A stretch of 64,000 nt of DNA from an uncultured Candidatus Saccharibacteria bacterium (lineage in GTDB: Bacteria > Patescibacteriota > Saccharimonadia > Saccharimonadales > Saccharimonadaceae). Shown here piece by piece: positions 1 through 64,000 of the stretch (positions within the stretch are counted from its first letter, which is position 1; the number at the start of each line of letters is the position of its first letter). The position numbers were made by a program, and so were the translations under genes. The notes beneath the pieces are model-generated. The model saw nothing but the letters and a program-made list of their open reading frames with translations, was not told the origin of the DNA and ran no database searches. The stretch lies in NCBI GenBank assembly GCA_946538495.1, contig CAMNGP010000002.1, positions 37,816 to 101,815 on the forward strand, written 5' to 3'.

Positions 1-1780
1 ACTTGAGGTAGTTGGCACCCAGGTATACGCCGCTACTAGCCAAGCTCAGGGCGTAACTACGGTCGTTGCCGTACACAGTACTAGACCAATAGTTCCCGTA
101 GGAGCCACGAAAGGCTGGCGAAGCACCGCTGAGGTAGCCGGAATAAATAAAGTTATTAGGATAGCTTCTAAAGATGCCAGACATTACTGTTCCTGTTGGA
201 GTGGAAGATGAGTCTGCAGTTGCACCATTTGTTGGACCACCTAATGCTACGCTAAGTGCGCCAAAGCTTTTACTTGCTGTAGTTTGTGCTCCTATTGGTA
301 TACTCCAACCAGCAGGACAAATAGAGGTAGTATTATGGGCACCATTAGTATAGTAAGATGTATCAGCGATAGCTGCTGCCCAGGTGTAGTAGTTACCATA
401 ACTATAGATGTTGGCGTCATTACTTGTTATATTTGTTGCTGGTGAAGCGGTATTTCGGTTATTATAGCGGGGGAAGCGGTAATTTTGGTTAGAACCAGTA
501 ATATTAGAAGTAGAGTAGAGGGAGTTAGCGGTGGTACCATTAGCGAAGTTGACGGTTTCTGGATTCGCTAGCCCCACAAATGCTCCACCAAAGCCTTGGC
601 TTAGGTTATCATCTCCCCAATTTGGATTAGTGGCATTGTTATCTAGTCTTAGATTCTCAATCATCCAACAGTTACCATCAGCTAGTCTAGCTACAGCATA
701 GGTCTGGTGGTCTCGTTGGTCTGTAAGGGCAGTGACGCTGTTTTTGGTGAGGTCTAGTTTGCCAGTGGTGGAATCGTAGGTAGCAGTGTCTAGATTTGCG
801 CAGCCCACCCAGCCTTGGAGGTCTCCTTGGCTCTGTAGCCATACAGCATAGAGTTTAACTATACCATCACTATCAGTATCGTAGTTTAGGAGATCATTTG
901 GTAAAGTAATGTCTTCTTGTGGGCCATAGACTACTGGGTTATTAGTGTTATCGTTATCTAGGAGTTTAGTGCCAGCATCACTGTCAAAGGACCAGCCAGC
1001 AAAGCCATAGCCAGTTCTAGAAAAGTTAGAAGCAATAAGACTGATATTGTCTCCATCTTTAACATTGGTATGGATTACTCCAGTACCTACTGCACCCATA
1101 GTACCAGCATCGGCATTATTACCATCATAGGCAATATCTACAACATTACAGCTACCATCCATAGTAAGGTAGTATATTAAGGAGCCGTTCTCTGCTCCAC
1201 TTTGGTTACTTTCTGGAATCATTTTATAGGAACCTGGAGTAATGCTGTTATTCATAGTGACACCTAGATATACTTGCAAGGTATCGTTAATATCTGCACT
1301 ACTAGCGGTTTGGGTAGTAGTCTTTAAAGTGGCAGGAGTAGCATTACTGGTAGGGACTGGACTAAAGACACTGGTTTTAGTAGGAATAGTAGGAGTTTGA
1401 GATCTAGCTACGTTAGAAAAGAAATAGCCCCAAGAGTTAGTGGAGGTATTTAGAGGAGAAGTACCATTTACTGGTGTAAAGTAAGTACCAGTAGTGTTAT
1501 TAGTGCTATCACCATTTAGATATAAGTTATTGTTATTTACGGAAGTGGACATGGTGAGGTTATAGCCTGCCCTACAAGTAGTTACTACATTTACATCATC
1601 TACACTGATATTAGTACTGGTATCACTATCTTTATCCGGCAAGATATCTATGGAAGCGTCTTCTGAGGAAGTAATGGACATGGTGAAGGCAGAAACATTA
1701 CTAGCACTACTTGTGGCAACAAAAATACTGCTAAGCAAAGCTAAGAAAATTAACACACCTGTTTGTTTAATGCTTCCCAT
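1..1780 (-). CDS. Secreted FISUMP-domain surface protein (C-terminus beyond window)
   Basis: An open frame runs from the ATG at 1780 off the left edge (593 codons visible, no stop). The N-terminus is a signal peptide: Lys at residue 5, a hydrophobic stretch, then SSASNVSAF. A Ser/Thr/Asn-rich region follows, then an InlB B-repeat-like segment (GYGFAGWSFDSDAG). Next comes a FISUMP domain (Fibrobacter succinogenes major paralogous domain), with DQRDHQTYAVARLADGNCWM, ENLRLD, CPAGWSIP and YWSSTVYG. The protein is probably exported and cell-surface or secreted; its binding role is unknown. The repetitive ACT/AGT codon use differs from neighbouring housekeeping genes. A decayed relative lies at 46636-46914. 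Confidence 0.85.
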   Translation of the reverse strand, partial: MGSIKQTGVLIFLALLSSIFVATSSASNVSAFTMSITSSEDASIDILPDKDSDTSTNISVDDVNVVTTCRAGYNLTMSTSVNNNNLYLNGDSTNNTTGTYFTPVNGTSPLNTSTNSWGYFFSNVARSQTPTIPTKTSVFSPVPTSNATPATLKTTTQTASSADINDTLQVYLGVTMNNSITPGSYKMIPESNQSGAENGSLIYYLTMDGSCNVVDIAYDGNNADAGTMGAVGTGVIHTNVKDGDNISLIASNFSRTGYGFAGWSFDSDAGTKLLDNDNTNNPVVYGPQEDITLPNDLLNYDTDSDGIVKLYAVWLQSQGDLQGWVGCANLDTATYDSTTGKLDLTKNSVTALTDQRDHQTYAVARLADGNCWMIENLRLDNNATNPNWGDDNLSQGFGGAFVGLANPETVNFANGTTANSLYSTSNITGSNQNYRFPRYNNRNTASPATNITSNDANIYSYGNYYTWAAAIADTSYYTNGAHNTTSICPAGWSIPIGAQTTASKSFGALSVALGGPTNGATADSSSTPTGTVMSGIFRSYPNNFIYSGYLSGASPAFRGSYGNYWSSTVYGNDRSYALSLASSGVYLGANYLK

Positions 1781-1846
1781 GTTTATTGTACGACCTTTAT
1801 GTTTATAATAATACCACCCTCCCCCCACGAAATGCAAGGGTTTTTG

Positions 1847-4800
1847 CTAGCAAATTTTGACTTTTTCGGGGCCTACGAGGTCTTGGAGTTTTTGGACTAG
1901 TGCCTTGTCCGTGGCATCTACCTTAAACGGCATTCTGAGCGGGCGCTTGGCTTCCCCGTCCTTTAGCACCAGCACCACTTCTTGAACGCCGAGGTAAATA
2001 TCGGCTAAGCGGCGAATGGCGGCAAGAACTTCTGTGTTGTTAGGGTCTTCTATTAATATATAGAGACGCTCTTTAGAATGATCCTTGGGTGGCTCTTTTA
2101 ATACTTGCGGCGGATCAATCGGAGCAGAGGCGGGCGCCCTCTTGGCACCAGAATACACCCTTTCGGCTGAAGTACGGCTACCGCGACGACGATTCACGGC
2201 TGGCGCGCTTACTGGCATAGCTAGCTTAGTGCCAGTAGATTTGTAATTATCTAGTACTTCGTCTGAGACTAGCTCAATTGACTCGGCTAAGATTTTTACA
2301 TCCGAAGTAATATTACCATCTTTATCGGTAGCGTTGACCTTGCCAGATAAACGAATTACATTATCTACTTCTAGCTTGGCACCATGTTCGGCAAAAACAC
2401 TTGGGAACACAATAAACTCCGTTTCGTCTGTCTTATTCTCTATTTTAACAAAGGCCATTTTATCGCCCTTTTTGGTAAGGATAGTGCGAACGTTAGTAAT
2501 GATGCCGCCGATGGTAACAATTTTGTTATTGTTCTCTACTGTAATCAAAGACATCGGATGGGTTTGTTCCTCAAAATAAGTATCGTATTTATCTAATGGG
2601 TGAGCAGAAAGATAAAGCCCCATTAAATCCCTTTCCCACAAGAGTTGTTCCTTTTCAGGATGCTGCACAGGCGCCGGCTTAATTTCTACCTCTGGGACTT
2701 CTCCGGCGGTCCCCATCATTCCAAACAAATCAGTTTGTCCAGAACCGACGTCTTTTTGAATTTTGGATCCATAGGCCTGAATTGCTTCTAGATTGAATAG
2801 TAAATCTGAACGAGTATTGCCAAATCTATCAAAAGCGCCGGTCTTAATAGCAGATTCCCAGGATTTTTTATTAAATTTGGTAGAATCTACTCTTTTAGCA
2901 AAATCGCAGACAGATTTGAACGGACCATTTTTATCGCGCTCTGGGATAACAATTTCCTCCACCAAGGATTTGCCCATGTTTTTGATGCCGGACAAGCCAA
3001 AACGAATAGTTTTTTCGCCGCCCACAATACCGAAGTCGCCGTAGGACTGATTAATATCTGGGCCTAGAACTTTTAGCCCCATGCGTTTGCACTCGGCGAT
3101 TTCGATGGCAAGGCGATCAGTCCAACGCATATCGGCCGTCATAAGCGCAGCCATGAAGGCGTCTGGATAATGCGCTTTTAGATAAGCTGTCCAGTAAGCA
3201 ATCAAAGCGTAGCACGCAGCGTGAGACTTATTGAAACAATAGTTTGCAAAATCTAGGAGCTGATTCCAAAATGTTTCGGCAATTTCTTTAGTGGCACCAC
3301 CTATTTTGATGGCACCCTCAATAAATTCTGGTTTCACTTTGTTCATGAGGTCAATTTTCTTCTTCCCTACCGCCTTACGCAGAGTATCAGCCTGACCACC
3401 AGTAAAGCCGCACCATTCCTTAGAAATCTGCATGAACTGCTCCTGATAAATCAAAATACCGTAGGTGTTTTTAAGCGAATTTTCAAGACCTGGATGAAGG
3501 TAGGTGATAGGTTCTTCCCCATGTTTACGTTTAATAAAAGAGTCGATAAACTGCATTGGCCCAGGGCGATATAATGCCACCATAGCGATAATATCTTCAA
3601 AGGTTGAAGCTTTGAGGTCGCGCAGATAACGTTTCATGCCAGCGGATTCTAGTTGAAATACGCCGGTGGTTTCAGCACGTTGCAATAATTCGTAGGTCTC
3701 TTTGTCGTCGAGTGGTAAATTAGATAAATCGATATCGGTTTGATAGACCTTACGAATCATGCGAAGTGCATTATTGATTACGGATAAGTTAGATAGGCCC
3801 AAGAAGTCCATTTTAAGTAGGCCGAGCTCTTCAACCTGGCCCATGGGAAACTGAGCGGCAATTGGCCCCTTGGCGGAAACTTCGAGCGGAAGGAATTTGA
3901 CTAAATCGTCTGGGGCAATAATTACGCCACAGGCATGCACACCGTGATTCCTGATGGTGCCCTCCAGACGGGAGGCAAAATCGATTACTTCCTTTGAAGT
4001 AGGATTGGTTTCGTATTCCTGTTTTAAGTCTGGTACGTCTTTAATGGCGTCTTTAAGATGCACGTGATGGCCCATCACTGGATCTGGAACCATTTTGGCG
4101 AGGCGGTCAGCTTCGGAGTAAGGAACCTCCAACACACGAGCAACGTCGCGCACAGCGTTTTTGGCCATCATTTTACCGAAGGTAGCAATATTTGAAACCC
4201 GCTCTTCTCCGTATTTTTTGGTACAGTATTCGATTACTTCGTCACGACGCGTATCTTGGATGTCAGTATCGATATCTGGCATACTGATACGGTCTGGGTT
4301 TAAGAACCTTTCAAAGAGCAGGTCGTATTTGAGCGGATCGAGTTCGGTGATGCGAAGAGCATAAGCCAAAATTGAACCAGCTGCGCTACCACGCCCTGGT
4401 CCATATACAATACGCTGACTTTTGCCCCAGTTGATAAAATCTTGCACGATTAAGAAATAGCCATTATAACCCATTTTGTCTACTACGGATAACTCATAAT
4501 CAATACGTGGCAAGACTTTATGTAAATCATCCCGGTCTTTATCAACTTCTTCAAGAATCTTACGGCATTCCTCTACGGCTAGGTTCGTTGTTTCTTCAAG
4601 TTTTTTGCCCCCATAGCGGTATACAAGCCCCTGAAAAACTAATTTATCAAGATAAGTCTTTTCGTCTTCGCCGTCAGGCACGGGAAACTTAGGAATTAAG
4701 ATTCTGCCTAACTGCAAATCAACATCACAGCGGTCGGCAATTTTTTTAGTGTTAAGCACGGCTTCGGGACAAGTATCTTGCCAATGCTCAATGATTTCTT

Positions 4801-5575
4801 CAGCTGGAATTACATGAAGATCATAATCTTTTAACGTCATCCTATTAGTATCCGAGAGATTGGCAGCAGTTCCAATACAAAGTAATACTTCGTGTGCGTC
4901 CTGGTCTTCATGCTTCAAATAATGAGCATCGCAGGTAACAACGAGCGGAATGCCGAGTTCTTTAGCATGAGCCATGTGCCAATCATTAACCTTCTTTTGC
5001 TCTTCTGAGTGCGTGGAGGATTTTGGATGACCATGGTCCTGCATCTCTAAATAAAAGCGGTCCTTGAACACATTTTTGTACCAATCGATCAATTCAAAAG
5101 CCCGCTTATCGTCGCCGGCGCGAATAGCTTCAGAAATCTCGGAGCCCATACAACCCGACAAACAGATAATACCTTCGTTATACTTTTTGAGTTCGTCATG
5201 GTCGGTACGGGGTTTGTAGTACTTGCCGTGCTCTTCGGCGTTACTCATAATACGACAAAGGTTTTCAAAGCCTTTGTTATTCATAGCGATGAGAGTCACA
5301 TGGAAACGCTGTTTGTCGTGAGCTGGGTCTTTGTCGGTCATTTTGCGCGCAGCAACATAGGCCTCTAAGCCAAGCAAAGGTTTGATTCCTGCGGCGTTAC
5401 ACTCTTTATATAGCTCTACGAGGCCAGACATAGTACCATGATCGGTAACAGCTACAGCTTCCATGCCATCGTTTTTGACAAATTCAACAAGTTCGGGAAT
5501 TTTGGTTAAGCCATCAAGAAGCGAGTAGTGCGTATGGTTGTGTAAATGGACAAAATCACTCGGTTTCAAACTCAT
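1847..5575 (-). CDS. dnaE: DNA polymerase III alpha subunit
   Basis: This is the replicative polymerase, about 1242 residues from the chosen start. The N-terminal PHP domain is intact (HLHNHTHYSLLDG, then VTDHGTMSG). The palm catalytic motif is PDIDTDIQD, followed by thumb, fingers and helix-hairpin-helix regions. A C-terminal OB-fold (VTIGGIITNVRTIL) and a tau-binding-like tail complete it. I chose the ATG at 5575 over an upstream in-frame ATG because MSLKPSDFVHLHNHT is the family N-terminus and a TGCTATAAT promoter sits at 5585-5590, inside the longer version. It is transcribed alone, downstream of a palindrome. Confidence 0.97.
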   Translation of the reverse strand: MSLKPSDFVHLHNHTHYSLLDGLTKIPELVEFVKNDGMEAVAVTDHGTMSGLVELYKECNAAGIKPLLGLEAYVAARKMTDKDPAHDKQRFHVTLIAMNNKGFENLCRIMSNAEEHGKYYKPRTDHDELKKYNEGIICLSGCMGSEISEAIRAGDDKRAFELIDWYKNVFKDRFYLEMQDHGHPKSSTHSEEQKKVNDWHMAHAKELGIPLVVTCDAHYLKHEDQDAHEVLLCIGTAANLSDTNRMTLKDYDLHVIPAEEIIEHWQDTCPEAVLNTKKIADRCDVDLQLGRILIPKFPVPDGEDEKTYLDKLVFQGLVYRYGGKKLEETTNLAVEECRKILEEVDKDRDDLHKVLPRIDYELSVVDKMGYNGYFLIVQDFINWGKSQRIVYGPGRGSAAGSILAYALRITELDPLKYDLLFERFLNPDRISMPDIDTDIQDTRRDEVIEYCTKKYGEERVSNIATFGKMMAKNAVRDVARVLEVPYSEADRLAKMVPDPVMGHHVHLKDAIKDVPDLKQEYETNPTSKEVIDFASRLEGTIRNHGVHACGVIIAPDDLVKFLPLEVSAKGPIAAQFPMGQVEELGLLKMDFLGLSNLSVINNALRMIRKVYQTDIDLSNLPLDDKETYELLQRAETTGVFQLESAGMKRYLRDLKASTFEDIIAMVALYRPGPMQFIDSFIKRKHGEEPITYLHPGLENSLKNTYGILIYQEQFMQISKEWCGFTGGQADTLRKAVGKKKIDLMNKVKPEFIEGAIKIGGATKEIAETFWNQLLDFANYCFNKSHAACYALIAYWTAYLKAHYPDAFMAALMTADMRWTDRLAIEIAECKRMGLKVLGPDINQSYGDFGIVGGEKTIRFGLSGIKNMGKSLVEEIVIPERDKNGPFKSVCDFAKRVDSTKFNKKSWESAIKTGAFDRFGNTRSDLLFNLEAIQAYGSKIQKDVGSGQTDLFGMMGTAGEVPEVEIKPAPVQHPEKEQLLWERDLMGLYLSAHPLDKYDTYFEEQTHPMSLITVENNNKIVTIGGIITNVRTILTKKGDKMAFVKIENKTDETEFIVFPSVFAEHGAKLEVDNVIRLSGKVNATDKDGNITSDVKILAESIELVSDEVLDNYKSTGTKLAMPVSAPAVNRRRGSRTSAERVYSGAKRAPASAPIDPPQVLKEPPKDHSKERLYILIEDPNNTEVLAAIRRLADIYLGVQEVVLVLKDGEAKRPLRMPFKVDATDKALVQKLQDLVGPEKVKIC

Positions 5576-5584
5576 AATGATAAG

Positions 5585-5590
5585 ATTATA
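5585..5590 (-). promoter_or_regulatory. Extended -10 promoter of dnaE
   Basis: TGCTATAAT read on the minus strand, with 9 nt between the box and the ATG. The transcript would have almost no leader and there is no ribosome binding site. Confidence 0.75.
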
Positions 5591-5604
5591 GCACAAAAAA
5601 ATAC

Positions 5605-5668
5605 GCTTTGAGGGGACAGGTCTTTCGACCATTTATCCACGGCGCGACCCCTGGATACCCCTCAAAGC
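5605..5668. repeat. Intergenic palindrome upstream of dnaE
   Basis: The outer arms 5605-5615 and 5658-5668 are perfect 11-bp complements. Two small hairpins lie inside (GGTCtttcGACC at 5619-5630, and CCA...TGG around 5637-5655). Read on the minus strand, a T-run follows the structure, so it can also terminate the 5670-6168 transcript just before the dnaE promoter. Confidence 0.7.
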
Positions 5669-5669
5669 A

Positions 5670-5891
5670 CTATTTCTTTACGCTTTTCTTGGCTGCTGGT
5701 TTTTCTTTAGTAGTAGTTTTTTTATCACATTCGCAGTTGTCACAATTACAATGCGATTCTTCTGCGTCTTCGAGCTCTTCTCCCGAATCAGGATTAACTT
5801 TGATGAACTTGCCAGCAATAGCACCAGCGATTCCACCAAGCAAAGCACCTAGGAAAAATTTACCGGCACCGCTTTTATTTTTTTCCGTCAT
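5670..5891 (-). CDS. Small Gly-rich membrane protein with Cys-rich motif
   Basis: 73 residues. One glycine-zipper membrane helix spans residues about 11-28 (FFLGALLGGIAGAIAG), similar to YtxH-type small proteins. It is followed by the cysteine cluster HCNCDNCECD and a Lys-rich tail. The cluster could bind a metal ion, but this is inference. A strong ribosome binding site (GGAGGAG) lies upstream, and the start overlaps the end of the 5875-6168 gene by 17 nt, so the two are translationally coupled. Function unknown. Confidence 0.75.
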   Translation of the reverse strand: MTEKNKSGAGKFFLGALLGGIAGAIAGKFIKVNPDSGEELEDAEESHCNCDNCECDKKTTTKEKPAAKKSVKK

Positions 5892-6168
5892 CTTTTTTCT
5901 CCTCCTTCTTTTCTTTCATTTTTTCCTTGAGCTTGGGATTGATATATTTGTCTACAAACATTTCTACTGTACCACCAATCGAAGTCATACCCTTAACGTT
6001 ATTGACTATACCGTTGGCATTGTCGGCAATGTCTTGGCTTTTGATAACAACCTTGCGTGCATCTCCAGTGAGACCGATAAGCTTGATTATGAGCACAATG
6101 CCCACGATTAAGAAAATCAAAAGCGTTAAACTTAAGATTGCAACTAATATCCATTCTGCTACGTTCAT
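5875..6168 (-). CDS. Small membrane protein with coiled C-terminus (DUF948-like)
   Basis: 97 residues. One N-terminal transmembrane helix (residues about 5-30) is followed by a helical region with VVIKSQDIADNANGIVNNVKG, then a Lys/Glu-rich end. The general shape resembles DUF948/YtxG proteins, which are often paired with YtxH-like proteins such as the next gene. SD AAGGAG precedes the ATG, and a TGCTATAAT promoter lies inside the last codons of galU. Confidence 0.75.
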   Translation of the reverse strand: MNVAEWILVAILSLTLLIFLIVGIVLIIKLIGLTGDARKVVIKSQDIADNANGIVNNVKGMTSIGGTVEMFVDKYINPKLKEKMKEKKEEKKDDGKK

Positions 6169-6183
6169 TTTTTTATATCTCCT

Positions 6184-7056
6184 TTATCCCATTATAGCAC
6201 GCTTAATATCTTCGCCATAATCCGTTTCGGATAATACGTATTCAAGATGTGCCATAAAATAGTTTTTGGGGTCGCCGGTAGTAATCCATTTCCCCTGACT
6301 GCGAGCCACAAAGACGTCGCCACGCTCGGCGAGTTTAGTGATTGCATCAACGGTCCATAACTCACCGTCTAGCCCCGTATTGCTGGGCACGAGATAATCA
6401 AAGACTTCTGGAGTAAGTAGATAGCGTCCGTAACTAGTTAGATTACTCGGGCTAAGGTCTGGAGTTTTGGGTTTTTCTACTATATGGCTTAGAGTGCCGT
6501 TTTCTTTAAGTGCGATCATGCCATATTTGTGCCAAACGGATTCTGGCATTTCTTGTGCCGCAATCACGGCTTTAGCGTCTGGGTGTTGTTCATACTCATG
6601 AATGAGGGTTTCTACATCGCCTTGACCAAGAATTAAATCGTCACTATAAAGCACAACGAATGCTTCTTCGCCTTCTACAAATTGTTTGGCGGAAACGATA
6701 GGAGAGCCATTGCCGTATGGCAAATCTGGATTTTGTTCTATAACGATTATTTTTGGTAGATTTAGAACCTCCTGTACTGACTCAAAACGCTCGGTTTTGC
6801 CCTGCTTGGTTAAAAGTTCTTTAACATTGCTGGCGGGATTATGGAAATAATCGTCGTAGATTTCTTTAGACTTAGTATTTGGAGTAGCTACGATGATGAT
6901 TTCTTTAATGCCGGCTTTAGCGCATTCTTCTACACACAGTTGCATAACTGGCTTAGAGCCGATTGGGATCATGGCTTTTGGGATGGTTTTAGTAATTGGT
7001 AAATAGCGACTAGCAAAGCCTGCGTCGGTGATAATTGCTTTTTTAATCTTTGACAT
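6184..7056 (-). CDS. galU: UTP-glucose-1-phosphate uridylyltransferase
   Basis: 290 residues. A nucleotidyltransferase of the GalU type that makes UDP-glucose from UTP and glucose-1-phosphate for cell-envelope glycans. The family signature is visible as AGFASRYLPITKTIPKAMIP, where the classical AGLGTRFLPATK is slightly diverged. Later motifs include VLYSDDLILG (metal site region), IVEKPK and GLDGELWTVDAI. The gene follows the DUF916-like gene by 1 nt and has the SD AGGAG, so the two form an operon. Confidence 0.93.
   Translation of the reverse strand: MSKIKKAIITDAGFASRYLPITKTIPKAMIPIGSKPVMQLCVEECAKAGIKEIIIVATPNTKSKEIYDDYFHNPASNVKELLTKQGKTERFESVQEVLNLPKIIVIEQNPDLPYGNGSPIVSAKQFVEGEEAFVVLYSDDLILGQGDVETLIHEYEQHPDAKAVIAAQEMPESVWHKYGMIALKENGTLSHIVEKPKTPDLSPSNLTSYGRYLLTPEVFDYLVPSNTGLDGELWTVDAITKLAERGDVFVARSQGKWITTGDPKNYFMAHLEYVLSETDYGEDIKRAIMG
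6191..6196 (-). promoter_or_regulatory. Extended -10 promoter for the small membrane protein pair
   Basis: TGCTATAAT on the minus strand, embedded in the last codons of galU. A 22-nt stretch containing an AAGGAG ribosome binding site separates it from the ATG at 6168. Confidence 0.6.
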
Positions 7057-7057
7057 T

Positions 7058-7918
7058 TTATACTCCTAACCTTGCTTTATTCTTTTTATGCTTTTTAATA
7101 ATCATAATAACTGTGGCAATTATTGCGGCTAAAGTAAGTATCGCGAGCGCCAAGAACCAGATGGGGCAAATAATGATGTCTTTTTCTTCCTTTGAGACAT
7201 CACCATTATAATATATTGTTTGATTAACCTTAATCACGCCGAGTGCAGGAAGATTGCTGATTTCGCGTTCAACGTAACGCTCAGAATCTGGCATGATGAT
7301 TTCGTTGTATTCGCCATCATTTTCTTCGGTTGGCAAAATCACCCGTCCAGTAAAGAAATCCGAAACCGTAATCACAAATGTAGCGTCTTCGTGGACGTTG
7401 CCTCCGTTAGTAATGAGAGCGCCAACGGTGACTGGAGTAGAGGTGACAAAGCCAGGAATATTATTCTCTAAGATTTCACCTACGTGTCTTGTTTCGCCAG
7501 CTACTTGTGCATAGACTAGGCTGGCTAATTCGAAAACGTTTTGCACCGCAACACCCTGTGTACTGCTAGCCTCGTTATTGGAGGATACTGCAATGGCGGC
7601 ATATTGACCACCGGCCGGAGCATCTTCTGGCACTTTAATGGTGAATTTGATTTCTTTTGATTCGTTAGGTTTAACTTCACCAGTCGGTTCCTCGACAGTA
7701 ATCCATTTTGCAATGGCTGTGTGGTCACTATCCGTAGTTAGATCGGCAGTATAATCTCTACCAACGACGCCGTACGGCAATAATGAAACTTTGTACGAGA
7801 AATTTTCCGTAGCATCAGCTGGATTTACAATAGTAATGGAGCCATCATACGATTCTCCTGGTTCCAAATTGCCAAAACGTTGGCTCATTGGGAGAACCGT
7901 AAAAGTATTATTATCCAT
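7058..7918 (-). CDS. DUF916/WxLIP-like protein with C-terminal membrane anchor
   Basis: 286 residues. Residues 1 to about 120 form a beta-sandwich (FTVLPMSQRFGNLEPGESY, VNPADATENFSYKV) resembling the peptidoglycan-binding domain of WxL-interacting proteins. A second Ig-like region follows (about 125-240), then one transmembrane helix at about 251-274 and a Lys-rich tail. The positive tail predicts the large domain lies outside, yet no N-terminal signal peptide exists downstream of the promoter at 7943. The GGAGG ribosome binding site fixes this start. It is co-transcribed with galU. Confidence 0.75.
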   Translation of the reverse strand: MDNNTFTVLPMSQRFGNLEPGESYDGSITIVNPADATENFSYKVSLLPYGVVGRDYTADLTTDSDHTAIAKWITVEEPTGEVKPNESKEIKFTIKVPEDAPAGGQYAAIAVSSNNEASSTQGVAVQNVFELASLVYAQVAGETRHVGEILENNIPGFVTSTPVTVGALITNGGNVHEDATFVITVSDFFTGRVILPTEENDGEYNEIIMPDSERYVEREISNLPALGVIKVNQTIYYNGDVSKEEKDIIICPIWFLALAILTLAAIIATVIMIIKKHKKNKARLGV

Positions 7919-7942
7919 TTTTCCTCCGCAGTTATTTTTCTA

Positions 7943-7948
7943 ATTATA
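7943..7948 (-). promoter_or_regulatory. Extended -10 promoter of the DUF916-like gene and galU
   Basis: TGATATAAT on the minus strand, 24 nt before the ATG at 7918. The leader contains the ribosome binding site. Confidence 0.6.
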
Positions 7949-7956
7949 TCAGAAGA

Positions 7957-8505
7957 TTACTCTACCTGCAAAATTTTGCCAGTGCCTAATTCGAGATGAA
8001 GAAGACGTTGATTCTTGGAACCACGAAATCTTAAGCTTAAATCTCTTTGAGCTAGAATAAATGGTCCATCGATTAATGCATCTAAAGATTTAAGAAGCTC
8101 CCACGGCTCTTTGCCATATTCTTTGATAATCTCATAGGTAAAACCAGAAAAACTCCAAATATTCCAACCAAATTCTTGACGCGCATAATCGGCAATTTCT
8201 TTGCAAGCCTTAGCCTGGACGAATGGTTCCCCACCGCAGAATGTTAGTCCTACCTGACCTTTAAAACTAGCAAGCTCCTTTTTGATATCTTCGATTTTTA
8301 CCAAAGTGCCGCTTTCATAGTCCCAGGTTTCGGGATTTTGACATCCTGGGCAATGATTAGGGCAACCTTGAGTCCAAAGAACCACACGAAGGCCATCACC
8401 ATTAACGATGTTGTCGTGTTCGAGCGGGCCGGAGAGACGAATATATCCCTCCGGCGTTTCGAGCTGTTTAGCGATTTTGGCAAGTGAAATCTTGTGCCAA
8501 TCCAT
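7957..8505 (-). CDS. nrdG: Anaerobic ribonucleotide reductase activating radical-SAM protein
   Basis: 182 residues. The radical-SAM cluster motif CPNHCPGC (CX3CX2C) and the SAM-binding GGEP (FCGGEPF) are present. In known systems NrdG abstracts a hydrogen from a glycine in NrdD to make the glycyl radical. The start codon overlaps the stop of nrdD by one base (TAATG), so the genes are translationally coupled. Its natural substrate here may be the separate glycyl-radical protein at 35805-36242, because the NrdD encoded next door lacks the usual motif. Confidence 0.93.
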   Translation of the reverse strand: MDWHKISLAKIAKQLETPEGYIRLSGPLEHDNIVNGDGLRVVLWTQGCPNHCPGCQNPETWDYESGTLVKIEDIKKELASFKGQVGLTFCGGEPFVQAKACKEIADYARQEFGWNIWSFSGFTYEIIKEYGKEPWELLKSLDALIDGPFILAQRDLSLRFRGSKNQRLLHLELGTGKILQVE

Positions 8506-10700
8506 TATTCCCCTTTCGCGCAGCTGCAGACTTTTTCAAATGGAAGATCACCTTCGAGACGACCACAGTGTGGGCATCGATCTCCGGTAATGACACCCGA
8601 AAAGCCACAAACTGGATCGCGATCAACTGGATGGTTAACCGAACCGTAGCCAACACCTTCGTCGTGCATTTTACGAATCACGGCCTCAAAGGCAGCGATG
8701 TTCTGAGACGGGTCGCCATCGAGCTCGATATAGGTAATGTGGCCAGCATTGCAGAGGTTGTGATATGGCGCCTCAATTTCAATCTTTTCAAAAGCAGAAA
8801 TTGGATAATAAACTGGCACATGGAACGAATTGGTATAAAACTCTCGGTCGGTCACGCCTTTGATTTTGCCGTATTCCTTGCGATCAATCTTAGTAAAGCG
8901 GCCGGCGATACCTTCGGCAGGCGTAGCAAGTAGCGAGAAATTGAGTTTATACTTTTTAGAGAACTGGTCGCATTTTTCGCGCATGTGGGTGATAATATCA
9001 AGACCAAGCTCACGAGCATCTTCATCTTCGCCGTGGTGTTTGCCAACCATAGCAACCAAGGTTTCGGCAAGGCCAATAAAGCCAATTGACAATGTGCCAT
9101 GCTTGATTACATCCCTCAAGGTGTCGTTAGGTCCAAGTTTATCGGAGCCAATCCAGTTCCCTTGCCCCATCAAGAATGGGAAGTTACGAACATGTTGATT
9201 GGCTTGAAATTCAAAACGTTCTAAGAGTTCATCTTTTACTAGGTCAAGTTTTTCGTCGAGCTCGTGATAGAATCCATCCCAATCGGCTTCTTTGCGTTCG
9301 CCTAGGCAAATTCCATGTTTGATGCCGATACGCACTAAGTTGATGGTAGTAAACGAAAGGTTGCCTCGTCCAGTAACGATGCCATCTGATTCTGGGAAGA
9401 TAGACGCAAAAACACGGGTGCGGCAGCCCATGGTAGCAATTTCGGTACGATAATCGCCTGACTTATAATACTTAAGATTGTATGGCGCGTCGATAAAACA
9501 AAAGTTCGGGAAAAGGCGCTTGGCGGAAACTTCCATTGAACGCTTAAATAAATCGTAATTTGGATCTTCGGGATTGTAATTGATGCCTTCTTTTACCTTA
9601 AATATGGAGATTGGGAAGATAGGAGTTTCGCCCTTGCCAAGACCGTTTTCGGTAGCCTGAAGGAGATATTTAGAAACTAAGCGACCCGATGGGCTAGTGT
9701 CTGTGCCAAAGTTGATTGAAGTAAATGGGACCTGCGCACCAGCACGCGAATGCATAGTATTAAGATTGTGTACGAATCCTTCCATGGCTTGAAGAGTTTC
9801 ACGTTCAACATCTTCGCTACTAGCATCGATGACTTCTTTGGGCCATTTAGCCTTCTTAAGTCTAGAATCGTCGCCAAATTTAATATCATCTTTGATTTCT
9901 AATTGCAGTTTTTTGCCGGCAAATTTGTTGTATTTTTCGAGATTCTTCTTTAATGCTTTTCTAAATGATTTGTCTACACCTGGTGCCATGGCATAATCAA
10001 AATTCGGAATAGATTGACCGCCGTGTTGCTCGTTTTGGTTGGCCTGAAGGAGGATGGCGCAAAGAGCAGCATATGAGCCAATTGAGTTTGGAGTGCGCAG
10101 ATGGCCGTGGCCAGTATTAAATCCACCATTTTCGAACATGACAAATGGATCAGATTGGCAACAAGTTAGCGTACCGGTTGCATAAAAATCGAGATCATGA
10201 ATATGAATGTCGCCGTTATCATGGGCAGCGGCAATATCAGGGCGCAAAAGTGCAGATTTGGCAAACATCTTGGAACCTTCAGCACCAAATTGGAGCATTT
10301 TACCCATGGCAGAGTTGCCGTCGACATTAGCGTTGGAGCGCTTAATATCGGAATCTTCAGATGCATCGGCGTGCGAAATGGTGCGATAAATCATCATAAG
10401 GTCAGATTTGGCATCACGAATGCGCGAACGTTCCTGACGATAACGAATATAAGCACGGGCAGTCTTTTTGAAGCTTGATTCCATCAAAACTTCTTCGACG
10501 AGGTCTTGAATTTGTTCTACGTTAGGAGTGCGTGAAGTAATGGTCTCGGCAGCTTTTTTGAGAACCTTATCAGATAAAGCTTTGGCGCGGTCGTACTTGA
10601 ATTCTTCTGTGGCTAGGCCCGCTTTAGCAATGGCTTCGGTGATTTTTTCTGGATCAAATTTGACGATTTTGCCGTCTCTTTTGATAATTCTCTTGAACAT
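8505..10700 (-). CDS. nrdD: Class III ribonucleoside-triphosphate reductase, catalytic subunit lacking the usual glycyl-radical tail
   Basis: 731 residues. An N-terminal ATP-cone (FKRIIKRDGKIVKFDPEKI) is followed by the ten-stranded barrel. Cys pair 180-181 (TLTCCQSDP) and C426 in MGCRTRV match the catalytic and reductant cysteines of the family. The C-terminus has GFSGVITGDRCPHCGR and then ends with VCSCAKGE. The zinc-site segment starts VDRDPVCG, with Asp where the first Cys normally stands. The RxxGYL glycyl-radical motif that normally follows is absent. No frameshift explains this, since nrdG begins at the stop codon. The missing domain is encoded separately at 35805-36242. SD GGAGG and an NrdR-type promoter lie upstream. 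Confidence 0.93.
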   Translation of the reverse strand: MFKRIIKRDGKIVKFDPEKITEAIAKAGLATEEFKYDRAKALSDKVLKKAAETITSRTPNVEQIQDLVEEVLMESSFKKTARAYIRYRQERSRIRDAKSDLMMIYRTISHADASEDSDIKRSNANVDGNSAMGKMLQFGAEGSKMFAKSALLRPDIAAAHDNGDIHIHDLDFYATGTLTCCQSDPFVMFENGGFNTGHGHLRTPNSIGSYAALCAILLQANQNEQHGGQSIPNFDYAMAPGVDKSFRKALKKNLEKYNKFAGKKLQLEIKDDIKFGDDSRLKKAKWPKEVIDASSEDVERETLQAMEGFVHNLNTMHSRAGAQVPFTSINFGTDTSPSGRLVSKYLLQATENGLGKGETPIFPISIFKVKEGINYNPEDPNYDLFKRSMEVSAKRLFPNFCFIDAPYNLKYYKSGDYRTEIATMGCRTRVFASIFPESDGIVTGRGNLSFTTINLVRIGIKHGICLGERKEADWDGFYHELDEKLDLVKDELLERFEFQANQHVRNFPFLMGQGNWIGSDKLGPNDTLRDVIKHGTLSIGFIGLAETLVAMVGKHHGEDEDARELGLDIITHMREKCDQFSKKYKLNFSLLATPAEGIAGRFTKIDRKEYGKIKGVTDREFYTNSFHVPVYYPISAFEKIEIEAPYHNLCNAGHITYIELDGDPSQNIAAFEAVIRKMHDEGVGYGSVNHPVDRDPVCGFSGVITGDRCPHCGRLEGDLPFEKVCSCAKGE

Positions 10701-10738
10701 GGTTTACCTCCTTCGTATGTTCAGGTGTTTTTGTTATG

Positions 10739-10792
10739 ACGCTACATTTAGTGTACGTTACTTAGTATATAGCACTAAATATGGAATTGCAA
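10739..10792 (-). promoter_or_regulatory. nrdD promoter with NrdR box
   Basis: On the minus strand, TTGCAA (10787-10792) is separated by 17 bp from TATACT (10764-10769). A palindromic NrdR-type box, ACGCTACATTTAGTGT, lies at 10739-10754, next to the start site. A weaker second half-site overlaps the -10 box (10760-10775). The strong box differs by one base from the one before the glycyl-radical gene at 35663. nrdR is present at 27085. Confidence 0.75.
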
Positions 10793-10819
10793 GTACTTTT
10801 TGTGGTTATTTTTAGATAA

Positions 10820-11878
10820 TCATCGCAAAAATCCGTTGATAATTTTGGATTCGGCTTGTTGCCTGGTGAGCCCTAGGGTCATAAGTTTAGTTAATTGATC
10901 GCCGGCGATTTTGCCGATGGCAGCTTCGTGAATTAGCTCAGCATCCTTAGTTTTAGCATCTAGGGCTGGTATAGCATGAACTTCTGCCTGATCCATCAAA
11001 ATAGCATCGCATTCTGAGTGACCACGACAAATATTATTCCCTATTATGGTGGCCCTGAAGGTTTGTTTTGATAAATCTTGGGCGACAGAGCGCGAAGCGA
11101 TGTCGGCAACGGAATTTTTGCCGTCTAATTCAACCTCGTAGATGCTTTCCGCAGCTTGGCGTCCATGGGTCATTAGACGCTCTTTAACGAAGATTTTTGC
11201 GTTATTTTTGGCAGTGGCGGTGGTTTTGCGAATAGTAGAGTCTACTCCTTTTATTTGTTCCATTTCGAGTTCAGCCGTGGCGCCATCTTCTAGATAAACT
11301 TCCGTGACAGGATTTAAAATTTTGCCACCCCTACCTGGCCCAAAACCATAATGTCTTTCAATGTATTTAATCTTAGAATTCTTACCAACATAAAACCTAT
11401 GTATGCCATCATGCACCGAATCTTCGGGTCCGCAATTATAAATGCCGCAGCCGGCAATAATAGTGGCTTCTACGTTTTCTTCAATATGAAAATCATTGTA
11501 AACAACCTCTTTGAGACCGGTTGCAGAAATTGCCACCGGGATGTGTACTGCTTCGTTTTTAGTGTCTTTTTTTATGTAGATGTCTAGACCTTTGCCGCCT
11601 TCTTTGGGCACTACGTTGATATTTTTAGTAGATTTTCGTCCAACGGATTTGCCATTGACGCGGAAATTGTAGGCACCCTCGGGAATTAGCTGAGATGATG
11701 TTTCTCGGGCCGCGTCGCTCGCTCCCGTCGACCCTGCGGGTCGTCCGCGTCCCAAGGGGCGGTCCGCCACGGGGCTCGCGCGCTCGTCCTCGCCTTGCCA
11801 GGCTCCGGATTCCCTCGAAACATCACTCTCGGCTAATATCTCACAAAAGATCTGTCTTTCCTCGTCAGTCAGTTTCAT
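10820..11878 (-). CDS. sufB: SufB/SufD-family Fe-S cluster scaffold protein
   Basis: 352 residues. The beta-helix core of the SufBD family is seen from about residue 85 onward, with ISATGLKEVVYNDFHIEENV, GRQAAESIYEVELDG, GHSECDAILMDQAEVHAIP and the end motif GLTRQQAESKIINGFL. It should act with SufC to assemble Fe-S clusters, which NrdG would need. Only one SufBD protein is present here, so it may work as a homodimer; whether it is closer to SufB or SufD is unsure. Residues about 18-60 are a GC-rich in-frame insertion (repeat at 11692-11830). Confidence 0.85.
   Translation of the reverse strand: MKLTDEERQIFCEILAESDVSRESGAWQGEDERASPVADRPLGRGRPAGSTGASDAARETSSQLIPEGAYNFRVNGKSVGRKSTKNINVVPKEGGKGLDIYIKKDTKNEAVHIPVAISATGLKEVVYNDFHIEENVEATIIAGCGIYNCGPEDSVHDGIHRFYVGKNSKIKYIERHYGFGPGRGGKILNPVTEVYLEDGATAELEMEQIKGVDSTIRKTTATAKNNAKIFVKERLMTHGRQAAESIYEVELDGKNSVADIASRSVAQDLSKQTFRATIIGNNICRGHSECDAILMDQAEVHAIPALDAKTKDAELIHEAAIGKIAGDQLTKLMTLGLTRQQAESKIINGFLR
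11692..11830. repeat. GC-rich palindromic element inserted in-frame in sufB
   Basis: The arms 11692-11704 and 11817-11830 are complementary except for a bulge. The core is far more GC-rich than its surroundings. It shares TCCTCGCCTTGCCAGGCTCC with the element in argS (50882-51020) and a CGCGTCGCTCGC motif with the one in polA (38812-38929). It is read through as protein. Confidence 0.8.
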
Positions 11879-12563
11879 GATTTACTCCTGTAATTTGTGG
11901 TAAGATTTTTTCTGGCGAGCCATGCGTTTTAATCTTGCCAGCCTCTAAGACGATAATCTTGTCGGCAATCTTTAGAATGCGTTCTTGATGAGAAATGACA
12001 AGGATGGTTTTTTTCTCGGCTTTTAGTTTTTTAAATACCTTGGTGAGGTTTTCAAAACTCCAGAGGTCGATACCGGCTTCTGGCTCGTCAAAAATTAGGA
12101 TTTCGGCGTTTCTAGCTAAAACGGTTGCAATTTCGATGCGTTTTAATTCCCCGCCGGAGAGTTTGTCGTTTACTTCTCGCGTTAGATATTGTTCTGGATT
12201 CAAACCAACTTTTTCCAAATATTTGCCGGCTTCGTCTTTTTCCATCATTGCACCACTAGCAATATTTAGTAAATCACAAACTTTGATTCCTTTAAATTTT
12301 ACTGGTTGCTGAAAAGAAAAAGCAATGCCCTTCTTTGCTCGCTCAGTAATCGATAAATTAGTAATGTCTGTATCATTATAAATTATTTGGCCACTGGTGG
12401 GGTTTTTAATACCGATGATGATTTGCGCAAGCGTAGACTTGCCGCTGCCGTTCGGCCCAGTAATTACGACAAAATCTCCAGAATTCACTTTCAGCGAAAC
12501 TAGGTCTAGGATTTTCCTAGACCCACCTTTGATTGAGTAGTTTATATTTTTCAGTTCCAACAT
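11865..12563 (-). CDS. sufC: SufC Fe-S assembly ATPase
   Basis: 232 residues. An ABC-type ATPase with Walker A GPNGSGKST, a Q-loop (SFQQPVKF), the signature LSGGELKRIEIA, Walker B ILIFDEPEAGID and a switch His in VISHQE. The SufC-specific EPEAGIDLWSFE stretch and the partner gene downstream support SufC over other ABC proteins. It overlaps sufB by 14 nt. Confidence 0.9.
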   Translation of the reverse strand: MLELKNINYSIKGGSRKILDLVSLKVNSGDFVVITGPNGSGKSTLAQIIIGIKNPTSGQIIYNDTDITNLSITERAKKGIAFSFQQPVKFKGIKVCDLLNIASGAMMEKDEAGKYLEKVGLNPEQYLTREVNDKLSGGELKRIEIATVLARNAEILIFDEPEAGIDLWSFENLTKVFKKLKAEKKTILVISHQERILKIADKIIVLEAGKIKTHGSPEKILPQITGVNHETD

Positions 12564-12571
12564 GAATAATT

Positions 12572-12648
12572 TGGTGGGGATTACAGGGCTTGAACCTGTG
12601 ACCTTACGAATGTGAATCGTACGCTCTAGCCAACTGAGCTAAATCCCC
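12572..12648 (-). tRNA. tRNA-Val (CAC)
   Basis: A cloverleaf folds on the minus strand: acceptor GGGGATT/AATCCCC, D arm GCTC...GAGC, anticodon arm TACGA-TTCACAT-TCGTA (anticodon CAC) and T arm ACAGG-TTCAAGC-CCTGT. The CCA end is encoded. Confidence 0.95.
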
Positions 12649-12657
12649 AAAGTGTGC

Positions 12658-12663
12658 TATAAT
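12658..12663 (+). promoter_or_regulatory. Extended -10 promoter of prfA
   Basis: TGCTATAAT with exactly 6 nt to the ATG at 12670. The transcript is predicted to be leaderless. Confidence 0.75.
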
Positions 12664-12669
12664 TATAGC

Positions 12670-13707
12670 ATGGATTTAACGAAAATCAAAGAGGAGCTTG
12701 AGGGGCTGGAGGAGTTTTTGGCTCGTCCTGACGCATATGCTGATAGTAGTTTTGGTGCCAAAAATAAGCGCGCCAATGTTTTACGCGAAATTCTAGAATT
12801 GAACAAAAAAATTGAACATTTTTCCACAAGATTAACAGAGACGGAGGCACTAGTTAATGATTCGGAGCTCGGTGATATCGCTAAGGAAGATGTAGCTAAT
12901 TTAAAGGAGCAAATCGCAGCGACACAAGCAAAACTAGAAGAGCTCTTGATTCCGCGTGATCCTGCCGATGACAAGCCAGCAATTGTTGAAATCCGCGCCG
13001 GAGCTGGTGGCGATGAGGCTTCCCTGTTTGCGGGCGAGCTATACCGCATGTATTTAAAGTATGCCGAAGCACACGGGCTTAGATCCGAATTAATTTCAGA
13101 GAATCTAAACGAGGCGGGTGGCACGAAAGAGGTGATTTTTAAGATTTCGGGCGATAATGCCTATGGGCAATTGAAATTCGAAGGCGGCGTACACCGTGTA
13201 CAGCGCGTGCCAGTCACAGAGTCGCAAGGACGCATTCATACTTCCACAGTGACGGTGGCAGTGCTGCCCGAGGCATCAGAACAGGAACTAGAAATCAATC
13301 CTGAGGATTTGCGTATTGATATCTATCGCTCGGGCGGTCATGGCGGCCAAGGAGTTAATACTACTGATTCAGCAGTGCGTATTACTCATATCCCCACAGG
13401 TATTGTAGTAGCAATGCAGGATGAGCGCAGCCAGCAGCAAAACCGCGTGAAAGCAATGAATATTTTGCGTTCTAGATTACTTGAAAAAAAGAAGGAGGAG
13501 GAATTAAAGAACGCTTCCGAGGCGCGCAAGTCATTAATTGGCACGGGTGACCGAAGCGAAAAGATTCGGACCTATAATTTTCCGCAAGACCGAGTTACAG
13601 ACCATAGAATTCATTATTCTCGATCTAATATTCCGGCGGTGATGGATGGCGATATTGAAGATATTATTCAGGAACTAACCAAACATGAACGAGGGCTCCA
13701 AAGTTAA
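12670..13707 (+). CDS. prfA: Peptide chain release factor 1
   Basis: 345 residues. A class I release factor for UAA and UAG. The catalytic GGQ loop is seen in [20 protein letters not shown]. The family motifs [19 protein letters not shown] and [10 protein letters not shown] precede it, and the recognition region lies around RVPVTES. The start is placed at 12670, not 6 codons upstream, because the upstream version begins inside the promoter. prmC, the enzyme that methylates its GGQ glutamine, overlaps its 3' end by 23 nt. Confidence 0.96.
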
Positions 13708-14341
13708 TTTTTACGGACGCGACTTTGATATTACGCCCGACGTCTTAATTCCCCGCCCCGAAACGGAAATGGTGGTGGATGCAGTACTGAATTTGGCTGG
13801 CAAAAGCTATCTACCTGGCGTGAAGCCGGCGCCTAGGGTTTTGCCGAGAAATCCGCGAATATTGGACGTAGGAACTGGCTCTGGATGTGTGGCGATTAGT
13901 TTGGCTTTAGAACTATCGGAAGCAGCCGTGACGGCTTGTGACGTATCAAAAAAGGCATTAATGGTAGCGAAAAAGAACGCAAAAAACCTTGGTACAAAGA
14001 TCGAGTTTGTTGAATCAGATTTGCTTAGTGATGTTTTGGGCGATTTTGATGTAATTGTAGCTAATTTGCCCTATGTGGACGCCGATTGGGATTGGATAGA
14101 TAAAAAGGCCTTGTCGCGCGAGCCGGCGATCGCCCTTTATGCTGGAGACGGCGGACTAGCTTTAATTAAGAAACTAATAGGCCAGGCTGCCAAACGAAAG
14201 ACTAAGTATCTTATTCTGGAAGCTGATCCCTGCCAGCATGAAAAAGTCATCCAATACGCTAGCAATTATAATTACTCCTTACTCGAAACTCGTGGGTTTT
14301 GTCTAGTTTTTACTCTGGATAACCTTCGAGTGTTACGTTGA
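13685..14341 (+). CDS. prmC: Release factor glutamine methyltransferase, short form
   Basis: 218 residues, against about 280 in most bacteria. The N-terminal helical substrate-recognition domain is largely missing, and the protein opens directly at the linker ([10 protein letters not shown]). The SAM site is [14 protein letters not shown]. The catalytic NPPY motif is NLPY. It methylates the GGQ glutamine of release factors, and the overlap with prfA fits. Its 3' end overlaps the convergent htrA by 32 bp. Confidence 0.88.
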
Positions 14342-15503
14342 TGGCGATTTCTTTGCCTTCACGAACTACGGTAAGTTGTACGGTATCGCCTGGTTTGTAT
14401 TCGCCAATTAAACTAGCGAGCGAGCCAGCAGCGCCAACTTCTACGCCATTTATCTTGGTGACGATATCCTTATCCTTGAGGCCAGCTTTGGCGGCAGGGC
14501 TATCTTTTACGATAGCAGAATAGCTAGAAGAGCTATAAAGATAGGCGCCGGAGTTTACTGGCAAATTAAATTCTTTAGCAACTTCTGGAGTGATTTCTAA
14601 ACTATAAATTCCAAGATAAGTACGTTCGGCTTTGCCGTTCTCGATTAGCTGTGCCAACATGCCTTTGACACTGGAGATTGGGATAGCAAAACCCATGTTT
14701 TCGGCCGAAGTCGAGGTGGCAGTGTTGATACCAATAACTTCACCAGCAGCATTCACCAACGGACCTCCAGAATTGCCCGAATTAATTGCAGCGTCAGTCT
14801 GAATCATGTCAGTAAGAGTTTCAGAGTTTTGGCCACTACCATCTGAGGCTGTGACCGAACGGCCAGTGCCAGAAATAATACCAGAAGTGACGGTGTTTTG
14901 ATATTCTCCTAAAGCATTGCCGATGGCGATTACTTGTTGGCCAACATGAATGGTTTTTGAATCGCCCAAGGTTGCAGCATTCAAATCTGAAACATCTTTA
15001 ATCTTGAGAAACGCAACATCGTTTAATGGGTCGGTAGTAACGACTTCGACATCTTTGTATGTTGTGCCATCATCAAGAATAACGGTGACCTTGGTGGCTC
15101 CATTAATTACGTGCTTATTCGTGACGATGTATCCATCGCTGGTTGCAATAATACCAGTACCAGCAGCTGAAGAATCGTAGCTTTGGCCAAAATAATTCAT
15201 GACTTTGGTAGATGTAACAATAGAAACAACGCTTTTAGATACCTTCTCGGCCACATCGGCAATTGAGCCTTCGGTGAAATTGGCCGAATTGCCATCACTG
15301 CCACTGTTCAAAAAGGTAATAGGAGTGTTTGATTTTTCGAACCCTAGCCAACCAAGCACCATGCCGCCGCTACCAAACACAAGTGCCAATACTGCTAGAA
15401 TAATCGCGAGAGAGTTCTTATTGGTTTTTTCTCCTCTTGTTGCTGGCTCTACCTTCTGAACGTTTTCTTTCGCTTCAACAATTTCACCCTTTTCTTTTTC
15501 CAT
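14310..15503 (-). CDS. htrA: HtrA/DegP-like membrane-anchored serine protease
   Basis: 397 residues. A cytoplasmic N-terminus is followed by one transmembrane helix (about residues 31-53) and a trypsin-like domain with the triad H131 (TNKHVI), D162 (NDVAFLK) and S245 (GNSGGPL). A single PDZ domain (about 305-395) completes it. It likely degrades or refolds misfolded envelope proteins. SD AAGGAG lies before the ATG. It sits 11 nt after the 15515-16297 membrane gene, in one operon. Confidence 0.93.
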   Translation of the reverse strand: MEKEKGEIVEAKENVQKVEPATRGEKTNKNSLAIILAVLALVFGSGGMVLGWLGFEKSNTPITFLNSGSDGNSANFTEGSIADVAEKVSKSVVSIVTSTKVMNYFGQSYDSSAAGTGIIATSDGYIVTNKHVINGATKVTVILDDGTTYKDVEVVTTDPLNDVAFLKIKDVSDLNAATLGDSKTIHVGQQVIAIGNALGEYQNTVTSGIISGTGRSVTASDGSGQNSETLTDMIQTDAAINSGNSGGPLVNAAGEVIGINTATSTSAENMGFAIPISSVKGMLAQLIENGKAERTYLGIYSLEITPEVAKEFNLPVNSGAYLYSSSSYSAIVKDSPAAKAGLKDKDIVTKINGVEVGAAGSLASLIGEYKPGDTVQLTVVREGKEIAINVTLEGYPE

Positions 15504-15514
15504 TCTTTCTCCTT

Positions 15515-16297
15515 TTATATATTAAATATTGGATTACTAAAACATAAAACGATAATGCCGATCAATAATGCGCCAAAAATTACTGGGCCAAGGATGTGCT
15601 TGAAGCGGAAATCATCCTGGTATTTAATCATGGCCTGGCGCGCATAGTTATAAACGAATGCAAAGATGGTTAGAATAATTGCTAGTTGCGGAATACGAAT
15701 GCCGGTAGAACCAAAGGTATAGACAATTTCCCACATATAGCAAAGGCTGGCAACTTCAGCAAAAACTAGACCACAAACCAGCGTGGTGAGCGTAAAATCT
15801 TTGGCGTCACTTTGTACTAATACATGACGGCTAGCAGCATAGCCAATCAAGAATGATAATACCACTAGAAGAATCGAGTCGACATTTGCGGACATAACGG
15901 TGGCGGCAGAAATACCCAAAAATACTGCGATTAGAGACTGTGCAAGTGTAGCCTGTTCAGAAGAGAGCGGCTTGATAAAAAGTAGCCAAATCGAATAGAT
16001 TGCCATCAAGATAAAATCTACTACTAAGAAGGAAGAGCCAGCATAATAGGTGAGTAATACAACACTAACGCCAACGATTAAATCGACGAGATTCGATTTG
16101 ATATTTAGCCAAAGATAGCGGCTGCGCACAGCGAAGATTCGCCATTTGGAAATAAAAACAAGTAACAGTCCTAGCAATGGACTGCCAGATAGGACCGTAA
16201 TCAAAACGGAGCCCACGCCAAGTAAGAGATTCAGAAAAACGTGAACCGCTGAACTCGCAATATTACGAGACTTTCTAGCTAAAACATAATCTGCCAT
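15515..16297 (-). CDS. Polytopic membrane protein, unknown function
   Basis: 260 residues with seven to eight hydrophobic segments spread over the whole length and few charged loops. An N-terminal basic stretch (VLARKSRN) and FISKWRIFAVRSRY suggest cytoplasmic loops. No catalytic motif was recognised. It is co-transcribed with htrA from the TATAAT at 16308-16313. Confidence 0.75.
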   Translation of the reverse strand: MADYVLARKSRNIASSAVHVFLNLLLGVGSVLITVLSGSPLLGLLLVFISKWRIFAVRSRYLWLNIKSNLVDLIVGVSVVLLTYYAGSSFLVVDFILMAIYSIWLLFIKPLSSEQATLAQSLIAVFLGISAATVMSANVDSILLVVLSFLIGYAASRHVLVQSDAKDFTLTTLVCGLVFAEVASLCYMWEIVYTFGSTGIRIPQLAIILTIFAFVYNYARQAMIKYQDDFRFKHILGPVIFGALLIGIIVLCFSNPIFNI

Positions 16298-16307
16298 ATA
16301 TTTATAT

Positions 16308-16313
16308 ATTATA
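16308..16313 (-). promoter_or_regulatory. -10 promoter of the membrane protein-htrA operon
   Basis: TGCTATAAT on the minus strand, 10 nt from the ATG at 16297. It lies back to back with the lepB promoter. Confidence 0.65.
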
Positions 16314-16345
16314 GCAAATATTTTAAATTAAGCTTAAAATAATGA

Positions 16346-16351
16346 TATAAT
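16346..16351 (+). promoter_or_regulatory. Extended -10 promoter of lepB
   Basis: TGATATAAT with 7 nt to the ATG at 16359. The transcript is predicted to be leaderless. Confidence 0.7.
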
Positions 16352-16358
16352 AGCCCAT

Positions 16359-17027
16359 ATGGAAGCAACTTTTTTTCAGCGACATCCTCTGTTTAAAGAT
16401 ATTCTGAGCTTAGTGTCATTTATTTTGGCAATTGTAGTGGGAACGCTTCTTTTGAATACTTATGTATATCGTTCTTATAATGTAGTGGGTGGAAGTATGG
16501 AAAACACTTTACACGAAGACGACAGAGTAATCGTAAATCGCGCAGCGGTTTCTTGGTCACATTTTATGGGCCAAGAATATGTGCCTGAGCGGGGCCAGAT
16601 TATCGTGTTCTTGAACGAAGACGAGGAAAAAGTCAAAGAATATAAGGCGCAAGGGATTGAACATCCTATGACTTGTAATGTGCCATCCAATGTAAATGAT
16701 CAATACATCATTAAGCGTGTAATTGCTTTCCCTGGTGAGAGAGTAGTAGTTAAAGACGGCGTGATGACAATTTATAACGACGAACATCCAGATGGTTTTG
16801 TTTATGATAACGAATGGCGGACATCCGAAACCGAAGGCCCCAAAGAACATACTTCTGGCGAAGTAGATTTGACTGTACCAGAAGGTGAGTTATTTGTGTC
16901 GGGAGATAATCGCGAAGGGTCTAATTCTTGGGACTCGAGGAACGGTCTTGGTACGATTCCCTACTGCCGAATCATTGGCCCAGTGGCTTTAAGAATATTC
17001 CCATTCGACAAAATCAGAGCTTTTTAA
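16359..17027 (+). CDS. lepB: Signal peptidase I
   Basis: 222 residues. One N-terminal transmembrane anchor (residues about 15-34) is followed by the catalytic Ser46 (GGSMENTL) and Lys119 (YIIKRVIAFPGE). The conserved box SGDNREGSNSWDSRNGLG lies near the end. It cleaves Sec signal peptides, such as those of the FISUMP and LPxTG-like proteins in this window. A single-gene unit. Confidence 0.95.
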   Translation: MEATFFQRHPLFKDILSLVSFILAIVVGTLLLNTYVYRSYNVVGGSMENTLHEDDRVIVNRAAVSWSHFMGQEYVPERGQIIVFLNEDEEKVKEYKAQGIEHPMTCNVPSNVNDQYIIKRVIAFPGERVVVKDGVMTIYNDEHPDGFVYDNEWRTSETEGPKEHTSGEVDLTVPEGELFVSGDNREGSNSWDSRNGLGTIPYCRIIGPVALRIFPFDKIRAF

Positions 17028-17031
17028 TATC

Positions 17032-17880
17032 CTACCGTAACTTATTGATAAGATTTTTCAAATCGGTGTCGGATTTGCATTTGAAGGTAAGACTGCGACC
17101 AGTGATTTTGACAACAGCATTGTATTTACTGGCAAGACTATCTTCGTCTTTGTGATATTTGCTTTGTTTAATTAAGGCGACGGAAGATTTGGGTGTGTGA
17201 TCAGCAAAATAACGTTCGACTTTGCGGGCAGTCCAGCCCTCTTCGATGATTTTTGGTAGAACCTTTTTGATGGTGGCCTCGTCACGAGAAACTAGTGGAC
17301 GCATAACGCCTTCGGTGAGCTTTTCCTTAACCATGATTTTTTTGACATCTTCTGGCAAGTTTAACAGTCGCATGGTAGTACGGACTGAGGCCTCGGACTT
17401 CCCTACTTTGGCGGCGATATCTTCGTCGCTAAGGTTGAACTGAGTTTTTAGTTTAGCGTAGGCCGTAGCGAGTTCGATAGCATTCAAATCCTCACGTTGA
17501 GCATTCTCGATAATGGAGAGTTCCAGCCGATTCTGTGAATCTAATGTGCGAATAATAGCAGGGATTTTTTCGAGACCAGCGATTTTGCTAGCACGCCAAC
17601 GACGCTCACCGGCAACGATTTTATATTTGCCATCTTCTTTGGTAACTACGATTGGTTGTAATACGCCATGTTCTTTGATGGAGGCAGCCAATGCATTGAG
17701 GGCTTCCTGGTCAAATTCACGGCGTGGTTGCTCTTCATCACGCACGATTTCACTGATTTTGAGCGTTTTGAGTTCGCTTGATTTTTTGTCTTCGGTGGCG
17801 GTAGGATCAAACTCGTCATCAATGAGCTCGGTCGGGATTAGTGATTCAAATCCGCGACCTAATCCTTTTTTCAGATTCAT
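17032..17880 (-). CDS. parB: Chromosome-partitioning protein ParB
   Basis: 282 residues. N-terminal KKGLGRGFESLIP, the CTPase/ParB nuclease-like domain with GERRWRASKIAG and ENAQREDLNAIELA, a helix-turn-helix (LSDEDIAAKVGKSEASVRTT), and a short C-terminal domain. It binds parS sites and spreads as a CTP clamp. Overlaps parA by 4 nt. No parS site was noticed in the window. Confidence 0.95.
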   Translation of the reverse strand: MNLKKGLGRGFESLIPTELIDDEFDPTATEDKKSSELKTLKISEIVRDEEQPRREFDQEALNALAASIKEHGVLQPIVVTKEDGKYKIVAGERRWRASKIAGLEKIPAIIRTLDSQNRLELSIIENAQREDLNAIELATAYAKLKTQFNLSDEDIAAKVGKSEASVRTTMRLLNLPEDVKKIMVKEKLTEGVMRPLVSRDEATIKKVLPKIIEEGWTARKVERYFADHTPKSSVALIKQSKYHKDEDSLASKYNAVVKITGRSLTFKCKSDTDLKNLINKLR

Positions 17881-18650
17881 TTCGTTCTCTCCTCTACTTC
17901 TTTGGTAAATGCTTTATAGGCTTTGGCGCCTTTACTAAACTTATCGTATGCGCCAACCGGCACGCCGTGACTAGGCGCTTCGGCTACGCGCACATTGCGC
18001 GGAATAGTAGTCTTGAAAGTTAAGTTTTTAAAGTATTTCTGGATTTCGTTATAAACCTGAATGGAGAGACTCGTGCGTTTGTCATACATAGTGGCGAGTA
18101 CGCCGAGTAAACGAAGACTAGGGTTAGCTTGCTTCATAACTAGCTTCATGGATTCCAATAATTGTGCTACACCCTCAAGCGCATAAAATTCGGTCTGAAC
18201 AGGAAGTAGAAGATAGTTGCTAGCAATCATGCCGTTAACCGTAAGGAGTGAAAGCGAAGGTGGCGAATCGATGATGATGTAATCATAGTTGTTTTCGACA
18301 CTACGAATAGCATCGCGCAAACGAACAAATTTGCGTTGCATACCAGTGATTTCGACTTCGGCATTAGCGAGATCTGGCGCTGTAGGGGCGAGGTCAAAAT
18401 TCTTGTATTTGGTGGGGCGGATTGCATCTGACAACTGTGCCACACCCAGAATAACATTCGTCATGGTGATACCAAGCACGCCAGAATCGGTCTTATCGAT
18501 TCCGAGTCCGGAAGTGGCATTGCCCTGCGGATCAAAATCAATCAATAAAGTTTTGAATTTATCTTTTGCGAGATAATATGCCAAATTGACGGCAGTCGTA
18601 GTCTTCCCTACGCCGCCCTTTTGATTAGTTACACATATTACCTTCGCCAT
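17877..18650 (-). CDS. parA: Chromosome-partitioning ATPase ParA
   Basis: 257 residues. A deviant Walker A KGGVGKTT at residues about 10-17, the Walker A' region (LIDFDPQGNATSGLG), and Walker B DYIIIDSPPSLS. The start is placed at 18650, where MAKVICVTNQKGG matches the family. The upstream extension would run through a promoter and a terminator. parA-parB are coupled. Confidence 0.95.
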   Translation of the reverse strand: MAKVICVTNQKGGVGKTTTAVNLAYYLAKDKFKTLLIDFDPQGNATSGLGIDKTDSGVLGITMTNVILGVAQLSDAIRPTKYKNFDLAPTAPDLANAEVEITGMQRKFVRLRDAIRSVENNYDYIIIDSPPSLSLLTVNGMIASNYLLLPVQTEFYALEGVAQLLESMKLVMKQANPSLRLLGVLATMYDKRTSLSIQVYNEIQKYFKNLTFKTTIPRNVRVAEAPSHGVPVGAYDKFSKGAKAYKAFTKEVEERTK

Positions 18651-18660
18651 AACACTTACG

Positions 18661-18666
18661 ATTATA
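18661..18666 (-). promoter_or_regulatory. -10 promoter of parA-parB
   Basis: TGTTATAAT on the minus strand, 10 nt before the ATG at 18650. Confidence 0.65.
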
Positions 18667-18743
18667 ACATAAAATAAGGAAAAGCTAAAATCATTTTTGG
18701 TGGCTAGACTTGTTTGTTTATAATTATTACAACATGGGTCAAG

Positions 18744-18787
18744 AAAAAATGTCCTTATTCGCCCTGTGGGCTGTGGGACATTTTTTT
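18744..18787 (-). terminator. Terminator after rplU
   Basis: The complementary arms AAAAAATGTCC and GGACATTTTTT surround a GC-rich loop. On the minus strand the structure ends in a T-run after rplU. It could work in both directions. The rest of 18651-18850 shows no gene. Confidence 0.7.
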
Positions 18788-18851
18788 CATTGCTAGGTTG
18801 CAATAATTACACGAACAAATCTGGCAAATGCTACCAAAAGCAATTTTAGCT

Positions 18852-19160
18852 TTAGCCGATTTTGGTGATTTCAATCTCAGTGTATTTTTGGCGATGGCCA
18901 GTTTCGGTGTGTTCGCGCTTTTTAGGCTTGTAGTGAATAATGCGAACCTTGTCACCCTTCACCTCGGGCGTTTTGACTTTAGCTGAAACTTTTACGCCCT
19001 TTACCGTAGGTGTGCCGACTTCGGTTTTGTCGCCGTCTATTACGAGTAAAGCGTCAAGTTCGAGCTCTTTGGTTCCTGCCGGGAGGAGGTCCACCCGTAG
19101 GGTCTCTTTTTCGGTGACGACATATTGTTTGCCGCCAACTAGAATGACTGCTTTTTTCAT
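18852..19160 (-). CDS. rplU: 50S ribosomal protein bL21
   Basis: 102 residues, full length. The N-terminal KKAVILVGGKQYVVTEKETL and the C-terminal KVRIIHYKPKKREHTETGHR region match bL21. SD AAAGGA is present. The usual partner rpmA (bL27) is not next to it. Confidence 0.95.
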   Translation of the reverse strand: MKKAVILVGGKQYVVTEKETLRVDLLPAGTKELELDALLVIDGDKTEVGTPTVKGVKVSAKVKTPEVKGDKVRIIHYKPKKREHTETGHRQKYTEIEITKIG

Positions 19161-19216
19161 ATTAATCCTTTATTAACTCTTGTAATTTTATCATAATTGC
19201 AAGAATAATGCAAGAA

Positions 19217-19250
19217 AATACCGCCCAAAGGAGCTCCCCTGAGCGGTATT
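19217..19250 (-). terminator. Terminator of the surface-protein operon
   Basis: The stem AATACCGC/GCGGTATT encloses a GC-rich loop. On the minus strand it ends with TTTCTT, just after the stop codon at 19261. Confidence 0.7.
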
Positions 19251-19260
19251 GGATTTTGTT

Positions 19261-20808
19261 TTATTTGTCTGATTTCGCCTTTGGCTCCTTAGCTACTTCT
19301 TTTGGCTCAGCGTCTTTAGTTTGAGCTGCGTCTTTAGTTTCTTTTGGAGACTCTTCGGTTTTGGCAATTTCTTCACCTTTAGCTTTGCTCTCTACCTTGG
19401 CAAGAGTCTTCTTGGTGCGATAGAGATAATAACCGCCACCACCAATGCCGAGGATTACAACTACTGCCATCACGATTTCGAGCGGACCAGTGGACGGTAA
19501 CTCTTGACAGCCTTCCATTTCTGGGTTGGTTTTACAGTTTTTCTCTTGGCATTCTGGTAAATTTGGATTAGTGGTACAATCTTGGCATCCTGGCGCATCT
19601 GGATTAGTGGTACAATCCTGACATTCTGGTGCATCTGGATTCGTGGTACAGTCCACTACTGGATCTTCACAAGGCTCGGAAACTAAGACTGACGCTTGAT
19701 TCCCAAGTGTACCGTAACCACCGTCGGCCAATGCGTAATCCATATATACTGTATTAATTAGTCTTGAGGTGCCACAGGTTTTACCGTCAAATACTTCGTC
19801 GGTGATTTTGGCATCATATTCGATATACCAACCAGCTCCACCAACACTAAGTTGATAGGTTAATGCCCCATTCGACGTGAAAAAGTCGCCTGAAAGAGCT
19901 TCAGTTTTTTTGGCTCCACTGGTTGCCGTATCCTTAAATACTGCGTCAGATGCTGCAACCAGACCAGTAGGCAATTGGTCTTTGATAGCAATTTTTGTTG
20001 TGGCGATGCTGCCTAGGTTTTTAGCAACAACCTTATAATGAATCGTGTCGCCAACTTTGGCATTAATGTTATCATAGTAGTTTACGCCGTCAGTAGAAGC
20101 CATTTTGGAAAGATAAATTGAAGCTTGTTCTGCTTTAACTTTATAAATGATATATCCAGAATACTCTGCGCAGCCAGGTACTTTCCCGTCTAAGGTACAA
20201 TTTGTCTCGCCTTCAGCGCAATAACCTATTAATGCGCCCGAGGTAAACATATCTTCGCCAATTTTTGCCGTCGTTCTTCCGCCGTTCCAATAGATTGTTG
20301 CTGAATTATCTACATATCTTAGGCGTACGCCCACACTGGATTTATTGATAAAATCAGCTTCGTCCCATACGCTCGTCGGATTGGCATTTGAGGCAGAAAT
20401 TTTCGCGCCAGTTTCTGCGGTTGAGTCGCCAGATATTACTCCAGGAAAATAGGCAAAAACTTTCGTATTTTCGGCAGTTAGCTTATAGTTCGAAGCTGCA
20501 TTGTTATGATAAAACACATATACTTCAAACTCTTGACCATTTTTGGCGTCTGCGTCAGATATTTCAACTTGGTCTCTAAAGGTCGTTTCGCCAGCTTTAC
20601 GAACGCGAACAAAGTTTCTTTCATCACCAATACCAACAGATTCACTACTTTGATTATTAGTGATCGAATTAAACGTAACATACGTTGCTGGTTTATCCAT
20701 TTCAAAAGTTCTACGCTCTGGACCCCATGCCTGTGCAGCACATACACCCTGGAGCGCCAAAAGTATCGTAATAGCTATTCCACCCGTTTTTATGAAGATT
20801 TTCTTCAT
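19261..20808 (-). CDS. DUF11-type surface protein with LPSTG motif and charged cytoplasmic tail
   Basis: 515 residues. A signal peptide (MKKIFIKTGGIAITILLALQ) leads into a large extracellular region. A DUF11-like domain (about 237-365) contains VGDTIHYKVVAKNLGS and IKDQLPTGL. A Cys-rich repeat CTTNPDAPECQD follows in about four copies (about 392-435). Then come LPSTG, a transmembrane helix, and a roughly 60-residue Lys/Glu/Ala tail. LPSTG resembles a sortase signal, but such signals normally end with a few basic residues, so the long tail is unusual. No sortase is in the window. SD GGAGG is present, and it lies 28 nt after the Tat-signal gene. Confidence 0.8.
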   Translation of the reverse strand: MKKIFIKTGGIAITILLALQGVCAAQAWGPERRTFEMDKPATYVTFNSITNNQSSESVGIGDERNFVRVRKAGETTFRDQVEISDADAKNGQEFEVYVFYHNNAASNYKLTAENTKVFAYFPGVISGDSTAETGAKISASNANPTSVWDEADFINKSSVGVRLRYVDNSATIYWNGGRTTAKIGEDMFTSGALIGYCAEGETNCTLDGKVPGCAEYSGYIIYKVKAEQASIYLSKMASTDGVNYYDNINAKVGDTIHYKVVAKNLGSIATTKIAIKDQLPTGLVAASDAVFKDTATSGAKKTEALSGDFFTSNGALTYQLSVGGAGWYIEYDAKITDEVFDGKTCGTSRLINTVYMDYALADGGYGTLGNQASVLVSEPCEDPVVDCTTNPDAPECQDCTTNPDAPGCQDCTTNPNLPECQEKNCKTNPEMEGCQELPSTGPLEIVMAVVVILGIGGGGYYLYRTKKTLAKVESKAKGEEIAKTEESPKETKDAAQTKDAEPKEVAKEPKAKSDK

Positions 20809-20836
20809 AGTCCTCCTTACTTTAAGTTATATATTT

Positions 20837-22447
20837 TTATAAACCTTCGCTATAATCTGCGCCGTCAACGCCTGTCGCGTTGTCTAGACTCTGTTCAATT
20901 GTTCCGCCGCCGCTTGCACTTGGAGTACTTCCAGTTACCTCTCCAGTACTGACAGTGGCACCAGCATTAAAGTCATTTGATGGTCCAGATCCTTCCGTAG
21001 TACCAGCGACAGGTCTTGGCGCTTCTCCACCCGCGCCAGCGGTAGACTGCGATCCTCCACTAGTGCTGCTAGGAGGAGTGCCGCCAGTGACTTCGTGGCC
21101 AATTTGCCCTGATGGCTGACCGTCATAGGTGTTCGTCCCAGGATTATAGGGGCGATTAGAGTCAGCAGTCGGTTCTGGCGTCGTTCCCCTGTTTTGGCTT
21201 TCCGGCTGAACAATGTTGTCGTTGGCTCCGGAGTTTTCGTTCGCCTCAGCCTGATTCTTTGGCTCAGGAGTTGGTTCAGGCTCTGATGTGGGATTGTCTT
21301 CTGATGGAGTATCTTTCGTTGGTTTGTTATCTCTACTGATTATTACGGGGATAGGATCCCCATCGTAGTAGACGACATTTAGCAAATTCGTGCATACAGT
21401 ATTAAAGTATCTGACCACCTCTTTTCCATCTGCTTTAGTTGTGACTCTTACAAGTTCTGGCTTATCACCTTCTCTAACTAAATCGTCAACCGCAAGCTCC
21501 GTAAACATGCCAGTCATAACATGATGGTAATCTGCATTCGGTTCTCCTTCTTCAGGGTTAAACTCCCTATACTCAATACCCATGTTAAGAATCTTCTTGT
21601 TATCTTCTGGCCGACCGAATTCGAATGTAGTGTTCTTATATTGCCCCATTAGCCATGAAACAAGTTCTTTCATATCGTCTGGATCTGTTTGATAGAGTAT
21701 TTCTTCGGCTTTTTTCTGAGATTTACCGGAAAACCTTGGATGGCCGAGAATACTTAGCTCCGCAGCGGCTACTGGACCATGAGTACGAACTATATGTTCA
21801 AAAAACGCGGCGTAATCCTCTATTGTTTCTAGCCCCTCAAACTGCCCATCGTATAGATCCAAGAATTCTTCATTTTCTAGAAGGTTTTTCTTAAATGCCA
21901 CCCAGTATTTGGTTTCTTCACTGTAATCCTCTGCATACTGATGACCTCCTGGCGTAGTTGAAAGATTGAATGGCAATTCGTTTTCTTCGTCGATTTTTTC
22001 AAAAATCCATCTTAGGTCCTTGGACCTTTCGGTTTCATGATCGTCGGTGGTTTCATGATCGTCGGTGATTTCAGAATTGTCTGATGAGCCATATCCATTC
22101 AGCTCCTCTTCCGACAAGTCTTCGGGGGCACCCTGTCGAAAAGCATTATTGATAGCCATACCAGCAGCACCCAGGAGGGTGGCACCCGCCAGAGCCATAA
22201 AGCCCCTTCTGGAAAGATTTTTCTCTTTGCCTCGTTCGGCACCTTGAGCGGAATTTGGGTGATTTGCCGATGGAGGTGTTTCCGTACTGCCCCTCGTATC
22301 AAGTAGTTCCGTTTCGTCAAAGTCCCGACCAGATAAGACTGCTCTGATTATATCTTGAAGTGTACCTTCTTCAAACTCTTTTTTAGTGAGAGGTGATTTA
22401 TCGGGCCCTTCATTCCCGTTGTTAGCCCCAGATCTTTCCGGATTCAT
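20837..22447 (-). CDS. Protein with internal twin-arginine signal and Pro/Thr-rich C-terminus
   Basis: 536 residues. After about 77 polar residues comes SRRGFMALAGATLLGAAG (from residue 79), a good twin-arginine (Tat) signal. A globular region of about 140-375 is rich in aromatic and acidic residues, and matches no family I recognise. Residues about 380-536 are low-complexity Pro/Thr/Gly/Ser, like a wall-spanning or mucin-like linker. SD GGGAG precedes the ATG. It forms an operon with the LPSTG protein. Confidence 0.75.
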   Translation of the reverse strand: MNPERSGANNGNEGPDKSPLTKKEFEEGTLQDIIRAVLSGRDFDETELLDTRGSTETPPSANHPNSAQGAERGKEKNLSRRGFMALAGATLLGAAGMAINNAFRQGAPEDLSEEELNGYGSSDNSEITDDHETTDDHETERSKDLRWIFEKIDEENELPFNLSTTPGGHQYAEDYSEETKYWVAFKKNLLENEEFLDLYDGQFEGLETIEDYAAFFEHIVRTHGPVAAAELSILGHPRFSGKSQKKAEEILYQTDPDDMKELVSWLMGQYKNTTFEFGRPEDNKKILNMGIEYREFNPEEGEPNADYHHVMTGMFTELAVDDLVREGDKPELVRVTTKADGKEVVRYFNTVCTNLLNVVYYDGDPIPVIISRDNKPTKDTPSEDNPTSEPEPTPEPKNQAEANENSGANDNIVQPESQNRGTTPEPTADSNRPYNPGTNTYDGQPSGQIGHEVTGGTPPSSTSGGSQSTAGAGGEAPRPVAGTTEGSGPSNDFNAGATVSTGEVTGSTPSASGGGTIEQSLDNATGVDGADYSEGL

Positions 22448-22459
22448 TTGTTTTCTCCC

Positions 22460-22465
22460 ATTATA
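22460..22465 (-). promoter_or_regulatory. -10 promoter of the Tat-signal/LPSTG protein operon
   Basis: TATAAT on the minus strand, 12 nt before the ATG at 22447. The GGGAG ribosome binding site lies between them. Confidence 0.55.
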
Positions 22466-22540
22466 TTTGATAGCAAAACTATTCTGGTTTTAGTTTAGCA
22501 TGAGCTTTTAGTGTGGTCAAGAATTTTGTCGAGATTGCTT

Positions 22541-22577
22541 CATCAAAAAACCGAACATTTTGTTCGGCTTTTTGATA
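22541..22577 (-). terminator. Terminator of the micro-protein operon
   Basis: The perfect stem CCGAAC/GTTCGG (22551-22567) is followed on the minus strand by a run of six Ts. Confidence 0.8.
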
Positions 22578-22584
22578 TAAGGTT

Positions 22585-22698
22585 TTACATTAGACTCATA
22601 AAGAGAACGGCTAGTTCATAGAAAGTCTGGAAATTATTAATTCCGATCGGACTTACATTGGCAATCCTTTCTGTTAAAGTTAATATTTGTTTGCTCAT
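22585..22698 (-). CDS. Micro-protein of 37 residues, unknown
   Basis: Reads MSKQILTLTERIANVSPI and ends YELAVLFMSLM. It looks like one amphipathic/hydrophobic helix. It is the second gene of a unit with its own strong promoter (22949-22977) and terminator. An AAAGGA sequence sits 11 nt upstream of the ATG, a rather long spacing. It could be a secreted or membrane peptide; no family was recognised. Confidence 0.45.
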   Translation of the reverse strand: MSKQILTLTERIANVSPIGINNFQTFYELAVLFMSLM

Positions 22699-22731
22699 CT
22701 TATGTTAAAGTCCTTTCTTTATGACAAGAAA

Positions 22732-22875
22732 TTATAATCCAAAGATACTAGCGGAGCCAATCTTGCGCATGAGATCGAGCGTAGCTTTGTTCACTTTCTT
22801 TTCTGGTGAGACGTATTCTTTTTCGTCAGGGTACGTCTCATAAGAAAGCACCTTAAGACTATTTTTTCTTGTCAT
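22732..22875 (-). CDS. Micro-protein of 47 residues, unknown
   Basis: Begins MTRKNSLKVLSYETYPDEK and ends LDLMRKIGSASIFGL. It is charged and polar, with no signal peptide and no cysteine. A good AAGGA site lies 8-10 nt upstream of the ATG. An AT-rich leader of about 67 nt follows a near-consensus promoter, so the gene is probably well expressed. The C-terminal GSASIFGL is the only hydrophobic patch. No family was recognised. Confidence 0.55.
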   Translation of the reverse strand: MTRKNSLKVLSYETYPDEKEYVSPEKKVNKATLDLMRKIGSASIFGL

Positions 22876-22948
22876 ATATTTTCCTTTTTGTTTTATTGTT
22901 TTTATTTTTGTTTGTTAGAATTTTTATTTTATTTTCTAACTTGTCCTT

Positions 22949-22977
22949 AGTGTAGCACACTTTAGCGATTTTGTCAA
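22949..22977 (-). promoter_or_regulatory. Near-consensus promoter of the micro-protein operon
   Basis: On the minus strand, TTGACA (22972-22977), 17 bp, then TGC-TACACT (-10 at 22949-22954). A second TTGACA lies further upstream near 23008. It is one of the best sigma-70-type promoters in the window. The rest of 22876-23070 shows no gene. Confidence 0.8.
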
Positions 22978-23070
22978 TACTGTTTATGCTAATATTTCTT
23001 AGTTTTGTCAAGTTAACAGAGACAATAATCCAAAAACAAACCCAGTAAGGACGTATGTATTTTTTACAAT

Positions 23071-26004
23071 TTATAATTTCTCTAATGAAATTGTTATGTT
23101 TTCGCCGTCTAATTTGGCGATTTCATCATAAGAATAATTATTGTTTTTTACTACTTCGTGAGCGTTGACTTCTGTTCTAATCAATTCTTCAAATCCATTT
23201 GGTAAATCAATTGAAAGAGAGAGTTTGATTTGGTCGTCTTGGCGTAAGCCAGCGTGCTTACGGGCGGATTGTACGGCGCGAATGATTTCACGGGCCTGTC
23301 CTTCCCTCTTAAGCTCGGCGGTGAGTTTTTTGTCGAGTGAGAGACTCTTACCGTGTTTTACTGTCTTAACGTTTACCTCGTCGGCAATGATTTTTTCATA
23401 GAAATCGTCTAGTTTGTCGCCATCGTACGTAAGCTTTGCTAGCGGCTGACGGATTTTGATTTGATCTTCGGTATCTGATTTTTGCATTCTAAGTGCCAGT
23501 GCATCAGTAATGATTTGGCGAGTACGAGACATTATTCCTAGGATTTCCGTGTCAATCTTGCCTGCATCTGGCCAATTCAAGAGATGCACAGACTCATTCT
23601 GCCCTGTCATTTTTTGATAAAGCTCTTCGGAAAGAAATGGCGTAAACGGGGCTAGGATTTTAGCCAGATAGATTAATACAAAATGGAGCGTAGCGAATGC
23701 TGCATGTTTATCTTTTGGATCGTCATTTTTGCTAAAACGTCGGCGCGAGCGACGCACAAACCAGTTAGATAAATCATCTATAAATGGCAAGACCTCTTCT
23801 AGAGCTTTAGGGAGATTGTATTCTTCCATGCCAGCAGTAATAGCGTTTCTTAATTGATAAACGCGAGAGAAGATCCATTGGTCTAATGGATTATTTAGCT
23901 CTATATCATACAAATCGTCTGAGTCGATATTCTCGACCTCTGCGTAGGTCGTGAAGAAATCATAGACATTCCAAACCATGGCAAGTTTGCGGTTGACGTC
24001 GGAGACATCTTTGTCAAGAAGAGCGAAGTCTTCGCCAGAGAGGACTGGGGAGCTAAGGAGCAAAAAACGGAGAGCGTCAGCAGAATATTGATCCATGAGC
24101 ACATTTGGGTCGGTGAAATTACCGAGCGATTTGCTCATCTTGCGCCCATCGTTTCCCGCTAAGGTGCCGGTGGTAATTACATTCTTATAAGCATTTTTGT
24201 GACCTTTTTTGGCTTTTTCACCAAAGGCACCCGTTTCAGCAAGTGCAGTATTGACGGCATGAACATAATAGAACCAGGCGCGTACTTGACCGACGTATTC
24301 TACGATAAAATCGGCTGGATAATTTCGCTCAAACTTTTCTTTGTTTTCGAACGGATAATGAAGCTGCGCGAAGGGCATAGAGCCAGATTCAAACCAGCAA
24401 TCTAATACCTTTTCGATACGGGTAAAATGTTCGCCATCGATATCGAATTCGATCGCATCCACCCAAGGGCGATGATAATCGTCTAGTTCTTTGCCAGACA
24501 ATTCTTTAAGCTCAGCATAAGAGCCGATTACTTTGACGGAGCCTTTGTCACCTTTCCAGACCGGCATAGCAGTAGCCCAAAAACGATCGCGCGACAGATT
24601 CCAATCAGGTGCGGCTTCGATGTTTTTGGCAAAGCGGCCGTGTTTTAGATACCCCGGGAACCAGTTGATGTTTTCATTCTCAGCTAGCATTAGAGGTTTT
24701 TGACCCTCGATATCAAAGAACCAAGACGGAAATGCGCGATACATGATGCGTTCCTTGGAGCGAGGGTTGAAGGGATATTCGTGCTGAATATAATCTATCT
24801 TGTAGATAATTCCCTTGTCTTCCAAGCATTTTGCAATAAATTTATTAGCTGCCCAAATTTGAATGCCGTGCTCATCGGTGTCACGAACACCGAAATCATG
24901 TAACTTGTTGGCGTATTCTGCTATATAATAGCCATTCTCGTCAAGAGTATCTACAAAATCAATCTCGTCTTCGTGTTGCTTGTAGAGCTCGTAATCATCT
25001 TCACCATAAGCAGGGGCAATATGAACAATACCTGTGCCTTCTTCGTCTCCCACAAAGTCAGCGGTGAAAACTTGGCAAATAGTGCCATCTAGGGATATGT
25101 ATTTAAGACCCTGAAGATCCTTGCCTTTAAAAGTCTTTTCTGGTTCGGCGTCTTCACTAAAGAGTTTGCCGGCGAGCCTGGTTGCAACAATAAGACGCCC
25201 ACCATCTATATTATATACGCCATATGATAGGTTTTTACTGACAGCTAAAGCACGGTTCGCCATCAAGGTCCAAGGGGTGGTGGTCCAAGCTAGAAGATAA
25301 ACAGGTTCAGAAATAGATATTTCTTTAGACGCTTCGTCCTTCGAATCTGTATTTACTAGCTTGAATTTGACATAGGCGGAAGGGTCAGTGACGGTTTGGT
25401 AGGCATCGTTATCCATGGTGACTTCTGCTTTCGAAACAGGAGTAGCGAATTTGGTATCGTACATTAAGACTTTGCGACCTTCATAGATTTTGCCTGCTTC
25501 ATAGAGCTGTTTAAATGCCCACCAGACAGATTCCATGAAATCCTTGTTCATGGTGCGATAGCAATTATCAAAATCTACCCAACGACCAACGCGATCGATG
25601 GTAGAGCGCCAGGTTTCGGAGTTCGCAACCATGGATTCTCTGGCTTTAATAATATAATCTTCGAGACTCCATTTAGTGCCGATGTCGCGGCGGTCAGTAA
25701 TACCGAGCTGCTTTTCGACAAAGTTTTCGGCTGGAAGACCGTGACAGTCCCAGCCCCAACGGCGTTCTACGCGACGACCATTCATGGTCCAATAGCGCGG
25801 GACGGCGTCTTTGACAATAGAGCTAAGGAGGGTTCCATGATGAGGGTTGCCAGTAATAAATGGTGGGCCATCATAAAAAACATAGGATTCGTCGATTGGT
25901 CTCTGTTCTACAGATTTTTCGAATGTTTTATCTTTTTTCCACCACTCAATGAGGGCTTTTTCGTATTCGACGGCTTTGCGTCGTTCTCCAGCTCTATATT
26001 TCAT
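23071..26004 (-). CDS. ileS: Isoleucyl-tRNA synthetase (type 2)
   Basis: 977 residues. The HIGH-equivalent is PHHG in ITGNPHHGTLLSS, and the KMSKS motif is GRKMSKSLGN. The editing domain lies between them (LAWTTTPWTLMANRA). WGWDCHGLPAENFVEKQLG and the lack of a C-terminal zinc finger place it in the eukaryote-like type 2 group. That group often resists mupirocin, but resistance here is only inferred from family membership. The promoter overlaps the mscS stop codon. Confidence 0.96.
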   Translation of the reverse strand: MKYRAGERRKAVEYEKALIEWWKKDKTFEKSVEQRPIDESYVFYDGPPFITGNPHHGTLLSSIVKDAVPRYWTMNGRRVERRWGWDCHGLPAENFVEKQLGITDRRDIGTKWSLEDYIIKARESMVANSETWRSTIDRVGRWVDFDNCYRTMNKDFMESVWWAFKQLYEAGKIYEGRKVLMYDTKFATPVSKAEVTMDNDAYQTVTDPSAYVKFKLVNTDSKDEASKEISISEPVYLLAWTTTPWTLMANRALAVSKNLSYGVYNIDGGRLIVATRLAGKLFSEDAEPEKTFKGKDLQGLKYISLDGTICQVFTADFVGDEEGTGIVHIAPAYGEDDYELYKQHEDEIDFVDTLDENGYYIAEYANKLHDFGVRDTDEHGIQIWAANKFIAKCLEDKGIIYKIDYIQHEYPFNPRSKERIMYRAFPSWFFDIEGQKPLMLAENENINWFPGYLKHGRFAKNIEAAPDWNLSRDRFWATAMPVWKGDKGSVKVIGSYAELKELSGKELDDYHRPWVDAIEFDIDGEHFTRIEKVLDCWFESGSMPFAQLHYPFENKEKFERNYPADFIVEYVGQVRAWFYYVHAVNTALAETGAFGEKAKKGHKNAYKNVITTGTLAGNDGRKMSKSLGNFTDPNVLMDQYSADALRFLLLSSPVLSGEDFALLDKDVSDVNRKLAMVWNVYDFFTTYAEVENIDSDDLYDIELNNPLDQWIFSRVYQLRNAITAGMEEYNLPKALEEVLPFIDDLSNWFVRRSRRRFSKNDDPKDKHAAFATLHFVLIYLAKILAPFTPFLSEELYQKMTGQNESVHLLNWPDAGKIDTEILGIMSRTRQIITDALALRMQKSDTEDQIKIRQPLAKLTYDGDKLDDFYEKIIADEVNVKTVKHGKSLSLDKKLTAELKREGQAREIIRAVQSARKHAGLRQDDQIKLSLSIDLPNGFEELIRTEVNAHEVVKNNNYSYDEIAKLDGENITISLEKL

Positions 26005-26010
26005 TCTATA

Positions 26011-26016
26011 ATTATA
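26011..26016 (-). promoter_or_regulatory. Extended -10 promoter of ileS
   Basis: TGATATAAT, exactly 6 nt before the ATG at 26004. The TGA stop codon of mscS supplies the TG of the box. Confidence 0.7.
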
Positions 26017-26817
26017 TCACTTTTTGGTGTGAACGTCGAGCTGGGCGTAAGGGATATGAATTTTATGTTCTTCTAAAGTTGTAACGATTGCACGCAAGCA
26101 GTCGCGACGAATCTGTAACTGATTTAATGGGTCACATGTAACCATAATTTGGTAATTCAAAGAAGAGTCGGCAAGGGCAGTAATTCCCTGATATTTGACA
26201 CCAGTGATGCCGTCGTGCACAGAAAGCTGTTTAACGATGTCGTGTAAAACAAATTCAGCCTTTTCGACTTTTAGTTCATATGGTAATGGAATTGGAATAT
26301 ATATGCATCCGGAGACTATTTCGACGCGATCGATGTTACGATTGGCAATAGAGACGATATTCATAGTATTGATATCTTGAATTTTGGTAGTGCGGAGGCT
26401 GATGGATTGCACCTGGCCAACATTGTCACCAAACTTAATAACGTCACCAATACTGTAATAATTGTCGGAAATAATTTCGAAGCCACGGAAAATATCTTTT
26501 AGTGCATCTTGAAGTGCAAAACCAATAACGATACTAGCAATCCCAACGCCAGCAAGCATAGACGTAACATTAACGCCGAAAATTTGCAGAATAACTAGGA
26601 TTGTAAAGATTCCGATCAGATAGCCGATAACGCTTTTAAGCATACGGATAAATGTTTTGTTTTTCTTATTGGAGAGAATTTTGGAATTCTTCTTTTCTTT
26701 ATTATTTAGAAACCTGGCAGCAAGATGATAAATCAGTAAACTAAGCAAGGCAACTATTAATGACCAAAAACAACGTTGAACCCAAACATTTTCGATTAAT
26801 TGTTCTAAAAACTGCAT
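26017..26817 (-). CDS. mscS: MscS-family mechanosensitive channel
   Basis: 266 residues. Two to three N-terminal membrane helices lead into the Gly/Ala-rich pore helix (VTSMLAGVGIASIVIGFALQDALKDIF). The beta domain follows, with YYSIGDVIKFGDNVGQVQSI, then a C-terminal alpha-beta domain. It releases solutes under hypo-osmotic stress. A second channel, mscL, lies at 49428. Confidence 0.92.
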   Translation of the reverse strand: MQFLEQLIENVWVQRCFWSLIVALLSLLIYHLAARFLNNKEKKNSKILSNKKNKTFIRMLKSVIGYLIGIFTILVILQIFGVNVTSMLAGVGIASIVIGFALQDALKDIFRGFEIISDNYYSIGDVIKFGDNVGQVQSISLRTTKIQDINTMNIVSIANRNIDRVEIVSGCIYIPIPLPYELKVEKAEFVLHDIVKQLSVHDGITGVKYQGITALADSSLNYQIMVTCDPLNQLQIRRDCLRAIVTTLEEHKIHIPYAQLDVHTKK

Positions 26818-26823
26818 ATGTTT

Positions 26824-26829
26824 ATTATA
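26824..26829 (-). promoter_or_regulatory. Extended -10 promoter of mscS
   Basis: TGATATAAT, exactly 6 nt before the ATG at 26817. It overlaps the TAA stop of the thioredoxin-like gene. Confidence 0.7.
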
Positions 26830-27079
26830 TCATATAGGATAACACTTCATTAACCAGGGGTAAGGATTTGCCACGCCATGTGGCACAAACTGCGCCATTA
26901 TTATCCAGCGCGAGAATGGTAGGGTATTCAACAACATCATAGGTTTCGCAAAAACTCGTATTAGTATCTGGATTCATGATCTCTATTTCCCTGCCTGTTT
27001 GACGACGAAAATTCTCGAGCCACTCGTTGACGCTTCTACTGTAATCTTGATTGTCCCGAAAAATACACACCACCCGCAT
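26825..27079 (-). CDS. Thioredoxin-fold protein without CxxC
   Basis: 84 residues. The pattern beta-alpha-beta, then VVEYPTILALDNNGAVCATWRG, matches the second half of a thioredoxin fold with its cis-Pro (EYP). The active-site CxxC is missing; three single cysteines remain. Its function is unknown. SD AAGGA is present, and the gene starts 5 nt after nrdR in the ftsZ-nrdR unit. Confidence 0.7.
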   Translation of the reverse strand: MRVVCIFRDNQDYSRSVNEWLENFRRQTGREIEIMNPDTNTSFCETYDVVEYPTILALDNNGAVCATWRGKSLPLVNEVLSYMI

Positions 27080-27084
27080 ATACT

Positions 27085-27540
27085 CTATCCTTTACGTTTT
27101 GTTTTTTGCTCTTTTAGAATGTTTTCAAAATCTTCGAGGGTTTTGAATTCGCGAAAGACAGAGGCAAAACGAACATAAGCCACTTCATTAACTTCTGCCA
27201 AAACATCTAAGACGGCTTCGCCAATTTGTTTGGAGGTAATTTCATCGGTTCCGAAAGAATAAAGGATGTCTGACGCACGATTAACGACGTCTTCTACTTC
27301 GAGTTCGGAATTAAAGAATTTGCCAACGCTGCGGCGTACGGCCAGTAGAAGCTTGTCGCGATCGAATATTTCTTTATTGCCGCTACGTTTAGTAACGGTG
27401 AGCGGCGGCATCTCGATACGCTCATAGGTAGTAAAACGATGACCATCGGGAGTTTCGCGACGGCGTCTAATCATAGTGCCGTCTACCGTCTCGCGGCTTT
27501 CTAGAACTTTGCTGTCCCCGATACGAAATTTATGTTCCAC
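27085..27540 (-). CDS. nrdR: NrdR transcriptional repressor, zinc cysteines lost
   Basis: 151 residues. The ATP-cone (VTKRSGNKEIFDRDKLLLAV, VAYVRFASVFREF) and the DNA-binding RRRRE..RFTTYERIE are typical of NrdR. All four zinc-ribbon cysteines are absent: the start reads MEHKFRIGDSKVLESR, and RRREC..CG has become RRRETPDGHRF. The GTG start with SD AAAGGAG fits the family length. NrdR represses ribonucleotide reductase genes, and the likely targets here are nrdD-nrdG and the glycyl-radical gene. Confidence 0.92.
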   Translation of the reverse strand: MEHKFRIGDSKVLESRETVDGTMIRRRRETPDGHRFTTYERIEMPPLTVTKRSGNKEIFDRDKLLLAVRRSVGKFFNSELEVEDVVNRASDILYSFGTDEITSKQIGEAVLDVLAEVNEVAYVRFASVFREFKTLEDFENILKEQKTKRKG

Positions 27541-27558
27541 CCGCGACTCCTTTTTTGA

Positions 27559-28719
27559 TTAGTTTTTCTTCTTGCGATTTTTTAGACGATCACGTAGTGA
27601 GGGCGGGATGTCCATGTCGTCATCATTGTCGTGAGCTGGTTCTGGTTCTGGTGCGCTTTTAATGGAATCCCACATATTCGACTTGTTGTCAGTAGCAAAA
27701 TCTTTAGCTTCAACTTCTGGCTTTTCGTCTTCGAAATTTGTTTCTGGAGTAGTGTTAGCTGCGTCGTTATAATAATCAGAATCAAAGCCAGTAGCAACCA
27801 CGGTAACAATGATTTCATCCTCAAGGTCTGGACGGATAGAGGCACCAAAGATAATATTGGCTTCGGGAGACACTGATCCAGTGATAACCTCGGCGGCTTC
27901 TTGGACTTCGCTCATTGACATATCGTAGCCACCAGCTACTGAGAACAATACACCCCGAGCGCCTTCAATCTTAACCTCGATGAGAGGCGATTCGACAGCC
28001 TGCTGGGCGGCGATAACGGCGCGATTTTCGCCAGAAGCGCGACCGATGCCCATGAGTGCAGAGCCGGCGTTTTTCATGATAGCTTTAACATCGGCAAAGT
28101 CTAGATTGATTAGTGAATGTTCGGTGATTAGCTCAGAAATACCCTGTACGCCTTGGCGCAAAACGTCGTCGGCGATTTTGAATGTTTCTAGAAGTGGGGT
28201 GCGAGGATCGATAGTTTGAAGTAACCTATCATTTGGGATTGTAATAAGGGCATCAACTTGGCGAGCTAGTTTTTCGATGGCGACGTCGGCATTTGCTCGA
28301 CGACGAGCCCCCTCGAATGTGAACGGCTTGGTAGCTACACCCACGGTAAGAATATCTTTTTTGCGAGCCTCTTCTGCTACGATTGGGCCAGCGCCAGAGC
28401 CTGTACCGCCACCTGCACCTAAGGTAATAAAGACCATGTCGGCACCATCAAGAGCTTTGTCGATTGCCTCCCTACCTTCTTCGGCAGCTTCGCGACCTTT
28501 TTCTGGGTCACCACCAGCACCAAGGCCTTTACCAATATGAACTTTAACATCTGCAGGAGAGTGATGTAGAGCCTGGGCATCAGTATTAATTGCAACAAAT
28601 TCTACGCCAGAAAGGCCCACTTCTTTCATGCGTTCTACTGCGGAACCGCCGGCACCGCCGACCCCTACTACCTTAATACTAGCTTGACTTTCCACCTCTG
28701 TCGGTTTAACTTCTGGCAT
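27559..28719 (-). CDS. ftsZ: Cell division protein FtsZ
   Basis: 386 residues. The tubulin signature [10 protein letters not shown], the T7-loop region ([20 protein letters not shown]) and a C-terminal peptide ([17 protein letters not shown]) are present. A variable acidic linker of about 50 residues precedes the C-terminal peptide. It forms the Z-ring. SD AGGAT lies upstream, and it sits 64 nt downstream of ftsA. Confidence 0.97.
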
Positions 28720-28783
28720 AATAATATCCTCGCTTTAATATATTTATAGTATATATCTATTCTTAAAGAATTGCAAGGGGGTG

Positions 28784-30010
28784 CTAGAATTTAGAAAAGA
28801 TGTTCTTGAAAAAATTAAGTCTGCCTGATTTTTTGATCTTCTGTGATTTTTTAGTTAGAGTGGCTGGGATATGTGATTCTTCGGCAGCAAGCAAGGCAAG
28901 GCCTACAGCGGTAGCGAATTCTGGTTTTTCGATTGGCTCGGATACGCCGTTAAGCCCTGTAGGCGTACCGATTTTAACAGCAGCCTCTAGGGCTTGCTTA
29001 GCAAAGATTTCGATATCGCGCATCTTGGCGCCGCCACCGGTAAGAATGACACCTTCTGGAAGACGTTGATCGTATTTAGCAGCTTTCAGTTTTTTGCGAA
29101 TTTCAGCAAATATCTCTTCTAACCTAGCTTTAACGACTTCTTCAACTTCTTTACGCTCAAAGGCGCGTTCTCCATTTTTTCCTACTTTGATGGCGATGGA
29201 TTTGTCAGAATTAAAATTGCCCGTCACAAAGCGTGTTTTGATTTCTTCAGCAAGCTCTGGCTCAATTGCTAGTACAATGGCGAGGTCGTTGGTGATATTG
29301 TTTGAGCCGGCCGGAATAACGCCAATGTATTGCAAATCGCCTTCTTCATAAACGGCAACTGATGTTGTAGCGGCGCCTAAATCTACTACCGCTACGCCAT
29401 TTTCTTTCTGGCGCTCAGTAAGAACAGCTCTAGCAGCCGCAACGACGCTGGGGACTAATCTCTCGGCTTTGACATCTGCAGTCATAGTGGCGCGTTTTAA
29501 ATTTTCACAATTGGGCGTAAGTGCAGAGACTACGCAGGCGCGCATTTCTAATCTAGCTCCAGCCATGCCAAGTGGGTCTTTAATTCCACCTTGGCCATCC
29601 AAGGCGTATTCTAGCGGAACTACGTCTAGGACATCGCGATTAGCTGGGATGCGGCCACTAACAGCCATATCTTCAACGCGTGCGATATCCTCGTCAGTAA
29701 TTTCGTGATCAGCGGGGCCAACGGCAATCATGCCTTCGGCATTGGTAGAAATAACAGTAGAACCATTAATAGAAACGTAGGCGCTACGTACATCGTAACC
29801 GCCCATGCGTTCGGCGTCGCCAAGCATTCGGTCGATAGCCTCAGCGGGGCCAGTGAGATTAGCAGGAATACCCTTACGCATGCCGACTGATTTGCCTTCA
29901 TTATAGCCAACGATAGATATCTCGCCAGCTTTTGAAACTGATGCGATTATGGCACGGACATTTTCTGTACCAACGTCTAAACCTGTGACAAAGCGATTAC
30001 TTTCATCCAT
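28784..30010 (-). CDS. ftsA: Cell division protein FtsA
   Basis: 408 residues. An actin-like ATPase: FVTGLDVGTENVRAIIA, VVDLGAATTSVAVYEEG and GVILTGGGAKMRDIE are the phosphate 1, phosphate 2 and adenosine motifs. A C-terminal amphipathic stretch (GRLNFFKNIFSKF) should tether it to the membrane. It anchors FtsZ. Confidence 0.96.
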   Translation of the reverse strand: MDESNRFVTGLDVGTENVRAIIASVSKAGEISIVGYNEGKSVGMRKGIPANLTGPAEAIDRMLGDAERMGGYDVRSAYVSINGSTVISTNAEGMIAVGPADHEITDEDIARVEDMAVSGRIPANRDVLDVVPLEYALDGQGGIKDPLGMAGARLEMRACVVSALTPNCENLKRATMTADVKAERLVPSVVAAARAVLTERQKENGVAVVDLGAATTSVAVYEEGDLQYIGVIPAGSNNITNDLAIVLAIEPELAEEIKTRFVTGNFNSDKSIAIKVGKNGERAFERKEVEEVVKARLEEIFAEIRKKLKAAKYDQRLPEGVILTGGGAKMRDIEIFAKQALEAAVKIGTPTGLNGVSEPIEKPEFATAVGLALLAAEESHIPATLTKKSQKIKKSGRLNFFKNIFSKF

Positions 30011-30016
30011 AAGCTT

Positions 30017-30022
30017 ATTATA
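30017..30022 (-). promoter_or_regulatory. Extended -10 promoter of ftsA
   Basis: TGTTATAAT, exactly 6 nt before the ATG at 30010. Confidence 0.7.
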
Positions 30023-30040
30023 ACATAATTTATAAAGACA

Positions 30041-30131
30041 AGTAAGAATTCCTAAGCGTGCCCTGCGGGCACGCTCCAGGCCGCTCTAGCCAAGTCTTTA
30101 TGTCTCGTAGGACACCTTAGAAATTCTTACT
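30041..30131. repeat. Family A intergenic palindrome between map and ftsA
   Basis: The arms 30041-30056 and 30116-30131 are complementary and enclose the hairpin CGTGCCCTGCGGGCACG. The remaining core (CCAAGTCTTTATGTC...AGGAC) closely matches elements at 40803 and 36256. The right arm contains the map stop codon. Confidence 0.8.
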
Positions 30132-30909
30132 CGCCATCCGCTAGTGTCAGCACCTCATAACCATCTTTGTTTACGAGGATAGTGTGTTCACAATGGCAGC
30201 CAATGGAACCGTCTTTCATCTTGACGCTCCAGCCGTCGTCTTTGTCGACATAATTAGCTGGCTTACCAAGACAGGACATTGGTTCGATGCAAATCGTGTC
30301 ACCTTCTACTAGTTTATAACCCTGACCTTTTTTGCCATAGTTTGGAACTTCAGGAGCTTCGTGCATCGAAACGTCGATACCGTGACCGATGTAGTTTTCG
30401 ATTACGCCAAGGTGGCCTTTTCTTAACACGGTTTCTACTGCATGGCCAATATCGCCTATATGGGCACCCGGCTTCACTTGTTCTATGCCAGCCCACAAGG
30501 ATTCTTCAGTAATGCTAATCATTTTTTTAACTGCTGGCGAGCCAGTACCACCTACCAGCATCGTGAAGGCCGCATCCGTATAATATCCTTTATATTTTAT
30601 GACCAAATCAAAAGAAGCCTTATCGCCTTCTTCCAGGGGTTCGTCTTTCGGCGCGCCATGAACAAGTTCGTCGTTTATTGAAATACAGATTGCTCCTGGA
30701 AATTTTTCTTCTAGCTCGTCGTAGGCTACAGAAGCCCCGCGTTTAATAATTTCTTGGCGTACCCACGAATCAATTTCTTTCCCTGTCATACCAGGTTGGA
30801 CATAATTCTTGAGATCTTTTAGGAGGTTACCCATGATTTTGCCACCTTCTCGCATGGCGAGGATTTTGGCTTGCAATGTTTTGGCGTCGGAGTTTTCTTT
30901 ATTCACCAT
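30127..30909 (-). CDS. map: Methionine aminopeptidase
   Basis: 260 residues from the chosen start. Metal ligands lie in FDLVIKYKGYYTDAAFT (Asp), YIGHGIDVSMHEAPEVPNYG (His), CIEPMSCLG (Glu) and CHCEHTILV (Glu). It removes the initiator Met. The ATG at 30909 overlaps the end of adk by 11 nt; longer versions reach deep into adk and lack family similarity. Confidence 0.94.
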   Translation of the reverse strand: MVNKENSDAKTLQAKILAMREGGKIMGNLLKDLKNYVQPGMTGKEIDSWVRQEIIKRGASVAYDELEEKFPGAICISINDELVHGAPKDEPLEEGDKASFDLVIKYKGYYTDAAFTMLVGGTGSPAVKKMISITEESLWAGIEQVKPGAHIGDIGHAVETVLRKGHLGVIENYIGHGIDVSMHEAPEVPNYGKKGQGYKLVEGDTICIEPMSCLGKPANYVDKDDGWSVKMKDGSIGCHCEHTILVNKDGYEVLTLADGE

Positions 30910-31492
30910 AGCTTTTTTCGATTTCTCCACCGTTAACGTCATTTTCTTGGATGGTAGCGTCAGGCGCAATTCTCTCAACGACCCGCATAAGACGTGCGGT
31001 AACTTCTTCAACTGCACCTACGCCGTCAACGCGTTCAATTGGAATGTTGTGAGCTTCTAACAGAGGTAAAATTGAATAAATATTTTGTTCAAAAACCTCA
31101 AAACGTCGGTCGATGCTTTCCTTTTCTTGGTCATCATCACGTCCACGCAAAGCCAATCTTTGATACAACTCTTCTTTTGGTACCTCTAGAATAATGGCAC
31201 CGTTGATTTTGTCGGCCATATTGGCTACTAAATATTCGGCTTGAGCTTTATCTCTTGGATAGCCATCAAGAATGACGTCAAAACCCTCTGCTTCGGCCTT
31301 TAAAATTTGGTGGTTCATGAGTTTAATAACTTCTTCGTCAGGAATCAATTCGCCTCTGTCGGTGATTTCTTTATATTCGCCAGTTTGACGGATTGCTTCA
31401 CCAACCGAAAGCCAACGCCAACCATAGATTTCGGAGAGCGCCTTGCCTTGTGTGCCCTTACCCGAGCCAGCTAAGCCAAATAATATGATCAT
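30899..31492 (-). CDS. adk: Adenylate kinase
   Basis: 197 residues. The P-loop is FGLAGSGKGTQGK, and the NMP-binding DGYPRDKAQAEYL and catalytic Arg stretches (RLALRGRDDD, DRRFEVFEQ) are present. It is a short form without an extended zinc LID. It converts AMP and ATP to ADP. It has a leader with GGAG, unlike many neighbours. Confidence 0.94.
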   Translation of the reverse strand: MIILFGLAGSGKGTQGKALSEIYGWRWLSVGEAIRQTGEYKEITDRGELIPDEEVIKLMNHQILKAEAEGFDVILDGYPRDKAQAEYLVANMADKINGAIILEVPKEELYQRLALRGRDDDQEKESIDRRFEVFEQNIYSILPLLEAHNIPIERVDGVGAVEEVTARLMRVVERIAPDATIQENDVNGGEIEKSYGE

Positions 31493-31510
31493 AAAAACTC
31501 CTTTTTCTTC

Positions 31511-31516
31511 ATTATA
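31511..31516 (-). promoter_or_regulatory. Extended -10 promoter of adk-map
   Basis: TGTTATAAT, 18 nt before the ATG at 31492. AAGGAG lies between them. Confidence 0.65.
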
Positions 31517-31523
31517 ACATACC

Positions 31524-31603
31524 GTAATCGAATATACCCCTCTAGGACACGCTCAAGGGCGCTCGCCCAAGCTTATGGTCCTAGAGGGGTATATTGCGAT
31601 TAC
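31524..31603. repeat. Family A-like short palindrome between rpsU and adk
   Basis: The arms 31524-31548 and 31578-31603 are complementary over 25 bp with a single one-base bulge. The short core keeps CAAGGGCGCTCGCCCAAGCT and TTATG, like a trimmed family A core. Confidence 0.8.
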
Positions 31604-31624
31604 TTATCCTTTAATAAAGGTAGA

Positions 31625-31843
31625 TTATTTGAGTCCTAATTTGATGCGCTCGGTTTTTTCGGCCTTGCGAGCTTCACGAATGATAGCTTTAAGGCGACGT
31701 TCACGCTTGGAAATAGGTTTTGCGAAGCGCATTTGAGACTTCTTAAGGGGCATCATGCCGCTTTGAAGGACTTTACGATTAAAACGACGAATAATGTTTT
31801 CGTTTGCCTCGCCCTGATCTTTTCTTGTAACTTTAATTGCCAT
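31625..31843 (-). CDS. rpsU: 30S ribosomal protein bS21
   Basis: 72 residues. IKVTRKDQGEANENIIRRFN and the Arg/Lys-rich end (SKRERRLKAIIREARKAEK) match bS21. The start at 31843 is the family N-terminus, and the upstream extension overlaps the promoter. Confidence 0.9.
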   Translation of the reverse strand: MAIKVTRKDQGEANENIIRRFNRKVLQSGMMPLKKSQMRFAKPISKRERRLKAIIREARKAEKTERIKLGLK

Positions 31844-31853
31844 ATTGGGATGT

Positions 31854-31859
31854 ATTATA
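31854..31859 (-). promoter_or_regulatory. Extended -10 promoter of rpsU
   Basis: TGATATAAT, 10 nt before the ATG at 31843. Confidence 0.65.
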
Positions 31860-31872
31860 TCACAGAGGGGGT

Positions 31873-31899
31873 AAAAAAACAAGACCTACGAAGTCTTGT
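31873..31899 (-). terminator. Terminator after tRNA-Asp
   Basis: The hairpin ACAAGAC/GTCTTGT is followed on the minus strand by seven Ts. Confidence 0.75.
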
Positions 31900-31909
31900 T
31901 GTGTTTCTC

Positions 31910-31986
31910 TGGCGGAACCGACGAGACTCGAACTCGCGACCTCTGCCGTGACAGGGCAGCGCTCTAACCAACTGAGCTACGATTCC
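31910..31986 (-). tRNA. tRNA-Asp (GTC)
   Basis: A minus-strand cloverleaf: acceptor GGAATCG/CGGTTCC, anticodon arm CTGCC-CTGTCAC-GGCAG (anticodon GTC), T arm GCGAG-TTCGAGT-CTCGT. The CCA end is encoded. Confidence 0.95.
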
Positions 31987-32027
31987 AGCACTATTATTAT
32001 AACGCACTTTTAAGAGAAAAGCAAGTA

Positions 32028-33719
32028 TTACATGCCAGGGATTTTGAAAGCACCTGGATCGGCGGCTTGAGGATTGTAGATTTGATCCTGCATGGCTGGC
32101 TGCGGACCAAGGGGTTGAGCGGCCCCATTATTAGCGGCCGAAGGAACAGAATCTGCAGCGGGAGGGGCGATCGGTTCGGTTGGGATAGTTGGCTCTGGTG
32201 TAGGTTCTGGTGTTGGCATAATAGTGTCCATGCCGATAGGAGGAGCTGGTGGTGGAGGTAAGATATCTTCGCTTGATGTTGGCATATAGTTTATTTGTGG
32301 AACACCGTTGATCTCTGGATTCTCTGGAACCGCCGGAGCATTAGCAGCGGCAGGATTTTCTGGTTCGGACATTATTGGCTCAGTACTGCCTGGCACTGGA
32401 GAAGATGAGTTCGCTAAGGCGTCCTCGACCATTTGACCATAATTGATGCTTGGATTGTTTTGTCCAAATGAGTCTTTCCCTGTTTCGATGGCCGGAGTAG
32501 ACATTTCTTCTGGAGTTGGAGTAGCAGAGCTATCAATTTCTACTGGTTTTTCTTCTGGAGTTGGGACGGTTTCGCTGCCGGCCTGAGCTAGGCTAGCCGC
32601 GGCGGCTTGCAAATCGTCAAGCAAGGCGCTGTCCTCGGTGGAAGACGGCTCATCCTTAGGTTTGGCCTCTGAATGGGGTTCCGTTTGGGCAGGTTTTTCT
32701 TCGGTGTGATTATCGGATTTTTGCGCTTCTGGATCGTGCTCTATATCTAAGCTTGTGGGGTCATTATTGGTTTTAGCTGGAGCACTAGATAATGTCATGT
32801 TAAAGAGTTCATTCTCGATATCGTCGGTAATATTTTGCGAAATCAATTGTTGATTAGCTCCAGACTCCATTAGTTTAGAAGAAAGTTTCATAGTTTCGGA
32901 AGTAGTGCTTGCGCTTGAAAAACGATCAGTGGCGGCCACAATACCAGTGAGGAAGGCGGTAGCTTCTTCGGGATCAAGTTTCTCTTTAGTATTCATATTA
33001 TATATTAGGCTGGCGATCATTTCGGAGACCGAGCTAGCTGTTTTGTCGCTCCATTCGATTTCGCCAAATTTACCGGGATTTCCAGTTGTAATATTAATAA
33101 TTGACGCGTCATGCATAATCCGACCATGTTCACGAAGTGCCGCATCTAAGTCTATACCATTTGCAACGTCAAGAGCCAGAACTAGATCTACGTTATAGTC
33201 GCCATGAGAAAATTCTAGATCTTCTTCCGAGACGCGCGTATGATAAGGCGTGATGTAAATCTTAACGTAATCACCATCAATTTTATAGCGTAGGTGATCG
33301 GCTTTTTCTTTATTTAAAGCTACGACAAAATCCTGCAGGACATCGGCAGATGTTTCGAAAGTTTCTTCTGGCTTCAAAAATTCAAGTGCATTTGGCGTGG
33401 AGCCAGAGTAAATCGCTGTCGTGTTTTTGCCAATTTTGTCAAGAAAGAGAGATAAGCCGATGGCCGCCGAAATCTCGTCAACAGAAGGGTCGCTCGATAA
33501 TGCAACTAAGACATTCTTAGACTCGGCAATTTTGTGAGCTACATCAGCCTGAATGCTATGCCCTTCTTCGGCTGGAGCGCCGGAGCTGGACGGATGTTCT
33601 GAAACGAGCGGATCAACCACCACTGAACTGGCTGCGCTATCATTAGAAGTTGGTTCAGGAGTAACATTATCTACTGGTGGAGTAGAAATTGGCGCGGGAG
33701 TAGTATTGTTATCTGGCAT
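32028..33719 (-). CDS. Degenerate DHH-family phosphoesterase with Pro-rich tail
   Basis: 563 residues. A DHH-type alpha/beta core lies at about 50-270. The usual HxxPDxDAIGS is SSDPSVDEISA, and the DHH motif itself is replaced (NITTGNPGKFG), so the first His, first Asp and DHH histidines are lost. The fold can still be recognised (LALDVANGIDLDAAL, YNMNTKEKLDPEEATAFLTGIVAATDRFSS). Residues about 330-563 are a Pro/Glu/Ser-rich tail. It is likely a non-catalytic binding or scaffold protein. The start at 33719 follows SD AAAGGAT. Confidence 0.75.
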   Translation of the reverse strand: MPDNNTTPAPISTPPVDNVTPEPTSNDSAASSVVVDPLVSEHPSSSGAPAEEGHSIQADVAHKIAESKNVLVALSSDPSVDEISAAIGLSLFLDKIGKNTTAIYSGSTPNALEFLKPEETFETSADVLQDFVVALNKEKADHLRYKIDGDYVKIYITPYHTRVSEEDLEFSHGDYNVDLVLALDVANGIDLDAALREHGRIMHDASIINITTGNPGKFGEIEWSDKTASSVSEMIASLIYNMNTKEKLDPEEATAFLTGIVAATDRFSSASTTSETMKLSSKLMESGANQQLISQNITDDIENELFNMTLSSAPAKTNNDPTSLDIEHDPEAQKSDNHTEEKPAQTEPHSEAKPKDEPSSTEDSALLDDLQAAAASLAQAGSETVPTPEEKPVEIDSSATPTPEEMSTPAIETGKDSFGQNNPSINYGQMVEDALANSSSPVPGSTEPIMSEPENPAAANAPAVPENPEINGVPQINYMPTSSEDILPPPPAPPIGMDTIMPTPEPTPEPTIPTEPIAPPAADSVPSAANNGAAQPLGPQPAMQDQIYNPQAADPGAFKIPGM

Positions 33720-33747
33720 ATCGATATCCTTTTTATTTGATAGTTTT

Positions 33748-33776
33748 ATGTTAACATAAGCCTTTAGATTATTCAA
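33748..33776 (-). promoter_or_regulatory. Promoter of the DHH-like gene
   Basis: TTGAAT (33771-33776), 17 bp, then TAACAT (33748-33753) with a TG extension, on the minus strand. Confidence 0.55.
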
Positions 33777-33820
33777 GAGTTAAGATTTTTTCACCCCTTT
33801 ACTTTTTGGGGCAAAAGAGT

Positions 33821-33826
33821 TATAAT
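33821..33826 (+). promoter_or_regulatory. -10 promoter of rpsT
   Basis: TATAAT, 39 nt upstream of the ATG. The resulting leader of about 33 nt carries an AGGAAG ribosome binding site. Confidence 0.6.
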
Positions 33827-33865
33827 AGTCGAAAATTATTAATAATTAATGTATATAGGAAGAAA

Positions 33866-34222
33866 ATGCCGATTATTAAATCTGCCAAAAAGGCTGCCAG
33901 ACAAGCGGAAAAACGCACTGCGCATAATGTAGAAATCAAGAAAGCAATCAAGGCTGCTTTGAAAGCCTTTAAGAAAAATCCTTCTGCAGAAAATCTTGCT
34001 AAAGCTCAATCTGAATACGACAAAGCCGTAAAAAAAGATTTAATGAAGAAGAACACCGCTGCACGACGCAAGGCTAAATTACATACTATGGCTAAGGCGG
34101 AAAATGTCAAATTGAGTAAAAAAACAGCAGCAAGGTCCGAAGCCAAGAAACCGGCCGCTAAGACCACCACGAAGAAAGCCGTAGCAAAAAAGACTCAATC
34201 AAAGACCAAGAAGACAGCTTAG
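33866..34222 (+). CDS. rpsT: 30S ribosomal protein bS20 with extended Lys/Ala tail
   Basis: 118 residues, against about 88 usually. The first 75 residues match bS20 (MPIIKSAKKAARQAEKRTAH). The last 30 or so are a KKPAAKTTTKKAVAKK-type tail like those of histone-like proteins. Its 3' end overlaps the convergent holA by 65 bp. Confidence 0.92.
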   Translation: MPIIKSAKKAARQAEKRTAHNVEIKKAIKAALKAFKKNPSAENLAKAQSEYDKAVKKDLMKKNTAARRKAKLHTMAKAENVKLSKKTAARSEAKKPAAKTTTKKAVAKKTQSKTKKTA

Positions 34223-34769
34223 AGGATTTTAAATCAATATCTAGTTTGGAGAGCTCTTTTAGGGTTCTCCTTTCTTTTGTGCCCTGTCTTAATGCATAAT
34301 CATTAATAGCCTGGGAGTTCAGTAGGCCAGCGAACTGGATTGGGTCCTCATTTATCTTAATCTTTTCCAATAATTCTATAGCCTTTTTGCCGTCTTTTTT
34401 AGCGGTACGATAGATATCAAAAACAAGTCTAAAATCTTGGTTTTGCGGAAGGGTGAATTCTTGAATATCTATTTTTCCTTTAATTGCCTTATAGGCCGCT
34501 GAACGTTTGTCGAGTTTTGTTTCGAAGAGAGCGATCTGGTGAGGTGAATTCAGGTAGTCTGGGAGCTTTTCAAAGGCTACCTTGTTTTCGCTGAAATCGC
34601 GCAACAGAATTCTGCGTTTCTCGTCAAAAAGCGAATTGCCGAGGAAAACATTTGGCAGATCGCCTAGGTCGAGATTGGTAGCGTCGATTATTTCGTATCT
34701 AGGGCCCAGAAATTTTTCAATTGCCTTTTTTGCCGCCACACGGTCGTTGCCAGTAAAAATTTTAATCAT
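34158..34769 (-). CDS. holA: DNA polymerase III delta subunit, short form
   Basis: 203 residues, against about 340 usually. MIKIFTGNDRVAAKKAIEKF, VFLGNSLFDEKRRILLRDF and the C-terminal ALRQGTKERRTLKELSKLDIDLK helices fit a shortened HolA clamp-loader subunit. The assignment rests on pattern, not a signature motif. It overlaps mutM by 8 nt. Confidence 0.7.
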   Translation of the reverse strand: MIKIFTGNDRVAAKKAIEKFLGPRYEIIDATNLDLGDLPNVFLGNSLFDEKRRILLRDFSENKVAFEKLPDYLNSPHQIALFETKLDKRSAAYKAIKGKIDIQEFTLPQNQDFRLVFDIYRTAKKDGKKAIELLEKIKINEDPIQFAGLLNSQAINDYALRQGTKERRTLKELSKLDIDLKSSKLSSWSLIESFLLRLSSWWS

Positions 34770-35613
34770 GGGCTAGCTCCGGTTGGCATTTTGGGCAAAT
34801 ATGCGTGCCGCGACCAGCAACCTTAGTTTTAATAACCTTTGTTCCGCAGCGCGGACACGGACAGCCCTCTCGGCGAAACACTTTGGCGAATTTCTCTAGA
34901 TAATCACCCTTGGTGCCATCCGCTTTAACGTAAGTTGCCATGGTGGAGCCGCCAGATTTAATTGACTCATCCATGACAGCGCGCGCGGCAATTAATAGAT
35001 CAGCTGCTTCTTTTTGAGTGAGAGTACCCGCTCTTCTGGCGGGATGAATTCTAGCTGCAAACAAAGACTCGTCAGCGTAGATATTGCCTAGTCCACAGAT
35101 AAGAGACTGGTCAAGAATGGCCGCCTTAATAAGAGATTTCTGATGTTTTTGCAGTTTTTCGTAAAATTCTTCAGGAGTCATTTGCCAAGGCTCTTTAGCA
35201 AGTTTTTGGATGAACGGGTCTTTTTCAACATCCTTGGTGATAATTGTCTTAATGAAACCGAATTTTCGTTGATCGTTAAAATAAAGAGTGCCATTTTCTA
35301 GTTCAATAATAACCCTGGTTTGCTTATTGGGTAACTTAGCAGTGAAATTATCGCTCGGATGGCCAGCAGCATAGCGTTCTTCCCCGTCATATATTAATTG
35401 TCCGGTCATGCGTAAATGTATCATAAGTGATTTTTGGTTATCAAGATCCAAAATTAATGCCTTGCCAAAACGACGAATGCCTACTATTTTGCCAATTTGA
35501 GGCGTTCCGATAAATGATTTGTCGCACAAGACTTCAATTTTCTGAATTTTTTTTCCAAAAATATATTTTAAGAGCCCACGCCTAATAGTCTCAACTTCTG
35601 GTAACTCTGGCAT
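34762..35613 (-). CDS. mutM: Formamidopyrimidine-DNA glycosylase
   Basis: 283 residues. The N-terminal catalytic PELPEVETIRRGL is exact, with the helix-two-turn-helix region (QSLICGLGNIYADESLF). The C-terminal zinc finger keeps all four cysteines (CPRCG...CPKC). It removes oxidised purines such as 8-oxoG. The intact zinc finger contrasts with NrdR and DnaG. Confidence 0.96.
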   Translation of the reverse strand: MPELPEVETIRRGLLKYIFGKKIQKIEVLCDKSFIGTPQIGKIVGIRRFGKALILDLDNQKSLMIHLRMTGQLIYDGEERYAAGHPSDNFTAKLPNKQTRVIIELENGTLYFNDQRKFGFIKTIITKDVEKDPFIQKLAKEPWQMTPEEFYEKLQKHQKSLIKAAILDQSLICGLGNIYADESLFAARIHPARRAGTLTQKEAADLLIAARAVMDESIKSGGSTMATYVKADGTKGDYLEKFAKVFRREGCPCPRCGTKVIKTKVAGRGTHICPKCQPELAHD

Positions 35614-35662
35614 ATTTTTATTCTACCATAAATTCACAGAGAGCAAAGTTTTCCACAACCAA

Positions 35663-35718
35663 ACGCTATATTTAGTGTTAGAAAAGTCTTGACAAACGCT
35701 ATATGTAGGGGTTAGAAT
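35663..35718 (+). promoter_or_regulatory. Promoter with two NrdR boxes before the glycyl-radical gene
   Basis: Box 1 ACGCTATATTTAGTGT at 35663-35678 and box 2 ACGCTATATGTAGGGG at 35696-35711 are 33 bp apart start to start, about three helical turns, as in known NrdR operators. TTGACA (35689-35694), 18 bp, TAGAAT (35713-35718) is the promoter between and under the boxes. A second TATAAT lies at 35735. Confidence 0.8.
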
Positions 35719-35751
35719 GTTCCTAGGTAATGCTTATAATATAAAAAGAAG

Positions 35752-35787
35752 GCATCAAAAGTACGGTAAACGAGACTACTTTTATGC
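35752..35787 (+). promoter_or_regulatory. Leader hairpin before the glycyl-radical gene
   Basis: The arms 35752-35763 and 35777-35787 pair over 11 bp with one bulged base, in an mRNA leader of about 80 nt. This is long for this genome. It ends 18 nt before the start codon. Confidence 0.45.
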
Positions 35788-35804
35788 TCTTCAGAAAGGA
35801 AACC

Positions 35805-36242
35805 ATGAAGAAAATTATCTACCGAAACCAAAATGAGGTTGAGAATTTCGATTTGAAAAGGTTTGTTAAATCTATTAATAAATATGCTAAGGTTTCTGAG
35901 AAAGATGTGAAGGAGGCCTTGGAGGATTTTGATCAATATGATACCATGCACGTTTCTTGCCTCGTAGAAGTCGGCATGAAATTGATTGGCGAAAGAGCTG
36001 GCGATGAAGCTATGAAGGAATACTTCACCGAACACGGGACCTGGTTTGAGGAGGGCAAGTTCGAACGATTGCGCCGAATCACTGGTTATTTGGTCGGCAC
36101 ACTTGATCGCTGGAATGATGCTAAAAAGGCCGAGGAACATGCACGCGTTAAGCACTGTGTAAATTCTTCGATTGATGATGCGGAGAGATTGGCGGCGCTT
36201 GAAACCCAAGCGATGGAACATAACGTTGCATACGCACACTAA
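35805..36242 (+). CDS. Stand-alone glycyl-radical domain protein, predicted NrdD partner
   Basis: 145 residues. Residues 88-117 read ERLRRITGYLVGTLDRWNDA and then KKAEEHARVKH. This is the C-terminal glycyl-radical region of class III ribonucleotide reductases, with predicted radical Gly94. Residues 1 to about 70 weakly resemble an ATP-cone (NEVENFDLKRFVKSINKYAK). The NrdD of this window lacks exactly this segment, and both genes have near-identical NrdR boxes. The arrangement resembles YfiD/GrcA, the spare glycyl-radical domain of pyruvate formate-lyase. SD AAAGGA supports the ATG at 35805. Confidence 0.85.
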   Translation: MKKIIYRNQNEVENFDLKRFVKSINKYAKVSEKDVKEALEDFDQYDTMHVSCLVEVGMKLIGERAGDEAMKEYFTEHGTWFEEGKFERLRRITGYLVGTLDRWNDAKKAEEHARVKHCVNSSIDDAERLAALETQAMEHNVAYAH

Positions 36243-36255
36243 TAAACAAGGTAGG

Positions 36256-36345
36256 AGAGATTTGCCAAGCGTGCCCTGCGGGCACGCTCTAGGCACGTTC
36301 TAGTCGAGTATTCGTGCCCCTTAGGAGAACTTAGCAAATTTCTCT
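36256..36345. repeat. Family A palindrome between convergent genes
   Basis: The arms 36256-36269 and 36330-36345 pair with a two-base bulge and one mismatch. The core hairpin CGTGCCCTGCGGGCACG matches the 30041 element. A T-run follows on the plus strand, so it probably serves as a terminator for the glycyl-radical gene. Confidence 0.75.
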
Positions 36346-36348
36346 TTT

Positions 36349-37326
36349 TTATTCACTAAGCAATTTGCAAATCAGGGCTATGAGGAGCCCTTTTTCTTTA
36401 GGATTGGACTCAGCAATTAATAACGCTAGCGCAGTAAGGGCGCGGTCGGAGATTTTGGTTTCACCGTTTTTAGCTAAATGATAGTCGTTAATAGTCAAAA
36501 AAATCACAAAAAGTAAGGCACCGATGCGTTTGTTGCCATCGTAGAATGGGTGGTCCTTGATGATGAGATAGAGCAAATTGGCAGCTTTTTCGGAAATAGA
36601 AGGATAGACATCTTTATCGTCAAAAGTTTGAATGATGGCGCTGAGTGAGGATTCGAAGGCATTGCCACGAGGCTTACCAAATAGCTCGTCGCCCTTAACT
36701 GATTTTTTGAGCTCTTTAATAATCTTAAGCCCTTCGGCTTCGGTGATTATCTTGGTTGCCTTTTTCCCTTTCGTAAAAGAAATATGTCCCTCGTCATACT
36801 CTTTGAGAGCCTTAAAGCTGGGACTATATTTGGTAATCACCTCCAATACTCCGCTAGCTTCATCAGCAGAAAGACTAGAAGAAGCGACAAGGCGCTTGAC
36901 AATACCAAGTGCGCCCTCGATTTCATGTAGTTTATTGGAATCTAATTCTTTTAATCTACGTTCGTTAATGGCGGCACCGTCCACCACATAATGATGAAGC
37001 ACCTTGGTGGCCCAGATGCGGAAGTTGGTGGCCTTTTTAGAATTGACACGATAGCCGACCGAAATAATGGCGTCAAGATTATACATTTTGACTTTACGAG
37101 TAATCGACCTACTACCCTCTTTTTGAACTTGTAAAGAATCTTTACAAGTTCGTTTTTCGGATAATTCACCTTCTTTAAATATTCTATTTAAATGGTAGGT
37201 GATGTTTTGAGGAACAACATCAAAAAGCTTAGCAATCTGGGCCTGGGTAGCCCAAATAGTTTCTTCTTCGATATTAAAAACTACTTCGCCCTTGGCAATC
37301 TTGTAGATTTCGATCCCCTTTTCCAT
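36349..37326 (-). CDS. RhuM-Doc/Fic fusion protein
   Basis: 325 residues. The N-terminal half (about 1-165) is RhuM-like (FDVVPQNITYHLNRIFKEGEL, VGYRVNSKKATNFRIWATKVL), and the C-terminal half (about 175-325) is a Fic/Doc domain. The active loop reads HPFYDGNKRIGALLF. The NKR form is nearer to Doc (kinase type) than to AMPylating Fic (GNGR). It could be a toxin or regulatory enzyme. No antitoxin partner is adjacent. Confidence 0.85.
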   Translation of the reverse strand: MEKGIEIYKIAKGEVVFNIEEETIWATQAQIAKLFDVVPQNITYHLNRIFKEGELSEKRTCKDSLQVQKEGSRSITRKVKMYNLDAIISVGYRVNSKKATNFRIWATKVLHHYVVDGAAINERRLKELDSNKLHEIEGALGIVKRLVASSSLSADEASGVLEVITKYSPSFKALKEYDEGHISFTKGKKATKIITEAEGLKIIKELKKSVKGDELFGKPRGNAFESSLSAIIQTFDDKDVYPSISEKAANLLYLIIKDHPFYDGNKRIGALLFVIFLTINDYHLAKNGETKISDRALTALALLIAESNPKEKGLLIALICKLLSE

Positions 37327-37333
37327 GTCTTAT

Positions 37334-37339
37334 ACTATA
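37334..37339 (-). promoter_or_regulatory. -10 promoter of the RhuM-Doc gene
   Basis: TATAGT on the minus strand, 7 nt before the ATG at 37326. No ribosome binding site. Confidence 0.5.
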
Positions 37340-37371
37340 CCATGGATAAACAAAAATGCACAGAATCGGAC

Positions 37372-39795
37372 TTAGAGTTCGCCCCAGTTTTGACCGGTAG
37401 AGATTTCGACGGCAAGTTTAATATTTAGCTCGGGAGCAACGGATTCCATTTCTTGTTTTAGAATTCTTGCGACTCCTTGAACCTGGCTCTGGTCGCACTC
37501 CACAATTAAGGAATCGTGAACTTGCATAATTAGGTCTGCACCGCCTGGGAGCTTTTGATCTACTTTGATCATGGCGCGTTTCATGAGGTCAGCTTCAGTA
37601 CCCTGGATTGGCATATTCTCGGCCGCGCGTTCGGCAGCTTGACGAATCAAGAAATTGCTCGATTTGACGTCTGGCGTGGGGCGACGACGACCATAGAAGG
37701 TTTCGACATAGCCTTGTTCCCTGGCCTGCTTTAGTATTTCGTCTAATTTTTGCTTAATCGGTGCGCGCAGTTTAAAGTAATTATCGATGAATTGTTTGGC
37801 TTCGGCTATTGGCATTTTGGCGGCATCAGCGAGGCCCTTAACACTCATACCATAGAGAATGCCAAAATTAATAACTTTGGCAGCTCGACGCTGAGACTTA
37901 GTAACTTCGCTCATTGGAACTTTAAAGGCTTCGGAAGCGGTTTTAGTGTGGATATCTACGCCGTGATTAAAATCATCAATTAAGGCTCGATCGCCAGACA
38001 GAATGGCGGCGAGACGCAGTTCGAACTGCGAATAGTCTGCCGAAACCAACACTTTGCCAGCTGGTGCAATAAAACCAGCGCGAATACGTTTGCCCTCATC
38101 GGTGCGGACTGGAATGTTCTGCAGATTGGGATCTTTGGAGCTAAGGCGCCCAGTAGCGGTAACGTTTTGGGTGAAGGTAGTATGGATGCGATTATCTTCT
38201 CCAGCAAGACCAGGCATTGGAATTATGTAGGTGTTTAGCAACTTGGCGGCTTCACGGTATTCGATAATTTTTTGAATAATTGGATGAAGATCCTTTAGTT
38301 TATCTAATTCCTTAGCGCCGGTTGAATATCCGCGCGTAGTTTTTTTGATGCCACTAGCTGGAAGAGCCAACGTAGTGAAGAGAATTTCGGAAAGCTGAAC
38401 AGGAGAATTAACATTAAAATCCTTGCCAGCAAGAATACAGATTTCTCGTTCTAGCTTAGCAACTTCTTTGGTGTATTCCTCTTTGAGTTTTTCGAAGTAT
38501 TCACGATCGATCATCATTCCCTGCTTTTCCATTTTGTAAAGAATTGGGATTAGGGGCAAATCAAATTCAGTATATATATTATATAGTTTGGGATACTTTT
38601 GGAATTCTAAAAACTGCCTTTGACATTCGTCTTCAGGCGGAGTTAGCTGTGGTATTTCTCTGGCCAACGGATTTAGCAAGAAAGCAGCTTGGCCAAGATC
38701 CCAGTATTTTTTGCCACCTAAAATCTCGGAGGCAATTCTTTCATTGCTATGCATAGAGGATTTGACGTCCCAATCAATAATAATGGATGAATCAGAGATA
38801 ATATTCTCAAGGCCTGAACTATTATCGTTTCTGAGGTCGCGTCGCTCGCGCCCGTCGCCACGGGGCAAGTGCGTTAATTCTCGCGCCGCCGCGCTCCGAA
38901 CTCCCTCAGAAGCAGCACTAGCTTCAGGCTTATCCAGCTCTTTTTCGATTTTGCGAATGAGAGAGTTGAACTCGAGTTTTTTGAGGCCAGCTACAACTTG
39001 TTCATGATTAAACTTAAAATCTGGAATTTGCGACAAATCAACTGGAGCATCAAACATAATTTTGGCAAGATTTTTCGATAAATAAGCCGATTCCTTCCCT
39101 GCTTCAAGTTTGGCTTTCGTGGAACCAGTTATTTTATCTATATTATTATAGATATTATCTAGGTCACCAAAATCATTCAGAAGCTTGGCGGCAGTTTTTT
39201 CGCCAATACCAGGAACTCCAGGGATATTATCGGACGAATCGCCCTTCAAAGCTTTAAGATCTAGGAACTGAGATTTTTTGATGCCATACTTTGCCTCGAC
39301 TTCGGCGACGTCAATTTGTTCAATGTTAGAAAACCCTTTAAGAATGCGCCACATAAAAGTATTCTCGTCTACGATTTGTAACATATCTAAGTCAGAAGAA
39401 ATAATATAGGTTTCCCAATCTCCTGCATCATCGGCTTCACGAGAAAAAGTACCGATAATATCGTCGGCTTCATAATTATCGATTTCAACAAAATTCCAGC
39501 CGAGGTCACGAATCAGCGTCTCGAGTAGAGGTATTTGAGTATAAAAATCGTCACCAGGTTTAACGCGACCGGCTTTGTATTCGGGATATAGCTCGCGACG
39601 TTTAGAAACTGAAGTTTTGGAATCCCATGCCACTACGACTTTGGTAGGATTAAGCTTTTTAACGATTTCCATCGCAATTGCGGCAAAACCATAAACACCA
39701 CCAGTAGGAGTGCCATCTGAAAGCGACAATGCACCCATTGCGTAATATCCTCGGTAAAAAACCGATTTACCGTCTATCAAAACTAGTCTTTTCAT
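37372..39795 (-). CDS. polA: DNA polymerase I
   Basis: 807 residues. The 5' nuclease domain (about 1-285) keeps LIDGKSVFYRGYYAM, NYEADDIIGTF and GDSSDNIPGVPGIGEKTA. The middle 3'-5' exonuclease domain is degenerate. The polymerase domain has DYSQFELRLAAILSGD and QVHDSLIVEC. Residues about 289-328 include a GC-rich in-frame insertion (38812-38929), in the linker after the nuclease domain. SD AGGAT. It forms an operon with the two upstream genes. Confidence 0.96.
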   Translation of the reverse strand: MKRLVLIDGKSVFYRGYYAMGALSLSDGTPTGGVYGFAAIAMEIVKKLNPTKVVVAWDSKTSVSKRRELYPEYKAGRVKPGDDFYTQIPLLETLIRDLGWNFVEIDNYEADDIIGTFSREADDAGDWETYIISSDLDMLQIVDENTFMWRILKGFSNIEQIDVAEVEAKYGIKKSQFLDLKALKGDSSDNIPGVPGIGEKTAAKLLNDFGDLDNIYNNIDKITGSTKAKLEAGKESAYLSKNLAKIMFDAPVDLSQIPDFKFNHEQVVAGLKKLEFNSLIRKIEKELDKPEASAASEGVRSAAARELTHLPRGDGRERRDLRNDNSSGLENIISDSSIIIDWDVKSSMHSNERIASEILGGKKYWDLGQAAFLLNPLAREIPQLTPPEDECQRQFLEFQKYPKLYNIYTEFDLPLIPILYKMEKQGMMIDREYFEKLKEEYTKEVAKLEREICILAGKDFNVNSPVQLSEILFTTLALPASGIKKTTRGYSTGAKELDKLKDLHPIIQKIIEYREAAKLLNTYIIPMPGLAGEDNRIHTTFTQNVTATGRLSSKDPNLQNIPVRTDEGKRIRAGFIAPAGKVLVSADYSQFELRLAAILSGDRALIDDFNHGVDIHTKTASEAFKVPMSEVTKSQRRAAKVINFGILYGMSVKGLADAAKMPIAEAKQFIDNYFKLRAPIKQKLDEILKQAREQGYVETFYGRRRPTPDVKSSNFLIRQAAERAAENMPIQGTEADLMKRAMIKVDQKLPGGADLIMQVHDSLIVECDQSQVQGVARILKQEMESVAPELNIKLAVEISTGQNWGEL
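38812..38929. repeat. GC-rich palindromic element inserted in-frame in polA
   Basis: Two nested stems: 38812-38818 with 38923-38929, and 38829-38836 with 38904-38911. The core encodes GVRSAAARE and PRGDGRERRD, similar to GVRSLARRG and VARGDGPAGR in argS. It shares CCCGTCGCCACGGG with the argS element. Confidence 0.8.
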
Positions 39796-39796
39796 T

Positions 39797-40240
39797 TTAT
39801 AATCCTATATACTCGCGGCCAATTTTGCGCGAAATTAAACTTTTGATGGTAGCAAGAATTTTGGGTTTTTCCTCACAGGCGCCTAGTTCACATAATTCTA
39901 TTGCATCGGTGTCATATTTAAGGGTTGAAGTATTAATACCATCGTATACCAAGACGACGCGATTAACCGAATCGTCTTCAAAGCCTTCGTCTTCGGCTAG
40001 GATGCGGTCGTCGTAAACATAATAGGTGGTTCGCGTTTTGCTGCCATTAGCATAGTTGTCGGTAACCGAGAACTTATATCCTTCTGGCACCGAAGCAGAT
40101 ACTTCCCCGCTCATTGTAAAAACAAATGTATAAATCAAAACACCGATACAAACTATGCCAAGCGCCCACAATGTATAACGCATCCAGTTACCTTTTTTGT
40201 ATGCAACATTTGAGATATTGGCAATGTTAGGCAAAATCAA
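39797..40240 (-). CDS. Single-pass membrane protein, unknown
   Basis: About 147 residues. One transmembrane helix (about 21-42) near the N-terminus, then an extracellular beta-rich domain with a CELGACEEK cysteine pair. The start is uncertain: TTG codons lie at and just after 40240 behind SD AAAGGAGG, and an ATG lies 19 codons in. No family was recognised. It lies between a kinase gene and polA with overlaps, in the same operon. Confidence 0.6.
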   Translation of the reverse strand: MILPNIANISNVAYKKGNWMRYTLWALGIVCIGVLIYTFVFTMSGEVSASVPEGYKFSVTDNYANGSKTRTTYYVYDDRILAEDEGFEDDSVNRVVLVYDGINTSTLKYDTDAIELCELGACEEKPKILATIKSLISRKIGREYIGL

Positions 40241-40796
40241 CCTCCTTTATAATTCTGTCGACTTCTTGATACATATCTTCTTTGGTACCATTATTCAATA
40301 TGTAATAATCGGCGGCGGCAATTGGACCGCCTTTTTCGAGATTCTCGATTTCGCTACGGTCGCGTTCACGAATAGCGGCATGGTCAAAGGCTCGCCCAGG
40401 GCGGTTGGCTACTCTTTCGTAGCGGAGTTTTTTGTCGACAACTACGGCGATAAAAGTAAGTGACTTAGGGAATTCGTGTTTTAAAGTTTTGTATTCGGTC
40501 CAAGAATAGACGCCGTCCAGAATAATGCGCTTTTGGCCCGCAGCAATTAGATCTTTGGTTTCGGCGATAACTTGCTTGACTACCCAATCTTTGCCTTCGG
40601 TTTCGCGAATCATTTCGCGAAATTGCTTTTCGGACTCTCCGTCCTCGGTGCGTTCGATGCCACGTTTTTCCATTTCTTTGTAAATCATGCCACCAAAGTA
40701 GACCTTGGGATATCCTTTATCGGTAAGATAATCCACTACGACGGATTTACCGCTCCCACTCATGCCAACAATGGCAAGAATTTTAACATTGTCCAT
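40227..40796 (-). CDS. P-loop nucleotide kinase (dephospho-CoA kinase/UPF0200-like)
   Basis: 189 residues. Walker A IVGMSGSGKSVVVDYL; a middle region with YFGGMIYKEMEKRG; a LID-like RPGRAFDHAAIRERDRSEIE; and IAAADYYILNNGT at the end. These resemble CoaE and the UPF0200 nucleotide kinases. Substrate unknown. The start at 40796 is set by the promoter at 40803. Confidence 0.75.
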   Translation of the reverse strand: MDNVKILAIVGMSGSGKSVVVDYLTDKGYPKVYFGGMIYKEMEKRGIERTEDGESEKQFREMIRETEGKDWVVKQVIAETKDLIAAGQKRIILDGVYSWTEYKTLKHEFPKSLTFIAVVVDKKLRYERVANRPGRAFDHAAIRERDRSEIENLEKGGPIAAADYYILNNGTKEDMYQEVDRIIKEVDFA

Positions 40797-40802
40797 AGTG
40801 CT

Positions 40803-40808
40803 ATTATA
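40803..40808 (-). promoter_or_regulatory. Extended -10 promoter of the kinase-polA operon
   Basis: TGCTATAAT on the minus strand, exactly 6 nt before the ATG at 40796. Confidence 0.7.
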
Positions 40809-40914
40809 GCATAGGAAAGTAAGAATTTTAACGTGCCCTTCGGGCACGTTCCGAGCCACTCGGGCCAAGTCCTTATGTCCCGCAGGACAGATTAAAATTC
40901 TTACTTTCCTATGA

Positions 40915-40920
40915 TATAAT
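40915..40920 (+). promoter_or_regulatory. Extended -10 promoter of the phosphotransferase gene
   Basis: TGATATAAT, 5 nt before the ATG at 40926. Confidence 0.7.
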
Positions 40921-40925
40921 GGGGT

Positions 40926-41738
40926 ATGGCAAAATTTTTTACCACGAAGGACCCGTTAGATAAAATCATTGCAGAGACAATGCCAGAACACAGGATTCTG
41001 AGGACTGAGCATATTTTGACCGGATGGACGAATATCGTAATTGAAGTTACCACCGACAAGGGTGCGTATTTTTTTAGATTCCCGAGAAATCCGTTTTGGT
41101 CAAAGATGATTATAAAAGATGCGGCGGTATGTAATTATGTAGATGGTAAGACCAGTTATTACACACCGCAAATGAGACTCTGTTATGATTCAAAAAATCG
41201 TCCTTTTTCTGTTCATAAAAAGATTGAAGGATACACGCTGGGTGACAGGATTTACCATTTGTCGCACACGGCTTTAGCTGGCGTAGCTTACGATGTCGCT
41301 AAGTTTATAAAAGAATTATCCAGTGTCGATTTGAAAGATGCACCTAAGGAAGTGAAATATCCTTTGTCTCAGTTTTTGCACGAACTAGATTACAAGCATT
41401 ATGACAAACATATAGATGCGGATCACGAGTATATTAAGTCAAAAGAAGAGGCTAAGCTCGTACACGGTGATTTGAACCTCGGCAATATTTTGCTAGACAA
41501 AAATGATAGAGTGATTGGTGTAATTGATTTTTGTTTTGCAGGTACCGGTAATCCAAATATGGACGTAGCGCGGATGGTTTCTCGCCCGGCACCAAAAGAG
41601 TTTGAAAAAGAGTTTTTGAGTTATTTTAATGATAAGGCTGAAATCGAAAGAATGAAAAAGGCCTGGAAGCATATTGACAATGGCTACGCCGAGCATATCC
41701 GAGCAAAATTCCCGGAGATTAACCTAAATCAACTATAA
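40926..41738 (+). CDS. Aminoglycoside/choline phosphotransferase-family kinase
   Basis: 270 residues. The APH catalytic loop LVHGDLNLGNILL and metal-binding IGVIDFCFAGTGNP are clear, with an N-terminal ATP-binding lobe (TGWTNIVIEV). Members phosphorylate small alcohols such as choline, ethanolamine, sugars or antibiotics. The substrate here is unknown, and drug resistance should not be assumed. A single-gene unit. Confidence 0.85.
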   Translation: MAKFFTTKDPLDKIIAETMPEHRILRTEHILTGWTNIVIEVTTDKGAYFFRFPRNPFWSKMIIKDAAVCNYVDGKTSYYTPQMRLCYDSKNRPFSVHKKIEGYTLGDRIYHLSHTALAGVAYDVAKFIKELSSVDLKDAPKEVKYPLSQFLHELDYKHYDKHIDADHEYIKSKEEAKLVHGDLNLGNILLDKNDRVIGVIDFCFAGTGNPNMDVARMVSRPAPKEFEKEFLSYFNDKAEIERMKKAWKHIDNGYAEHIRAKFPEINLNQL

Positions 41739-41761
41739 TTCCCGAAAAACTATTTTTGATG

Positions 41762-41767
41762 TATAAT
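41762..41767 (+). promoter_or_regulatory. -10 promoter of the serpin gene
   Basis: TATAAT, 23 nt upstream of the ATG. Unlike its neighbours it has a leader with a strong AAGGAGG ribosome binding site. Confidence 0.6.
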
Positions 41768-41790
41768 AGGCATTAGAATTAAGGAGGTTT

Positions 41791-43524
41791 ATGGAAAAAG
41801 AGACGAGCGCCACTGATGTGACGTCATCAGAAAATTTGAATGCAAAGGCAACAAGCAATGTAGCTGATGATTCTGCTCCGCCGACAGAACCTATTACAGA
41901 TAGTACGACTGAAAAAACTGCGCAGAAAAAAATATCCAAAAAGAATAAAATCCTAGTATGCCTAACATTTATCGTGCTATTGGTAATAGCTGGTGTTATG
42001 GTTTGGTATTTCTTCTTCAGGACCCCAGAAAAACCTCAAAACGATCAAACTAGCACCGAGTATGTTCCGAGGCAAATTTCAGAACTTACATTGAAAGATA
42101 ATAGCTTAAGTGATTTCGATTTGACTTTTCTGAAGCTCAATGATAACGCCGATAACATCGTTTATAGTCCATTATCCATCAAATATGCACTTGGTATGTT
42201 GGCAAGTGGGGCCAATGGAGATACTAAAACTCAAATTACCACTTTAATTGGAAACTATCAACCTAAAGCCTATTTGAATAATGCCAATCGTTCCCTAGCC
42301 AACGCAATGTTTGTACGTAGAGAATCAAGCTTTGAGGATCTTATAAAGGATTCTTATATTAATGACTTAAAAGCAAAATATGGTTCTAGTATAATTTATG
42401 ATTCATTCGAATCACCTGATAATGCGAACAAATGGATCAACGACGAGACACTTGGCGTTATTGATAATCTATTTGACGAAGATAATTTTAATACCGAAAG
42501 AGATTTTGCTCTTGTTAATGCGCTCGCCATCGATATGGAATGGAATAATCAGCTGCAGTGCACTGAGGATATCTTCTACGCTACGCAATCTTCCGACAGT
42601 AATGGCTTGAAATGCAAGTACTATTCGATTCGGTACGCTCATGAAAACTATCACGATAGCATCGATATAATAAACCACGATAAAGGTTTTTCGAAACAAT
42701 TTTTTAATAATAATCAAGAGGTTCCAGTTGCCGAGATTGGCGCTAGCGCTAATCGCTATAATATCATTGAGGAGCTCGGTGAGGATTACATTCGTAAAAC
42801 TGTTCAAACGGAATATGACAAATGGCTAGAGGAGGGCAATGAAGACAGCGAGGATCATCCCTTCAACTTAGATGAGTATATGCAAAAATTAAAAGACAAT
42901 TATGGAAGATTAGACGAATCGACAGATTTCTTGTTTTATGATTCTAATGACGAAAAAGTTTTTGGTAAATACTTACGTGAGTATGATGGTGCAACCCTAG
43001 AATATGTAGGTATTATGCCAAAGAATGCCAAGTTGGACGACTATATCAAAACTCTTGATGCGAATAAAATAGCAGATATTATCAGTAATCTCAAGGTTTC
43101 ATCTAGTGCAAATAGTTATAAAGACGGTGTAGTAACGAAAATCCGTGGTTCTTTACCATTTTTTAACTATAGTTACTCCATGAAGGATTTTAAGAAGAAT
43201 CTCCAGCAGCTAGGAGTCACCAATGTATTTGATCAAGCAAAGGCAGATTTGTCCAATATGGTAGACCTCGAGAATTGCGACGACAATGCATTCATTATGG
43301 ATGCCTTGCATAAAGCGAATATTGATTTCAGTAATAATGGTATTAAGGCCGCTGCTATTACGGCCGTGATTGGTGGTATGGGTGCTACCGGTGGCGGATT
43401 CGATTATGAATGGGACGTACCAATAGAGGAAATTGACCTGACTTTTGACAAGCCATTTATGTTCATTATTCGAGATAAGGCTTCTGGCGAAGTGTGGTTT
43501 ACTGGAGCAGTTTATAATATATAG
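41791..43524 (+). CDS. Membrane-anchored serpin
   Basis: 577 residues. A polar N-terminus with KKISKKNK precedes one transmembrane helix (about 54-76). The basic flank predicts the C-terminal domain lies outside. Residues about 92-577 are a serpin: NIVYSPLSIKYALGMLASGA, FALVNALAIDMEW, and the C-terminal DKPFMFIIRD. The reactive loop hinge is GIKAAAITAVIGG (517-529), compatible with an inhibitory serpin. Counting from the hinge puts the cleavage site near M530-G531-A532. It likely protects the cell surface from proteases. Confidence 0.92.
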   Translation: MEKETSATDVTSSENLNAKATSNVADDSAPPTEPITDSTTEKTAQKKISKKNKILVCLTFIVLLVIAGVMVWYFFFRTPEKPQNDQTSTEYVPRQISELTLKDNSLSDFDLTFLKLNDNADNIVYSPLSIKYALGMLASGANGDTKTQITTLIGNYQPKAYLNNANRSLANAMFVRRESSFEDLIKDSYINDLKAKYGSSIIYDSFESPDNANKWINDETLGVIDNLFDEDNFNTERDFALVNALAIDMEWNNQLQCTEDIFYATQSSDSNGLKCKYYSIRYAHENYHDSIDIINHDKGFSKQFFNNNQEVPVAEIGASANRYNIIEELGEDYIRKTVQTEYDKWLEEGNEDSEDHPFNLDEYMQKLKDNYGRLDESTDFLFYDSNDEKVFGKYLREYDGATLEYVGIMPKNAKLDDYIKTLDANKIADIISNLKVSSSANSYKDGVVTKIRGSLPFFNYSYSMKDFKKNLQQLGVTNVFDQAKADLSNMVDLENCDDNAFIMDALHKANIDFSNNGIKAAAITAVIGGMGATGGGFDYEWDVPIEEIDLTFDKPFMFIIRDKASGEVWFTGAVYNI

Positions 43525-43525
43525 T

Positions 43526-44323
43526 TTATCTTATAAGATAGTTTATCTTGGCTATCCTACGCGCATCGTCGTCAGGTGCTGGGAGATCTTCCCTATTTGA
43601 ATAGTCTGTAAAGATTTCTAGACAGTCTTTGACGGGGCCGTCGTAGATTGGGTCTTTATCGTAAACGCTCCATAAAATAATGTGAAGTTCTGGCGCATTG
43701 CTAGCATAGAATTTAAGTGCCTCGGAGGTGGCGCGAATGAATTCTTGCTCGGTAGCTTTGGTATGGCGCCAAGCACGACTGCCCAAGAAATACTCAGTTA
43801 CTTTTGATGAGATTGCGATCATTAATAGAATAGTTTGATAATAATTGGTATCTAAGAGCTGTAATAATATCGCTTCCATTTGTGGATCCAATAAAGTCAC
43901 ATCCAAAATAATGTCGTAGCCTAGCTCGATAAGTTTAGATAAAACAAGAAACAACATAATAGTGGCAAACTCGTCGGTGTTTTGGCGCAGGTTTTCTTCA
44001 CCGTAATAATCCTTAATCTCTTGGTAGTGCGGGTGATATTCAACAAAACGACGGGCCGCTACGAGAACTGGGTCTAGATTGTTTTTTTGACAGTACGCTT
44101 CTACGGCAGGTAGAATCTGCGTGGTTTTGCCAGAGCCGGAAAGTCCTGCGATGCGGAAGAGATGATGATTAGTGGTTTTTCCGGCGGTAAAATCCGCCAA
44201 AACTCGCTGCGCTATTTTGGGGTATTCAGAAAGATCAACTTGCCATTCTGATTTTACTCGAGAAGGCCAGTGAGATTTCATGTAACTGACAATTTTTGCT
44301 AATTCTGGATTACTTTCAGACAT
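43526..44323 (-). CDS. Zeta-toxin-like P-loop kinase
   Basis: 265 residues. Walker A LSGSGKTTQILP lies at residues about 60-71, followed by VEYHPHYQEIKDYYGEE, which resembles the zeta-toxin substrate loop. ILDVTLLDP is a Walker-B-like segment. Zeta toxins phosphorylate UDP-GlcNAc and are paired with an epsilon antitoxin, but no partner is adjacent, so it may be a housekeeping kinase. It overlaps the lipid kinase by 25 nt. Confidence 0.65.
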   Translation of the reverse strand: MSESNPELAKIVSYMKSHWPSRVKSEWQVDLSEYPKIAQRVLADFTAGKTTNHHLFRIAGLSGSGKTTQILPAVEAYCQKNNLDPVLVAARRFVEYHPHYQEIKDYYGEENLRQNTDEFATIMLFLVLSKLIELGYDIILDVTLLDPQMEAILLQLLDTNYYQTILLMIAISSKVTEYFLGSRAWRHTKATEQEFIRATSEALKFYASNAPELHIILWSVYDKDPIYDGPVKDCLEIFTDYSNREDLPAPDDDARRIAKINYLIR

Positions 44324-45201
44324 TTTTTGCTTTTCCTTATTTCGATTCTACTAACATCTTTTAAGACACAACTTTCACCTTCGGCTTGCAATTCAACCGT
44401 GGCTGGTTTAGTGAATTCTAAAATATCGCCGCTAGTTTCGGAACCTGGAGTACGAAACAGAATACTCCTAAACATTAGTTTGAACAAGCGCCAAAAACTC
44501 GTAAGACGGTCAGTTTTAGAACGGAATACCTTTGCATCTTTATAATCTTCCCCGCCCTTCATTACACGGGCCATAAAGCAGCCATTAACTGCGGCATAAT
44601 CGGAAGTCTTTGGATGTTGTAATTTATCGTTGAGCTTAAATTCAGGAATGAACTGTTTTTTGTGACGGTTCTTGAAATACCAACTGGCAAGATTAGTATA
44701 GGAACTAATTTTTCTGCCAAAAGCCGTTTTTAGTTTTTTGCGCATTTTCGGCGAATCATAGAGCTTAACAGCCTCGGCGGTCATACCAATCGTGACGTAA
44801 CAAGTAGCGTAGCGATAGTGAGCGCCATCGACAAGGATTTCGAGAGGATAATATATCGTACATGAATGGTCAAGGATATCCTCCAGGGTATTTGTGCCGA
44901 GGGTACGAGATAGGTCGTTAAAATTGCCGTAAGGTAAAACTGCCAAGGTGGCATCTTTACCAGAATTTAGAATTGCATTGGCGGCGATAACGCCGGTTGC
45001 GTCTCCACCGGCAGCAATAACTAAATCATCGTTCTTTAGGATTTTTGCGAGTTTGGCGGAATTTTGATCTACGTCGGTAGGTTTTACTTCATATTTACCA
45101 ATTATACAACCAGTTAATCCCGTAAGTTTATTTAGTACTTCAGCTCGAACGTCATTGTAGCGTGACGAGCGAGGATTATAAACTACGATATAGCGTTTCA
45201 T
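44299..45201 (-). CDS. Diacylglycerol kinase-like lipid kinase
   Basis: 300 residues. The DAGK/NAD-kinase fold motif is AAGGDATGVIAANAI (the usual GGDGT is GGDAT), followed by VLPYGNFNDLSRTLG. The C-terminal beta-sandwich includes ELQAEGESCVL. It probably phosphorylates a membrane lipid. The start at 45201 (MKRYIVVYNPRSS) is chosen because the longer version overlaps the upstream gene and adds no family sequence. Confidence 0.82.
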   Translation of the reverse strand: MKRYIVVYNPRSSRYNDVRAEVLNKLTGLTGCIIGKYEVKPTDVDQNSAKLAKILKNDDLVIAAGGDATGVIAANAILNSGKDATLAVLPYGNFNDLSRTLGTNTLEDILDHSCTIYYPLEILVDGAHYRYATCYVTIGMTAEAVKLYDSPKMRKKLKTAFGRKISSYTNLASWYFKNRHKKQFIPEFKLNDKLQHPKTSDYAAVNGCFMARVMKGGEDYKDAKVFRSKTDRLTSFWRLFKLMFRSILFRTPGSETSGDILEFTKPATVELQAEGESCVLKDVSRIEIRKSKKCLKVIQN

Positions 45202-45214
45202 GAAGTCCTTTTGG

Positions 45215-45571
45215 TTACTCGGGTTGGCCGCCCGTACCGACACCAAGCCAGTTCAAGAGAGCATACATAACCGCATAAACTGCAAGCCCAATGACAATTT
45301 CGAATAAACGACGCTTGGCGGTGCGAGTTTTTTCCTCATTGCCACCAGCAGTAAGATATTGAATACCAACGATAGTGATGCCAACTACACCTAGAATTCC
45401 GACGCCGATAGTAAGAATATTGACAACAAGATTCAATACACCATTGATACCCTGGTTACAATCCAAAATGGCACAGTCCGGATTATCAGCGAAAACGGAT
45501 GCAGCTGGCAAAATAGCTACAGTTAATAAGCTTAGAATAACTGATGCGATTTTGATGATGGATTTTTTCAT
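45215..45571 (-). CDS. TrbC/VirB2-like small membrane protein
   Basis: 118 residues. A signal peptide ends near SVFADNPD, followed by two hydrophobic helices around VGITIVGIQYLTAGGNEEKT. The KTRTAKRRLFEIVIGLAVYAVM segment is typical of TrbC/VirB2 pilin-like proteins common in Patescibacteria genomes. It sits directly after rpoD. Whether it forms a pilus here is unknown, as no other type IV secretion gene is in the window. Confidence 0.75.
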   Translation of the reverse strand: MKKSIIKIASVILSLLTVAILPAASVFADNPDCAILDCNQGINGVLNLVVNILTIGVGILGVVGITIVGIQYLTAGGNEEKTRTAKRRLFEIVIGLAVYAVMYALLNWLGVGTGGQPE

Positions 45572-45578
45572 GTGCCTC

Positions 45579-46553
45579 CTATCTTAAATATTCGTGTAAT
45601 TTTTTGGTGTCTTTGTTCTTGCGAAGTTTAGAAAGAGCCTTGGCCTCGATTTGGCGAATACGTTCGCGCGTAACATCGAATTCGGCGCCAACTTCCTCTA
45701 AAGTATGTGGGCGACCACCACCAATGCCAAAGCGCAGGCGAATGATTTTTTGCTCGCGGTCAGTAAGTGTAGCGATGATTTCGGATAATTGCTCTTTTAG
45801 AATTTGATTGGCGGCAGAATCTTCGGGAGAGTCGCGCTCTTCATCTTCGACAAAATCACCGAGTACAGAATCTTCGTCATCTCCTTCCCTACCGACGGAT
45901 GCATCTAACGAGGCGATGTCTTGCTTAATGCGCATGACATAATCAATCTTCTCGGGCTCCATGTCTAATTCTTTGGCAATTTCTTCGTTGGTGGGTTCGC
46001 GATTCAATTCGGAAGTGAGCTTGCGGGAGGTTCTGAGGACTTTGTTAATCGTTTCTACCATATGGACAGGAATACGGATGGTACGGGCTTGGTCGGCGAT
46101 GGCACGAGTAATAGCCTGGCGCACCCACCAAGTGGCATAGGTGGAGAATTTAAAACCTTTGTCGGGATCGAACTTATCAACGGCGCGCAAAAGACCAGTG
46201 TTGCCCTCTTGAATGAGATCGAGAAAATCTAGGCCGCGGCCGCCATAACGCTTAGCAATAGAGACCACTAGGCGCATATTAGACTCAACCATTTTGTCTT
46301 TGGCCTTTTTGTCGCCTTTTACGATGCGCTGGGCAAGGTCGGCCTCTTCCTCGGGAGTGAGAAGAGGAATTTTGCCGATTTCACGCAGGTACAAACGCAC
46401 ACTGTCGTCGGCAAAGGCATCAACATTCTCTGCCGTAATGGCAAGCTCTTCGTCGGAGAGCTCTTCCTCGTTTTCGAGATCGCCAGTCTCTGGCTCGTCG
46501 ATGTCTAAAGGTAAATCTTTTGCATTCAAAATATCGTCTTTTTTAACGCTCAT
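45579..46553 (-). CDS. rpoD: Primary sigma factor RpoD
   Basis: 324 residues. Region 1.2 ([17 protein letters not shown]), region 2 ([19 protein letters not shown] and [13 protein letters not shown]), region 3 and region 4 ([19 protein letters not shown]) are complete. Region 2.4 and the helix-turn-helix fit the TATAAT and TTGACA boxes seen throughout the window. The usual non-conserved region is short. Confidence 0.96.
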
Positions 46554-46561
46554 TAAAGATT

Positions 46562-46590
46562 AGTATAATCTATTTTAGAGATTTTGGCAA
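46562..46590 (-). promoter_or_regulatory. Promoter of rpoD
   Basis: TTGCCA (46585-46590), 17 bp, TATACT (46562-46567), with 8 nt to the ATG at 46553. Near-leaderless. Confidence 0.65.
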
Positions 46591-46635
46591 GAAAACGCCG
46601 ACAATTAGTAAAGAAACTTTGAAGCAGAAAAGCAA

Positions 46636-46914
46636 CTAAGATCCAACTAAACATCGGATTGGATAACCAACATGTTTAGAAATTACATATGTGCCAGGAT
46701 TAACACCTCTATTATACGAGCCGTAGCTGTAAATGTTGGCCTCAGCGGTAGTAGGATTACTGGCTCTGGAGCTAGTGTTGATATTATCGTAACGCGGAAA
46801 TCTACTGGCATAGCATGAAGCTGTGCCGCCATGCCCTGAGCTTGGGTAGCATCGTAAGAACTTGCGGCTTCCAGTCTTAGGTTTTCAACCAGGAGTGATA
46901 TTTAACCGGTTCAT
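46636..46914 (-). pseudogene. FISUMP-domain protein relic
   Basis: On the minus strand the pieces VENLRLEAAS, then after a frame change RFPRYDNINTSSRASNPTTA and NIYSYGSYN, then VGYPIRCLVGS and a stop, match the FISUMP domain of the 1-1780 protein (ENLRLD, RFPRYNNRN, NIYSYGNYY). The first frame stops after nine codons, and the central CPAGW part is deleted. A GGAGG site remains upstream at about 46930. It is the only content of 46554-46982 besides the rpoD promoter. Confidence 0.8.
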
Positions 46915-46982
46915 AAAAATTAACTTTCCTCCATATATATTATGTATTAGCATAAAGATTTTAAAATTACTAGAAAGTATTT

Positions 46983-48617
46983 TTAGGTTTTTTGGAGGAT
47001 AGTAATGCGACGAAGGGTGGATTCGTAGGCTGGATCATCGTCTTTGAGACTGGCTAGGGTTTCTTTAAGGGTTTTGATTTCCTGGCTTCTAAGCTCGGAT
47101 TGGTAGCGGGCGAGTAATTCCCTGGCCTCTTGATTAGTGTCAAAATCTTCTAGTCCTTCGTGCTCTTTATTAAAAACCAATTCTAGCTCGGCGAGGCGAG
47201 CATCATCTTCAGGGATCTCTAACGGGATTTTTACTTTAGAAATGCCACCGTAAATTTTGAGTGCAAGAAGTGAATTTTCTAGTTTTTCTAGCTTACTATT
47301 TTTGACTGCGGTTTTAGGTTTTTTAAGATATTTTTTGCTGGCAGCTTCAGTGAGTTTGCGATCTAGGCGAGCACCCTTTTCGTGTAAAACTGACACCTCT
47401 ACTCCCAATATTTCGGCAACCTTCTTTTCGTAACTAGCGCGTTCTACCTCATCATTAATGTATGAAAGAAGTTTGAGCGCTACATCAGAAAACTTACGTT
47501 TGCCGGGTGCGGTATTCAGATTTAGGTTCTCTTCGTACTTTTGAAGTAGCCAGTCTACGGCCGGAACGCTATTTTCTACGGCTTGCTGCCAGAGTTTGGG
47601 GTCTTTTTGGATTAGTTCGTCTGGATCCTTGGCGCCGTGGTAGTCAGAAATTACAGTAAGATCAATGCCAAGATCACCAGCCATCATAATGGCACGTTCG
47701 GTGGCCTTGATGCCAGCTTCGTCGCCATCGTAGGCGAGACGAATATCATTAGTTAGATTACTAAGTGTTTTTAGATGTTGCTCCGTCATGGCGGTGCCAC
47801 TGGTAGCCACAGCTTCCTTCACTCCGGCCTGGTGACTTGAAATCACGTCCATGTTCCCTTCCACAATCACCACGAAACCATTGCGACGGATGGATTCTTT
47901 AGCCTGATATAGACCAAAGATAAACTTGGATTTATTAAAGAGAATGGTTTCGGGAGTGTTTAAATATTTGGGCTCACCCTTGCCAATAATACGAGCGGTA
48001 AAACCAATGATGTTTCCGGTAGTATCTATAAAAGGTACCATCATGCGATTTCGGAACATATCGCCCTTAAATCGGTTGAGCAGGCCAGCCGCATCTAATT
48101 CTTGCTCAGTAAAGCCGCGCTTATAAAGTGCAGTAGTGAGCGCCTTACCGTCGGCGGGCGAATAACCAATTTTAAATTCTTGCACAGTTTTGCGATTGAG
48201 ATTCCTTTGGTAAAAAACATATTCGCAGACTGTTTTACTACGCACTAGGCAAGCTTGATAATACTTAGTGGCAAGATTTAATGCTTCCCTGGCGCGAGTT
48301 TTACGTTTGGAGACGGCTGGATCGCCGCCACGATATCTGGACAAATCCACGCCAGCCTGAGCGGCAAGTTTTTCCATGGCTTCTTTAAAACCGATTCCTT
48401 CTACTTCCATTACAAAAGTAAAAATATCGCCACCCTTATTGGCAGAAAAATCGTGCCAAATGCCTTTTTCGGGAGAAACCATAAAAGAGGGAGTTTTGTC
48501 GACACCCCAAGGAGAACGGCCTTTAAGATTGCGGCCGGCACGCTTTAGCTCTACATATTGCCCGACGACATCTTCCACCGCGAGTCGGGATTTGATTTCC
48601 TCCTTCGCGTCGTTCAT
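46983..48617 (-). CDS. dnaG: DNA primase, zinc ligands lost
   Basis: 544 residues. The N-terminal domain aligns with the DnaG zinc domain (AVEDVVGQYVELKRAGRNLK), but the ligands are replaced: CPFH is SPWG and the second Cys pair is DFSA (WHDFSANKGGD). The catalytic core keeps VIVEGNMDVISSHQAG and the TOPRIM Asp pair (RLAYDGDEAG). The C-terminal helicase-binding domain is present but short. The zinc domain normally recognises template. The promoter lies in the arm of the adjoining palindrome. Confidence 0.93.
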   Translation of the reverse strand: MNDAKEEIKSRLAVEDVVGQYVELKRAGRNLKGRSPWGVDKTPSFMVSPEKGIWHDFSANKGGDIFTFVMEVEGIGFKEAMEKLAAQAGVDLSRYRGGDPAVSKRKTRAREALNLATKYYQACLVRSKTVCEYVFYQRNLNRKTVQEFKIGYSPADGKALTTALYKRGFTEQELDAAGLLNRFKGDMFRNRMMVPFIDTTGNIIGFTARIIGKGEPKYLNTPETILFNKSKFIFGLYQAKESIRRNGFVVIVEGNMDVISSHQAGVKEAVATSGTAMTEQHLKTLSNLTNDIRLAYDGDEAGIKATERAIMMAGDLGIDLTVISDYHGAKDPDELIQKDPKLWQQAVENSVPAVDWLLQKYEENLNLNTAPGKRKFSDVALKLLSYINDEVERASYEKKVAEILGVEVSVLHEKGARLDRKLTEAASKKYLKKPKTAVKNSKLEKLENSLLALKIYGGISKVKIPLEIPEDDARLAELELVFNKEHEGLEDFDTNQEARELLARYQSELRSQEIKTLKETLASLKDDDPAYESTLRRITILQKT

Positions 48618-48623
48618 ACGTAT

Positions 48624-48629
48624 ATTTTA
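48624..48629 (-). promoter_or_regulatory. -10 promoter of dnaG
   Basis: TAAAAT on the minus strand, exactly 6 nt before the ATG at 48617. Confidence 0.55.
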
Positions 48630-48631
48630 TC

Positions 48632-48786
48632 ATAGAAGTTATTTTATTTTAGGCGATGACTTCACGCCTAGTAAAATTATTGTCAATTAATCATGGCTGC
48701 GCCTGGTGCTTTCCAGTACTCGCCTTGACTAATTGACAATGATTTTACGAGGGTTCGTCATATGCCCATAATAAAATAACTTCTAT
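48632..48786. repeat. Family B branched palindrome between divergent genes
   Basis: The outer arms 48632-48648 and 48770-48786 pair 17/17. The inner arms 48671-48689 and 48730-48748 pair 18/19. Side hairpins lie at 48651-48669 and in the right arm. The apex (TGCGCCTGGTGCT...GTACTCG) resembles the apex of the 59784-59949 element. Confidence 0.85.
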
Positions 48787-48788
48787 GT

Positions 48789-48794
48789 TATAAT
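48789..48794 (+). promoter_or_regulatory. -10 promoter of the 48801 gene
   Basis: TGTTATAAT, exactly 6 nt before the ATG at 48801. Confidence 0.7.
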
Positions 48795-48800
48795 AACAAT

Positions 48801-49412
48801 ATGGACGGGCAAGAATATCTTAATCAAATTTCGGCTAGCAATAGGCCGTTGAAGTCTGCTAAGGGTGGTTTTTGGCGGTCTAAGTATTTTATGTGGGGGA
48901 TGGGTGCTCTTGCGGCGTTGATTTTTATTATCATTATCGGGGCAATTCTAGGAAGCGTAAAAGGTGGTGAGAAGGATTTATCCTATTCATTGCTACTCCA
49001 TATCGATAATACTTCCCAGACTATCCAAGAATATCAATCAAAAGTTAAATCGTCAGAACTAAGATCAAGCAGTGCGTCGCTTTATGGTGTATTAACTAAT
49101 ACTAGCAAGGCGCTAACAGAATATTTGGAAGCGAAATATAATTACAAAGAAGGTGATATCGATGAGAAGCTTGTTGAGCAAGCTACTCTTGAAAAAGATG
49201 GTTTAGTCGCTGATTTATTTGAGGCAAAAATTAATGGAATACTAGATAGGATTTATGCACACAAAATGGCCTACGAGATTTCCCTATTTACCAGTGAAGA
49301 GGCCAGACTGATTAATACGACAGGTGATTCTACGTTAAAAGAACTACTAACAATATCGCATAGTAGTTTAGAAAACCTGTACGAAAAATTTAACGGTTTT
49401 TCGGAAAGCTAA
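48801..49412 (+). CDS. Single-pass membrane protein, unknown
   Basis: 203 residues. A basic N-terminus, one transmembrane helix (about 32-53), then a helical extracellular domain rich in Ser, Leu and Lys (about 58-203). It has no cysteine and no catalytic motif. It precedes mscL by 15 nt, so the two are probably co-transcribed. Function unknown. Confidence 0.75.
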   Translation: MDGQEYLNQISASNRPLKSAKGGFWRSKYFMWGMGALAALIFIIIIGAILGSVKGGEKDLSYSLLLHIDNTSQTIQEYQSKVKSSELRSSSASLYGVLTNTSKALTEYLEAKYNYKEGDIDEKLVEQATLEKDGLVADLFEAKINGILDRIYAHKMAYEISLFTSEEARLINTTGDSTLKELLTISHSSLENLYEKFNGFSES

Positions 49413-49427
49413 TTAAAAGGAGTAAAA

Positions 49428-49808
49428 ATGGCTAAAGAAGAAAAAGAAACCAAGAAAGAAAAGAAATCATTTAAGGAAGAATTTATCGAATTCATTAACC
49501 GCGGTTCGGTAGTAGATCTAGCTGTAGGTGTAGCCGTAGGTGGCGCTTTTACGGCGATTGTCAATTCCCTGGTCAATGACATTGTAATGCCAATTGTAGG
49601 TTTAATTGCTGGTGGCGTAGATTTTACAGGGCTAGCTATCAGAATTCCAAATTTCTTTGGAAACGGCGACGAGGCAGTAATCGCCTATGGTAACTTTATC
49701 CAGAACGTAATTCAATTCCTAGTTATTGCTTGGGTAATCTTTATGATTATAAAGGCAATGAACAAGCTCAACGAAAAGCGCGAAGCTAGAAAGGCTAAGA
49801 AAGATTAA
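49428..49808 (+). CDS. mscL: Large-conductance mechanosensitive channel
   Basis: 126 residues. A Lys-rich N-terminus leads into [27 protein letters not shown], the first pore helix with its conserved N-terminal amphipathic segment. A second helix lies at about 88-110 and a basic C-terminal helix follows. SD AAAGGAG. Opens under extreme membrane tension. Confidence 0.95.
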
Positions 49809-49814
49809 TGATTC

Positions 49815-49846
49815 AAAAAACTCCGCTTAGAAAGGCGGAGTTTTTT
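49815..49846. terminator. Bidirectional terminator
   Basis: The stem CTCCGC/GCGGAG is flanked by an A-run and a T-run, between the convergent mscL and the MmcQ-like gene. Confidence 0.85.
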
Positions 49847-49847
49847 G

Positions 49848-50135
49848 TTAGACGGTAAGATTATAACTTAGGCGGATAAGGTCTTCGATTTCGGAAGGAG
49901 TGAGTTGGCCAGCCAAAACAATCTCGATACCGCCATGGCCATAATAACGCGATTCCATGACGGATTCATATTTCTCTTTTAGGTGATTAGCTAGCCTTTG
50001 ATCGCAGCGAACTTCGATGGTATTGCGACGTAATACCAAAAACGCCATCTGACCTTTATAATAAATGTCACGATCTTTTTCGTTTTTGACGGTGAATTCT
50101 TTAATGCCGTTTATTTTAGAAACGTTAAGTACCAT
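49848..50135 (-). CDS. MmcQ/YjbR-like protein
   Basis: 95 residues. MAFLVLRRNTIEVRCDQRLANHL and the end motif LTPSEIEDLIRLSYNLT match the MmcQ/YjbR (DUF419) fold. Members may bind DNA, but the role is not established. It overlaps orn by 25 nt. Confidence 0.65.
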   Translation of the reverse strand: MVLNVSKINGIKEFTVKNEKDRDIYYKGQMAFLVLRRNTIEVRCDQRLANHLKEKYESVMESRYYGHGGIEIVLAGQLTPSEIEDLIRLSYNLTV

Positions 50136-50635
50136 TGGAGTTCCTCTATGCTACCATTAATATCGTCTAGGGCGCGGTGGTTTTCGGGTTTAATAAACTT
50201 TTTTCTAAGGCCGTGCTCAAAATAGATTTTCCAGGCAGAAACGTCGAGCATGCGGTAATGTAATCTTTGATTAAGTTTTGGCATTTCGTGCTCGATAAAC
50301 TTGCGATCTTGATGAATAGAATTGCCAGCCAGGAAGATTTCTTTACCAAAGTGTTGGTTAATAAACTCAAACAACTCTTTTTCGACTGCCTTTACTGTTT
50401 TACCGTCCTTGTTCTGGGCAATCAATGCGTCGCGAACCTTAGGATGGGTATCCCAAAACTGCCCTACCATACGTTCTTTTATAATCTCATCATCAACTTT
50501 AATGACGGCTTGGTATTCGGCAATTCTGTTTAGCTTCATATCGGTAGCAATGGCAGCAACTTCCATTACCCTGTCCTTGAATGGGTCTAGTCCGGTCATT
50601 TCAAGATCCACCCATAATAAAACGGCTTTTTTCAT
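50111..50635 (-). CDS. orn: Oligoribonuclease
   Basis: 174 residues. DEDDh exonuclease motifs: LWVDLEMTGLD, AGNSIHQDRKFI, HYRMLDVSAW and HRALDDINGSIEEL. It finishes RNA decay by degrading short oligonucleotides. It starts right after argS in the same operon. Confidence 0.95.
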   Translation of the reverse strand: MKKAVLLWVDLEMTGLDPFKDRVMEVAAIATDMKLNRIAEYQAVIKVDDEIIKERMVGQFWDTHPKVRDALIAQNKDGKTVKAVEKELFEFINQHFGKEIFLAGNSIHQDRKFIEHEMPKLNQRLHYRMLDVSAWKIYFEHGLRKKFIKPENHRALDDINGSIEELQWYLTFLK

Positions 50636-52366
50636 CTACATTTCCTCCGGGATTTTAATGCTTAGAATATTGAGGCCATGCGACATGACGTTTAGGAATG
50701 TTTGAACTAGCTTGATACGCTCTGATTCTTGCTCACTACCGGCAACCGGACAGTTTTCGTAGAAGCGGCTGAATTCTTGAGCGAGTTCATATAAATAATT
50801 TGCCAGTTTGTGAGGAGCCATTTCAGTGACTGCGTCGTCTAGGACTGCTTTGTACTCAAGGATTTTTTTGATTAAATTCTTCTCTGCGCGGGGCCTGGTG
50901 GATATTTTCACCTCGGGGGCGCGTCCGGCCGGCCCGTCGCCACGGGCGACCGGCGCTAATCCTCGCCTTGCCAGGCTCCGGACCCCCCTTCGGTCGGAAA
51001 TATCCGCCACCCGCGCAGAGTTGGATTTATCCAAGATTTTCTTGGCGCGGACGCAGGAGTAGAGAAGGTAGGGACCGGAGTTGCCGGTCATTTTAACTGA
51101 TTCTTTAGGATCGAAGATGATGTTACCGCCCATTTTGTATTTTAGAAATGCATATTTGGTGGCAGCTAGAGCCACAATCTCGTCAGTAGAATCATACTCG
51201 GATTTTAATTCATCTTTAACCATGTCTAAAACATCGACGGCTTTCAAGAAATTGCCTTTACGGGATGACATTTTAACGTTGCCGGGGAGTTTAACTAGGC
51301 CGTGAATCAGGTGGTTGGTTTTGGCAACCAATTCTGGGGCATATTGTTCGATGGATTTTAATACAACCTTCATATAATCCAATTGTTCGCTACCAGTAAT
51401 AACGACGGATTTATCAAAATGATAGTCTTGCCATTTTGTAAAGATTAGGCCGACATCCTTTGCTTCGTAGGTTGGTACGCCTTCGCTGTTTATAAAGACA
51501 CGTGTATGAAGGCCAAACTTTTCGCCATCAAAGATGACGGCACCATTGCTTATCTCGTATACACCTTTTTCTAGCTGTTCTTTGACTGTTTTCAGACCTA
51601 GAGCTGCAACGGTGGATTCAGGGTAATACTTATCGAACTTTAGACCAATACTAGCATAGAAATTTTCAAAATAAGCATAGGATAATTCCCTGCCTTTCCA
51701 GTATAATTTGGCGAGGTCGGTATTATGGAGATCTTCGGCATTAATCTTGTATATTTCTTTGTTGAGTTCTGTGATGGCTTTTTTGGCATTTTCATCATCT
51801 TCGTAAGCTGCGGTGCCTTCGACATAGCATTTGCCAATATCTTCTATTTTTAGATCTTTGATATCTTTTTGCTGGAGGGCATACATAGTTTTAGCGACAT
51901 GAAGTCCGACGTCACCACCAAAATTAGCTCGGATTACTTTGGCGCCAGCATATTCAAACAGCTTACCAATTGAGTCGCCAACGATTGAAGTATACAAATG
52001 GCCAACATGTAGGACTTTAAAGGGATTTGGATCACTGAATTCACAAATTACAGTTTTGTCTTTAAAAGTATTAGAGGAAATAGTCTTTGCAAAATCTTGA
52101 ACAAGGTTGTTGATGCTTTCCTCTAGAAAATCGTCTGACAATGTAAAATTTAGAAAACCAGGATTTGAGATATTTGCATCTAAAGTTTTATTTAATTCCT
52201 CGGCGATAGCCATTGGAGATTTATGTAGTTCTTTTGCAAGTTTGAGTGGCGCATTTGAAGAATAATCTGCATCGATGTTGTCTGGGGATGGCGTAATGTC
52301 TGGCTCAAAATCTAAGCCGTATAATTTTTTGATAGCGGTTTGTAGTCGTTCTTTAATATCTTGCAT
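50636..52366 (-). CDS. argS: Arginyl-tRNA synthetase
   Basis: 576 residues. The HIGH box is HVGH (FKVLHVGHLYTS), and the class I core follows (SEGVPTYEAKDVGL). The C-terminal DALR anticodon-binding domain (LYELAQEFSRFYENCPV) is typical. Residues about 449-495 include the GC-rich in-frame element at 50882-51020, between the catalytic core and the anticodon domain. Confidence 0.95.
   Translation of the reverse strand: MQDIKERLQTAIKKLYGLDFEPDITPSPDNIDADYSSNAPLKLAKELHKSPMAIAEELNKTLDANISNPGFLNFTLSDDFLEESINNLVQDFAKTISSNTFKDKTVICEFSDPNPFKVLHVGHLYTSIVGDSIGKLFEYAGAKVIRANFGGDVGLHVAKTMYALQQKDIKDLKIEDIGKCYVEGTAAYEDDENAKKAITELNKEIYKINAEDLHNTDLAKLYWKGRELSYAYFENFYASIGLKFDKYYPESTVAALGLKTVKEQLEKGVYEISNGAVIFDGEKFGLHTRVFINSEGVPTYEAKDVGLIFTKWQDYHFDKSVVITGSEQLDYMKVVLKSIEQYAPELVAKTNHLIHGLVKLPGNVKMSSRKGNFLKAVDVLDMVKDELKSEYDSTDEIVALAATKYAFLKYKMGGNIIFDPKESVKMTGNSGPYLLYSCVRAKKILDKSNSARVADISDRRGVRSLARRGLAPVARGDGPAGRAPEVKISTRPRAEKNLIKKILEYKAVLDDAVTEMAPHKLANYLYELAQEFSRFYENCPVAGSEQESERIKLVQTFLNVMSHGLNILSIKIPEEM
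50882..51020. repeat. GC-rich palindromic element inserted in-frame in argS
   Basis: 139 bp. The arms 50882-50907 and 50998-51020 pair (CTCTGCGCGGG/CCCGCGCAGAG, then GATATTT/AAATATC) with a few unpaired bases. The shared cores with sufB and polA are described under those elements. The sufB copy reads the shared block in another frame. Confidence 0.85.
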
Positions 52367-52372
52367 AAAATT

Positions 52373-52378
52373 ATTATA
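52373..52378 (-). promoter_or_regulatory. -10 promoter of argS-orn
   Basis: TATAAT on the minus strand, exactly 6 nt before the ATG at 52366. Confidence 0.7.
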
Positions 52379-52398
52379 CCATATTTACAGGGATATGC

Positions 52399-52404
52399 TA
52401 TAAT
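52399..52404 (+). promoter_or_regulatory. Extended -10 promoter of tRNA-Gly
   Basis: TGCTATAAT, 8 nt before the first base of the tRNA. Confidence 0.7.
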
Positions 52405-52412
52405 GAAGGCAC

Positions 52413-52487
52413 GCGGGTATCGTATAGCGGCTATTATGTATCCTTCCCAAGGATGAGATCAGGGTCCGACTCCCTGTACCCGCACCA
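52413..52487 (+). tRNA. tRNA-Gly (CCC)
   Basis: Acceptor GCGGGTA/TACCCGC, anticodon arm TATCC-TTCCCAA-GGATG (anticodon CCC), T arm AGGG-TCCGACT-CCCT. The CCA end is encoded (52485-52487). Confidence 0.93.
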
Positions 52488-52497
52488 AAGAAAGCAT

Positions 52498-52520
52498 AAA
52501 TAGGCGCTTGCGCTTATTTT
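52498..52520 (+). terminator. Terminator of tRNA-Gly
   Basis: The hairpin AAATAGGCGC/GCGCTTATTT is followed by Ts. It is nested in a larger stem with AAAGAAA/TTTCTTT (52487-52530). Confidence 0.7.
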
Positions 52521-52555
52521 TAGTTTCTTTGAGGTGGGTCTAAGGGGTGCGCAGT

Positions 52556-52570
52556 CTCCCTGTACCCGCA
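52556..52570. repeat. Duplicate of the tRNA-Gly 3' end
   Basis: The 15 bases CTCCCTGTACCCGCA repeat the tRNA-Gly 3' end (52470-52484) exactly, 86 bp downstream. It is either an old attachment site or a tRNA gene remnant. Confidence 0.7.
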
Positions 52571-52577
52571 TTATTTT

Positions 52578-53609
52578 TTATTCTGGCTGATCAATAGATT
52601 CGCCAGCTTGGTCTTTGATTTCGATTAGTTCTTTGATTTTACCTTCTTCGGATAAGGCAGTAAACCGCCTATCAAATTCAGTGAATGGAACTTTGATTGA
52701 TACAAAATTGGCTTCGGAATCGGTTTTCTTTATTAATTTGACGAAATAGTATCCATCACCATTCATAGAAATAAAGCGACCGCTGCTAGTATCAGGCTCT
52801 AGTTTCATGGCTTCGGAGGCGCGTCCGCCGTCGATATTCTTGCTATCTACTAAACCACCAGTCTCCTCGTAGACAATTTCGTCACCGAGTGCTTCTGCCA
52901 CAACACTGTAGTTATTACCATTCTCTGCTAGAAGTTTTTCAACTTTTTCGGCGGTTTTGTTGGCGTTTTCATCAATAGCAATGCTAACTTTTGATTTCAA
53001 CAAGGACAAATACAGCATGCGCTCGTATTCGCTTTTGTTCATACCAAAATTATCATTGATAATTTTAAGGAAACCTTCTTCGCTTCGATCGACGCCACCA
53101 ATTTTGAGGTGACGTTCAAATTCTTTAGTAACTTCATCGTCAGTAACTGTAATATTTAGTTGCTTAGCAAGCAATGTAGCATAAGTATACTCTTCGGCTT
53201 CATCTAGTGCAGCGCGCTTGTATTCGGAACGTAAGGAATCGGCAGAGCTCTTATCAAATTGGTTGCCAGATTGCCGTTCAATAGACGTCATGCTACTACG
53301 AAATAACATAAGATAATCAGAGAAACGTACATTGTCAGAATCAACCGTAGCCACTGGTACGGGAACAATTTTAGTAATACGATAGAGGAGTTCGTCGGTC
53401 ATTCCCAAACGATAAAGTGCAAGCCAGCCGCCCACAATAATGATAGCAAAAATAATCACAGAGATTAAAATGGTATTAATAACGATGCGATGTTTTGTCC
53501 ACTGTAATGGATATTTGAATTTACGACCTTTTGCTAAGACTTCTTCACGGCGTTCTTCAACCTTTTCTTGTTCGGTTTTCTTGGTATCTTTCTTCTTTAG
53601 CAGATTCAT
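52578..53609 (-). CDS. SurA/PrsA-like membrane-anchored chaperone
   Basis: 343 residues. A Lys-rich cytoplasmic head, one transmembrane helix (about 41-65), then a helical SurA-N-like domain with LLAKQLNITVTDDEVTKEFE and NFGMNKSEYERML. A C-terminal domain (about 235-330) is parvulin-like (EALGDEIVYEETGGLVDS, GDGYYFVKLIKK). It probably helps fold secreted proteins. The start at 53609 matches a 6-nt promoter spacing. Confidence 0.75.
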   Translation of the reverse strand: MNLLKKKDTKKTEQEKVEERREEVLAKGRKFKYPLQWTKHRIVINTILISVIIFAIIIVGGWLALYRLGMTDELLYRITKIVPVPVATVDSDNVRFSDYLMLFRSSMTSIERQSGNQFDKSSADSLRSEYKRAALDEAEEYTYATLLAKQLNITVTDDEVTKEFERHLKIGGVDRSEEGFLKIINDNFGMNKSEYERMLYLSLLKSKVSIAIDENANKTAEKVEKLLAENGNNYSVVAEALGDEIVYEETGGLVDSKNIDGGRASEAMKLEPDTSSGRFISMNGDGYYFVKLIKKTDSEANFVSIKVPFTEFDRRFTALSEEGKIKELIEIKDQAGESIDQPE

Positions 53610-53615
53610 GATAAA

Positions 53616-53621
53616 ATTATA
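53616..53621 (-). promoter_or_regulatory. Extended -10 promoter of the SurA-like gene
   Basis: TGTTATAAT on the minus strand, exactly 6 nt before the ATG at 53609. It shares this 20-bp stretch with the divergent tRNA-Arg promoter region. Confidence 0.7.
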
Positions 53622-53630
53622 ACATATATT

Positions 53631-53706
53631 GGCTCCGTAGCTCAATGGATAGAGCGGCTCCGTCCTAAGGAGAAGGTTGCGCGTTCAAGTCGCGCCGGGG
53701 CTACCA
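53631..53706 (+). tRNA. tRNA-Arg (CCT)
   Basis: Acceptor GGCTCCG/CGGGGCT (two wobble pairs, including the first), anticodon arm GCTCC-GTCCTAA-GGAGA (anticodon CCT), T arm GCGCG-TTCAAGT-CGCGC. The CCA end is encoded. Confidence 0.92.
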
Positions 53707-53717
53707 TTTTTTTGTGC

Positions 53718-53723
53718 TATAAT
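53718..53723 (+). promoter_or_regulatory. Extended -10 promoter of the amino-acid ABC operon
   Basis: TGCTATAAT, exactly 6 nt before the ATG at 53730. Confidence 0.75.
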
Positions 53724-53729
53724 AAGAAT

Positions 53730-54581
53730 ATGGTTAAGCTTAAGAAGGTCATCATTCTGATAGTGTTCTTATTAGTAACTGTTGGTATGGGGGTAAGTGT
53801 TTGGTGGTCGATTGATGGCGAAAAAGGAGCAGATTATGTAGTAGAAACTAACGTACCTTTTGCTCCGTTTGAGTATTATAGTAATCGTGAAATTGTAGGC
53901 GTGGATGTTGATATCGTAAACCGCGTGGCCGAAAGATTAGACAAGACAATTCAGGTAAAAAATGTTGAGTTTGATGTAATTATTGACAACGTAGAAGCTG
54001 GAAAAATTGCTGATGCGGGAGCCGCAGGATTGACAATCACACCTGCCCGCGCCGAAAAAGTTAGCTTTACAATTCCCTATTATAATTCGGTGCAATATGT
54101 TGTTTTTGATCGTAGCGCCCCTCCTTCTTTGCGAAACGATCACGTCGTATGGGAGGCACTAGATGGCGCTAAGTTAGGTTCGCAAATTGGGAGTACGGGT
54201 TATATTTTCGTAGAAGATGAAATTGAAAATGGAGTGCTCGCTGGCACTACTACAACCATCAAAGGCATTGACTCTCATCAACTAGCAGCAGACGCTATTT
54301 TAGCGCACATTATAGATTACGCAATTGCCGATGAATTGGCCGCCAAGTTCATTATCGACAAAAATCCCGATTTAGACGCTTTGCCGCTTTATTATTCGGG
54401 CGCAACACGCGAAGAAGATTATCCAGTAGAAGAATCCTACGCAATTGCCGTAAATAAGGATAGAACAGATTTATTAGAAGCTTTTAATGAGGTACTAGCA
54501 GAAATGCTGACAGTGGATGCGGACGGTCGCAGTGAAATTGATAGATTAGTATTAAAACATATGGGGTTCACCGATGAATGA
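53730..54581 (+). CDS. Amino-acid ABC transporter substrate-binding protein
   Basis: 283 residues. One N-terminal membrane segment (about 6-27), with no lipobox cysteine, so it is membrane-anchored rather than a lipoprotein. The SBP_bac_3 domain has ETNVPFAPFEYY, GVDVDIVNRVAERLDK and GAAGLTITPARAEKVSFTIP. It belongs to the family that binds polar amino acids. The exact ligand is not readable from the sequence. First gene of a three-gene operon. Confidence 0.9.
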   Translation: MVKLKKVIILIVFLLVTVGMGVSVWWSIDGEKGADYVVETNVPFAPFEYYSNREIVGVDVDIVNRVAERLDKTIQVKNVEFDVIIDNVEAGKIADAGAAGLTITPARAEKVSFTIPYYNSVQYVVFDRSAPPSLRNDHVVWEALDGAKLGSQIGSTGYIFVEDEIENGVLAGTTTTIKGIDSHQLAADAILAHIIDYAIADELAAKFIIDKNPDLDALPLYYSGATREEDYPVEESYAIAVNKDRTDLLEAFNEVLAEMLTVDADGRSEIDRLVLKHMGFTDE

Positions 54582-55278
54582 TTTCTTTTCAAAGATAGCA
54601 GAGCTTTTTAGTACGCCAGAATACATTGATTCTCTACTGCATGGTTTTTGGTTAACTATACAAATATCGTATTTCGCAATTTTAATTGGCATAATACTTG
54701 GTACCATCATAGCATTGATTGATACCGCAAAACCATCCAAATGGCTGGCTATACCAAAGTTTATCTGCAGAGTTTATACAACCGTAATCCGTGGTACGCC
54801 AATGGCGCTACAACTATTTATAATGTTTTTTGTGATTTTTGCCTTTAAGGGATTTCCTAGTATTATTACTGCCATTCTGGCCTTTGGCTTGAATTCGGCA
54901 GCTTATACGGCAGAAGTGATAAGAGGCGGCATATTATCGGTAGATAAAGGTCAAACCGAGGCTGGTTTAGCATTAGGATTATCACGAATGACGGTTTTCA
55001 TGAAGATTGTCGCACCGCAGGCAATCAAAAATATAATACCAGCACTTGGCAATGAGATAATTACAGTAATTAAGGAAACGGCAATCGTGAGCATGGTTGG
55101 TATGTATGATTTGAACATGGCAGCAAAGGATATTGGCTCTGGGCAGAATATGGCGAGCTATATCGTGCCAATGTTCGTAGCGGCACTATTCTATCTAGCG
55201 ACAATTTACCTGATTTCCTTCCTAGTAAAAAGATTAGAGAAGAGCCTGCGAAGAAGTGATTTGAAGGCGGAGGAATAA
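54574..55278 (+). CDS. Amino-acid ABC transporter permease
   Basis: 234 residues with five membrane helices of the HisM/GlnP type. The EAA loop is TEAGLALGLSRMTVFMKIVAPQ. It overlaps the binding-protein gene by 8 nt and ends directly before the ATPase gene. Confidence 0.93.
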   Translation: MNDFFSKIAELFSTPEYIDSLLHGFWLTIQISYFAILIGIILGTIIALIDTAKPSKWLAIPKFICRVYTTVIRGTPMALQLFIMFFVIFAFKGFPSIITAILAFGLNSAAYTAEVIRGGILSVDKGQTEAGLALGLSRMTVFMKIVAPQAIKNIIPALGNEIITVIKETAIVSMVGMYDLNMAAKDIGSGQNMASYIVPMFVAALFYLATIYLISFLVKRLEKSLRRSDLKAEE

Positions 55279-56013
55279 ATGGAAGACAAGAATACAGATT
55301 TAGTAATAAAGAATCTACGAAAATCGTTCGGTAAAAACAACGTACTAAATGGTATTGATTTTGAGCTAAAAGAGGGTGAAAGAGTGGTGGTGCTGGGACC
55401 TAGTGGGTCTGGCAAATCTACGTTCTTGCGTTGCATTAACTGGATGGAAGAGCCTACCGCGGGTGATATTATTTTGGATGGTGAAAAAGTAACAGAAAAA
55501 AACGTTCGGAAAATTAGACAAAATGTCGGTATGGTATTCCAGCATTTTAACCTAATTAATAATATGACCGTGATGGAAAATTTAACTTTGGCTCCAATAA
55601 AACTTCGACTAATGAAGCGAAGCGTAGCAGAAAAACGAGCAATGGAGCTGCTAAGGCACATCGGCCTAACAAGCAAGGCTAATTCTTATCCCGCTTCCCT
55701 TTCGGGTGGACAAAAACAGCGCATTGCAATTGTTCGGGCGATGATGTTGTCGCCTGAGGTTTTGTTATTTGACGAGCCAACTTCTGCATTGGATCCAGAA
55801 TCGATTGGAGATGTATTATCATTAATACGAGAACTGGCCGACCGTGGAATGACTATCATGATAGTTACGCATGAAATGAGTTTTGCAAAAGAGGTTGCTA
55901 CCAGAATCGTATTCATCGATAAAGGAAAAATAATCGAAGAAGGCACGCCTACCGAATTCTTTAAAAACCCAAAAACTCCTCGAGTAAAGGAGTTTTTGAG
56001 GAAAGTATTATAA
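55279..56013 (+). CDS. Amino-acid ABC transporter ATPase
   Basis: 244 residues. Walker A VLGPSGSGKST, Q-loop VFQHFNLINNM, signature SLSGGQKQRIAIVRA, Walker B LLFDEPTSALD and switch His VTHEM. GlnQ-type. It starts at the base after the permease stop and ends 1 nt from the convergent ndk stop. Confidence 0.95.
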   Translation: MEDKNTDLVIKNLRKSFGKNNVLNGIDFELKEGERVVVLGPSGSGKSTFLRCINWMEEPTAGDIILDGEKVTEKNVRKIRQNVGMVFQHFNLINNMTVMENLTLAPIKLRLMKRSVAEKRAMELLRHIGLTSKANSYPASLSGGQKQRIAIVRAMMLSPEVLLFDEPTSALDPESIGDVLSLIRELADRGMTIMIVTHEMSFAKEVATRIVFIDKGKIIEEGTPTEFFKNPKTPRVKEFLRKVL

Positions 56014-56014
56014 A

Positions 56015-56530
56015 CTAACGAGTGTATTTTTCGTTGAGGTCGCTATAATCGTAAAGCTCGTTAGCATTAAACCAAAGGTCGATTTCCTTTTTGGCTTCTT
56101 CGATAGAACCAGATGCGTGGACAAGATTTGGCACACCAGTACCTTTAGCGTCTGAATAACCAAAACTCATATGAGAGAAATCACCACGAATGGTGCCCAT
56201 TTCAGCGGATTTCGGCTCGGTAGGGCCAACAATCTTACGGACGAGTGGTTGAGCCTCTACGCCTTCTAGTACCATCGCCACCACAGGACCAGTCATCATG
56301 TATTCTACATTGTAACGAAATACCTGCTCACCACGACGAGTAATCATTTGGCCGATATCTTCATAGTGTTGACGATATAAATGTTCGTCTGGCATGACCA
56401 TTTTCATACCAACGATCTTGAGGCCAACACGCTCAAAGCGTTGAACGATTTCGCCGATAATGCCGCGTTGAACGGTGTCTGGTTTGAGCACTACTAGGGT
56501 GCGCTGGATAAAATCTTGTGATTTTGCCAT
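56015..56530 (-). CDS. ndk: Nucleoside diphosphate kinase
   Basis: 171 residues, about 30 longer than most because of an insertion before the active site. QRTLVVLKPDTVQRGIIG and the active-site NLVHASGS (His138) are clear. It balances NTP and dNTP pools. Leader with AAGGAG. Confidence 0.95.
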   Translation of the reverse strand: MAKSQDFIQRTLVVLKPDTVQRGIIGEIVQRFERVGLKIVGMKMVMPDEHLYRQHYEDIGQMITRRGEQVFRYNVEYMMTGPVVAMVLEGVEAQPLVRKIVGPTEPKSAEMGTIRGDFSHMSFGYSDAKGTGVPNLVHASGSIEEAKKEIDLWFNANELYDYSDLNEKYTR

Positions 56531-56550
56531 AAAAATAACTCCTTTTTTAC

Positions 56551-56556
56551 ATTATA
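56551..56556 (-). promoter_or_regulatory. Extended -10 promoter of ndk
   Basis: TGATATAAT on the minus strand, 20 nt before the ATG. A ribosome binding site lies between. Confidence 0.65.
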
Positions 56557-56560
56557 TCAC

Positions 56561-56753
56561 AGAACCTAAAATTAAACTTCAATCGCGGTTTGCTTCGCAC
56601 CACGTTGTTTTTAACAACATTTCACTCAATCCTCGTCTCGATCAAGTTGTCTCGCACCAAGGTCGCTCGCAACTTTACTCGCCTCGGATGAGGAAAGGTT
56701 GTTAAAACTAACTGGGCTCGCAAAATGCTCTCTCAGATTTAATTTTAAGTTCT
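56561..56753. repeat. Long palindrome between divergent ndk and xer
   Basis: The arms 56561-56577 and 56736-56753 pair in about 15 of 17 positions and touch the -10 boxes of both genes. Inside, GTTTTTAACAAC and GTTGTTAAAAC form a second stem. The remainder carries several GC-rich small hairpins. No gene is seen. Confidence 0.7.
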
Positions 56754-56755
56754 GG

Positions 56756-56761
56756 TATAAT
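56756..56761 (+). promoter_or_regulatory. -10 promoter of xer
   Basis: TATAAT, exactly 6 nt before the ATG at 56768. Confidence 0.7.
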
Positions 56762-56767
56762 AAGGTC

Positions 56768-57706
56768 ATGGATATTTACGACTTAATAAATGATTTTTTG
56801 GAGCACTTGGAGATTGAAAGTGGTAGAAGTAAAAAGACGATTGATAACTATAGATTATACCTAGAAAGGTTCTTAAGTATTGCGCAAGAAATACTGAATA
56901 AAGATGAAGTAAAGCCAGGTGATATTACGCGGGAATTACTCAGAAAATATCGCATAAAGCTTAATCGATATGGCTCAGAGAATGGCAATGACGATTTGAA
57001 AACTATCACACAAGCATATCATCTGATTGCCCTGCGAGGGTTCTTGAAGTATCTAGCCAGGCGAGAAATTAAGTCTCTTGATCCTTCCCTAATTGATCTG
57101 CCACACGTTGTGCGCAAGCAAGTGACATTCTTGCATTTTGACGAAGTAGAAGATATGCTGAATCAAATTGATTTATCGACAGAGTCTGGATTACGCGACC
57201 GCGCAATTATAGAACTATTATATTCTGGGGGTTTGCGCGTATCAGAACTTGTAGGGTTGAACCGAGATTCGATCAACCTGGCGCGACGAGAATTTATGGT
57301 GAGAGGAAAAGGTAGCAAAGATCGGCCAATCTTTATTAGCAAATCGGCAGCAGAGAGAGTACAAGACTATTTGGACGCTAGGACTGATTCCCTGCCGGCC
57401 TTGTTCTTAAATAATTCTCGAAACTTACAGGCAGTAGATACTTCGGGAGATTATCGCAGAATCACCACGCGTTCGGTGGAGAGAATTGTCGAAAAATACG
57501 CCAGACTGGCTGGCATCACTAAACATGTTTCGCCCCACACTTTAAGGCATTCGTTTGCAACTGATTTATTGATGAACGGAGCAGATATTAGGTCTGTACA
57601 ATCAATGCTGGGACACGCAGATATTTCGACCACACAAATTTACACTCACGTGACGGATAAGCACCTAAAAGAAGTGCACGAGAAATTTCATTCAGATACT
57701 AATTAG
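56768..57706 (+). CDS. xerD: Tyrosine recombinase XerC/XerD type
   Basis: 312 residues. An N-terminal SAM-like core-binding domain (1 to about 105), then the catalytic residues R157 (SGGLRVSE), K181 (GKGSKDRP), H257-R260 (HTLRHSF), H283 (LGHADI) and nucleophile Y292 (TTQIYTHV). The length and lack of phage context suggest the chromosome-dimer resolvase. XerC versus XerD is not certain. The start is set by promoter spacing. Confidence 0.9.
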   Translation: MDIYDLINDFLEHLEIESGRSKKTIDNYRLYLERFLSIAQEILNKDEVKPGDITRELLRKYRIKLNRYGSENGNDDLKTITQAYHLIALRGFLKYLARREIKSLDPSLIDLPHVVRKQVTFLHFDEVEDMLNQIDLSTESGLRDRAIIELLYSGGLRVSELVGLNRDSINLARREFMVRGKGSKDRPIFISKSAAERVQDYLDARTDSLPALFLNNSRNLQAVDTSGDYRRITTRSVERIVEKYARLAGITKHVSPHTLRHSFATDLLMNGADIRSVQSMLGHADISTTQIYTHVTDKHLKEVHEKFHSDTN

Positions 57707-58424
57707 TATTTTTGACGATAGCTGGGTTATAAAGGCGAATAACAGTAGAAACTAGTGAAGGTTTCTCGGCATTTGAGCCGTACCAACAAGTGCGAATATA
57801 AAAATCGTAGAATCCTTTAGTGGGAGTGGCTTCGTTGCCGCCTGTAGCGATTTTGGTCTCATCATTATAATCAGCGACGGCGATTATGTAAATACCTTCG
57901 GCAGCAACAAGTGAGCCGCTGTCGCTATAAACTAGGCGGGGGTAAGTTGAGGCAGGTTGGAACTTGTCGCCTGAAGCGGGAACAATTATATTGCTGACAC
58001 CTTCATCGGTATTATTTTTGTTGCCCAATTGATGTAAATCAATAACAAAGGCTTTTTGAAAATAAATGCTGTTTGGATCATCCTGCTTGTTGTATAGCTC
58101 GTCACAGCTTTCGGGTGAATATTGTAAAATTTTTTCGATTGTCTTGTCGTTAAATTCGCCTTCCTTGGTAATAGCGTGTTTGGTAATTGTGTCCCATAAC
58201 TTGGAATACTTACCATTTGGATCATTCTCAATGATGGCGGAAGATTGAATAAATCTTAGTGCTTCAGTTTGAGAATCTACTTCTTCCCTGGCTAGGGTAG
58301 ATTCGAGAGAGGTCTGAGCATTGGAAGTGCCGTTACTCATGACAGCGACGATTGCGATGGCAATCATAGAAAAAATTCCTACCGCTAATGTTACCTCTAT
58401 TAATGTGTCACCCTTTTTAATCAT
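57699..58424 (-). CDS. Type IV pilin-like protein (minor pilin)
   Basis: 241 residues. The prepilin leader MIKKG is cut before DTLIEVTLAVGIFSM, which keeps the essential Glu5. The rest is a mixed alpha/beta domain with single cysteines (ESCDELY, IRTCWYG). Likely a minor pilin or PilV-like subunit. It overlaps xer by 8 nt. The start at 58424 follows from the leader and a 6-nt promoter. Confidence 0.82.
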   Translation of the reverse strand: MIKKGDTLIEVTLAVGIFSMIAIAIVAVMSNGTSNAQTSLESTLAREEVDSQTEALRFIQSSAIIENDPNGKYSKLWDTITKHAITKEGEFNDKTIEKILQYSPESCDELYNKQDDPNSIYFQKAFVIDLHQLGNKNNTDEGVSNIIVPASGDKFQPASTYPRLVYSDSGSLVAAEGIYIIAVADYNDETKIATGGNEATPTKGFYDFYIRTCWYGSNAEKPSLVSTVIRLYNPAIVKNTN

Positions 58425-58430
58425 AAGCTT

Positions 58431-58436
58431 ATTATA
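58431..58436 (-). promoter_or_regulatory. -10 promoter of the minor pilin gene
   Basis: TGTTATAAT on the minus strand, exactly 6 nt before the ATG at 58424. It overlaps the last codons of pilD. Confidence 0.7.
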
Positions 58437-59229
58437 ACATACTTTGGAAAAAATTTGCAAAGGCGAAGGCAATGATAAATGCGGCTACTAAAAACGGACC
58501 AAAATAGATTTGATGCTTCTTGTGTTCAAAAGCGGTTGGAGCCATAACTACACAGGCCGAGAGATTAGCTAAGAAAAGCGTGACGAGAGCAAGAAATGGA
58601 TGAGACAACGCTAACCCAAGCGCCACACCGAGTAGCCAGTCACCGTCACCAACCCATTTGCCCTTAGATATTAGATACAGTAGTAGATATAGCCCGCCTA
58701 AGATTACGACCGACAGCAGTGGTTGCCAGATTAACTCCAGTGAGAAGCCCGATACCGACATAGTTTCGTATTCTTTAAGTGCTAGGATTAGCGCAGAACA
58801 AACAATTGCAATGACTAGCATATTGGCAGGGAGCTCACCATACAACCCGTCATAAATTGCTAAAAATCCAATAATAACAACAAAAACCAAAGTAAGAACA
58901 AAACCCGCCCAAGCAACAATGCTATTGGTCGCAAAATCAAATGTAGCACCAATCAATATAAAGGCAACCGCAAGGCTAAGCTCGGACAATAGTTCAGCCA
59001 CGCCGATGGAGGCTTTGCAAAAACGACACTTCCCTTTTAAGAATAACCAGGAAATAATAGGAAGATTGTCATACCATTTGAGTTGCTTGTGACACTTTAA
59101 ACAAACGGAGCGAGAGCCGAGCGTTTTGTGATGGTTGGCTTTTAGATTTAGGCGGCGAGCTTGGCAACAAAGAAAAGACCCAAAACAAGCGCCGAGAACG
59201 AAAAGTAAGATTAGGAAAACAGCAGTCAT
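58432..59229 (-). CDS. pilD: Prepilin peptidase
   Basis: 265 residues with about eight membrane helices. The N-terminal cytoplasmic domain keeps both cysteine pairs (CLKC, CRFC) for the methylase half. Catalytic Asp residues lie in AIYDGLYGELP and GKWVGDGDWLLG. It cleaves and N-methylates the pilins nearby. Confidence 0.93.
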   Translation of the reverse strand: MTAVFLILLFVLGACFGSFLCCQARRLNLKANHHKTLGSRSVCLKCHKQLKWYDNLPIISWLFLKGKCRFCKASIGVAELLSELSLAVAFILIGATFDFATNSIVAWAGFVLTLVFVVIIGFLAIYDGLYGELPANMLVIAIVCSALILALKEYETMSVSGFSLELIWQPLLSVVILGGLYLLLYLISKGKWVGDGDWLLGVALGLALSHPFLALVTLFLANLSACVVMAPTAFEHKKHQIYFGPFLVAAFIIAFAFANFFQSML

Positions 59230-59235
59230 ATTGTC

Positions 59236-59241
59236 ATTTTA
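59236..59241 (-). promoter_or_regulatory. -10 promoter of pilD
   Basis: TGTTAAAAT on the minus strand, exactly 6 nt before the ATG at 59229. It is divergent from and 12 nt away from the pilin promoter. Confidence 0.6.
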
Positions 59242-59253
59242 ACATAAATAATT

Positions 59254-59259
59254 TATAAT
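59254..59259 (+). promoter_or_regulatory. -10 promoter of the 59266 pilin
   Basis: TATAAT, exactly 6 nt before the ATG at 59266. Confidence 0.7.
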
Positions 59260-59265
59260 CAGGGT

Positions 59266-59787
59266 ATGAAAAAGGGTGATATTGATTCTAGGGGGTTTAC
59301 GATAATTGAGGTAGCTTTGGTGCTGGCAATTGCGGGCTTAATCTTTTTGATGGTGTTTGTGGCGTTGCCAGGTTTAAGAGCCTCGCAGCGTGATACTTCT
59401 AGGCGCGAAGACATGATATCTTTGATAGACGGTATAAAAAAATATCAGCAAAATAACCGAGGGACGTTGCCCACTGATTGGGATAGTTTTAAAGCAGAGT
59501 ATATGGGTGGCGAAGACTTTAATGACCCAGATGGGCCAGCGTATGAACTGAAATACGAAGAATGTGCGGATTTGTTGAAGAATACGAGCAAGGAGCCTGG
59601 CAAGACGCCGTGTTACGATGATAAGTCGATGTATGACGTATTCGAAGATTACGATAATAGATACACTATCTTGGTTTTAAAGCAAGCCTCTTGTCAAGGC
59701 GAAACACCAATATACGTTTCGAATCCTCGCAAGATGGCTGTGGTCTACAGGCTTGAGGGGTCTGGAATTTATTGCGGCAACACGTAA
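59266..59787 (+). CDS. Type IV pilin paralogue
   Basis: 173 residues. The leader MKKGDIDSRG precedes FTIIEVALVLAIAGLIFLMV, the pilin helix with Glu5. The helix is almost the same as that of the 60000-60569 pilin, so the two are recent paralogues. Both end with a disulfide-type Cys pair (SCQGETPIYV, GIYCGNT). The stop lies within a palindrome. Confidence 0.88.
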   Translation: MKKGDIDSRGFTIIEVALVLAIAGLIFLMVFVALPGLRASQRDTSRREDMISLIDGIKKYQQNNRGTLPTDWDSFKAEYMGGEDFNDPDGPAYELKYEECADLLKNTSKEPGKTPCYDDKSMYDVFEDYDNRYTILVLKQASCQGETPIYVSNPRKMAVVYRLEGSGIYCGNT

Positions 59788-59949
59788 CCAAGTAGATTTA
59801 TGCTCATTCGCGCTTCGCTTCGCGCCGCGCAAAAGTCTCGTCGGTAAATCGGGCCTGCGCCCAGTACTATCTGGTACTCGGCTCGACTTACCGCCTCGCC
59901 TTTTGCTCGGGCTCGCTCAATGCTCATTCGCAAAAAACTACTTGGTTAC
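59784..59949. repeat. Family B palindrome between convergent pilin genes
   Basis: The arms 59784-59795 and 59938-59949 pair 12/12. The inner stem CGGTAA/TTACCG and the CCAG/CTGG apex follow. The apex TGCGCC...AGTACT and GTACTCG matches the family B element at 48632. A direct repeat TGCTCATTCGC occurs at each side. Confidence 0.75.
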
Positions 59950-59958
59950 ATACTTATC

Positions 59959-59984
59959 AAAAAACTCCCAGGTGGGAGTTTTTT
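59959..59984. terminator. Bidirectional terminator between pilin genes
   Basis: The stem CTCCCA/TGGGAG has an A-run before it and a T-run after it. Confidence 0.85.
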
Positions 59985-59999
59985 GATTGTAGACTAATT

Positions 60000-60569
60000 C
60001 TACTGATCGTCGATGCAGTAAGTACCAGCGCCTTCTAGGCGATAGAGGATTGCGAAGTGACGCTTTGCGGCTCCGCTACTTACAGCTGATTCGCCGGAAC
60101 ACTGTGCGTTGGTTCGAATGTAGATAGTATAGTTCATAGCATTCGGGGCATCATCCCACTCGCCTGTACCAATCTCTAGGTTGTAATATGTTCCATCTGG
60201 ATCCTTGAAGGTATTTGTTTCGGAATCGGTGCCTGAATTCATATATCTTTGAAGAAATTTGCAAGCTTCATTAGTTGAACAATTTTCCGGGAAAGTACTA
60301 TGATCATCGTCATCGTCATTCACTTCCCAGTCCCAACTGGAGTCATTAGGCAAGTCGCCGTTGCCGGTGTCTTGGTTGTTGGTTTGATACTGGATGAGCG
60401 AAGTGTCTACGCGAGACATATCGTTACGACGGGCAGTATCACGCTGAGAGCGCTGAAGCGCAGGTAACGCGACGAAAACCATCAAGAAGATAAGGCCAGC
60501 GATAGCAAGCACGAGCACGACCTCGATGATGGTAAAGCCTTGTTTAGAGTTGGTATTTAGTTTAGCCAT
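60000..60569 (-). CDS. Major type IV pilin
   Basis: 189 residues. The leader MAKLNTNSKQG is cut before FTIIEVVLVLAIAGLIFLMV with Glu5. The globular domain holds an acidic run (DDDDDH) and a Cys pair near the end (CSGESAV, GTYCIDDQ). Its own near-consensus promoter and the SD AAAGGA suggest high expression, so it is the best candidate for the major subunit. Confidence 0.9.
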   Translation of the reverse strand: MAKLNTNSKQGFTIIEVVLVLAIAGLIFLMVFVALPALQRSQRDTARRNDMSRVDTSLIQYQTNNQDTGNGDLPNDSSWDWEVNDDDDDHSTFPENCSTNEACKFLQRYMNSGTDSETNTFKDPDGTYYNLEIGTGEWDDAPNAMNYTIYIRTNAQCSGESAVSSGAAKRHFAILYRLEGAGTYCIDDQ

Positions 60570-60603
60570 AAATAATCCTTTCTAGATTTTTATCCTTATG
60601 CTA

Positions 60604-60632
60604 ATAATATCGTAAGTTTTTTCAAAAATCAA
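60604..60632 (-). promoter_or_regulatory. Promoter of the major pilin gene
   Basis: TTGATT (60627-60632), 17 bp, TATTAT (60604-60609) on the minus strand, 34 nt before the ATG. The -35 box lies between pilC and the pilin gene. Confidence 0.65.
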
Positions 60633-60637
60633 GTTTT

Positions 60638-61843
60638 TTATACAGCGACGTTATTGACGAGAGAGTAGATTGGGAGTAGGGTGCCGCCGATTACTACACC
60701 AATCAATCCCGCCATAATCACCATCAAGATTGGCTCGACCATGGTAGAAATATTGTTAATTTGTTCATCGAGTTCAGTCTCGTAGACTTGGGCGGCTTTG
60801 CCGAGCATTTCGTCGATTTTACCAGATTCTTCACCGATGCTGGCCATCTGTGGCACGAGTGGGAGCATAAAATTACGGTCCTTGAGCGCTTCAGAGAGTG
60901 CTTTCCCGCCCTTAATAATATCTAGTGATTTGGAATACTCATCTTCTACTACCACGTTGTTGGTGGCGTCGATAGCGATTTTGACCGAATCGAGCATTGG
61001 GACGCCGGTGGCGAGCATCATTTCGGCGGTACGGGCAAAACGTGAAACATATAGTTTGCGGAAAAGTCCACCAAAGATTGGCACATATAGTTTGAAATTG
61101 TCGGCAACTCTGCGACCAGCGGCAGTTTTCTTGACGGCATACCATATCCCACCAGTAACTCCGCCAACGATAAGTAACACCAACCACCAAAAATGGTCAA
61201 AGAAATTAGAAAGATTAACGAGTAATTTAGTAAGCTCTGGCAACTGCTGACCCATGTCTTTATAAAGGTTTTCAACTTGTGGCACTACCATAATCATCAT
61301 GAAGGCAAGCACGGCGATAATAACTACAAGAATAATGCCAGGGTAAACTAAGGCGCCTTTGATTTTGCTCATCATGGCAGCGTCTTTTTCTTCTTGGTCG
61401 GCAAGGCGCTTAAGCGCCAAATCTAGCGTACCAGACATTTCGCCAGCACGAATCAAGGCAAGATAAACACCGTTGAAGATATCAGGAAATTGCGAGAAAG
61501 AATCATAGAGAGTTTTGCCAGATTCTACACTGGTAAGAATCTCTTCGATAACGGATTTCATGCTTTTGCTTTGGGTTTGCTCGGTCACAGTGCGAAGGCT
61601 TGCGGCCAGAGGCAGACCCGCGCCAATCAAGGTAGATAGCTGACGAGTAAACATAATGCGATCTTTGGTAGTAATCCTAGTCTTCCCTCCCAGCAAACCC
61701 GTGCCTTCCTCGGTGATACTCTGTGGAATATAGCCTTGGTCGATCAACAAGCGGCCGGCAATATTCTCATTCTCGGCCTGAACATTCCCTTTGAGGATTT
61801 TGCCCGTTTTTTTGTCCTTAGCTTTGTAATTATAGCGCTTCAT
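60638..61843 (-). CDS. pilC: Type IV pilus inner-membrane platform protein PilC
   Basis: 401 residues. Two repeated GspF-type domains (about 68-190 and 270-395), each with one or two membrane helices: FTRQLSTLIGAGLPLAASLR and FARTAEMMLATGVPMLDSV. Its starting NYKAKDKKTGKI is typical. It starts 1 nt after pilT, coupled. Confidence 0.95.
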   Translation of the reverse strand: MKRYNYKAKDKKTGKILKGNVQAENENIAGRLLIDQGYIPQSITEEGTGLLGGKTRITTKDRIMFTRQLSTLIGAGLPLAASLRTVTEQTQSKSMKSVIEEILTSVESGKTLYDSFSQFPDIFNGVYLALIRAGEMSGTLDLALKRLADQEEKDAAMMSKIKGALVYPGIILVVIIAVLAFMMIMVVPQVENLYKDMGQQLPELTKLLVNLSNFFDHFWWLVLLIVGGVTGGIWYAVKKTAAGRRVADNFKLYVPIFGGLFRKLYVSRFARTAEMMLATGVPMLDSVKIAIDATNNVVVEDEYSKSLDIIKGGKALSEALKDRNFMLPLVPQMASIGEESGKIDEMLGKAAQVYETELDEQINNISTMVEPILMVIMAGLIGVVIGGTLLPIYSLVNNVAV

Positions 61844-61844
61844 T

Positions 61845-62930
61845 CTAGCCTCTTACTAACCGATCCAATTCAGTAATATCTACAGCATATTCGCGAGCGG
61901 ATTCATAAGTAATAACGCCAGTTTGGACGAGTTTGGCTAGTGTGCGGTCCATAGTTTGCATGCCTTGTTCGGCGCCAGTCTGAATTGCAGTATCGATTTG
62001 ATGGGTCTTACCATCACGAATTAGTGAGCGAATAGCTGAATTTGCTACCATGATTTCGGCAGCTACCACGCGACCACCGCCAATGGCTGGCACAAGACGC
62101 TGAGCACAGATTGCCATTAACATATTTGCTAGCTGAGTACGCACTTGAGGCTGCTGGTGCGCCGGGAAAACATCCACCATGCGGTCGATAGATTGGGCCG
62201 CAGAGTTGGTGTGTAGAGTGGCAAAGACTAGATGGCCGGTTTCGGCAATAGTGATGGCGGCTTGAATGGTTTCGAGGTCGCGCATCTCGCCGATTAATAC
62301 GACATCTGGATCTTCACGCAAGACACTACGCAGGGCAGCTGCAAAACTAAAAGTATCGTAATGAACTTCACGCTGAACGATTACGGAACGTTGAGACCTA
62401 TGTGTAAATTCAATTGGATCCTCGATAGTAACAATGTGGACAGATTTTTCACGGTTAATTTTATCGACTAAGGCCGCAAGTGTAGTGGATTTACCAGAGC
62501 CAGTAGGACCAGTAACGAGCACTAAACCACGTGGAAAGTCGGCAAAAGTTTCAACGATAGCTGGCATGCCAAGGTCATTAATTCCCCGAATCTTGTTGGG
62601 GATGAGACGGAAAGCCGCGGCGAGCTTACCACGTTCATGAAAAGCATTTACACGGAAGCGAGCAATGTCGCCAAAGGCGAATGAATAATCAAATTCTTTA
62701 TCTTTGATTAGAATACCTTGTTGCTCTTGGTCGAGAGTTGTAAAAATCAGGTTTTTAAGCATCTCCTCGTTGAGAGCTGGAGTGCCGGGAATTGGCGTGA
62801 GAGCGCCATCGATACGCAAGATGGGAGGAAGGCCATATTGAATATGAAGATCAGAAGCATTACGCTTGACGCATTCTTCAAGTAAGGTTTCAATTTTGAC
62901 GTTGTTTGTAATTTGCCCACTGTTTTGCAT
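61845..62930 (-). CDS. pilT: Type IV pilus retraction ATPase PilT
   Basis: 361 residues. Walker A LVTGPTGSGKSTTLAAL, Asp box and Walker B DVVLIGEMRDLET, His box GHLVFATLHTNSAAQS, and the PilT-type FRVNAFHERG and C-terminal ARE..LDRLV region. It depolymerises pilus fibres for twitching. The start at 62930 matches a 6-nt promoter. The AIRNLIR-type PilT motif appears as AIRSLIRDGK. Confidence 0.94.
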   Translation of the reverse strand: MQNSGQITNNVKIETLLEECVKRNASDLHIQYGLPPILRIDGALTPIPGTPALNEEMLKNLIFTTLDQEQQGILIKDKEFDYSFAFGDIARFRVNAFHERGKLAAAFRLIPNKIRGINDLGMPAIVETFADFPRGLVLVTGPTGSGKSTTLAALVDKINREKSVHIVTIEDPIEFTHRSQRSVIVQREVHYDTFSFAAALRSVLREDPDVVLIGEMRDLETIQAAITIAETGHLVFATLHTNSAAQSIDRMVDVFPAHQQPQVRTQLANMLMAICAQRLVPAIGGGRVVAAEIMVANSAIRSLIRDGKTHQIDTAIQTGAEQGMQTMDRTLAKLVQTGVITYESAREYAVDITELDRLVRG

Positions 62931-62936
62931 ATCATT

Positions 62937-62942
62937 ATTATA
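62937..62942 (-). promoter_or_regulatory. -10 promoter of pilT-pilC
   Basis: TATAAT on the minus strand, exactly 6 nt before the ATG at 62930. Confidence 0.65.
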
Positions 62943-62951
62943 CCACAAGCA

Positions 62952-64000
62952 TTATGAGATATCACTAGCTACGCGGTCTACCTCCTCTATTGTTGTAATG
63001 CCAGAAAGTGCTTTCAAAACACCATCTTGGCGCATTGTGACTGTGCCTTTGGACTTTGCTAGACGCATTATTTCGCCAGCGGTAGATTGGGAAATGATCA
63101 TCTTTTGAATATCTTCATCAACGACGATAGTTTCGTAAAGACCAGTACGACCAGAATAACCATTGGGAGTTTCCTTGGAATTGATTCCCCGTGCTAACAT
63201 GTAATGGTCGTTGTTTTTGATTGGCAAATCTGGATAACCTAAATCTTCACTAAATTTAGCTACATCTTCTTTAGTGGTTGGCAAAATATCGCCGACGATT
63301 GCGTTGATTTCTTTGGTTTCAATTTCGGAAGATTTATGCATCTCGCGTTTTTCGGTAATGCGGCGCACCAAACGCTGACCAATTACTACATTTAAGGTAG
63401 ATGAAAGAAGAAATGGCTCAATACCCATATCTAGAAGACGCGGTAAAATGCCGGCGGCAGAGTTGGTATGAAGAGTTGAAAAGACTAAGTGACCAGTAAG
63501 GGCGGCCTGCACAGCAAGACCTGCAGTCTCGGAATCACGAATCTCACCTACCATGATGACGTCTGGATCTTGACGCAAGATGGAGCGTAGGCCTGAGCCG
63601 AAGGTAAGGCCAGCATCCTCGTTGACTTGAATCTGATTAATACCATTCATTTTGTATTCAACTGGGTCTTCAAGTGTGACGATATTGATTTGTTCGGATT
63701 TGATTTGCTGAATTAGAGCGTAGAGGGTAGTAGATTTACCAGAACCGGTAGGGCCAGAAGTCAAGATCATACCATTTGGACGCTTGATTCCCTCCAGGAC
63801 ATCGCGCAAGGCACGACCGGTCATGCCCATTTTTTCAATCTCCATCGACACGCCAGTTTTATCAAGTAGACGGATGACAACCTGTTCACCCCAGGTGACT
63901 GGAGAAATTGCGATACGTAAATCAATTTCTTGACCATCAACTAAAACCGTAAATTGACCGTCTTGCGGAATACGATGCTCATCGATTTTAAGATTAGACA
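62952..64000 (-). CDS. pilB: Type IV pilus assembly ATPase PilB (N-terminus beyond window)
   Basis: The frame runs from the stop at 62952 past the right edge (349 codons visible). The N2 domain end (IDLRIAISPVTWGEQVVIRL), Walker A TSGPTGSGKSTTLYAL, Asp box MVGEIRDSETA and GHLVFSTLHTNSA are seen. The tetracysteine zinc motif between QRLVRRIT and GYSGRTGLYE is missing: that stretch holds no Cys. It drives pilus extension. Next come pilT and pilC. Confidence 0.93.
   Translation of the reverse strand, partial: SNLKIDEHRIPQDGQFTVLVDGQEIDLRIAISPVTWGEQVVIRLLDKTGVSMEIEKMGMTGRALRDVLEGIKRPNGMILTSGPTGSGKSTTLYALIQQIKSEQINIVTLEDPVEYKMNGINQIQVNEDAGLTFGSGLRSILRQDPDVIMVGEIRDSETAGLAVQAALTGHLVFSTLHTNSAAGILPRLLDMGIEPFLLSSTLNVVIGQRLVRRITEKREMHKSSEIETKEINAIVGDILPTTKEDVAKFSEDLGYPDLPIKNNDHYMLARGINSKETPNGYSGRTGLYETIVVDEDIQKMIISQSTAGEIMRLAKSKGTVTMRQDGVLKALSGITTIEEVDRVASDIS

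Follow-up and report, generated by a model that had tools for sequence, protein, structure and literature searches.

To our knowledge, the known glycyl-radical enzymes carry their radical glycine on the catalytic polypeptide, and the tested exceptions, YfiD and Y06I, are put to use in repair. The class III ribonucleotide reductase (RNR) of Prevotella copri (structure 8p23; PMC11226230) comprises an ATP-cone, a barrel, a glycyl-radical domain (GRD) reading RRITGYLVGTxDRWN, and NrdG. The locus described here presents the same set of parts; unlike in P. copri NrdD, however, the radical glycine lies on a second, separately encoded polypeptide with a predicted ATP-cone fold of its own.

Small proteins that copy the C-terminal GRD of a parent enzyme and add an extra N-terminal half have been described as YfiD/GrcA in E. 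coli and as Y06I in T4 (PMC8683613), and the protein analyzed here follows this plan. Unlike theirs, its GRD is of the NrdD type and not of the pyruvate formate-lyase (PFL) type, and its N-terminal half is a predicted folded cone, whereas that of YfiD and Y06I is disordered. Moreover, the parent enzyme of the truncated clade has no GRD of its own, so that the part would be obligatory rather than a repair item. The complete parent that characterizes YfiD/GrcA is absent from this clade but stands beside the protein in 25 other genomes of the genus.

Other RNRs share single traits with the locus. NrdJa/NrdJb of Pseudomonas aeruginosa (PMC4520616) is likewise a cellular RNR made of two polypeptides, but differs in class (class II), in cofactor (theirs is B12) and in the point at which the protein is divided. 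Leeuwenhoekiella NrdB (5olk), which also has an ATP-cone fused to a radical-carrying subunit and matches structurally with Z 7.9, is a class I ferritin-like metal/radical subunit, as opposed to the glycyl-radical peptide here. Phage RNR genes in pieces, such as Aeh1 nrdA and fragmented phage nrdD (PMC3653736), resemble the present case in their separate reading frames; the phage breaks are mostly caused at the locus itself by introns, inteins or homing endonucleases, whereas here a distinct, distant gene carries an added domain. In the open-access papers searched, no description was found of a bacterial NrdD divided so that the GRD is supplied in trans.

NrdD and the separately encoded radical domain

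The window, i.e., the whole 64-kb stretch of DNA analyzed, belongs to a Nanosyncoccus-type Saccharibacteria genome and encodes an NrdD of 731 residues that ends in CPHCGRLEGDLPFEKVCSCAKGE before its stop codon (Table 1). Profile searches returned matches to the ATP-cone (E 1e-22) and to NRDD PF13597 (E 7e-181), the latter stopping at profile position 529 of 562. The barrel with the thiyl-radical cysteine and the second active-site cysteine is present. C426, the residue singled out in the initial annotation, is indeed the cysteine of TMGCRTR, and C180, C426 and N454 are the equivalents of C171, C416 and N435 in P. copri NrdD (PMC11226230). All three residues and the NAN flap are retained in the truncated NrdDs. 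The predicted zinc site in the segment DPVCG...CPHCG consists of three cysteines and an aspartate, where class III enzymes have four cysteines before the radical loop, and as it is identical in full-length relatives, this pattern is not due to the split.

The radical glycine is absent from the NrdD polypeptide; in the 25 genomes aligned, NrdD stops after FEKV. Downstream of nrdD in the window, neither a hidden GRD nor a GRD remnant was found; nrdG begins within the nrdD stop codon (TAATG), and therefore no hidden GRD follows. At all 53 nrdD loci examined, nrdG was found. A second NrdD was not detected in the genome to which the window belongs (579 kb, 79% complete), nrdD and the separate-GRD gene being present in one copy each, in keeping with the initial annotation, for which a full-length NrdD elsewhere in the genome would have been an objection. 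Truncated NrdDs retain an FE(K/R)(V/L) end that overlaps briefly with FERL of the partner protein, and this overlap resembles the duplicated strand of PFL and YfiD. The C-termini of the truncated NrdDs (8505-8540 in the window) carry short variable tails that are often Cys-rich, e.g., CSCAKGE, CNCAKGE or CDCVNCDCADCSC, and such Cys-rich tails were not found in complete relatives.

Table 1 Features of the 64-kb window that bear on the class III RNR.
Feature	Position	Strand	Basis
nrdG, radical-SAM activase overlapping the nrdD stop codon	7957..8505	(-)	TIGR02491 NrdG, 130.4 bits, above cut-off
nrdD-alpha, class III RNR catalytic subunit without glycyl-radical segment	8505..10700	(-)	ATP-cone, barrel and zinc-site segment
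Predicted NrdR box 2 of nrdD, ACACTAAATGTAGCGT	10739..10754	(-)	Palindrome scan
Promoter-like TTGCAA-17-TATACT of nrdD	10792-10764	(-)	
Predicted NrdR box 1 of nrdD, ATTCCATATTTAGTGC	10772..10787	(-)	Palindrome scan
nrdR, RNR-specific repressor	27112..27516	(-)	TIGR00244, E 7.7e-35, 118.7 bits, slightly below the 124.65-bit cut-off
Predicted NrdR box 1 of radical-subunit gene, ACGCTATATTTAGTGT	35663..35678	(+)	Palindrome scan, upstream of gene
Sigma-70-like promoter TTGACA-18-TAGAAT overlapping NrdR box 2	35689..35718	(+)	11/12 matches
Predicted NrdR box 2 of radical-subunit gene, ACGCTATATGTAGGGG, in promoter spacer	35696..35711	(+)	Palindrome scan
Putative stand-alone radical subunit, divergent ATP-cone and NrdD-type GRD, 145 residues	35805..36242	(+)	Profile, homologue and fold comparison
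N-terminal domain, residues 1-84, predicted ATP-cone fold	35805..36056	(+)	AF2 model and VIA-align
Glycyl radical segment KFERLRRITGYLVGTLDRWNDAKKAEEHARVKH, residues 85-117	36057..36155	(+)	PF13597 positions 532-562; core invariant in 120 homologues
Codon of predicted radical Gly94	36084-36086	(+)	Gly of RRITGYLVG

A gene ~25 kb away, which shares no operon with nrdD and whose ATG is preceded by AGAAAGG, encodes a protein of 145 residues. It covers positions 532-562 of PF13597 (E 2.7e-7), exactly those missing from NrdD, and this is its sole match at a curated cut-off. The protein also matches residues 707-739 at the C-terminal end of P. copri NrdD, whose structure is solved (E 9e-7), but did not match the PFL-type Gly_radical domain PF01228 at E up to 1. 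The initial annotation had proposed an NrdD with a catalytic core that ends after the zinc-site segment and a separate 145-residue protein carrying the GRD motif with Gly94, and both proposals are borne out by the profile matches. Essentially no variation is seen in the motif FERLRRITGYLVG-L-RWND-K-AEE--RVKH among 120 homologous separate proteins, and the GRD peptide with the radical glycine is the most conserved portion. Because this motif is nearly invariant in so many stand-alone proteins and truncated NrdDs occur in 90 genomes, the split is due neither to chance nor to an assembly artefact. The radical-subunit gene is adjoined by a RhuM-Fic fusion gene (PF13310 and PF02661; 36349-37326, minus strand), which is seen at 24 of 80 related loci.

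The N-terminal half of the small protein was modeled by AlphaFold2 with pLDDT values of 67-91 by block for residues 1-80, in the order strand-strand-helix-helix-strand-helix-helix; the GRD half reached a pLDDT of only ~50. The best VIA-align match was the cone of NrdR (Z 10.0, rmsd 2.3 over 77 residues), and ranks 1-36 were all ATP-cones from NrdR, NrdA, NrdB and NrdD (Z 10.0 to 5.5), the first row of another kind having a Z of 5.2. Foldseek matches to this domain were weak (E 0.5 or worse) and came mostly from ATP-cone proteins. By sequence the relation is invisible: hhalign against NrdD cones gave a probability of 6.7%, Pfam PF03477 did not match the domain at E up to 1, and the KRDG-type motif of ATP-cones is replaced by YRNxN. 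Judged by its predicted fold, the N-terminal half is a divergent ATP-cone. With an ATP-cone fold and a GRD, the small protein is therefore in plan an NrdD minus its barrel.

Co-occurrence, ancestry and phage relatives

In a survey of the genus, the state of NrdD and the presence of the separate protein were tabulated for 174 genomes. A GRD-less NrdD was found in 90 of them and the separate protein in 84 of these 90, including 47 of the 47 that are at least 95% complete, so that the pairing put forward in the initial annotation is observed throughout the near-complete genomes, in an association that rests on a single truncation event. The six genomes without a detected partner are all incomplete (71-92% complete), and from incompleteness alone 8.1 such absences would be expected. 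Where NrdD is complete (73 genomes of the genus), the partner is present in 25 and absent in 48. A sample of the order showed three states, namely GRD-less NrdD with the separate protein, complete NrdD with the separate protein, and complete NrdD alone. Across the phylum (379 genomes) the separate protein was found in only two genera and not beyond one family. The named relative Candidatus Nanosyncoccus alces belongs to the group, and ruminant guts are the source of many of the named records. Three genomes of the truncated clade (G313, G358 and G365) each carry the radical-subunit gene in two diverged copies, which could be paralogues or mixed assemblies.

Neither class I/II RNRs nor PFL-like glycyl-radical enzymes were detected in any of 28 genomes tested, the control for the RNR search being detected in 11 of 14. 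The separate protein is therefore the one candidate for carrying the radical of the sole RNR found in these genomes.

In a tree of the NrdD core, built with the GRD columns left out, the truncated NrdDs form one clade (support 100/96) nested among complete NrdDs, and partner distribution among the latter is patchy. According to this tree, the truncation of NrdD arose once. The tree of the separate proteins sets those beside a complete NrdD apart from those beside a truncated one, with a long branch between them (rough support). Within the truncated clade the radical-subunit gene occupies the mutM-polA interval at 79 of 80 loci, mutM being seen at 79 and polA at 74; no synteny of the gene was found between this clade and full-length relatives, whose copies are located elsewhere. 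As synonymous sites were mostly saturated in pairwise dN/dS, codon-position divergence was used instead. For both genes it amounts to ~0.55 at third codon positions and to 0.05-0.15 at first and second positions, and from this large difference it follows that nrdD and the radical-subunit gene are under purifying selection. From the sequences, it looks as if a spare part kept beside complete NrdD turned obligatory after NrdD had lost its own GRD.

The separate GRD protein is also matched by 25 viral contigs. One phage contig (L181:4998-5411) encodes a homologue of 137 residues with the same ATP-cone-like N-terminal domain and GRD (46% identity). Within a few hundred bases of it lies a gene that, on reading its sequence, we take to be DHFR-like, and upstream of the homologue is one that we likewise take to be terminase-like. 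Most other viral contigs (IMG/VR L182-L204; e.g., L189:5001-5114, L188 and L203) encode free NrdD-type GRDs of 45-60 residues, most of which have a start of their own together with a ribosome-binding-like site; the peptide from gut and rumen phages reads M..GxGVKFERIRRITGYLVGTMEKWNDAKKAEERDRVKH. An NrdD core was found on none of six free-GRD phage records examined, which may be fragments. By analogy with Y06I of T4 and its role for PFL, the free GRDs are candidate spare parts of the host's NrdD. In four viral copies the GRD frame is broken by a stop or frameshift at or beside RRI^TGYL (L195:~1970, L200:~5090, L205:~1688 and L206:~5000); in the last of these, Eggerthella phage EL753P1, NrdD terminates at its zinc site and is followed by the pieces of the GRD peptide. 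Such broken frames might reflect recoding, the scars of introns, or decay.

Promoters and predicted NrdR boxes

Both genes were scanned for palindromes with what we take to be the NrdR-box consensus. Only two palindromic pairs in the window score at least 24, and these lie before nrdD and before the radical-subunit gene. Paired NrdR-like boxes 32-33 bp apart are present in 93% of 119 partner upstreams versus 1% of shuffles, and in 98% of 55 nrdD upstreams versus 2% of shuffles. The gene nrdR was found in 28 of 28 genomes tested, and its translation in the window shows a zinc-ribbon end and an ATP-cone. The attributes of an NrdR regulon are hence all found here, with two predicted boxes, a spacer of ~16 bp, overlap with the promoter and nrdR itself. 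The spacing of the pairs agrees with the optimum of 15-17 bp between NrdR boxes (PMC12051234). As NrdR is described in the same work as specific for RNR genes, the promoter ties the small gene to RNR. From these sequences we infer NrdR binding at both promoters.

The radical-subunit promoter is followed by a conserved sequence, GGTAATRCT, which often reads AGGTAATGCTTATAA (35719-35740 in the window). It occurs in 90 of 104 partner-gene leaders, and at this place only in the truncated clade. Its reverse complement, AGYATTACC, was found in the leaders of nrdD in 10 of the 25 clade members, as against 0 of 30 other nrdD leaders. The two elements may possibly serve mRNA-mRNA pairing or represent a common operator.

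Proposed mechanism and alternative explanations

Taken as a whole, the sequences make it very probable that the class III RNR of the clade is composed of two polypeptides, with NrdG activating the small subunit and the latter docking into NrdD. The enzyme would be divided over two genes, with the small subunit giving Gly94 in trans. NrdG would place the radical on Gly94, the radical peptide would enter the NrdD barrel beside C426 and initiate each turnover, and catalysis would then take the course known from other class III RNRs. The ATP-cone would serve as the anchor of the small subunit on NrdD, with nucleotide control as a possible further role. Oxygen cuts glycyl-radical enzymes at the radical peptide, and oxygen damage would for this reason cost the small subunit alone. 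Docking, radical formation, activity and the benefit under oxygen are what we infer from sequence. Originally, the subunit would have been a YfiD-like spare part beside a complete NrdD, and it would have become indispensable once the ancestor of one Nanosyncoccus clade lost the GRD of its NrdD. The earlier reading of a split class III RNR is supported by the analysis, which adds the ATP-cone fold of the N-terminal domain, the partner beside complete NrdD in relatives, and the free GRDs of phages.

Alternatively, the small protein might be only an oxygen-repair part of the YfiD/GrcA kind, and the truncated NrdDs might be decaying in symbionts that take dNTPs from their hosts. The rescue of cleaved PFL by YfiD is established and spare parts for other glycyl-radical enzymes have been predicted (PMC8683613), and a spare-part role fits the 25 genomes of the genus in which the protein stands beside a complete NrdD. 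This alternative is nonetheless very improbable, given that the core of the truncated NrdD retains every catalytic residue and is under strong purifying selection, that the truncation is uniform across 90 genomes, that nrdG, nrdR and the NrdR-box promoters are retained, and that 0 of 47 near-complete genomes show loss of the partner.

It is highly improbable that the NrdD of the clade draws on another radical source, be it the Cys-rich tail or another radical-SAM enzyme, with the small protein acting as a regulator. A CxC-like tail does end many truncated NrdDs, and ATP-cones, the predicted fold of the small protein, are typically regulatory domains; however, conservation of the tail is lacking, as an NrdD that ends in FERLA shows, NrdG is kept, and the strongest conservation falls on the GRD peptide with the radical glycine, which a pure regulator would not need. 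That the truncation is an artefact due to the assembly, a frameshift or an intron is scarcely credible, for although introns, inteins or endonucleases often interrupt phage nrdD (PMC3653736; PMC12363816), here the start of nrdG overlaps the nrdD stop without a GRD remnant, the break is identical in 90 independent assemblies, and the GRD sits at a distant locus between mutM and polA (79/80 loci) with its own promoter.

With a two-polypeptide class III RNR as the preferred reading, an entire bacterial clade appears to make do with a single RNR, the radical of which resides permanently on a separate protein. This would offer a natural two-component system for the encounter of NrdG with the radical loop and for the control of GRD docking by an ATP-cone, and a system for studying how a spare part becomes an indispensable subunit. 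The finding also supports the guess that spare parts exist for non-PFL enzymes (PMC8683613), the phage versions being further candidates. A wider reading, which we hold only tentatively and somewhat short of probable, is that of a re-evolved, alpha/beta-like two-subunit class III RNR: an exchangeable, NrdG-activated radical subunit with a nucleotide-sensing cone would serve several NrdDs and would descend from a family of NrdD spare parts that phages of anaerobes also use on host NrdD. If this were true, the path from spare part to obligatory subunit would be visible.
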